Below, in pieces: positions 1 to 32,211 of a DNA stretch of 32,211 nucleotides (position 1 is the first letter of the stretch; every line of letters begins with the position of its first letter). The position numbers and the translations under genes were made by a program. A model generated the notes under the pieces. The model did not search any database. It was not told the origin of the DNA and saw nothing but the letters and a program-made list of their open reading frames with translations. This DNA comes from Streptococcus sp. DD13. GTDB lineage: Bacteria > Bacillota > Bacilli > Lactobacillales > Streptococcaceae. The DNA lies in NCBI RefSeq assembly GCF_001578875.1, contig NZ_KQ969506.1, positions 561,838 to 594,048 on the forward strand. The letters run 5' to 3'.

Positions 1-94
1 ACCCTCCTTGATTAGCTGTCGTTTCTTGACGACAAGCAGCTAGAAAAAGGGCGAACCAGCATAATAGTATAGAAAATAATAGCTTTCGTTTCAT
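1..94 (-). CDS. Putative lipoprotein, N-terminal part only (runs off window)
   Basis: Only the first 31 codons are visible, and the gene continues past the left edge. The product begins with two Lys/Arg residues and a hydrophobic stretch. It ends in a lipobox (Leu-Ala-Ala-Cys), so it is very probably a signal-peptidase-II-processed surface lipoprotein. Two adjacent ATG codons exist (95-97 and 92-94). A GAGGAG sits 2 nt from the first and 5 nt from the second, so the second is preferred. The gene lies 72 bp downstream of the Pht gene on the same strand and could be co-transcribed with it. In pneumococcus a zinc-binding lipoprotein (AdcAII/Lmb) accompanies phtD, but the visible residues are too few to claim that identity. 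Confidence 0.65.
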   Translation of the reverse strand, partial: MKRKLLFSILLCWFALFLAACRQETTANQGG

Positions 95-115
95 CATTTC
101 TCCTCATTTTTAAGA

Positions 116-155
116 AAACAGACAGCAGATAGCTCTTGGCTTCTCCTGCCTGTTT
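116..155 (-). terminator. Weak hairpin between Pht gene and lipoprotein gene
   Basis: On the minus strand AAACAGGCAG and CTGTCTGTTT form a 10-bp stem with one G-U pair and a 20-nt loop, followed by TCTTAAAAA rather than a proper U-tract. It could be a leaky terminator or processing site after the Pht gene. The long loop and poor U-run make read-through into the lipoprotein gene plausible. Confidence 0.35.
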
Positions 156-166
156 CTCTTACCTGT

Positions 167-2662
167 TTAATCAGCTGAAGATTCCAAAGGAGACGGCTGC
201 TCAGATGCTTCTGGGATAGTCGTTTTTTCCTCACTAGACGGGGTCGCATTTGCTGGTTCTCCCCGCAAGAACGTGATTAATTTTTCAGCTTCTTCCATGA
301 TTTGGTTATTGGACATGGTTCCAAAAAGCAAACTATTTTTTAAGCTGAGCAAGATTTCTTCTGCTGTTGCTTTCCTAGTCGGATCCGAACAAGTCTCCAA
401 TAGAGATGCTGCTTCTGCTAATTTAGACTCAACTTTTTCTGTTTCAACTTGTGGTTCTTCCGGTTCTTGTGGGATTTGATCCTCGTCTGTTTCTTTCGGT
501 TCTTCGCTTGGTGCATAATTTTCGTCCTTGGTTGGTTTGCCTTGGACATGATCACTCGCATTGCCCCAGCCATCTGCCGAACTTGGGCGTTCTTCAGGAT
601 GTTCGACATAGTACTTGATGGTCGCAAACAAGTCTTCAATACTATAGCCGACTGGAGCCTTATAACTGCCACTATCAAACCAAGCGAATTTGATGTTATG
701 ATAGTGATCCTTATGTGGAATAATCAAGTTGCCATTTTTGACTTCAACGGTATGTTCAACATTATACGGCAAACGAACCAATGGAATGATCTTTTTAGCT
801 TCCACGCGATCATAGATAGCTTGGGCATTCTCAGCATCCGGTTTAAAGTAAGATTTGTCGTCTTCAGACGGTGGCAAGATCCCTTTTTCTTTGGTATAGG
901 CAGTTGCTGCTGCCTTTTCAGCATCAGATAAACTATCTTTTCCAATCCAGTGGCTGTGCCCCATATGAGGAGTCACATAGGCAACATCCTCATCACTGAT
1001 AATATCCCGTGCATCAAAAATATAGCCATCAGAGGTAGTATACTTGCCAGCTAACTGGGCTACTCTCACCTCATCATCCTGGTATTCAATTTGAGCATTT
1101 GGTTTGTCCAGTCTTTCTGGATGGAGGACAGATGCAAGCAGTGGCAATAAATCATCCACCAAGGCTACCTTATCTGTATTCTCATCATTCAGACGATTCA
1201 ACAAGGCGTCTAAGTGCTCAAATTCAGCTTGAGTTCCTTTGTTTTTGAGGAATCCTTCATGAGCTTGGCTCAATAAAGTATAGACCTTATCATAAAATTC
1301 TTGGTCTCTCGGAGAAACTTCTGCCTTTTTCTCGCCTAGTACATGTTCAGGAGTCGTTTTTTGACCGAGATAGTGATCAAATTCCTTGATTTTTTCTTCA
1401 GATAAATCTTTTTTTGCAAGGAAGTGAATGCCGTCCGCATGTTGGACAACATAGCCATTTTCCACTTTGCGAAGGACCTGCTCCAGAGAGACCCCATCAG
1501 TTGGCCGATTTGTTATATCGTCTTTTGTTTTTACTGGTTGGACAGGTTGCGTCACGACTGGTTTTCTTGGCGGTGTTGCCTGTCCGTTTTTGGGTCTTAC
1601 TGGCTGAACAGGCTTTCCGATCAAATGTGGTGTTGCGGGTACGACTGAAGAGGCAATCGGGATATTTCGAGCAATTTTTTCTTCTAAAGGCGACATTTGG
1701 CGGTATAAAATGAAATGATAATGGTTTCCATGTGGAACTGCCACTCCATTTGCCGTTCTGTGGGTAATTTGGGCTGGATCAAAGACCAAACCATCTGATT
1801 CGACATGGCGTTCAGAAAGCGGTTTGGCGTATAATTCCCTTAGAAGACTAGGCAGTTCTTTCTCTGTCTGCTGTTTCCCAATGGCTGGAATAGGATTATT
1901 CGGATTGGAATTTGTGTGAGAACTAGGAACCACTACTTGCTTAGACTGAACGAGTCTTGAAGAGCCATTCTTTTTATTCCAATAATTTTCAGCCGCTATT
2001 CGTTCACTAGCAGATAAATCACTCTTTGGAATGTAATGGAAATGGTCTCCATGAGGTACGATATAAGCATCTCCTGTGTCTTCAATAATATCAGTTACTT
2101 TAAAAATATAGCCATCGTCCGTTGTATAGCGACCTTGCGTTTTGGCTGCACGAATAGTCTGGCTCTCCTGAACTTTGTGGGCACCATGTTCCTGCCGTTG
2201 GTGATTGATTTCTTCTTTTGTCCGAACATTGCTGGCTTGATCTTGGTGTTTCAAGTAGAGATAGTACTGTCCATTTACTTTGATGACGTAGCCATCTTTG
2301 ACCTCATTAACAATATCAGATTGTTTGAATTGATAGTTAGGATCCTTCATTACTAATTCTTCACTAAAGATGGAATCGTAAGGGACCTTTCCATTAAAAT
2401 AATGATAATGATCTCCGTGTGACGTGACATATCCTTCGTCTGTGATTTTTATGACAATCTGTTCGGCATCAATTCCTTCTTTTCGACTCACCTCATCTGG
2501 AGTCAATTCTTTCGTTTTTTGACTCGCCTTACCGCCTTCTACATAAGCCACACGATAGGAATCTTTCTGTTCTGTACTCTGATTGTGCCCCAATCCATAG
2601 AAACCAAGACTAGCCAAGACGACTACAGCTGAACTAGCGATATAACGTTTTTTTATTTTCAT
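167..2662 (-). CDS. Pneumococcal-type histidine-triad surface protein (PhtD/PhtA-like)
   Basis: This 831-residue protein is of typical length for the Pht family, which binds zinc at the cell surface and helps deliver it to the AdcA/AdcAII uptake system. A signal-anchor-like N-terminus (residues 1-25) is followed by five His-x-x-His-x-His triads at about residues 82-87, 204-209, 311-316, 566-571 and 650-655. A sixth site near 408-413 is degenerate (HADGIH). Each triad lies in the family's repeated context of a YTTDDGYIF/GYVI-type strand, the triad, then an L-S-x-x-E helix. The tail after residue 700 is rich in Glu and Pro. The promoter carries two AdcR-type zinc-repressor boxes, so expression should rise when zinc is scarce. 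Which Pht paralogue this matches cannot be decided from sequence alone, so no symbol is given. Confidence 0.93.
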   Translation of the reverse strand: MKIKKRYIASSAVVVLASLGFYGLGHNQSTEQKDSYRVAYVEGGKASQKTKELTPDEVSRKEGIDAEQIVIKITDEGYVTSHGDHYHYFNGKVPYDSIFSEELVMKDPNYQFKQSDIVNEVKDGYVIKVNGQYYLYLKHQDQASNVRTKEEINHQRQEHGAHKVQESQTIRAAKTQGRYTTDDGYIFKVTDIIEDTGDAYIVPHGDHFHYIPKSDLSASERIAAENYWNKKNGSSRLVQSKQVVVPSSHTNSNPNNPIPAIGKQQTEKELPSLLRELYAKPLSERHVESDGLVFDPAQITHRTANGVAVPHGNHYHFILYRQMSPLEEKIARNIPIASSVVPATPHLIGKPVQPVRPKNGQATPPRKPVVTQPVQPVKTKDDITNRPTDGVSLEQVLRKVENGYVVQHADGIHFLAKKDLSEEKIKEFDHYLGQKTTPEHVLGEKKAEVSPRDQEFYDKVYTLLSQAHEGFLKNKGTQAEFEHLDALLNRLNDENTDKVALVDDLLPLLASVLHPERLDKPNAQIEYQDDEVRVAQLAGKYTTSDGYIFDARDIISDEDVAYVTPHMGHSHWIGKDSLSDAEKAAATAYTKEKGILPPSEDDKSYFKPDAENAQAIYDRVEAKKIIPLVRLPYNVEHTVEVKNGNLIIPHKDHYHNIKFAWFDSGSYKAPVGYSIEDLFATIKYYVEHPEERPSSADGWGNASDHVQGKPTKDENYAPSEEPKETDEDQIPQEPEEPQVETEKVESKLAEAASLLETCSDPTRKATAEEILLSLKNSLLFGTMSNNQIMEEAEKLITFLRGEPANATPSSEEKTTIPEASEQPSPLESSAD

Positions 2663-2736
2663 CTTCTTCCCTTTCTATTTCAGTTGATTGCTCTCCCTTT
2701 TCTCTTCTACATCAGATTTCCTCCTTACCAAACAAC

Positions 2737-2748
2737 TTAACCGGTTAA
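2737..2748 (-). promoter_or_regulatory. AdcR (zinc repressor) operator 1
   Basis: TTAACCGGTTAA is a perfect palindrome matching the streptococcal AdcR consensus TTAACYRGTTAA. It lies directly downstream of the -10 hexamer of the Pht promoter, where a bound Zn-AdcR would block initiation. Confidence 0.88.
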
Positions 2749-2749
2749 T

Positions 2750-2778
2750 AATATAATCCTTTTAAGGAAACTTGTCAA
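2750..2778 (-). promoter_or_regulatory. Sigma-A promoter of the Pht gene
   Basis: The -35 TTGACA (2773-2778) and -10 TATATT (2750-2755) are 17 bp apart on the minus strand. The element is sandwiched between two AdcR boxes and leaves a leader of roughly 80 nt before the ATG at 2662. Confidence 0.85.
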
Positions 2779-2788
2779 GAGTTTTTTG

Positions 2789-2800
2789 TGAACTGGTTAA
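2789..2800 (-). promoter_or_regulatory. AdcR (zinc repressor) operator 2
   Basis: TGAACTGGTTAA differs from the AdcR consensus at one position and lies 10 bp upstream of the -35 of the Pht promoter. With operator 1 it brackets the promoter, about 52 bp centre to centre (near five helical turns). Confidence 0.7.
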
Positions 2801-2865
2801 CTATTTTTTAAAAATTTTTCTTCCAAGAACTCTCAGTCCAGTAAAAAATAAAAAAACATACAAAA

Positions 2866-2893
2866 ACCTTGTTCAACTGGAGTCAAACAAGGT
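2866..2893 (-). terminator. Rho-independent terminator after ciaH
   Basis: On the minus strand ACCTTGTT and AACAAGGT form an 8-bp stem with a 12-nt loop, followed by TTTTTG. It lies 33 bp beyond the ciaH stop and separates ciaRH from the Pht promoter. Confidence 0.82.
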
Positions 2894-2926
2894 CTTTTTG
2901 AGTCAAAATCTGAAACTAAAATGGAA

Positions 2927-4306
2927 TTATCTTGGAATGCGAACTTCAAAAATAGTACCACAAGGCTGATTATCACGAACAATAATGGTCCCTTTGAGGG
3001 AATCAATAATTTGCTTGGCTAGGGAAAGACCGAGACCAAATCCTCCTTTTTGTCGTGTCCGTGCCTTGTCCACTCGGAAAAAACGGTCAAAAATCTTTTT
3101 CTTGTCACTATCTTTGATCCCTAGTCCATTGTCTGAAACTAAGAGAACGAGGTAGCGTTCCTTTACTTGCACTGCAATACGAATCTTTCCATCTTGATCG
3201 GTGTACTTCATCGCATTGTCAAAGAGGATGGTGAGAAGCTGTTTTAGGAGCGTTTTATCGCTATGGACCGGCACCTTCACAGTATTTTCTACAACCAATT
3301 CCTTCTCATTTTCTTCTGCAATGAGTTGGAAATTTTCCAATACCTCCGAAAAATAGCTCGGTGAGATGCTTTCTAATTTGACTTGCAACCCTTCATCACG
3401 TCGCGCGAGATTCAAGAGATTCGTTGTCAACAAGCGCATATTCCGGACCTCTTCCAAGCTGGATCCGATACTCTCACTACTTTCTAAGACCGTTGCATTG
3501 GGTTTGCGAAAAAGAGTTTCTAATCGATTTTGTAAGACGGAAAGCGGCGTCCGCAATTCATGACTGGCATTTTCTACAAATTCCTTTTGCTTTTGGTAAC
3601 TTGCCTTCAATGGCTTTAGGCTTAACTTGGCAAGGTAGTAACTCACAAGAATCGAAATTAACCAGAAGCTTGACATCACAATAATCACGATTCGATTGTT
3701 GGAAGCAATCGTTGTCTCCATTTGCGTCGTATTATATAAGACAGTGGCATAAGAGACATCCTGACTATTCGATCCCTTGATATGGTAGTCAGATAATTTA
3801 AAAGTCATCAAACGGTAACTTTCACTTGCTCCATAAGAAGTCGTCACGTTGGTTGTCTGAATTTGTTCTGTCACATTCTTGTTTAAGGCAATCGTCGAAA
3901 TTCCAGAAAATGGATCTACTTGGTTAATAATATTTCCCTTTGAATCATAGAGAATGACAGAATAATAAGTCGACAAATTAATCCGATCACTATGCTCTGA
4001 AAAACGCACTTTCGTTTCAGCAGTGTCGCTACTACTGTCTTTCGTACTAGAAGAGTTTTCTGTCTGCCCGGTTTCTTCCGATGGTGGTTCAAATTGAAAG
4101 CCTCGGTCTTGGGCAAACATCAGCAACAATTGGGGTTCTTTTGAGATTTCGTTAAAATTTTTATCCGAACTTTCGTAAATTCCCGCCTGAAAAACCTGTA
4201 AAATCAAGGCTGTCATCAAGAAGAAAATCAATGAAAAGGCTGCAAAATATCGGATAAAATAGGAAAAATCATCTGATTTTCGAATGTTTTTGATCCTAGT
4301 CCACAT
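2927..4306 (-). CDS. ciaH: Sensor histidine kinase CiaH
   Basis: This 459-residue membrane sensor kinase partners CiaR, a system controlling envelope stress tolerance, beta-lactam susceptibility and competence in streptococci. Membrane segments lie at about 21-43 and 205-227 and enclose an extracellular sensor domain, which has a Ser/Thr-rich stretch near 75-98. The dimerisation/phosphoacceptor helix carries the H-box (ASHELRTPL, His249). N, G1 and G2 boxes of the ATPase domain follow ([27 protein letters not shown]). The kinase core closely resembles pneumococcal CiaH, while the sensor domain is more diverged. The start overlaps the end of ciaR by 11 nt, so translation is coupled. Since ciaR is frameshifted here, the kinase may lack a full-length partner. 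Confidence 0.93.
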
Positions 4307-4969
4307 CTTTTAAAATATACCCCACACTTCGAATAGTCTGTAGATTAGAGGTGAACTTGGTCTCTTTTAACTTCTTACGGATTTTTGAGATATAGACTTC
4401 CACGACTGAAACTGTCGTATCCGAATCAAATCCCCAAAGTCTGTCAAATATCTGTGTTTTCGGCAAAATAACATTTTGGTTTTGCAAGAAATAAACCAAG
4501 AGGTCAAATTCTTTTCCTAATAGCTCCACTTCCTGTCCATCAACCAGTGTAGAGTTTGTGGCAAGGTTCACTTGGATATCGCCGTAAGTAATGCTATTAT
4601 CGTTTAACTTTCCAGAGCGTTTCAAAAGAGCTTGGATCCGCATCTTTAATTCTTCAAGGTAAAATGGTTTGGTTAAGTAATCATCCGCTCCTAAATCAAA
4701 TCCAAGTCCCTTATCATCGATGCTTTCCTTGGCTGTAGTAATGAGAACCGGGGTCGATACTCCTTTTTCTCGGAGCTCACGAAGAACCTGAAATCCATTT
4801 TTTCTGGTAACATCAGGTCTAACAAAATCAAATCATAGATTCCAGATTCTGCTTCATACAGTCCTTCATCACCATCAAACACCTGCATTACATCAGCAAA
4901 ATCATCTAAAAAATCAAAGACTGAATTGGATAAGCTTAAGTCATCCTCGACAAGCAAAATTTTAATCAT
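4296..4969 (-). pseudogene. ciaR: Response regulator CiaR, interrupted by a -1 frameshift
   Basis: The first 57 codons match the CiaR receiver domain, with acidic residues near position 9 and the phosphoacceptor Asp51 in LLDLMLPEK. After PEK the frame is lost. The other frame resumes exactly with [13 protein letters not shown], continues through the receiver Lys (TKPFYLEEL) and an OmpR-type winged-helix domain ending in [11 protein letters not shown]. The break is at a run of six A (minus strand; T-run at plus 4798-4803), where seven A would restore one continuous protein of about 224 residues. As written, translation gives a 92-residue truncated receiver with an out-of-frame tail. This may be a sequencing or assembly error, a genuine inactivating mutation, or a slippage-prone site. 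Everything else, including the CiaR box upstream, looks intact. Confidence 0.9.
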
Positions 4970-5029
4970 ATTCTCTCCTTTGTGCAGTCGACAAAACCAT
5001 CAACCGCCCCACTTTCATTTCTTTGCCGT

Positions 5030-5062
5030 ATTTTACCTTTTTCGCCTTAAGGGGAACTTAAA
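5030..5062 (-). promoter_or_regulatory. CiaR-binding direct repeat and ciaRH promoter
   Basis: On the minus strand TTTAAG-TTCCC-CTTAAG (5046-5062) matches the CiaR direct-repeat pattern NTTAAG-N5-WTTAAG, except for C at the W position. The -10 TAAAAT (5030-5035) starts 10 bp downstream, the usual arrangement in which the repeat replaces the -35. It implies autoregulation of ciaRH. Its upstream end overlaps the phoU terminator arm by 2 bp. Confidence 0.8.
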
Positions 5063-5090
5063 GGGATTGGGACAAGTCTCCCAATCCCTT
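5061..5090 (-). terminator. Terminator hairpin after phoU
   Basis: AAGGGATTGGGA and TCCCAATCCCTT form a perfect 12-bp stem with a 6-nt loop. On the minus strand only three U follow before the CiaR box, so termination of pst transcripts may be incomplete. Confidence 0.7.
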
Positions 5091-5123
5091 CTATTCTCGT
5101 TTCTTTTCCAAGAAATGGTCGTG

Positions 5124-5774
5124 TTACATTTCTACTAATTTACCAGTTTCGAAATAAACCACCCACTCACAAATGTTCTTTGCGTAGTCACCGATTCTTT
5201 CAAGATAGGTAATAACTTGGAAATAATCACGGCCTGATTCAATCAAACTTGGGTTGTTCTTGATTTCTTCTGTTGCCAATCGTTGAATATCTGCAAAGTA
5301 ATGATTGATAACCTCGTCGCGCGCCGCAACTTCATACGCCAAGTCTACTGTTCCATTTAAGTAGAGCTCCAAAGCCGCTTCTACAAAATCCTTGACTTCA
5401 CGGCCCATCAGCTTGATATTGTCTTCAACAGATGGAATTCGTTGTTCTCCCATTCGAATCGCTGCTTTTGCAACAGATACAGCATGGTCTCCCATCCGCT
5501 CGACGTCGCTACTGGCTTTTAAAACCGTAATAACTGTCCGTAAATCTTGGGATACTGGCTGTTGTAAAGCGATGATTTCTAGGGATTTCTTCTCCAGTTT
5601 GACCTCATACTCATTCACTTTGGTATCATCTTCAATAACTTGTCGTGCCAACTCACGATCATGGGTTACAAAAGAACGAACCGCACGATTGATCTGTGAT
5701 AAGACTTCATTTCCCATGGAATAAAATTGGTTATGGAGTTTTTCTAAATCTTCTTCAAATTGTGCTCTTAACAT
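5124..5774 (-). CDS. phoU: Phosphate transport system regulator PhoU
   Basis: This cytoplasmic all-helical protein dampens Pst transport and phosphate signalling by contacting PstB and, in many bacteria, the sensor kinase. The 216-residue product has the two tandem three-helix PhoU repeats, each with the E/D-x-x-x-D metal-cluster pattern (SDVERMGDHAVS about residues 70-80; YLERIGDYAKNI near the C-terminus). A longer reading from 5798 is possible. The ATG at 5774 is preferred because AAAGGG lies 6 nt upstream and MLRAQFEE matches the usual PhoU N-terminus. It follows the second pstB gene by 16 bp and is the last gene of the pst operon. Confidence 0.93.
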   Translation of the reverse strand: MLRAQFEEDLEKLHNQFYSMGNEVLSQINRAVRSFVTHDRELARQVIEDDTKVNEYEVKLEKKSLEIIALQQPVSQDLRTVITVLKASSDVERMGDHAVSVAKAAIRMGEQRIPSVEDNIKLMGREVKDFVEAALELYLNGTVDLAYEVAARDEVINHYFADIQRLATEEIKNNPSLIESGRDYFQVITYLERIGDYAKNICEWVVYFETGKLVEM

Positions 5775-5790
5775 ATGTTGCCCTTTCTTA

Positions 5791-6549
5791 TTATCCAAAT
5801 TTACCCGTAATGTAGTCTTCGGTTTCTTTATGACGAGGATTTAAGAACATATCTCGTGTATGATTACATTCGATCAATTTCCCATCTAAAAAGAAGCCTG
5901 TCCGGTTCGAAATACGGGAAGCCTGTTGCATAGACCGTGTCACTAAGATCATGGTATATTTTTCTTTTAGGCCATAGAGGGTTTCTTCAATTTTTCCAGC
6001 GGAAATCGGGTCTAGCGCCGAGGTTGGTTCATCCAGAAGAATCACTTTAGCATCTGTCGCTAAAACACGAGCGATACAAACCCGCTGTTGTTGTCCACCG
6101 GACAATCCGAGCGCTGAATCGTGGAGGCGGTCTTTGACCTCATCCCAGATAGATGCCCCTTTAAGAGATTCTTCGACAGCCTGGTCTAAAATTTCCTTAT
6201 CTTTGGTTCCCTTCAAACGAAGGCCATACACTACATTTTCATAAATAGACATTGGAAATGGATTTGGCTGTTGAAAAACCATCCCAATCTCCTTACGCAA
6301 TTCAACAACATCCGTGCGTGGACTATAGATATTCTGACCATTGTAACTAATGGCCCCTGTTAAGGTAACTTCTGGATTCAGCTCTCCCATCCGATTGATA
6401 GACCGGATAAGGGTTGACTTCCCAGATCCGGAAGGCCCGATTAAAGCAGTGATTTCTCCTGGGTAAAAATCAAGAGAGACGTCGTTTAGAGCCTTCTTAT
6501 TATTGTAGTAGACGGATAAATCCTTTACCTGTATGATTGGTTTCGTCAT
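5791..6549 (-). CDS. pstB: Phosphate ABC transporter ATP-binding protein (second PstB)
   Basis: This 252-residue ATPase of the high-affinity phosphate importer PstSCAB has Walker [10 protein letters not shown] (about 38-46), signature LSGGQQQR and Walker [13 protein letters not shown]. The H-loop (switch) histidine, normally in a V-T-H-S/N-M-Q-Q motif, is Arg here (VTRSMQQ; codon CGG on the minus strand). The neighbouring PstB keeps the His. The two ATPases may therefore pair as a heterodimer with one weakened site. The gene lies 11 bp downstream of the first pstB and 16 bp upstream of phoU. Confidence 0.92.
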
Positions 6550-6560
6550 GCTACTCCCTT

Positions 6561-7364
6561 CTATCCAAAGTGTCCAGAGACATAGTCATTGGTAGACTGC
6601 AGTTTGGCATTTTGGAAGATATTCTTTGTTTTATCATATTCAATCAGGTCTCCCAAGTAAAAGAAAGCGGTGTAATCACTAGAACGAGCTGCCTGTTCCA
6701 TACTATGGGTGACGATAATAATCGTGTAATTTTTCTTCAACTCAAACATGGTCTCTTCTAATTGCATGGTCGCAATCGGATCCAAGGCAGAAGCTGGTTC
6801 ATCCATCAACAAGATATCTGGCTTAACGGAGATGGCTCTTGCGATACAGAGTCGCTGCTGTTGACCACCTGATAAGGTGAAGGCTGACTTATGCAAATCA
6901 TCTTTAACCTGATCCCATAAGGCTGCTTGTTTAAGAGAGGTTTCCACAATTTCATCGAGTTTTTGCTTGTCCTTGACCCCTGCTCTTTCGTGGGCAAAGG
7001 TAATATTTTTATAAATAGACTTAGCAAAAGGATTTGGACGTTGGAAGACCATTCCGATGTGTTTACGCATTTCATAAACATTGATATTTTGCGCATTGAC
7101 ATCGATTCCCTTGTATAGAATTTCACCTGTAACCTTAGCGATATCAATCGTATCATTCATGCGGTTGAGACTCCGGAGAAAAGTCGATTTCCCACATCCA
7201 GAAGGACCAATCAAGGCTGTAATTTTATTTTTTTCAAACTGCATATCAATTCCCTTGATGGCTTCATTCCCACCATAGTAGACATGCAAATCCTTGGTTT
7301 CTAAAACTAGATTTTTTTCAGGGAAGGTCGTAATATAGCGTTCATCCCAATTGTACTTTGACAT
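6561..7364 (-). CDS. pstB: Phosphate ABC transporter ATP-binding protein (first PstB)
   Basis: This 267-residue PstB ATPase energises phosphate import through PstC/PstA. Walker A is GPSGCGKST, the signature LSGGQQQR and Walker [13 protein letters not shown], with Ala where Thr is commoner. The H-loop His is present ([10 protein letters not shown]). It has an N-terminal extension of about 15 residues relative to the second copy. Two adjacent, non-identical pstB genes are the usual streptococcal arrangement. It starts 8 bp after pstA. Confidence 0.94.
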
Positions 7365-7372
7365 AGTGACTC

Positions 7373-8263
7373 CTATTTTTTAGCAGAAGTTAATTTCGCA
7401 TGCAGTTTGTTTCCAAGCGTGCGCGCAGAGAAGTTGAAGATCAAGATAAAAATCAAGAGCACCGCTGCCGAACCTGCTGAAACAGCAACAGCATCCGGTA
7501 TTGTTCCTTCACTATTGACCTTCCAGATATGCACAGCTAGAGATTCTGCCTGACGGAAAATTGAAATCGGACTGGTGACACTGAAAATATTCCAGTTGGA
7601 CCAATCGAGTGCTGGCGCTGACTGACCTGCTGTATAAATCAAGGCCGCTGCTTCACCGAAAATCCGACCAGATGCCAATACGACACCAGTAATAATCCCT
7701 GGTAGGGCTTCTGGTAAGACAACATGAACTACGGTTTCCCAACGAGAAAGTCCCAAGGCCAATCCTGCTTCCCGCTGTGTATGGTGAACCGTCCGCAAAC
7801 TGTCTTCGATATTTCGGGTCATTTGTGGCAGATTAAAGACTGTCAAAGCTAAGGCCCCAGAGATAATGGAAAATCCATACTCAAACTGCACAACGAAAAT
7901 CAAGTAACCGAATAACCCTACAACAACAGATGGAAGTGAAGAAAGAATCTCAATACATGACCGAACAAAGTTCGTCACTCTCCCTTTCCGGGCGTATTCT
8001 GCCAGATAAATCCCTGCACCCAGCGAAAGTGGGATTGAAATGATCAAGGTGATGACTAAAAGGAAGAATGAGTTATAAAGCTGGATACCAATTCCTCCAC
8101 CGGCCTGATATGAGGAGGACTTCCCAGTCAGAAAGTGCCATGATACATGCGGCAAGCCTCTGACCAGGATATAGAGAATCAAAGCAGTTAGAATGGTTAC
8201 GATAATTCCAGCAATGCCATACAAAATCCACGTGGCAAGTTTATCTGTTTTTTTAGCGTTCAT
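7373..8263 (-). CDS. pstA: Phosphate ABC transporter permease PstA
   Basis: This 296-residue membrane permease pairs with PstC to form the phosphate channel. Six hydrophobic segments are apparent. The coupling-loop EAA motif reads as [26 protein letters not shown] (residues quoted in two parts: [12 protein letters not shown], then [14 protein letters not shown]). The start overlaps the end of pstC by 11 nt, so translation is coupled. The C-terminus is basic and cytoplasmic. Confidence 0.94.
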
Positions 8264-9167
8264 AGTTTTTCTTGCCCTCTCTGGTAATTAATTTGATTGC
8301 CGAGTTAAAGGCTAAACTCATCAGCAATAGCACCATTGCCAATGACCACAAGACATTGTTATCGACAGTTCCCATGACGGTATTTCCGATTCCCATCGTC
8401 AAAATGGACGTCAGCGTAGAAGCTGGTGTTGTAAGGGAGGTCGGAATCACAGCAGAGTTCCCTACCACCATCTGAATGGCTAAGGCTTCCCCAAAGGCAC
8501 GAGCCATACCAAACACAACAGCAGTGAAAATCCCTGAACGCGCTGCTTTTAAAACAACTCGCCAAATCGTTTGCCACCTCGTGGCTCCCATCGCATAACT
8601 AGCTTCTCGGTAGTGACGTGGGACAGCACGAAGGGCATCCGTGGTCATAAAGGTTACTGTCGGCAAAATCATGACAAAAAGCACGAAAATTCCTGATAAA
8701 ATCCCAAATCCAGTCCCACCAAAAATCGTTCGAACAAAAGGTACGACAACTTGTAGACCGATAAATCCATAGACGACGGATGGAATCCCCACCAACAATT
8801 CAATGGCTGGTTGTAAAATCTTCGCTCCCTTAGGAGAAACTTCTGTCATAAAGACTGCAGCTCCGATGGCAAAAGGAGTCGCAATTAATGCAGATAAGAT
8901 GGTAACGATAAAGGAACCTAAAATCATCGGTAAGGCTCCGTATTCCTTAGCAGAAGGTTTCCATGTTTGACCAAATAAGAAATTAAAGACATTCACCCCG
9001 TTTTCAGTAAAGGTTGAAATCCCTTTTGAAATAACAAAGATCAAAATCATAAAAACAATAAAAACGATCAGGGCTAAGGCCAAAAACGTAATCGTCTTTC
9101 CAAACCGTTCTAATCTCGAATTTTTCGAAGATGAAACCAGTTTTTTGGCTAGTTCTTGATTTTCCAT
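8253..9167 (-). CDS. pstC: Phosphate ABC transporter permease PstC
   Basis: This 304-residue inner-membrane permease is the partner of PstA. It has a basic cytoplasmic N-terminus, a first membrane span at about 28-48 and further spans typical of the PstC/CysTW family. The EAA loop is YREASYAMGATRWQTIWRVV and the product contains the conserved VGIPSVVYGFIGL segment. It begins 9 bp after pstS with an SD-like AGGGGAG just before the ATG. Confidence 0.94.
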   Translation of the reverse strand: MENQELAKKLVSSSKNSRLERFGKTITFLALALIVFIVFMILIFVISKGISTFTENGVNVFNFLFGQTWKPSAKEYGALPMILGSFIVTILSALIATPFAIGAAVFMTEVSPKGAKILQPAIELLVGIPSVVYGFIGLQVVVPFVRTIFGGTGFGILSGIFVLFVMILPTVTFMTTDALRAVPRHYREASYAMGATRWQTIWRVVLKAARSGIFTAVVFGMARAFGEALAIQMVVGNSAVIPTSLTTPASTLTSILTMGIGNTVMGTVDNNVLWSLAMVLLLMSLAFNSAIKLITREGKKNYER

Positions 9168-9176
9168 TTTTCTCCC

Positions 9177-10043
9177 CTATTTACTAGAAACATTGCCTTG
9201 TGCATCTTTTACAACTTTCATGTTGTTAATTGGAATATAGCCTGTTTCAGAGACAACCCCTTGTTGAACCTTATCAGACAACATATAGTCCAAAAATTCT
9301 TTGGTTAAATCCGTTGGCTCACCATAGGTATACATATGTTCATAAGACCACAATGGCCAGTCATTGGTCGCCACATTTTGGCTAGTTGGCTCAAAACCAT
9401 TTAATTTCATCGTATTGACAGAGTCATCTACATAACTAAAGGCTAAGTAAGAAATGGCCCCGGGTGTTTGGGAAACAATGGACTTAACCATCCCATTTGA
9501 ATCTTGCTCTTGACTTTGCTTAGCAGTCTCCCCATCCATGATGACCTGGTCAAAGGTAGCCCGTGAACCAGAACTTGAAGCACGATTGATGATGGTGATG
9601 GCTAGATCATTTCCTCCAACTTGCTTCCAATTGGTAATCTCACCTGTAAAGATTTTTTTGAGTTGCTCTGTGGTCAGATTATCGACATCCACTTCTTTGT
9701 TGACGATGACGGACAAACCTGCAACTGCAACCTGATGGTCTACTAATTTGCTTGCATCGATCCCACTTTTTTCTTCCGCAAACACATCGCTATTTCCAAT
9801 CTGGACCGCTCTAGATTGAACTTGCGAAAGCCCAGTTCCAGAACCCCCTCCTTGTACATTGACGATTTTGCCCTGGTATTGCATCGAAAACTCATCTGCA
9901 GCAGCTTCTACCAAGGGCTGAAGAGCAGTTGAACCGACAGATGTGATAGACTCTCCTCGATCGATCCAAGACGCACAGGCAGACAGACTAAAGGCTGATA
10001 AAACAAGGAATGTAGCAATCCCAAACCTTCTCTTAAGATTCAT
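9177..10043 (-). CDS. pstS: Phosphate-binding lipoprotein PstS
   Basis: This 288-residue periplasmic-binding-type receptor captures inorganic phosphate outside the membrane and hands it to PstCA. Its lipoprotein signal has the lipobox LSAC with Cys23. Phosphate-contact motifs include [10 protein letters not shown] near residue 36, [11 protein letters not shown] near 65 and the R-x-S-S-S-G-S-R segment ([12 protein letters not shown]). It is first in the operon, under its own extended -10 promoter, as expected for the most abundant component. Confidence 0.95.
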
Positions 10044-10118
10044 GTTATTTTTCCTTTATTGATTGATCGTATGGTGCTTTATGGCGCTTTGCTCAACAAG
10101 CGGAAACCATACATTTCT

Positions 10119-10147
10119 ACTATATCATATCCACTTGAGCTTGCAAA
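10119..10147 (-). promoter_or_regulatory. Promoter of the pst operon
   Basis: On the minus strand -35 TTTGCA (10142-10147) and -10 TATAGT (10119-10124) are 17 bp apart, with an upstream TGA giving an extended -10. The leader is about 70 nt. The weak -35 fits a promoter needing a phosphate-starvation activator, but no clear Pho-box repeat was identified. Confidence 0.6.
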
Positions 10148-10161
10148 GTATTTCAGCGTAT

Positions 10162-11469
10162 TTAAGCCTGAAAACGCAAGCCTTTCGGGAATGAATTTTT
10201 TAATGTTCCTGAAACAATTTTCGCAAAACCCAATCCATTTCCCCCAGCCCGGACCTGATACCATCCATTTTCTAGGCTGGAATCAACAGCAACCGTATTT
10301 CCCGAAACATAGAGGACAAACTGCTCGGACGTTAGGTCGATCGATTTCTGGACTTCTGAACGCTTCAGAGCAATTCCCAAGGCATAACTCGGTTCAAATC
10401 GATTTTTCTTACACTCTCCTAGATAAAGGCCATTTCGTGCAATCTTAAGACTAGAAAGATCCGGCAGTTCCTCTGGCACCAAATAAAGGTGACTCCCAAA
10501 TGCCTCCAATCGACCTGATACATCTCCTATTAAGTTCGCCTCTTTAAACTGCTTCCATAAGAGTTCTTGTTCCCTTGAGACTTTTTTTGTGATCTTTGAA
10601 GCTCTTCTTTTGGAACGAGCCCCTGTATAACGGAGTTTGGCGACGAATTGCCCTTCTCCTTTGAAATGGTGAGGATACATACGGGCTGTTTCAGGCAAGC
10701 CAATTCCTGGGAGCATTCCATTGATTTTAGGGATATCGAGGAGTTCAAAATCTCCTTGCTCTAATAACCAGTGGACAATCTCTTCATTCTCTTCAGGAGA
10801 CCATGTACAGGTCGAATAAATCAACTCTCCATCTTCTGCTAACATCTCAATAGCGGATGTTAAGATTTCTTTTTGTAGGCGAGCACATTGACTCGGATAG
10901 TCTACTGACCAATACTGCATGGCATCAGGATCTTTTCGAAACATTCCTTCACCTGAGCAAGGAGCATCTAGAACAATCATGTCAAAATATGCCGGAAAAA
11001 CCTTTGCCAGATTTTGAGCGGATTCGTTGGTTACAACGACATTTCTGGCTCCGAACCGTTCTATATTTTCAACTAAGATTTTAGACCGTTTGGTAGAAAT
11101 TTCATTTGAAACCAAAAGTCCTGAATTCTTCAGATAAGATAAAAGATGGGTACTTTTCCCCCCCGGTGCAGCGGCGAGATCCAGCACTTTCATGCCTTCT
11201 TTTGGTGATGCCACCTGTCCAACTACTTGTGCCGCAGGTTCTTGAGAATAGACGACACCTGTAACATGTTCGACTGACTTTCCAGATACCTTTCCATAAA
11301 AGGACCAATTCATATCAGGAATTGCATGGGAAAAATGAGGAATCTGCTCCTTCAAAGGATTGATCCGAAAACCAGATTCCGCTTCTTTTTGAAAACTTTC
11401 CAAAAAAGGAGGTGCATCATCCCCTAAAAGATCGAGATACTTTTTTTGAAAATCAGCTGGTAAATTCAT
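10162..11469 (-). CDS. rsmF: RsmF-family rRNA (cytosine-5) methyltransferase
   Basis: This 435-residue NOL1/NOP2/Sun-family enzyme transfers a methyl group from SAM to cytosine C5 in 16S rRNA. The SAM-binding motif is VLDLAAAPGGKST (about 95-107). The two catalytic cysteines lie in DAPCSGEGMF (Cys171) and YSTCTWSPEE (Cys221). A C-terminal domain of about 150 residues of the RsmF/YebU type probably binds RNA. It overlaps the end of the preceding phosphatase gene by 17 nt and ends just upstream of the pst promoter. The exact target base is family inference. Confidence 0.88.
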   Translation of the reverse strand: MNLPADFQKKYLDLLGDDAPPFLESFQKEAESGFRINPLKEQIPHFSHAIPDMNWSFYGKVSGKSVEHVTGVVYSQEPAAQVVGQVASPKEGMKVLDLAAAPGGKSTHLLSYLKNSGLLVSNEISTKRSKILVENIERFGARNVVVTNESAQNLAKVFPAYFDMIVLDAPCSGEGMFRKDPDAMQYWSVDYPSQCARLQKEILTSAIEMLAEDGELIYSTCTWSPEENEEIVHWLLEQGDFELLDIPKINGMLPGIGLPETARMYPHHFKGEGQFVAKLRYTGARSKRRASKITKKVSREQELLWKQFKEANLIGDVSGRLEAFGSHLYLVPEELPDLSSLKIARNGLYLGECKKNRFEPSYALGIALKRSEVQKSIDLTSEQFVLYVSGNTVAVDSSLENGWYQVRAGGNGLGFAKIVSGTLKNSFPKGLRFQA

Positions 11470-12229
11470 GTTTTAGATACCTGTTTATATCCTCTCGTTT
11501 GGCAATTGGAATCATCATGACGACTTGTCGGTCCTTAAAATTAGGTTTTTCTCCATCTAATGTAACCACTTCATAACCGAGATTTTCTCCAAGAATAGAG
11601 GCCGCTGCATAATCCCAAGGATACAAATAAGAGACATACGCCATCATACGCCCTGACAAGACATAAGACATACTAATCCCAGCACTTCCATAGGAGCGCG
11701 TCCCCAAACATTGCTGGCTCAAATCCCTCAAGCCTGCGTAATTGGAAGCCACCAAATTGGCATTTAGAGCCAGCAAACTCTGCTTTAACTCTTTTTCTTG
11801 ATAAGCCGGAAGTTGTTGATCATTCAGATAAACCGGAAATTCTCCACCTCCGTGAAACAATTGATCCTTCATGACATCGTAGATAAATGCAAATTTACCG
11901 ACTCCATCCTCAAAATAAGACAGGAGAATCGCAAAATCATTCTTTTGAGCAATGAAATTGGAAGTCCCATCAATGGGATCAATAATCCAAACAGATCCCT
12001 GACTTGAATCGGGACGCTCCTGAGTCTCTTCACCAACAATGATATCTTCTGGATAAGTAGCTAAAATCGCCTGACTCATTTCTTCCTGAATCAGGGTATC
12101 CAAATTGGTTACCAGATCTGTAAAGGTGGATTTGATTTCAATTTCTAGCTCTTCAAACATCTTATTCCGAAGAAGCTGTGCCGCAGATTCGATGACAGTT
12201 CGTCCAAACTGATATTTACTTTCTAACAT
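11453..12229 (-). CDS. Inositol monophosphatase family protein
   Basis: This 258-residue Mg-dependent sugar/inositol phosphatase has the family metal-binding motifs GEETQE (about 70) and [12 protein letters not shown] (about 85-96). It also has the C-terminal [17 protein letters not shown] motif supplying the last metal ligand. The substrate cannot be told from sequence; inositol-1-phosphate, other sugar phosphates and 3'-phosphoadenosine nucleotides are all known for the family. The start at 12229 is preferred over an upstream TTG because GGGAGG lies 4 nt before the ATG. It overlaps the end of the UPF0223 gene by 14 nt, inside the spx transcription unit. Confidence 0.88.
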
Positions 12230-12497
12230 GAATCCTCCCTGTTTTCTGCTCAAGAGCTAGCTGCAAAGCCTGGTAACTTGAATATCCAGATGTGCTTTGA
12301 AACTCCCGATCAATCTGCTTTTCTTGGCTTTTCGAAGGAACAACCCTTTTATAGCTTTGATAAGCTTCAAGAAAATCTTCAGCATTTGTTCCGTCTTCAT
12401 AGACGGCCTCCACTTGATTCAAAAAAGAAAGCACAGAGGAAATTTCCTCAGTGCTCCATGAATAATCTAGTGGATAGGAATAATTTTTATCCATCAT
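12216..12497 (-). CDS. UPF0223 family small protein
   Basis: This 93-residue soluble helical protein belongs to the uncharacterised UPF0223 family of Firmicutes. The recognisable family core is [11 protein letters not shown] near the N-terminus and Y-x-S-Y-K-x-V-V-P-S-K about mid-protein. It has no membrane segment and no catalytic signature. Its start lies 2 nt after the spx stop and it overlaps the next gene, so it is translationally coupled in the spx operon. Two consecutive ATG codons could serve as start. Function unknown. Confidence 0.85.
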
Positions 12498-12499
12498 TT

Positions 12500-12901
12500 T
12501 TATCCAATCTCCGCTTTCAATGTCGCATTTTTCAATTCTTGTTTACGGTAATAACGAGGCAAGAAAGCACGTATCTCATCTTCGTTAAATCCAATTTGCA
12601 TCCGCTTTTCGTCGATAATGATCGGTCTTCGCAACAAACTAGGGTAGGACTCAATTAGACTAATCAACTTTGAAATCGTAAGCTCATCTACATCCAAATC
12701 GAGCTTTTGAAAAACCTTAGATCGGGTTGAAATCAGATCATCTGTCCCATTTTCCGTCAGACTTAAGATATGTCTCAATTCTTCAGCAGATAATGGGCTA
12801 GTCAAGATATTATGCTCTGTAAACGGTACCTGGTGCTCTGAAAGCCAAGCCCGTGCTTTGCGACAACTCGTACAGCTTGGAGCCAGAAATAAAGTAATCA
12901 T
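12500..12901 (-). CDS. spx: Spx/ArsC-family transcriptional regulator
   Basis: This 133-residue regulator binds the alpha C-terminal domain of RNA polymerase and redirects transcription during thiol and envelope stress. The redox switch is Cys10-x-x-Cys13 (PSCTSCRKA). The ArsC/Spx fold is clear, including LLRRPIIID near residue 90. Streptococci usually carry two Spx paralogues, and which one this is cannot be settled here. It is the first gene of a unit behind a strong extended -10 promoter. Confidence 0.9.
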
Positions 12902-12933
12902 AAGCCAACCCTTCTCCTCATCTTTATATCTAC

Positions 12934-12963
12934 ATTATATCATGTCTAAAGTAGATTTGACAA
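12934..12963 (-). promoter_or_regulatory. Promoter of spx unit
   Basis: On the minus strand -35 TTGTCA (12958-12963) and -10 TATAAT (12934-12939) are 18 bp apart, with TGA directly upstream of the -10 (extended -10). The leader is about 25-30 nt. Confidence 0.72.
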
Positions 12964-12970
12964 GGATTTT

Positions 12971-13888
12971 CTAAGCCTTCCAATCAAGTGAAATGGCCTG
13001 ATCTTCTTGCAGTTGACGCATCAATGATTCCATCCCATCAAACTTTTCCATCTCTCTAATCTTATCCAACCAATAGACGCGGATCCTCTTTCCGTAAATC
13101 TCCTCCTGGTAATGAAAGATGTGTGATTCCAATCGGAGTTCTGTCCCACCAAACGTTTCGTTAAATCCAATACTGGTCATGGCCCGATAGCGTTTCCCAT
13201 CAATCGCAACCTCTGTAACATACACCCCATCTGCTGGTAAGTGTACCTGCTCAAAATTAGCCAAGTTAGCCGTTGGAAAACCAATGGTGCGTCCACGCGC
13301 ATCTCCATGAACCACCAAGCCCTCTGTCGAAAAAGTATGACCCAATAAGCGATTGGCTTCTTTCACGTCTCCTTTTTGGACCAAGTCTCGAATCCGGGAA
13401 GAAGAGACCTTCTCTCCATCCATTTGAACCTCATCAATCACGATTACTTGACCGTCAAATAAGTCTTGTAAGCGTCTAACATCTGCTCTTCCCCGTCCAA
13501 AATGGTAATCAAATCCCACGATGATAGTCTCTGGGTTTAATGCTTGAATATACTGCTCTACAAATGCCTCTGGACTTAAGCTGGCAAAACTAGAGGTGAA
13601 ATCTAACAGATATAGGTGATCCACCCCATAAGATGCAAAAAGATCCTGTCTTTCCTGAGGATCCGTCAAATGGAGCAAGAGTTCCGGACGAAAGCGTTCA
13701 AATGTCAACTTCGGAGAGTGAGGATAGGTCAAGACCACAACTTTCCTATCCCTCTCTTTTGCATGAGACCGCGCCCGATCAAAGAGCGCCTGATGTCCTA
13801 TATGTAGCCCATCAAAATATCCCAACACCAAAATAGTTGGCTCTTCTTCTTGGATATCCTTTTCATTTGTTATATAGTGAATCTTCAT
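12971..13888 (-). CDS. ribF: Bifunctional riboflavin kinase/FAD synthetase RibF
   Basis: This 305-residue enzyme makes FMN from riboflavin and then FAD. The N-terminal nucleotidyltransferase domain has GYFDGLHIGHQALF (about 23-36), SSSRIRDLV (about 160) and the early adenylation motifs. The C-terminal riboflavin kinase domain starts at GRTIGFPTANL (about 198) and contains GVYVTEV. It is 22 bp downstream of truB on the same strand, a common firmicute pairing. No strong Shine-Dalgarno is visible before the ATG, so coupling to truB is likely. No FMN riboswitch precedes it. Confidence 0.95.
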   Translation of the reverse strand: MKIHYITNEKDIQEEEPTILVLGYFDGLHIGHQALFDRARSHAKERDRKVVVLTYPHSPKLTFERFRPELLLHLTDPQERQDLFASYGVDHLYLLDFTSSFASLSPEAFVEQYIQALNPETIIVGFDYHFGRGRADVRRLQDLFDGQVIVIDEVQMDGEKVSSSRIRDLVQKGDVKEANRLLGHTFSTEGLVVHGDARGRTIGFPTANLANFEQVHLPADGVYVTEVAIDGKRYRAMTSIGFNETFGGTELRLESHIFHYQEEIYGKRIRVYWLDKIREMEKFDGMESLMRQLQEDQAISLDWKA

Positions 13889-13910
13889 ACTGTTATTGTA
13901 TCACAATCTT

Positions 13911-14789
13911 TTAAAGGAAGACCTTTCGAGGCTTGTAAAGTCCTTCTCTCTTTTCCAAAATAGCCAATAAGTGTTCATCCTCAAAGGCCGCCAATTCTGT
14001 TTCTGTCTGATCTAACCCTATAAAACGACCAAAGCGTATTTCTTTAGCTTGCTCGGGTGTTAACTGAACCTTAACCAAATCACCCGTCCCAATCTCTAGA
14101 GGATGAAGAAAATCAAGATTCCCCATTTCCACCTTCTCTGAAATTTCTGACAGAGTCAAGGCATCTTCTATCTGCAAGCCTGCTGCACTGGTTCGAGTCA
14201 ACTGAGACATATGAGCAGCATAGCCCAGTTTTTCACCTAAATCAACCGAGAGTGTCCGGATATAGGTTCCCTTGCTGCATTTCACACGGAATGTAAAACG
14301 CGCGAGATTCTGATCATAAGAGATCGAACTGGTCCGCTCAAATTGATGAATAGTCACCTGACGTTGGGGGCGTTCGACTTCCTGACCAGCACGCGCATAC
14401 TCATAGAGTTTGCGTCCATTGACCTTAACTGCTGAATACATGGGAGGAATCTGAGTGATCGGGCCTGTCAAACTTGCGATTACTTCATCGACAATGGTTT
14501 CATCCAAGGGCGCCAAAACAGGTGTCTCTGCGACCACTTCCCCACTAGCATCCTCAGTCGTCGTTGAATAGCCCAGAGTGATTTCCCCTTCATAGACCTT
14601 GCCTTCGTCCTGCATAAACTCGACCATACGGGTCGCCTTACCAACCGCAATGGGCAAAACACCCACCACATCTGGATCCAAGGTCCCACCGTGTCCGATT
14701 TTCTTAGTCCCTAAAATCTTACGCAGTTTAAAAACCGCATCATGCGAGGTCATCCCTGCTTCTTTTTTTAAGTTGATAATTCCGTTCAT
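13911..14789 (-). CDS. truB: tRNA pseudouridine(55) synthase TruB
   Basis: This 292-residue enzyme isomerises U55 in the T-loop of tRNAs to pseudouridine. The catalytic Asp38 is in [14 protein letters not shown]. The family segments [28 protein letters not shown] and [10 protein letters not shown] are all present. A short C-terminal PUA-like tail follows residue 245. It begins 3 bp after the broken hydrolase gene, which gives it a possible polar upstream neighbour, and precedes ribF. Confidence 0.96.
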
Positions 14790-14792
14790 TCA

Positions 14793-15596
14793 TTAACTTT
14801 CTAAAAATACTAAAACTCTCTTTTGGAAATCCTTATTCTGTTCATATAGTGCATGCCCACACTCTGAAAAAATAGTGAGCTGGTTACTTTTGATATGCTG
14901 ATGCAATCTAAGCGAAGCTTCTACGCCAAGAACTTCATCTTTTTCTGCTCCAACGATTAACGTAGGGCAGTTAATTTTTTCCAAAAAATCTAGACTATCA
15001 TGTTTCAAACAAGATACAGCCTGAATATCAATACGTTGTTTATCTTTAATATTACCAAAGATTCCCATTATTCGATAAAGGTATTTAAATTTTTCAAAGG
15101 ATTTAGTCGTGTAAGAGTGACGAGCAATATCAATCATCAGATCTTTATAAGTACCTGTTTGAATCAGGTTCAGCCAGCAACTAATTCTCTCCCTACCTAG
15201 ATTACTTAGTTTAGCAGTTGTAACAGCTAAAACTAGCTTTTGAACCTTTTCAGGGAAATCTGCCGCCAACCATTGGGCAATCATTCCACCTTGCGAAATC
15301 CCCATAACATAGGCACTGGTAATATTTAATATCTCCATTGCTTCTGCTACATCTGCTGCCATATCCCGTGTCGTCTACCCCTGCCTCAACTCATTGATTC
15401 GAGAAAAAACATAAATTTGGTAACGTTTGGCAAGTATACGGTATGTGATTGAAAAAGGCATAGCCATACCTTTAACCGTCTGTAGTCCATCACCCAAGCC
15501 TGGTATAATTACTAGAGGGTCCTTTCCTTTTCCAAAGGTCACATAGTCCATGCTCTTTTCGTTAAAATGTAAGGTTTTCCCTTTTATTGAAGACAT
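14793..15596 (-). pseudogene. Alpha/beta hydrolase interrupted by an in-frame amber codon
   Basis: Both halves lie in the same reading frame and together give a 267-codon alpha/beta hydrolase. The oxyanion-hole region is IIPGLGDGL (about 30-38) and the nucleophile elbow GISQGG (Ser near codon 101). A likely acid is in GAEKDEVLG and the His is in CGHALYEQ. A TAG at 15375-15377 (codon 74) interrupts ELRQG-stop-TTRDMAAD, where a residue such as Tyr would be expected. The 3' half has an ATG at 15362 but no convincing ribosome-binding site. The gene is visibly AT-richer than its neighbours (two sampled 60-bp lines in it are about 28% GC). The substrate is unknown. A real nonsense mutation or a base-call error are both possible. 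Confidence 0.82.
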
Positions 15597-15642
15597 TACT
15601 TCGTTCCCTCTACTATTTTTTCATGATTTATTTATGTTGAAT

Positions 15643-16071
15643 TTATAAATGCAAGGCAAAGCCAGCAGTCACTTTTTCAAATCCAACTGCCTGATAAAAC
15701 TGATGTGCAGCATTTCGTTCAGCGGTTAATCCACTATTTAGAGCCAGTGCCTTAACTCCTTCTTTTATCGCTTGTTTTTTCAATTCATCAATTAGCCTAC
15801 TAGCAATTCCTTGTCGTCTTGTTTCTTTTGCAACTGACAAAGCTAAAATACGATAGTAAGATCCATCTGTTTCAAAAAAGTAGAGCTTTGCATACCCTAA
15901 GAAACCTAAAATTTCTCCGTTTCTTTCAGCTAAAAGACAGCCATAATGTGGTTGAGAAAGAATCATTTCTAAACGTCGAGCTAGCTTAGAAGCGGTCGTT
16001 GGATAGCCCAAGTCTTCGTATAAAGACAGTAGGGCTTCAGTATCTTTTATGGTTGCTTTTCGTATCTGCAT
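15643..16071 (-). CDS. GNAT family N-acetyltransferase
   Basis: This 142-residue single-domain acetyltransferase has the acetyl-CoA pyrophosphate-binding motif A RRQGIASRL (about 90-98). Motif B follows, with N-x-A-x-x-F-Y-x-x-x-G-F (NAAHQFYQAVGFEK) near the C-terminus. The substrate is unknown and may be an amine on a small molecule or protein. The AGGAGG ribosome-binding site lies 5 nt before the ATG and abuts the stop codon of the DUF2130 gene, so the two are probably co-transcribed. Confidence 0.87.
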   Translation of the reverse strand: MQIRKATIKDTEALLSLYEDLGYPTTASKLARRLEMILSQPHYGCLLAERNGEILGFLGYAKLYFFETDGSYYRILALSVAKETRRQGIASRLIDELKKQAIKEGVKALALNSGLTAERNAAHQFYQAVGFEKVTAGFALHL

Positions 16072-16080
16072 AGGAGCCTC

Positions 16081-17355
16081 CTAGTCTTCCTTCAAGGCAT
16101 CAAACTTCGCTTTCATGGTTGGATTTTTGCGGGTCAATTTTTTAACGGAAACATCATCCAATTTGTTATTGGCAAGGCGGAGTTGATTTTCTGATGTAGT
16201 TAGGAATTTCTTGACTTCTTCCATGCGTTTGATAGCCTTGTCGATCTCATCGATGGCTTTACCAAAATTTGTCGAAGCAGACTTGTAGTTCTTGGCAAAA
16301 GCCTGTTTAAAGGCATCCAAATCTTCCTCAAAATGAGTGATATCAATATTCTGCTCCCGAACCAAGGCCAGTTCTTGCTTATAATGTAGCGAGTTAAGCG
16401 CTGCATTCCGTAGAAGACCAATCAACTGAATAAAGAATTGAGGACGAACCACATACATCTTTTCATAATCGTGGCTGACGTCCACAATCCCTGTGTTAAA
16501 GTAGTCGTTATCTGCTTCCAACATGGTTACCAAAACTGCGTACTCACAATTTTTCTCTCTACGATCCTTATCCAATTCCTTGTAAAAATCAGCATTCTTG
16601 TGCTTCTTCTCTGTTCCATCCGCCTCATTTTTCATCTCAAACATGATGGAAATGAATTCCAGCCCATTTTCATCAAAATCACGGAAGATGAAGTCTCCTT
16701 TAGAACCACGCGCAGAGACCTTGTTGTCCTTCTCAAAGTAGGCATTTGGAAAGGCAAAACTACGAACCTTGTTAAACTCGCTCTCTGCATACTGTTCTAG
16801 ACTTTCACCAATAGCTTTTGTAGATTGTTGTGCCTTGAAATTCTTGTAAAACTCAACTTGCTCACTAGCTGCCTTGAGTTGAGCTTCATAATTCTGCTTA
16901 ACAGAAGCCAAAGACAACTCACTTTCTTTTTCTTGCAAGAGGAGCTGATTTTTGACCAGATCCCGTTCTTTTTCTAGGTCAGAAAGGCTCTTTTGCAGTT
17001 GATTTTCATGCTCTAGACGAAGAGTAGCCAGTTGGTTTTCCAAGGCCTGTACTTCCTTGTCCTTAGCTAATAAAGCCTGCTGGCTGGTCTGTTCCACTTC
17101 TTTTTGGACCAATGCTTTTTCGGTCTCAAAATGTTGGATTTGACTTTGGAGTTGGGCAATTTCTTGCTCTTTTTTAGCTAGTTTTGTTTGCTGATCATTT
17201 AGTGCCTTTTGCTCTACTAGAGCGATTTCCTGACGAAGGCGACTATGAAGTTCTTGGTCAAATTCAGCTGTTCTCACTTGCGACAAGAGTTCCGCATACT
17301 GGCTTTCATTTACCGTAAAAACTTCCCCACAGTTGGGGCATTTGATTTCGTTCAT
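16081..17355 (-). CDS. DUF2130 family coiled-coil protein
   Basis: This 424-residue protein of unknown function matches the DUF2130 family. It opens with a zinc-knuckle half-site CPNCGEVF (Cys6, Cys9). A long Gln/Glu/Lys-rich coiled coil (about 25-205) follows. A conserved C-terminal domain contains GSKGDFIFRDF, EMKNEADGTEKKHKNADF and LDKDRREKNCEYAVLV. That conserved D..EMK..K arrangement resembles a PD-(D/E)XK nuclease fold (Asp in GDFIF, Glu-x-Lys in EMK), which is an inference only. It has its own extended -10 promoter, divergent from the HAD gene, and is followed by the GNAT gene. Confidence 0.85.
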   Translation of the reverse strand: MNEIKCPNCGEVFTVNESQYAELLSQVRTAEFDQELHSRLRQEIALVEQKALNDQQTKLAKKEQEIAQLQSQIQHFETEKALVQKEVEQTSQQALLAKDKEVQALENQLATLRLEHENQLQKSLSDLEKERDLVKNQLLLQEKESELSLASVKQNYEAQLKAASEQVEFYKNFKAQQSTKAIGESLEQYAESEFNKVRSFAFPNAYFEKDNKVSARGSKGDFIFRDFDENGLEFISIMFEMKNEADGTEKKHKNADFYKELDKDRREKNCEYAVLVTMLEADNDYFNTGIVDVSHDYEKMYVVRPQFFIQLIGLLRNAALNSLHYKQELALVREQNIDITHFEEDLDAFKQAFAKNYKSASTNFGKAIDEIDKAIKRMEEVKKFLTTSENQLRLANNKLDDVSVKKLTRKNPTMKAKFDALKED

Positions 17356-17392
17356 TTTTTCTCCTAACTGGGCGCATTCTTATACCTTTCCC

Positions 17393-17398
17393 ATTATA
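17393..17398 (-). promoter_or_regulatory. Extended -10 promoter for the DUF2130 gene
   Basis: TGATATAAT on the minus strand (TATAAT at 17393-17398) lies 38 nt upstream of the ATG. There is no convincing -35, so it is an extended -10 type promoter. Confidence 0.55.
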
Positions 17399-17440
17399 TC
17401 ATCTTTTTTAAACCTTGTTTACCGACTTCCCCTTTACTCC

Positions 17441-17469
17441 TTCTAAGCGATCTTAAATTGTGGTATACT
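17441..17469 (+). promoter_or_regulatory. Extended -10 promoter for the HAD-pepT unit
   Basis: TGGTATACT carries the -10 at 17464-17469; a poor -35 (TTCTAA, 17441-17446) is 17 bp upstream. A strong Shine-Dalgarno (AAAGGAGG) lies 5 nt before the ATG at 17500. Confidence 0.6.
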
Positions 17470-17499
17470 AATGCTAAATAAGCACAAAAGGAGGTTCGA

Positions 17500-18336
17500 A
17501 TGCTCAAACTCTTAGCCCTCGATATGGACGGCACCCTGCTCAACTCAGCTAAGGAGATCAGCCCTGCCAATCGCAAGACTATCCAAGAGCTCGTCAAGAC
17601 TGGTGTCAAGCTCGTCCTGTGTACTGGACGCCCTATCATGGGTGTTAAACCCTATTTCGAGGAATTAGGTCTCAAAGAAGATCAGGAATATATTATCTTG
17701 AACAACGGTTGTACGACCGTTCTCACAAAGGATTGGTCTGTCGTCAACAGTCGGACCCTATCTAATGAAGACGTTCAATTCCTCTATCAAGTGTCGGTTG
17801 AATCTGAGACTTCTCTCACTATTTTCGATGATTCTCACTATATTATCCTGGGTCAAGAACCCAACGAATTGGTCACTTATGATGCTGGGCTTGTCTTTGA
17901 AACACCTTTCCAACAAAGCTTAGAAGATTGCCTTCAGAACGTACGGAACTACCAAGTGATGTTTGTCGCTGAAAAGGAAAAGTTAGACCGTTTCCAAAAA
18001 CAGTATGAAACTAGCTTATCTAAACGATTTACAACCGTCCGCTCCCAAGATTATCTCTTTGAAGCCCTCCCCCTTGGAACCACAAAGGCGACAGCACTTG
18101 AAGCCCTTGCGCAACAGCTCGGTATCCTTCCATCCGAAATCATGGCCATAGGGGATGCCAATAACGATATTGAAATGCTCTCTTATGCTGGATTGGGCAT
18201 CGCCATGGGAAACGCCCCTGAACACATCCAAGCATTGGCAGACGATGTGACGGATACCAATGATCGTGATGGGGTGGCCAAAGCCATCAATCACTATATC
18301 CTAACAAAAAATAAAACAGAAATGAGGTCTTTATGA
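17500..18336 (+). CDS. Cof-type HAD-superfamily phosphatase (YidA-like)
   Basis: This 278-residue cytoplasmic sugar/flavin phosphatase belongs to the Cof/YidA group (HAD class IIB). Motif I is LDMDGTLLN with the nucleophile Asp8 and acid Asp10. Motif II is VLCTGRP. Motif III is the Lys in [11 protein letters not shown], and motif IV is [11 protein letters not shown] cap domain lies between residues about 85 and 185. The stop codon overlaps the pepT start (ATGA), giving tight translational coupling. Substrate not determinable. Confidence 0.9.
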
Positions 18337-19556
18337 AATACCCTAACCTACTCGAACGCTTCCTTGTTTACGTAAAAGAAAATACACGCTCAGATGAGTT
18401 TTCTACCACAACTCCTAGCACCTATAGTCAAGTGGAATTTGCACAAAACATCCTGATTCCTGAGATGAACCGTATCGGCCTTAAAGACGTCCACTATCTG
18501 CCGAATGGTTTTGCCATCGGGACACTTCCTGCAAACGATCCTAACCTGACTCGAAAGATTGGGTTTATCGCCCATATGGACACAGCAGACTTCAATGCCC
18601 AAGGGATCTCTCCACAAGTGATCGAATCATACAATGGACAGCCTATCCCACTTGGAACATCTGGTTTTGAACTCAATGAAAAAGACTTCCCTCAATTAGC
18701 TAACTATGTAGGCCAAACACTGATCACTACAGACGGAACAACCCTACTTGGATCAGATGACAAGTCCGGGATCGCAGAAATCATGACAGCGATTGAATAT
18801 TTAGTTCATCACCCTGAACTGAAGCACTGTGAAATTCGTGTTGGGTTTGGTCCAGACGAAGAAATCGGTGTCGGAGCCGATAAATTTGATGTCGAAGATT
18901 TTAATGTTGACTTTGCCTATACAATGGATGGGGGCCCACTTGGTGAGCTACAATATGAAACCTTCAGTGCTGCCGCAGCACGCTTGAAATTTATTGGCCG
19001 TAATGTGCATCCTGGTACAGCTAAAGACCAGATGATCAACGCCTTACAATTGGCAACCGACTTGCACAATCAGCTCCCAGAAGGAGATCGTCCGGAAAAA
19101 ACCGATGGTTACCAAGGCTTTTATCACTTGCAAACGATCAATGGAACGGTCGAAGAAGCCACTTCTTCCTATATCATTCGTGACTTTGATAAGGAGACTT
19201 TCCAAGAACGTAAAAACACGATCCAAAAGATTGTGGATCAGATGAACCAAGACTTAGGCAGCGAGCGCGTGCTTTTGGAACTCTTTGACCAATACTATAA
19301 CATGAGAGAAATCATCGAAAAAGATATGACACCTGTGACTCTGGCCAAAGAGGCCATGGAGAAATTGGATATCAAACCAATCATCGCACCAATCCGTGGC
19401 GGAACAGACGGCTCCAAACTATCCTTCATGGGCATTCCAACTCCTAATATCTTTGCTGGTGGAGAAAATATGCATGGACGTTTTGAATTTGTCAGCCTAG
19501 AAACCATGGAAAAGGCAACAGATGTCATCATCGAAATCGTATCACACCCCGCCTAA
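18333..19556 (+). CDS. pepT: Peptidase T (tripeptide aminopeptidase)
   Basis: This 407-residue zinc-dependent M20 exopeptidase releases the N-terminal residue from tripeptides in the cytosol. Metal and catalytic motifs are IAHMDTADF (about 75), [13 protein letters not shown] (about 140), [11 protein letters not shown] (about 173), [14 protein letters not shown] (about 196) and a C-terminal [10 protein letters not shown]. Length is that of the family. It overlaps the phosphatase gene by 4 nt and ends just before a strong terminator. Confidence 0.97.
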
Positions 19557-19574
19557 ATCCATCCTAAATAAGAC

Positions 19575-19611
19575 GCTTCATCCAAGACCTTGTTCGGTCA
19601 CAAGATGAAGC
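19575..19611 (+). terminator. Rho-independent terminator after pepT
   Basis: GCTTCATC and GATGAAGC form the outer 8-bp stem, with an inner GACC/GGTC stem, followed by ATTTTATTTT. It closes the HAD-pepT unit. Confidence 0.85.
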
Positions 19612-19673
19612 ATTTTATTTTGCGAGGATCTCTTTTGCTTGAAAATCATTCACTCCGCCGTCTCATCCGGACA

Positions 19674-19702
19674 TTGCAGGACCTAGGCAAATTTGATAAA
19701 AT
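19674..19702 (+). promoter_or_regulatory. Promoter of mntE-like gene
   Basis: -35 TTGCAG (19674-19679) and -10 TAAAAT (19697-19702) are 17 bp apart, with TGA giving an extended -10. The leader to the ATG at 19728 is short (about 20 nt). Confidence 0.72.
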
Positions 19703-19727
19703 AAAAGCTATATTTATTGGAGGAATC

Positions 19728-20936
19728 ATGGAAACATCATCTGTCTCAAATTTAAAACTAGCAGAGAGGGGCGCCGTCGTATCAATCGTTGCCTATATCT
19801 TGCTGTCCGCTGCCAAGCTCATTGCTGGAAATCAATTTCACTCTGACTCATTGACGGCAGATGCCTATAACAACATTTCAGATATCATTGGCAATATCGC
19901 CATCCTGATCGGACTTCGAATGGCCCAGCGACCAGCTGATACAGACCATCGATTTGGACATTGGAAAATGGAGGATTTGGCCAGTCTTATCACCTCATTT
20001 ATCATGTTTGTCGTAGGTTTTCAAGTTCTCCAAACAACGATTTTAAAATTATTTAGCAATGAAAAGACTGAAATCGACCTTTTGGGAGCAGTTGTAGGAA
20101 TCATTTCAGCCATTATTATGCTTGGAGTCTACTTCTACAATCGCAGCCTGGCTAAGCGTGCGCATTCAAACGGACTCATGTCTGCCGCTAAAGATAACTT
20201 ATCTGATGCAGTCACGTCCATCGGTACCTCTATTGCCATCATCGCTTCTGCCTTAAATTTTCCCCAAGTCGACAAGCTCACAGCCATCATTATTACCTTC
20301 TTTATCTTGAAGACGGCTTATGATATCTTCATGGAGAGCTTCTTTACCCTGTCAGATGGATTTGATGAGCACCTCCTGCAATCCTACCAAGCAGATATCC
20401 TGCAGATTCCAAAAGTCATGGCGATAAAGTCTCAGCGAGGACGGACCTATGGTGCTAATATCTATCTAGACCTTGTTTTGGAGATGAATCCGGACTTATC
20501 GGTTTATGAAAGCCATGAGATTACCGAGCAGGTAGAAGAACTTTTAAAAGACAAGTATGGCGTATTTGATGTAGATATCCATGTAGAGCCTTCTGAAATT
20601 CCTCATGATGAAATGTATGAACATGTCTTTGACAAACTCTACCGGTTTGAATCGCAATTTCAAGCGCACGAGGAGGGTTACCAAGACTTACTAGATGAGA
20701 ACTATCTCTTCATCGATCACAAAGGGCATTATCTCAATAAAGAAGAAACCCTTTCGTGTCACAAGGAACAATCGGTCTATCTCAAGCACTACCGGATGAT
20801 TTCGATCAGTCAGAAGTCCAAGCTTGTGACTTTTGAAATCGGAGATAAAGTACACACTTCCTTATGGAGACGACATGAACAATGGCAGGTGGTCTTTCAC
20901 CAAGCCTCTCTCAAAGAAAGTAGCCCAAAAAGCTGA
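19728..20936 (+). CDS. mntE: Manganese-efflux cation diffusion facilitator MntE
   Basis: This 402-residue CDF antiporter resembles pneumococcal MntE, which exports Mn2+ and protects against Mn/Zn imbalance and oxidative stress. Six membrane segments fill residues about 15-215. The transport site has Asp45 and Asn49 in ADAYNNISD (TM2) and two Asp in KDNLSDAVTS (TM5); Asn in place of an acidic residue is the Mn-type signature. HRFGHWKMEDL follows TM2-3. A cytoplasmic dimerisation domain occupies about 215-300, and an extra 100-residue tail follows. The ATG at 19728 is chosen for its GGAGG 5 nt upstream; an open frame extends further but would cross the promoter. Confidence 0.9.
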   Translation: METSSVSNLKLAERGAVVSIVAYILLSAAKLIAGNQFHSDSLTADAYNNISDIIGNIAILIGLRMAQRPADTDHRFGHWKMEDLASLITSFIMFVVGFQVLQTTILKLFSNEKTEIDLLGAVVGIISAIIMLGVYFYNRSLAKRAHSNGLMSAAKDNLSDAVTSIGTSIAIIASALNFPQVDKLTAIIITFFILKTAYDIFMESFFTLSDGFDEHLLQSYQADILQIPKVMAIKSQRGRTYGANIYLDLVLEMNPDLSVYESHEITEQVEELLKDKYGVFDVDIHVEPSEIPHDEMYEHVFDKLYRFESQFQAHEEGYQDLLDENYLFIDHKGHYLNKEETLSCHKEQSVYLKHYRMISISQKSKLVTFEIGDKVHTSLWRRHEQWQVVFHQASLKESSPKS

Positions 20937-21000
20937 TGAAAATCAGCCTAGTAGAGCCCACTCAACCACTGCGTCTTGCTCGACCATCCAAAAACAATTA

Positions 21001-21028
21001 AGAGGCTAGGACTTTTGTCCCAGCCTCT
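21001..21028. terminator. Bidirectional terminator between convergent mntE and mtlD
   Basis: AGAGGCTAGGAC and GTCCCAGCCTCT pair with one A-C mismatch around a TTTT loop. T6 follows on the plus strand and there are shorter A/T runs on the other side. This is the common streptococcal GAGGCTGGGAC-type terminator serving both convergent genes. Confidence 0.85.
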
Positions 21029-21065
21029 TTTTTCTTCATCATTCATAGGTTCAGTGACAGCGTTC

Positions 21066-22214
21066 TTATGAAACTGCTTCTATCGCTGCCACCACTTCAG
21101 CCACTAAAGCGGCATCTGTCAGACCAGTTACTTCTTCTACAACCGTTTTTAAGGGTTTTTCCTTGAGTAAAGACTGCAATTCTACCGATTGAGGGTCACT
21201 CGCATCCTCATAATGAAAGACGTAAGCAACCGTTTGTAAAAGATTAGAATAATCTAAACCACGCTCTTTCAATTCCCGAATTGGACGAATAAAGCGCTCA
21301 TCATATCCCAACTTCCGGATCGGAGTACGCGCCACACGACTGACTTCATCGACAATGAAGGGATTTTCAAAACGACTGATGATGACTTTATGATACTCCA
21401 CCAAAGCCTGTTCTTCAAAGCCCCATTTAGCGATCAAAAGGCTTCGAATCTCTGCTAAAACCGCTTCTACCTTTTCTTTGACGGTTGAATTTTGCAGGGC
21501 TTGCAAAATCGTCTCAGCTCCGAAAAAAGCTCCTGTATAGGCAGACGTTGCATGCCCTGAGTTGACAGAAAATAGTTTTCGCTCGATAAAAGGCTCTAAA
21601 TCCGCTTCATAATGAACCTCTTTCAATTTCAAGGATGGGTTCTTCATTCGACTCGTTTCAACGACCCATTCTTTAAACGGCTCTACCACTACAAAGAGAG
21701 GATCCTCATGGCTTTGGGCAGGAACGATTCGATCCACGGCTGCATTGGGAAAGCCGACATATGCTTCAACATAGGCTAATCCTTCAGAAGAGAGGTATTT
21801 TTCCACTTCTTTTTTTAGGAACTGAGAGCCACCAATCATATTTTCACAAGCTAAAACATCGATCGCTTGATGATTTCCAGATTGGCGACGCGCTTCAATA
21901 CCTTTGGCAATCAATTCTGCGATATAGGGAAGAATATTCGGACCAATCGCTGTCGTAATAATATCTGCTTCAGCAATAGCCGCTACTACTTCTTCTGGTT
22001 CTTTAGCATTGTTAAATCCGCGAACACCTGATACAGCAATCTGACGTTTCCCTTCTTCAGCGATTTCAATCTCATAACTATGACGCTCATTTAAAGCATC
22101 GATGATCTTTTCATTCACATCTACAAAGGCAATTTCAAAACCATTTTCAAAGAGGACTTCTCCAATGAAACCTCGACCGATATTTCCAGCACCAAAATGT
22201 ACAGCTTTTCTCAT
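21066..22214 (-). CDS. mtlD: Mannitol-1-phosphate 5-dehydrogenase
   Basis: This 382-residue enzyme oxidises mannitol-1-phosphate to fructose-6-phosphate with NAD+, feeding glycolysis. The N-terminal Rossmann motif is [14 protein letters not shown]. The catalytic region has Lys in [18 protein letters not shown]. Family length is normal. It is last in the mtlA-mtlR-mtlF-mtlD operon, 10 bp after mtlF. Confidence 0.96.
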
Positions 22215-22224
22215 GATTTTCTCC

Positions 22225-22662
22225 TTATGCTACACCATTTAGCAAGTCCACTACTTGATCGACCGATTGCGCATCAGCTAGCTTAACCACATTGTCCACA
22301 TCCGCACAAAAGATCGAAATCTTTTGAATGATTTCTAAATGTTCATCACCTAGACCTGCAATGCCAAAGAGGACTGTAGCAACCTTTGGTTCTTCTTCTG
22401 TCCCGAAGTTCACCCCTGCCGGAACTTGCACGATTGTGATTCCAGAGGAAAGCACTTCTTTTTTAGCTGCATCCGTACCATGTGGGATCGCAATGAAATT
22501 CCCCATGTAAACGGATAATTCATTGTTCCGTTCTACCATTGCATCAATATAAGCCGGATTAACGTGTCCTGCTTCTACAAGTTGAGCGCCACAGTAGCGG
22601 ATTGCTTCTTCTTTCGTTGAAAAAGCTTGATTTAATTTGACAAGTTCTTTTTGAAATTCCAT
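22225..22662 (-). CDS. mtlF: Mannitol PTS EIIA component
   Basis: This 145-residue cytoplasmic EIIA protein relays phosphate from HPr to the EIIB domain of MtlA. The active-site His61 is in [13 protein letters not shown]. The neighbouring [13 protein letters not shown] and [13 protein letters not shown] segments are typical. The start lies 1 nt after the mtlR stop, with GGAG inside the mtlR end, so translation is coupled. Confidence 0.95.
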
Positions 22663-22663
22663 C

Positions 22664-24616
22664 TTAATTCTCCAATTTCTTGATTTTTTCGTTAAAGATT
22701 GTATTTAATAATTGATATAGGATTTCTTGATTTCCCGCCCGGTAGATTTCAGTATAAAGTTTGCTTTCCAAGATAGATTGGCTGATGGCTGTCATCAATT
22801 CCCGCACTTCTTCTTCTTCTTCATTTTTGGTCAACATCACCAGAATCCGCTGGACTTTTTCTAAAGAATGATTCATCGACCGTGCCTCAATGACCTGGTT
22901 CAATTCGACAATTAGAAAATGACTCGTTTCAACCTTGCTAGACTGGCTATGAAGGAGGGCGAGATTGGTATCTGGAATTGCTAGAGGACTCACCTCGAAA
23001 CGATCAATCAGCTTTTGACTCAGATAATCCGTATCCGTCACAAAGGGCAATTGTCGAACTAAAGCCGCAACAGTCTCTTCAAAGGTGGATGGATTTTTGA
23101 GTGATATCAGTTGAAAATGCTGCAAAATCAGACTCGAAGCCGCTAAATAGCGTTGCAAATCAAAGGTCTCCTTTAAGAGAGGATCTTCTCGCCTTTGAAC
23201 CGTTCGATTGATTTGAACATCCTGTAATTTCTCCTGCAACTCAATCATCTCATTGGTCGATGGAAAGGTGGAAATTAGCTCCAGCTGATAGCCAGAAAGA
23301 GGCTTTGTAGCCAGACAATAATCATAACTATCAATGTCTTCCTGATCCAACTGATTACTCGATACCACACGGACTTCTTCCACAAAGGGGGCGACACTTT
23401 CAATCTTTGAAACAAGGACACTAGTCATTAGTGGACGTTCATCTGTCACTAATAACAAGCGAATCGGATAGATATCCGGACTCCTACGTAGACTCGAGGC
23501 AAAATGAAGGGAAATCATCGCATACTCGTACTCATTTTGAAGATAGACGGGAAAGATATCTTTCACCAGTTGGCTCACCAGCCGATGTAAATAGGCATTT
23601 TTCTGTGCAGCCAGATAGGCGACATTGTCCGTTGAAAAGACAGGAAATAAAATCGGTACTGCTAAAGCAAGTCGCAAGTGATGAAAAAGAAAGGTAAATA
23701 AGATCTGATCTCGCATAAAATCAATCTTAGTAAAGCGCGAAACGCTGTCTATCAGTTGACGAACCCGGTAATAAAATTCACTGTCAAAGCGCTCCTGAAA
23801 TAAGGGGATTTCTTGTCTCTTTAGAACCATCTCATCCATCACTTCCGCCATGTAAACAATCTCAGATAGATTGTAGAACTGACGACTTTTTTCAGATAAG
23901 CTGGTAAACAAGATTTGAGACCAGTCTAAGGCTCGTTTAGAGACATTTGACGCTTGTCGGATTTCTAATGAATTATCCGCTAAAGAAAGTAATATGGTCA
24001 TGAACTGCTGGATCTTGGGATCCATGTCTTGGAGCAATCCTTCTCCCGCTTTCAAGCATTCCCTACAAATGGAGACATGCTCCTCTTCTAAAACAGAGAA
24101 CCCCTCCAACTGACCGCTGGAAAACTGACTGATCGAAATGGCATTGGTCAACAAAATGGCTAATAACCGTCTTTTTAAGCCCGGATCCCCCTGAACCAAA
24201 TAGCCTTTTGTCCGACTCATGGTTAGACCAAATTCATTCAAACGATCTTCGATCATCGCGATATCTTGAATAATGGTCACATTGGAGACCTGGAGGGTAT
24301 CCTGCAAAACCTCATTGGTCACGGGTTCCGTCCGACTTAATAAAAGATAAGAAAGCTGAATCAACCTCCGGCTGGAACCTTCTGAACGATCCAAATTTTC
24401 CTTTTCTAATAGCGACAAATCTCCCTTAAGATAATACCGTCTCCCTTCCTTGACTAAAGAAATTCCTTCATTTTCTAATGTAGCGGTCAAGTCGGAAAGT
24501 GTCCGATAGACTGTTCTAGTGGAGACTTGAAGGATATTCATCATCTCCTTTAAGGAAAGCTTTCCCATATTTAGGAAAGCTTTAATCAATTGTTCTTCAC
24601 GATTTGTTAATAGCAT
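22664..24616 (-). CDS. mtlR: Mannitol operon transcriptional activator MtlR
   Basis: This 650-residue PRD-type activator has an N-terminal DeoR/HTH_11 wing-helix (about 1-60) and a second HTH-like region (about 85-145). Two PTS regulation domains follow (about 190-290 and 300-380), then an EIIB-Gat-like segment (about 385-450) and an EIIA-like C-terminus (about 490-640). PRD II retains its histidines (HH at 312-313, H371). PRD I has YMAEVM where a His is usual. The EIIB-like P-loop has [13 protein letters not shown] with no Cys at the expected place. Regulation by phosphorylation may therefore rest on PRD II and EIIA. It sits between mtlA and mtlF. Confidence 0.92.
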
Positions 24617-24652
24617 GCCTCTATTATACTACTTTATCACTTACCAGACAGC

Positions 24653-26413
24653 TTATTTGTGCATCCGTGCGACCATTTTGTCGTATTCTGGAGTAGTAAC
24701 TAGGCTATCCACCACTAATAGTTGAGCATGGGGAGCTGCTGCTTGAACAGCCGCTTGGTTTGCGATCGTGGTCACAACCATGATATTTTTTGAATTGTGC
24801 TCATGTAAATCCGTGTTTGGAAGGCTGATGACTGGAATTTTAATCTCATTGCGACGGAAGATTGCTCGTAGTGTTTCTTGTCCCATCGTAGCGGATCCTT
24901 GTGCTTGCTCATAAGCAAAGACAACCTCATCAATAAAGTTTAAATCTAACGTTGCTTCAGCCGTTGCCACTTCTTCTACAGCCACTGTCGAAACAGACTC
25001 GTTTTTCAACTGTGATACAATCTCATCATATTTTGGTGACGTCAAGAAATTATCTACAGCCACATGAATAGCCCGTGGAGTCCGTTGAGCTGCCCGATCA
25101 GCCAGTTCTTCTTGAGTGACAATCAACGTATAATCCGTGTCCTCAAGTGTTGAGATAGCTTGGTTGCTAACAGGGATATCCAGTCCCGCCTTTTTCACTT
25201 TGTCTCGTAGAAGAGAAGCCCCCATAGCTGAACTTCCCATCCCAGCGTCACAAGCAAAGATAATTCGTTTTACAGATTCTTGTGAGATCCCTTGTTCGAC
25301 AGAAGCTTGTGGAAGAGCTTGACCTTTAGACTGTGCCTTCGCTGCAGACGTTGCAGCTTGAGCAGCTTCTAAGCTATCTTCTTCGGACTTGTCAAAACGA
25401 AGGATAAGGGCAGCGACCGCAAAGGAAACTGCTGCAGCAATCAGAACACCTGCCAATACAACCAAGTGTGGCATCAAGCCTTTTGGTGCCATCCCCATAA
25501 TGGCAATAATGGATCCTGGTGAAGCTGGAGCTGTCAGACCGGCTCCCAATAGCTGGAAGGTAAAGGTTCCTGATACACCACCTGCAATAACCGCAAGGAA
25601 CATTGCCGGTTTCATCATCACATATGGGAAGTAAATTTCATGAATCCCTCCAAAGAAGTGGATGATCATGGCACCCCATGAAGAGGATTTCGCTGTCCCA
25701 CGACCAAAGAAGGCATATGCCAACAAGATCCCAAGACCTGGACCAGGGTTTGCTTCCAGCAAGAAGAGGATTGATTTTCCAAGTTCGGTAGCTTGTTGCG
25801 TTCCAATTGGTGTCAGGATACCATGGTTCAACGCATTGTTCAAGAACAAGACCTTTGCAGGTTCAATAATGATATTGGTCAATGGCAAGAGGGAGATACT
25901 CATCAGGAAGTCAACCCCCTGGCTCACCCACTCCGTAAGGGAGGATACAACCGGACCAACCGCATAGAATGAGAAGATCATTAAGCCAAAGGCCAAGAAA
26001 CCAGCAGAAAAGTTGTTGACCAACATTTCAAAACCAGGACGGATCTTTGGTTGAACAGCTTGATCAAATTTTTTCATCAACCAGGCTGTCAACGGACCCA
26101 TAATCATCGCACCGATAATCATGGTGACATTCGAACCTTGGATAGCTCCAAATGCAGCCGCTGCTGCAACGACGCCTCCGCGGTGACCATAGATATTAAA
26201 TCCACCTGTAAACCCAATCAAGAGCGGAATGACGTAGGTCAACATCGGACCAACCATGGTACTCAACTCTTTATTTGGCAAATACCCACTATCAATAAAT
26301 AAAGCAGCCAAGACACCCCAAGCAATCAAAGCAGGGATATTGGGCATCACCATGTTAGACAGTGAGGTTCCTAGTTTTTGAAGTCTCACTCGAAATGAAG
26401 TATTGTTTTGCAT
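24653..26413 (-). CDS. mtlA: Mannitol PTS permease EIICB with a second, degenerate EIIB-like domain
   Basis: This 586-residue membrane protein imports and phosphorylates mannitol. The EIIC domain (about 1-340) carries the substrate motif GGIHEIYFPYVMM (255-267). An Ala/Gln-rich linker (345-380) leads to EIIB (381-470) with the phosphocysteine P-loop FACDAGMGSSAMG (Cys388). Residues about 490-586 repeat the EIIB pattern: FAYEQAQGSATMG aligns with the P-loop, Tyr501 replaces the Cys, and VVDSLVTTPEYDKMV mirrors AVDNFLTSPKYDEIV. The length (about 590) matches streptococcal MtlA, so the extra domain is probably lineage-wide rather than a local accident. It is the first gene of the operon. Confidence 0.95.
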   Translation of the reverse strand: MQNNTSFRVRLQKLGTSLSNMVMPNIPALIAWGVLAALFIDSGYLPNKELSTMVGPMLTYVIPLLIGFTGGFNIYGHRGGVVAAAAAFGAIQGSNVTMIIGAMIMGPLTAWLMKKFDQAVQPKIRPGFEMLVNNFSAGFLAFGLMIFSFYAVGPVVSSLTEWVSQGVDFLMSISLLPLTNIIIEPAKVLFLNNALNHGILTPIGTQQATELGKSILFLLEANPGPGLGILLAYAFFGRGTAKSSSWGAMIIHFFGGIHEIYFPYVMMKPAMFLAVIAGGVSGTFTFQLLGAGLTAPASPGSIIAIMGMAPKGLMPHLVVLAGVLIAAAVSFAVAALILRFDKSEEDSLEAAQAATSAAKAQSKGQALPQASVEQGISQESVKRIIFACDAGMGSSAMGASLLRDKVKKAGLDIPVSNQAISTLEDTDYTLIVTQEELADRAAQRTPRAIHVAVDNFLTSPKYDEIVSQLKNESVSTVAVEEVATAEATLDLNFIDEVVFAYEQAQGSATMGQETLRAIFRRNEIKIPVISLPNTDLHEHNSKNIMVVTTIANQAAVQAAAPHAQLLVVDSLVTTPEYDKMVARMHK

Positions 26414-26443
26414 TACTCCGTCTCCTTCTTTTTTTATAGTTTT

Positions 26444-26503
26444 ATTATATCCCCCTTTTCTTTCAGAGAAAACTCAAATTTTGGCAGATTTTTTGTGCCA
26501 AAA
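26444..26503 (-). promoter_or_regulatory. mtl promoter and candidate MtlR operator
   Basis: The -10 TATAAT (26444-26449) has no good -35, as expected for an activator-dependent promoter. Upstream, TTTTGGCA (arm) and TGCCAAAA (arm) form a perfect 8-bp inverted repeat with a 9-bp spacer (26479-26503), centred about 45 bp upstream of the -10. It resembles TTGnCA-type MtlR sites in other firmicutes and is the most likely activator site. Confidence 0.6.
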
Positions 26504-26504
26504 A

Positions 26505-26545
26505 AAAGATAGGTCAGAAACACTTCCGTTCCTTTTCCTATCTTT
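26505..26545 (-). terminator. Terminator after the amino-acid ABC operon
   Basis: AAAGATAGG and CCTATCTTT form a 9-bp stem around a 23-nt loop, ending in a run of U on the minus strand. It sits 9 bp past the binding-protein stop and abuts the mtl operator palindrome. Confidence 0.85.
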
Positions 26546-26553
26546 CTTATTTC

Positions 26554-27381
26554 TTAACGAATCTCTGTAGTGGAAACATCATCCCCAAACCACTTTTTAG
26601 AAATCTCCTGGAATTTTCCTTCCGCATAGAGATCTTTAAAGGCTTGGTTGATCTTGCTTACCAAGGTCTTATCTGCCTTCCGTGCTCCAACTGCGAAGGA
26701 CTCGGTTTCAAACCCTGCTGAGAAGACATTGTAGTCGTTTAAAATCCCTTCTTTTTCAAGGTAGTAGTTGGCATAGACACGGTCAATCAAGAGGCCATCA
26801 ATCCGATCATTTTTCAGGTCAATCAAGGCTTCATTGAACGTTTGATATTGATTGGCCTCATTGTTTGCTACCTTATCTTTTAAAATGGCTGGATTGGCTG
26901 CAAAGTCAGCGTAACCAGAAGACCCAGCTTGAGCCCCTAAGGATTTACCTGACATGCCATCCACGGTTGAAATTCCAGAAGATTTCTTGGTTACCAAGAC
27001 TTGTTCATTTTTCATATAAGGATCGGTAAAGAGCACTTTTTCACGACGCTCGTCGGTAGCAGAATAGCCATTCCAAATCAAATCAATGGTGCCTTTATTG
27101 AGTTCAGACTCTTTCATATCCCAATCAATGGGTTGCCACTTAACGGTGATACCGTATTTTGCAAAAACTGCATTGGCCAAGTCAATATCAAAGCCAGCAT
27201 AAGAGCCGTCTTTTTCTTCAAATCCCATAGGAACAAACGTATTATCAAATCCAATCGTGATGGATTTGTTTTTTTCATAATTAGACCAGTTATCGCTATT
27301 GGTCGCACTAGAACTTTGGCCACAGGCTACTAATAGCACAGTCGCAAGACCAGCCATGATCAGTGAGAGTAATTTTTTCAT
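26554..27381 (-). CDS. Amino-acid ABC transporter substrate-binding lipoprotein (cystine/polar type)
   Basis: This 275-residue family-3 extracellular solute-binding protein has lipobox LVACGQ (Cys near residue 20). The body shows the family pattern FDNTFVPMGFEEKDGSYAGFDIDLA, given here as FVPMGFEEKDG and YAGFDIDLA, then SATDERREKVLFTDPY and the C-terminal ISKKWFG. It resembles streptococcal AatB-like cystine or polar amino-acid receptors, but the ligand is inference. The ATG at 27381 is chosen for GGAG 7 nt upstream and a proper signal peptide; an upstream in-frame start gives an unlikely basic extension. It is last in the permease-ATPase-receptor operon. Confidence 0.9.
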   Translation of the reverse strand: MKKLLSLIMAGLATVLLVACGQSSSATNSDNWSNYEKNKSITIGFDNTFVPMGFEEKDGSYAGFDIDLANAVFAKYGITVKWQPIDWDMKESELNKGTIDLIWNGYSATDERREKVLFTDPYMKNEQVLVTKKSSGISTVDGMSGKSLGAQAGSSGYADFAANPAILKDKVANNEANQYQTFNEALIDLKNDRIDGLLIDRVYANYYLEKEGILNDYNVFSAGFETESFAVGARKADKTLVSKINQAFKDLYAEGKFQEISKKWFGDDVSTTEIR

Positions 27382-27391
27382 CTTTTTTCTC

Positions 27392-28021
27392 CTATTTCGG
27401 TTCAACTTTGAGTAGGACATCTGCTATAGTTTCTGCAAACTGCATATCGTGGGTGACCACAATTTGAGTCATTCCAAGTTCACGATTTTGCAGAATCAGT
27501 TTTTCCACTTCCAATCGCAACTCAGGGTCCAGAGCTGAAGTTGGCTCATCATAGCCAATTATCTCGGGATCAATCATCATGGCTCTCGCCAAAGCTACCC
27601 GCTGCTTCTGTCCACCTGACAATGAGAACGGATAGGCTGTGGCATGTTGCTCCAAGCCCAAGCGTTCTAACAGTTGCTGGGCTTTTTTCTCTGCCTCTTC
27701 TTTAGACATTCCCATGGTCTTGATGGGAGACAGGGTCAAGTTTTCAAGAACAGATAAATGTGGAAAAAGTTGGAAATCCTGGAACACAAACCCCAACAAA
27801 TTTCGTTTGCCCAATTCATCCAAGGCCAAGGATTGGCCATTATAGAGGATTTCTCCTGAATCAATGGTCTCAAGACCTGCTAGCATACGAAGTAGGGTCG
27901 TTTTTCCACCACCAGACGGTCCAACAATGACCAAGATCTTTTTTTCAGGGATGGTCAAGCTAAAATTGGACAAAATGTCCTTGTTTCCAAAACGTTTATT
28001 GATATTTTTTAATTCTAACAT
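27392..28021 (-). CDS. Amino-acid ABC transporter ATP-binding protein
   Basis: This 209-residue ATPase of the polar amino-acid uptake family has Walker A GPSGGGKTT (about 34-42), signature LSGGQKQR and Walker [13 protein letters not shown]. The D-loop and H-loop THDMQFA are also present. The Walker B contains Tyr-Asp rather than the more common Leu/Met-Asp. It is shorter than many relatives (about 240) but complete, ending soon after the H-loop. It lies 9 bp after the permease gene. Confidence 0.93.
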   Translation of the reverse strand: MLELKNINKRFGNKDILSNFSLTIPEKKILVIVGPSGGGKTTLLRMLAGLETIDSGEILYNGQSLALDELGKRNLLGFVFQDFQLFPHLSVLENLTLSPIKTMGMSKEEAEKKAQQLLERLGLEQHATAYPFSLSGGQKQRVALARAMMIDPEIIGYDEPTSALDPELRLEVEKLILQNRELGMTQIVVTHDMQFAETIADVLLKVEPK

Positions 28022-28030
28022 GGAAACCTC

Positions 28031-28672
28031 CTACTTGTAGTAGTTAAACTTCTTCTCGACTTGCTTGGAGATGAGGGTCACAAGACCAATCATAATCAAA
28101 TAGATGGCTCCTGCAACAAACATGGGCGCAAGACTGGCATCCCGATTAGCAGCCGTCCGACTAGCCAAGATCAAGTCACTGACACCCAAGGCGTAGACCA
28201 GTGAAGTGTCTTTGATCAGCGTCATCACCTCATTAAAGACACTAGGCAAAACCAATTTGGTAACCTGAGGGAGCGTGATAAAGCGCACCGTCTGCCAAGG
28301 GGACAATTTGAGAACCTTTGCAGCTTCATATTGACCCTTTGGAATAGCTGCAATCCCTCCCCGAAAGATCTCTGCAAAATAGGCTGCATAGTTGAGAGTA
28401 AAAGCCAGGACAGCCGCAGGTAACCGATCCAAGCGAACCCCCACATTTGGTAAGACATAATAAATAAAAATCAACTGAAGTAAGAGTGGAGTTCCCCTCA
28501 TAATCCAGATGTATAGATGGATCAACCAGTGGAGCGGCTTAAAATGGACTTGTAGCAAGAAGGCTACGGCAATTCCTAAAGGAATCGACAAAACTAAAAC
28601 CAGGGCAAATACCTGCAAGGTAACGCCAGCACCGCTTAACAAACTGGGTAAAATTTCCATTATATAAGACAT
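28031..28672 (-). CDS. Amino-acid ABC transporter permease
   Basis: This 213-residue HEQRO-family permease has membrane segments at about 8-32, 45-67, 75-100 and 180-205. The coupling loop is GQYEAAKVLKLSPWQTVRFI, followed by LPQVTKLVLPSVFNEV. The start at 28672 is chosen because AGGAGG lies 6 nt upstream; an earlier in-frame ATG at 28723 would include the promoter. It is first in its operon. Confidence 0.92.
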   Translation of the reverse strand: MSYIMEILPSLLSGAGVTLQVFALVLVLSIPLGIAVAFLLQVHFKPLHWLIHLYIWIMRGTPLLLQLIFIYYVLPNVGVRLDRLPAAVLAFTLNYAAYFAEIFRGGIAAIPKGQYEAAKVLKLSPWQTVRFITLPQVTKLVLPSVFNEVMTLIKDTSLVYALGVSDLILASRTAANRDASLAPMFVAGAIYLIMIGLVTLISKQVEKKFNYYK

Positions 28673-28703
28673 CTGGATCCTCCTGTTTAAAATAATGTTA
28701 CCT

Positions 28704-28731
28704 ATTATAGCATAAATAATCAATATTGCAA
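28704..28731 (-). promoter_or_regulatory. Promoter of the amino-acid ABC operon
   Basis: -35 TTGCAA (28726-28731) and -10 TATAAT (28704-28709) are 16 bp apart, with TGC giving an extended -10. The leader to the ATG is about 25 nt. Confidence 0.75.
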
Positions 28732-28945
28732 GGTGATGTCTACGTTTTCATAGAAAGATCAGAAATGAAAACGATCACGATAATCTACGCCCAATCAGAT
28801 AACTACCGTCAAAATTTCCCCTAACAAAGAGCCTAGCAAATTTCGACAATTGAATTTTTCATCCTGAATTCTAACTTACATTGTAAAAATTCAATTCAAC
28901 AGGTTTTCTTGCAAACAACTCGTTAAGACTCGGCCAGATACAAAA
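28732..28945. other. Gene-free stretch with a long inverted repeat
   Basis: No supported gene is seen here. A perfect 12-bp inverted repeat (AATTGAATTTTT at 28848-28859, AAAAATTCAATT at 28885-28896, 25-nt loop) is the main structure. A plus-strand ATG at 28764 opens only 18 codons and is not credible. All other frames are broken by frequent stops. Confidence 0.5.
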
Positions 28946-28975
28946 AGTGCCTGAAGCCAACAGGATTCAGACACT
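28946..28975 (-). terminator. Terminator downstream of glmS
   Basis: On the minus strand AGTGTCTGAA and TTCAGGCACT pair perfectly (one G-U), with a 10-nt loop and TTTTTG after. It is about 105 bp beyond the glmS stop, so the glmS mRNA has a long 3' untranslated region. Confidence 0.83.
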
Positions 28976-29014
28976 CAGAAGTTCTAGATAAGATATACCC
29001 TAAAGACTATACCT

Positions 29015-29061
29015 TGTTCGTAAGAGGAGCAGATTGTACTCCTTTTTAGGCCTGTTCGTAA
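29015..29061. repeat. Short direct repeats flanking a small hairpin after glmS
   Basis: TGTTCGTAA occurs at 29015-29023 and 29053-29061, flanking a 5-bp stem (AGGAG 29025-29029 / CTCCT 29039-29043) followed by TTTTT on the plus strand. Significance unknown. Confidence 0.4.
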
Positions 29062-29080
29062 AACAACAGACTATTTCCGA

Positions 29081-30898
29081 CTATTCTACTGTTACCGCCT
29101 TGGCTAGATTTCGAGGTTTGTCAACATCCAAACCACGTTGCAGGGAGGCATAATAGGCGATTAATTGGGTCGGAATGACCATTGAAATGCTGGACAGGAA
29201 TGGATGGACTTGGTTGACGATAATATCATCGCCATCCTTTTCTAATCCTTCTTCTACGATGGTCAAGACACTCGCACCACGAGCGGCCACTTCTTGGATA
29301 TTCCCTCTAGTATGCGCTGCAACCGTCTCACTGGCAGAAATCAAACCAAGAACAGGAGTCCCATCTTCAATCAGCGAGATCGTTCCGTGTTTCAATTCGC
29401 CGGCAGCAAAGCCTTCGCATTGGATATACGAAATTTCTTTTAGTTTCAACGATGCTTCCATCGCAACGTAATAGTCATTGCCACGTCCGATATAAAAGGC
29501 ATTTCGACGATCTGTCAAGAGCTTTTCCACTTTCTCAGCAATGGAGTCTTTTTCAGAAAGCGTTGCTTCAATGGATTGAGCAACAATAGACAACTCATGA
29601 ACCAAATCAAATTCCAAAGCTTCTTGTTTGCCATTTGCTTCACCAACAGCCTTTGATAAGAAAGCTAAGGCAGCGATTTGAGCTGTGTAAGCTTTGGTAG
29701 AGGCAACCGCAATCTCTGGACCTGCATGAAGTAACATGGTATAGCTCGCTTCACGAGACAAGGTGGACCCAGGAACATTGGTCACAGTTAAGCTTGGAAT
29801 GCCCAGTTCATTTGCTTTCACCAAAACTTGACGGCTATCTGCTGTTTCTCCTGATTGGCTCAGCAAGATAAACATTGGTTTTTGGCTCAAGAGGGGCATG
29901 TTGTAGCCCCATTCGGAGGCCACACCTAGTTCAACTGGCGTATCCGTTAACTTTTCAATCATGGCCTTAGACGCAAATCCAGCATTATAGGAAGTTCCAG
30001 CTGCTAGGATATAGATCCGGTCAGCCTCTTGAACTGAACGGACGATAGCTGGATCAACAGTTAGCTTTCCTTCCGCATCTGCATAGGTTGAAATCAACTT
30101 CCGCATCACAGTTGGCTGCTCATCGATTTCCTTCAGCATATAAAACGGATAGGTCCCTTTTCCGATATCTGAGAGGTCTAGCTCAGCCGTATAAGTTTCC
30201 CGCTCCAACTTGTTTCCTTCATAGTCGGTCACCACGATAGCTTCCTTCGTTAAAACAACGAGTTCCTTATCATGGATTTCCATGAATTCACTGGTTTCGC
30301 GAATCATCGCCATGGCATCTGAACACACCATGTTGTAACCATCACCCACACCAATCAAGAGAGGGGATTTGTTCTTTGCTACATAGATAGTGTCTGGATC
30401 TGTCGTATCCACCAAGGCAAATGCATAAGAACCTTGGATGATGTGCAAAGCTTTTTTGAAGGCTTCCAAAGTAGAAAGTCCTTCTTCTTCCACAAAATGT
30501 CCAACTAAATGAACAGCAATCTCCGTATCTGTCTGCCCTTTAAACTGATGGTCCGCCAGGTATTGTTCCTTGATTTGGAGATAATTTTCAATCACCCCAT
30601 TATGAACAAGGACAAATCGCCCTGAGGCAGAGGTATGAGGATGGGCATTGTCTTCGGTAGCTTGCCCATGGGTCGCCCAACGCGTATGACCAATCCCGGT
30701 TGATCCTGCAACGTCAATCCCTAACTTCGAACGGAGATTCGCAATACGGCCAACCGATTTGACCAATTTTCCATTTCCTGCATCTTGGATGACATAGATA
30801 CCAGCCGAGTCATAGCCACGGTATTCCAGCTTTTCCAAGCCTTGCATCAGGATGTCCGTCGCATTTCGATGTCCCACAACACCTACAATTCCACACAT
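29081..30898 (-). CDS. glmS: Glutamine-fructose-6-phosphate aminotransferase
   Basis: This 605-residue enzyme makes glucosamine-6-phosphate from fructose-6-phosphate and glutamine, the first step of cell-wall amino-sugar synthesis. The N-terminal class-II glutamine amidotransferase begins with Met-Cys-Gly-Ile-Val-Gly (catalytic Cys after Met removal) and includes GHTRWATHG (about 73-81) and VHNGVIENY. Two SIS sugar-isomerase domains follow, with SQSGETADS (about 350) and CEGFAAGELKHG (about 490); the C-terminus reads DKPRNLAKAVTVE. Promoter operators suggest NagR control by amino-sugar status. No consensus Shine-Dalgarno lies at the normal distance. Confidence 0.98.
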   Translation of the reverse strand: MCGIVGVVGHRNATDILMQGLEKLEYRGYDSAGIYVIQDAGNGKLVKSVGRIANLRSKLGIDVAGSTGIGHTRWATHGQATEDNAHPHTSASGRFVLVHNGVIENYLQIKEQYLADHQFKGQTDTEIAVHLVGHFVEEEGLSTLEAFKKALHIIQGSYAFALVDTTDPDTIYVAKNKSPLLIGVGDGYNMVCSDAMAMIRETSEFMEIHDKELVVLTKEAIVVTDYEGNKLERETYTAELDLSDIGKGTYPFYMLKEIDEQPTVMRKLISTYADAEGKLTVDPAIVRSVQEADRIYILAAGTSYNAGFASKAMIEKLTDTPVELGVASEWGYNMPLLSQKPMFILLSQSGETADSRQVLVKANELGIPSLTVTNVPGSTLSREASYTMLLHAGPEIAVASTKAYTAQIAALAFLSKAVGEANGKQEALEFDLVHELSIVAQSIEATLSEKDSIAEKVEKLLTDRRNAFYIGRGNDYYVAMEASLKLKEISYIQCEGFAAGELKHGTISLIEDGTPVLGLISASETVAAHTRGNIQEVAARGASVLTIVEEGLEKDGDDIIVNQVHPFLSSISMVIPTQLIAYYASLQRGLDVDKPRNLAKAVTVE

Positions 30899-30909
30899 AT
30901 TTTTTTACT

Positions 30910-30929
30910 CGTAGTAGGTCACTACTACG
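30910..30929 (-). promoter_or_regulatory. Leader hairpin directly upstream of glmS start
   Basis: CGTAGTAG and CTACTACG form a perfect 8-bp stem with a 4-nt loop, ending 11 nt before the ATG. The only purine-rich SD-like run (AAAGAAAGG) lies on the far, 5' side of the hairpin. Folding would bring it near the start codon, so this may tune translation. Confidence 0.5.
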
Positions 30930-30951
30930 CCTTTCTTTTACTTTTTTTAAA

Positions 30952-30967
30952 ATTGGTATAGTCAACT
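30952..30967 (+). promoter_or_regulatory. NagR-type (dre) operator, downstream copy
   Basis: ATTGGTATAGTCAACT resembles the GntR-family NagR/YvoA operator (ATTGGTATAGACCACT type). It lies roughly 20-35 nt downstream of the predicted glmS transcription start, a roadblock position. Confidence 0.72.
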
Positions 30968-30993
30968 TAGAAAAATACAAACCAATTAAATTC

Positions 30994-31022
30994 AGTATAT
31001 ACCATGTATTCAGTCTTGTCAA
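30994..31022 (-). promoter_or_regulatory. glmS promoter
   Basis: -35 TTGACA (31017-31022) and -10 TATACT (30994-30999) are 17 bp apart on the minus strand. A further TGGTATA core overlaps the -10. The leader is about 90 nt. Confidence 0.85.
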
Positions 31023-31029
31023 TCATAAA

Positions 31030-31046
31030 ATTGGTATAGGTCTATT
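31030..31046 (+). promoter_or_regulatory. NagR-type (dre) operator, upstream copy
   Basis: ATTGGTATAGGTCTATT shares ATTGGTATAG with the downstream copy, in the same orientation 78 bp away. It sits just upstream of the glmS -35 and abuts the terminator of the preceding gene. Confidence 0.72.
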
Positions 31047-31050
31047 AAAA

Positions 31051-31070
31051 AACTGAGGAAACCCTCAGTT
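31051..31070 (-). terminator. Terminator after the signal-peptidase-like gene
   Basis: AACTGAGG and CCTCAGTT pair around a 4-nt loop and are followed by TTTTAATAG on the minus strand, 9 bp past the stop. It insulates glmS from its upstream neighbour. Confidence 0.88.
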
Positions 31071-31079
31071 CACATTTGC

Positions 31080-31613
31080 TTATTCTTCATCCATGCCCGT
31101 CTCCACAAAGCCAATCTTGTTCACCGGTAAAATTCTTAGAGTCATTTTTCCGATGATTTGAGAACGATTCACCAATCCAAAAGTCCTACTATCTGCCTGA
31201 TTGGACCGACGATCATTTAAAATGAGATATTGATTTTTCCCAATTTTTTCAGATTCACTATTTGGCAGAGAACGAACTTGAAAATCCTCGGTCTCCGTGT
31301 TAACCGACAAGTAAGACTCTTTTACGATTTCATCATTCCGATAGAGGATATTGTCCATATAGCGGACAGTATCCCCACTTGTCCCAATGATCCGCCCCAC
31401 ATACTCCTTATCCTCCACCTTATAAAGGACAAAGTCTCCGTAATGAAGGGAGGCATGCATGTTGACCAATACACGATCTCCTTTCTTCAGATAAGTATTG
31501 GACATTTGATTGGTAACAGTGACTGTCTCAAACACCCAGGTGTTCAATGCCCAAATACCCAGTACAAATGCTAGGATAATACTAATATATTTAACTAAAT
31601 CTCTCTTGACCAT
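31080..31613 (-). CDS. Signal-peptidase-I-like membrane protein, probably non-catalytic
   Basis: This 177-residue S26-family protein has one N-terminal membrane segment (about 8-28) and an extracytoplasmic body. Box C/D-like KKGDRVLVNM and GRIIGTSGDTVRY are clear, as is box E NDRRSNQADSRTFG. The catalytic dyad is not conserved. Where SPase I has Asp-Ser-Met-x-Pro-Thr-Leu, this has Gln36-Met37-Ser38-Asn-Thr-Tyr-Leu, so the Ser is shifted by one and the Pro is lost. The Lys of Y-V-K-R-I-I-G is Gly73. Inactive SPase homologues of this kind (SipA) assist pilus assembly in group A streptococcus, but no pilus genes are visible here. It has its own promoter and terminator. Confidence 0.85.
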   Translation of the reverse strand: MVKRDLVKYISIILAFVLGIWALNTWVFETVTVTNQMSNTYLKKGDRVLVNMHASLHYGDFVLYKVEDKEYVGRIIGTSGDTVRYMDNILYRNDEIVKESYLSVNTETEDFQVRSLPNSESEKIGKNQYLILNDRRSNQADSRTFGLVNRSQIIGKMTLRILPVNKIGFVETGMDEE

Positions 31614-31632
31614 ACAAACTTCCTCCCCTACC

Positions 31633-31638
31633 AGTATA
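31633..31638 (-). promoter_or_regulatory. Extended -10 promoter of the signal-peptidase-like gene
   Basis: TGCTATACT on the minus strand gives the -10 at 31633-31638, close before the start, with GGGGAGG as ribosome-binding site 8 nt from the ATG. No clear -35 is seen. Confidence 0.5.
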
Positions 31639-31658
31639 GCATATTTTTAGCATTTCTG

Positions 31659-32211
31659 TTAGCCCAGCTGTAAGATTGCTTGGGCAAGAGCATGACCTAC
31701 GACTTGATTGCCCTTCGCATTTAAGTGAACCCCATCACTATAAAGTTCCCCTTTATTTTCGGTCAACTCATAAAGGTCTACGACTGGAAGGGAGAGCTCC
31801 TGGCCAAGTTGCTTTAGAAAAGGTCGGATCGAATGGGCTAGGACGTGATTGTCTAGTCCGTACCGACTGGTCGGAATAAATGGCGGAATAAGTAAAAATA
31901 TCTCTGGATGCGAAGTCATACTGGCATAGGAAGCTAGCCTGCTCCTGTATTCCATTTCAAAACGTTCTTTCTCCCAATACTGAGGGCGTGTGTCGTTGGT
32001 CCCCAGCATTAAAAGTACCAAATTGGCCTGCGAACTGAGAGAAGCTTGCGCATTTTTCTCCTGGAAATACGGAAAATCAGAACTAGATTGCAAGGAACGT
32101 CCCGCTAAACCATAGTTGGCAATCCTAAAAAAAGAGCCTAACTCTGCTAGTAAATAAGCCGGATAGGACTCTTTCGACCGATCTACCAACCCATACCCAT
32201 AAGTCAGACTA
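31659..32211 (-). CDS. SGNH/GDSL-family hydrolase (5' end beyond window)
   Basis: The visible 183 codons include most of an SGNH esterase or acetylhydrolase. Block I is seen as SLTYGYGLVD at the extreme right edge; its first Ser is the predicted nucleophile, and the preceding Gly-Asp is cut off. The block II Gly is in NYGLAGRSL, block III is LMLGTNDTR and block V DGVHLNAKGN supplies the Asp-His pair. No signal peptide can be judged because the N-terminus is missing. The substrate is unknown; family members deacylate lipids, carbohydrates or peptidoglycan. It ends 45 bp upstream of the signal-peptidase-like gene. Confidence 0.88.
   Translation of the reverse strand, partial: SLTYGYGLVDRSKESYPAYLLAELGSFFRIANYGLAGRSLQSSSDFPYFQEKNAQASLSSQANLVLLMLGTNDTRPQYWEKERFEMEYRSRLASYASMTSHPEIFLLIPPFIPTSRYGLDNHVLAHSIRPFLKQLGQELSLPVVDLYELTENKGELYSDGVHLNAKGNQVVGHALAQAILQLG

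Follow-up and report, generated by a model that had tools for sequence, protein, structure and literature searches.

A degenerate second EIIB domain in mannitol permeases of Lactobacillales and its association with loss of the MtlR EIIB-Gat cysteine

Results and Discussion

The mannitol permease MtlA of Streptococcus sp. DD13 carries, behind its active EIIB domain, a second domain (EIIB2) that, as judged by sequence comparison and fold prediction, is a derivative of a mannitol-type EIIB and not a working EIIB. Loss of the phospho-cysteine of the regulator MtlR is tied to the presence of this degenerate copy, an association that appears to be real and is moderately supported, with four to seven independent losses.

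Domain organization of MtlA

The DNA analyzed (the window) is a 32,211-nucleotide stretch of contig NZ_KQ969506.1 in which mtlA, mtlR, mtlF and mtlD are consecutive, all on the minus strand. The gene mtlA (24653..26413) codes for a 586-amino acid mannitol permease with the organization EIIC-EIIB1-EIIB2 (TIGR00851 mtlA, E 1.6e-147; NF011663, E 1.4e-187). It consists of the EIIC membrane domain (residues 11-349, 25367..26383, the TIGR00851 match range), the active copy EIIB1 (residues 381-470, 25004..25273; PF02302, E 2.3e-13; 1VKR, E 5.9e-19), a linker predicted to be flexible in the EIIB1-EIIB2 model (residues 471-489, 24947..25003), and the degenerate EIIB2, assigned by a profile match to 1VKR and by fold (residues 490-586, 24656..24946). 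The initial annotation had described a normal EIIB with Cys388 and a second copy with Tyr501 at the corresponding site, and the codons (25250-25252 and 24911-24913, respectively) and the length of the open reading frame agree; residues 506-511 of EIIB2 read GSATMG (24881-24898). Adjoining mtlA is mtlR (22664..24616), which codes for a 650-amino acid regulator (Pfam HTH_11, Mga and PTS_EIIA_2), followed by mtlF (22225..22662), coding for a free EIIA-Mtl of 145 amino acids (PF00359, E 1.2e-32), and mtlD (21066..22214), coding for mannitol-1-phosphate 5-dehydrogenase (PF01232, E 3.1e-71; PF08125, E 1.2e-47). MtlF is thus the product of a separate gene, and no PF00359 match was found in MtlA at E values up to 1.

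Elsewhere in the window, also on the minus strand, are genes for an 831-amino acid protein with three streptococcal histidine triad stretches (167-2662) and for a 424-amino acid DUF2130 protein (16081-17355).

Origin of EIIB2

An internal duplication in which one copy lost catalysis, as first proposed from the sequence pattern, is well supported by the alignment of the two halves, the profile comparison, the predicted fold and the survey of related genomes. Direct alignment of EIIB1 and EIIB2 covered 92 residues with 25% identity (E 3e-9 in a single comparison). Searched as a single sequence, the tail (residues 490-586) showed no PTS_IIB match in Pfam, a weak match to the mannitol IICBA model of NCBIfam (E 1.9e-4) and an E value of 0.86 against 1VKR. 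Its best Pfam match, AIG1, was below the cut-off of that model and was taken as chance. When 27 tails were scanned singly, ten gave a PTS_IIB match with an E value of 1 or lower (3.6e-4 for the strongest), and a profile of 27 tails (A1), picked for diversity from those collected at that point, retrieved the E. coli EIIB-Mtl structure 1VKR with an E value of 4.2e-13.

Structure prediction likewise returned an EIIB fold. The AlphaFold2 model of the tail, made with 39 relatives, had a pLDDT of 81 and a pTM of 0.72, and its best Foldseek match was 1VRV, a mannitol EIIB (E 5e-4, TMt 0.78). In the VIA comparison the top rank (Z 13.6) went to the EIIB portion of 9a2w, a model of E. coli MtlA, with 1VKR and 1VRV at Z 12.9 (2.1 Å over 91 residues); the next family was represented by 3czc, an ascorbate-type-like IIB (Z 9.9). 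Neither of the two outcomes named in the initial annotation as refuting the duplication, a predicted structure without the EIIB fold and the lack of a significant EIIB profile match, was obtained. A joint model of EIIB1 and EIIB2 showed two confident domains joined by a disordered linker, with uncertain relative placement (pLDDT 86, pTM 0.48); pLDDT was below 50 at model residues 107-121, corresponding to MtlA residues 473-487.

Conservation and selection

The phospho-cysteine located in the loop after strand 1 of an EIIB is absent from EIIB2: this position is Tyr501 in the window protein, and in the 96 aligned degenerate copies it is H (47), Y (41), R (6) or F (2) and never C, while in EIIB1 it is C in 96 of 96. 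Other residues that are 99-100% conserved in EIIB1 together with Cys388, namely Asp389, Asn417, Gln434, Glu436 and Arg440, are likewise poorly conserved in EIIB2. At the matching EIIB2 positions Asp is found in 39%, Asn in 17% and Glu in 32% of the copies, Gln and Arg are outside the commonest residues at the positions of Gln434 and Arg440, and the commonest residue at these five positions reaches at most 50%. On the other hand, EIIB2 has kept a set of residues at 90-99%, including Gly506 (98%), Met510 (99%), Leu571 (93%), Tyr577 (94%) and Thr509; the EIIB1 counterparts of Thr509 and Leu571 are Ala and Phe, respectively. From 159 pairs, which were not independent and of which 132 were usable, the median dN/dS of EIIB2 was 0.073, compared with 0.022 in EIIB1 and 0.049 in EIIC, values that indicate that EIIB2 is under purifying selection. 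The conservation of residues and the low dN/dS, in the face of the poor conservation of the residues invariant in EIIB1, make EIIB2 look like a functional domain devoid of EIIB chemistry.

Distribution of second EIIB domains

MtlA was searched in three overlapping sets of genomes: the family of the window (245 genomes, 72 with any match), the order (395 genomes, 172 with a match) and the class (398 genomes, 228 with a match). In 65 of the 72 genomes of the family the match extended at least to residue 581, unbroken in 55 and split in 10. Of the other seven matches, one ended at residue 422, close to the end of a contig, two ended at residues 480 and 495 (IICBA), and four were weak and limited to the EIIC region. 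The closest named relative of the window MtlA, among the best 80 of 575, is from Streptococcus suis (76% over the EIIB region).

The 259 loci analyzed, which include some genomes twice, comprised 52 returned directly by these searches, 127 stretches (27 + 60 + 40) from part of the matching genomes, selected for genus, family and length of the ORF irrespective of the state of MtlR, and 80 named loci, the best 80 of 575. From them 267 MtlA-type ORFs were parsed, a few of them partial, and the following counts describe this sample and not natural frequencies. A single EIIB was found in 80 ORFs, a single EIIB with a fused EIIA in 22, two cysteine-bearing EIIBs in 17, and an active EIIB1 followed by a degenerate EIIB2 in 145 (site H 71, Y 62, R 8, F 3, S 1; locus L093, whose tail was missed by the HMM, was counted under Y by reading its sequence). 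With one ORF of reversed order (L106) the degenerate copy is present in 146 of the 267; two fragments had no EIIB.

The degenerate second EIIB is, on these data, widespread among Lactobacillales and not a local accident. Its named carriers among the matches listed are Streptococcus, Pseudolactococcus (records titled Lactococcus), Periweissella, Enterococcus, Trichococcus, Lacticaseibacillus, Lactiplantibacillus, Companilactobacillus, Loigolactobacillus, Liquorilactobacillus, Ligilactobacillus and Lactobacillus, as well as one contig of Sedimentibacter. Two cysteine-bearing copies are found in L217, L221, L223-L227, L230, L232, L235, L083, L092, L099 and L140-L143; their named carriers, among the matches listed, are Tetragenococcus, Priestia, Bacillus, Shouchella, Oceanobacillus, Marinococcus, Pseudalkalibacillus and Alkalihalobacillus. 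More than one origin seems likely for the second EIIBs, since several lineages of Bacillales and others have both cysteines and since in L106 the dead copy comes first. In a tree of EIIBs only (91 columns, with many long branches), which cannot date the degenerate copies, several of the Cys-Cys pairs group with themselves; the two-cysteine MtlAs apparently stem from several separate duplications.

Several loci depart from the organization seen in the window. In L106 (5471-7198, plus strand; genome G466) a degenerate EIIB with Tyr precedes the active one, and mtlF and mtlD are beside mtlA. In L080, L082, L090, L091 and Enterococcus faecalis L275 (1174-7755) mtlR lies between the genes for two EIICB permeases in one cluster, and both permeases have a degenerate EIIB2. 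Loci L052 and L053, from genus g2 of the family of the window, code for a 685-amino acid MtlA that has a fused EIIA but lacks EIIB2; in the stretch examined around mtlA, MtlR was not found. A contig of Sedimentibacter sp. SX930 (L211) has a Trichococcus-like mtl locus that shares its EIIB2 and MtlR site motifs with L202, and represents either transfer or contamination.

Loss of the MtlR cysteine

According to the accessible text of the reports cited, EIIA-Mtl is the phospho-donor of the EIIB-Gat cysteine of MtlR, and this phosphorylation keeps MtlR inactive (PMC11537053; see also PMC3217849). The cysteine is Cys419 in B. subtilis MtlR, which the mannitol permease tethers to the membrane through the EII domains of MtlR, as stated in the available part of PMC8560693 and, for the tethering, in the cited title of Bouraoui 2013. 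In the window MtlR the cysteine is replaced by Thr391 (23444-23446), as determined by alignment of the site and reading of the codon.

Where both genes were readable, 86 of the 121 MtlRs accompanying a degenerate EIIB2 were without the cysteine. None of the others lacked it, whether MtlA had two cysteine-bearing EIIBs (16 loci), a single EIIB (71 loci) or a fused EIIA (16 loci). The set comprised 258 loci, 34 of them without a readable MtlR site; L130, which holds short MtlA pieces, was left out. After removal of near-copies the loss was seen in 65 of 96 degenerate-EIIB2 loci versus 0 of 95 others, the cysteine being retained in the remaining 31 degenerate loci. Among the 86 MtlRs that lost the cysteine, the PRD2 histidines His349 and His407 (L112 numbering) are kept in 83/86 and 78/86 of those covering the site, and the EIIA-like His605 is kept in all 53 that cover it. 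The loss is therefore specific to the cysteine site, as the other phospho-histidines are mostly retained; whether the EIIA-like histidine is phosphorylated is a point on which the accessible portions of PMC3217849 and PMC11537053 disagree.

On the EIIC tree seven irreversible losses were placed, every one in clades with a degenerate EIIB2, which make up 23.5% of the branch length at risk; on the MtlR tree there were five, all on degenerate branches (28.4% of the branch length at risk). Unordered parsimony gave five and four changes on the EIIC and MtlR trees, respectively. Rough estimates from the branch share were 4e-5 (seven losses), 7e-4 (five) and 3e-3 (four) for the EIIC tree, and 1.8e-3 (five) and 6.5e-3 (four) for the MtlR tree, all of which assume quick trees, a midpoint root, a parsimony-placed EIIB2 state and irreversible loss of the cysteine. 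A sign test on independent pairs had four to five pairs, too few to reach significance.

At twenty of the degenerate loci the MtlR site could not be read. A genome-wide search for MtlR covered the genomes of 13 of them (those of L063, L074, L079, L189, L204, L216 and L220 being left out) together with G354 and G468, and a strong MtlR was present in 13 of these 15 genomes. Twelve of the 13 have a degenerate EIIB2, with the MtlR site being Ser in ten and Cys in two, and G468, which has a single EIIB, has Cys. In G498 the search found only a weak MtlR fragment, and in G466 no MtlR at E 1e-10. These MtlRs are outside the main counts, except for G354 and G468, whose loci had already been counted.

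Relation to known systems

The E. coli fructose permease FruA (IIB'-IIB-IIC) has at its N-terminal side an additional domain, IIB', that lacks the cysteine nucleophile. MtlA resembles it in having a second IIB without a nucleophile in the same permease, but FruA belongs to the fructose family and its extra domain is N-terminal whereas EIIB2 is C-terminal. Because of this difference in position, and because the nearest solved relative of EIIB2 in the profile and fold comparisons is the mannitol EIIB (1VKR), EIIB2 was not assigned to the IIB' group. With the mannitol EIICBA proteins (E. coli MtlA; NF011663) the window protein shares homologous EIIC and EIIB1 domains, but EIIB2 takes the position of their EIIA. 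B. subtilis likewise combines a mannitol permease, in its case with a single EIIB, an EIIA and a PRD regulator MtlR with EIIB-Gat and EIIA-like domains; its MtlR, however, has Cys419 and that of the window lacks the cysteine.

The accessible text of PMC6872149 and PMC2405797 indicates that the second IIB of FruA acts in protein-protein interaction and not in phosphoryl transfer, and, in the latter report, that both IIB domains of E. coli FruA are required for full activity. The part of PMC6872149 available presents accessory IIBs without phosphate transfer as a peculiarity of the fructose Enzyme II, and pneumococcal mtlA was called EIIBC, with no second EIIB mentioned in the available part of PMC3302838. 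No description of a second EIIB in MtlA was found in the literature searched, as far as its accessible text goes. In the present sample an accessory-IIB design of this kind is seen, at the C-terminal end, in mannitol permeases of many Gram-positive genera. The two-cysteine MtlAs may represent intermediate states that are still living, and the combination of EIIB2 with loss of one MtlR phospho-site would constitute a natural experiment on communication between transporter and regulator.

Possible function of EIIB2

The initial annotation had suggested that the second copy could serve in docking or regulation, with MtlR or EIIA as possible partners. A docking function is plausible, agreeing with both the loss of the MtlR cysteine and the covariation with MtlF described below, although the two candidate partners are not separated by these results. 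Our preferred explanation, which we advance tentatively and by analogy with FruA IIB', is that residues 490-586 are a phosphorylation-dead EIIB that serves as a docking platform on the transporter, probably for MtlF. EIIB2 would keep the free EIIA beside the active EIIB1, and the presence of MtlF at the permease could make the EIIA-Mtl-dependent cysteine checkpoint of MtlR redundant. The cysteine may then have been lost repeatedly, and only in the degenerate-EIIB2 background, because the checkpoint was redundant once MtlF was held. Since the MtlR cysteine receives its phosphate from MtlF, MtlF docking would account for both the covariation and the cysteine loss.

Covariation of evolutionary distances, a weak measure, was determined with 44 loci having every part, after regression of the distances on those of EIIC and MtlD. 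EIIB2 distances correlated with those of MtlF (0.54) and EIIB1 (0.46) and much less with the EIIA (0.15), HTH-PRD (0.09) and EIIB (-0.01) parts of MtlR. The EIIB1-MtlF value, 0.51, was nearly equal to that of EIIB2-MtlF. With a looser treatment (unequal sets, EIIC control only) all parts were positive, from 0.72 for MtlF to 0.23 for MtlR EIIB. In the stricter analysis MtlD, for which no partnership is expected, gave 0.60 before it was controlled for. The covariation leans to the phosphorelay side (MtlF and EIIB1), the cysteine loss towards MtlR. The dead EIIB that persists beside MtlF in G466, where MtlR was not found at E 1e-10, also counts for MtlF docking. A further point in its favor is that EIIB2 was found together with a fused EIIA in 0 of 22 IICBA ORFs, from loci partly chosen by length. 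Against MtlF docking count the 31 of 96 degenerate loci that keep the MtlR cysteine. In addition, many genomes have MtlF next to an MtlA with one EIIB, which means that docking is no general requirement, and the motif TQ-EL--RA conserved in EIIB1 is gone from EIIB2, which would speak against binding of MtlF if those residues touch EIIA.

The main rival to MtlF docking has MtlR docked permanently on EIIB2 and is, in our view, rather unlikely. An unphosphorylatable copy would hold MtlR at all times and render its cysteine dispensable; control would then fall to the PRD2 histidines, perhaps together with the EIIA-like one. B. subtilis MtlR is activated when the MtlA EIIB tethers it at the membrane through its EII-like domains. 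Permanent docking would fit the reported membrane tethering of MtlR by the permease (PMC8560693, available text; cited title of Bouraoui 2013), the adjacency of mtlR and mtlA in the window, and a cysteine loss that is selective for that site and occurs only with a degenerate EIIB2. It is at odds with the lack of covariation between EIIB2 and the MtlR EIIB once EIIC and MtlD are removed, with the retention of the dead domain in G466 without a detectable MtlR, and with the same 31 loci that keep the cysteine. Somewhat more doubtful still is the idea that MtlA EIIB2 and MtlR EIIB-Gat form a matched pair of dead EIIBs bound permanently, fixed tethering having replaced the phosphorelay checkpoint several times independently.

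A structural spacer or a domain stabilizing the permease dimer, with no partner of its own, is improbable: the covariation of EIIB2 with EIIB1 would be accommodated, but the predicted disorder of the linker and the uncertain relative placement of the EIIBs (pTM 0.48) do not favor it, and the disappearance of the MtlR cysteine would not follow from it. We give little credence to EIIB2 still being phosphorylated, on His or Tyr in place of Cys; 88 of the 96 copies have one of these residues and the glycine-serine loop is partly kept, but the residue varies among H, Y, R, F and S in relatives and the other residues invariant in EIIB1 are not conserved. Least credible is that EIIB2 is a functionless relic undergoing decay, as the median dN/dS and the occurrence of EIIB2 across many genera speak against this reading even though amino acid change in EIIB2 is about three to four times faster than in EIIB1.

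Annotation of EIIB2 in public records

Public annotation can hide EIIB2. The window MtlA, without an EIIA domain, passes the cut-off of the IICBA model NF011663 (624.6 versus 589 bits). A Lactiplantibacillus plantarum plasmid protein (L276, 5977-7803) is annotated as IICBA and actually has the organization EIIC-EIIB-EIIB2 without EIIA, which is encoded by a separate gene two places downstream.
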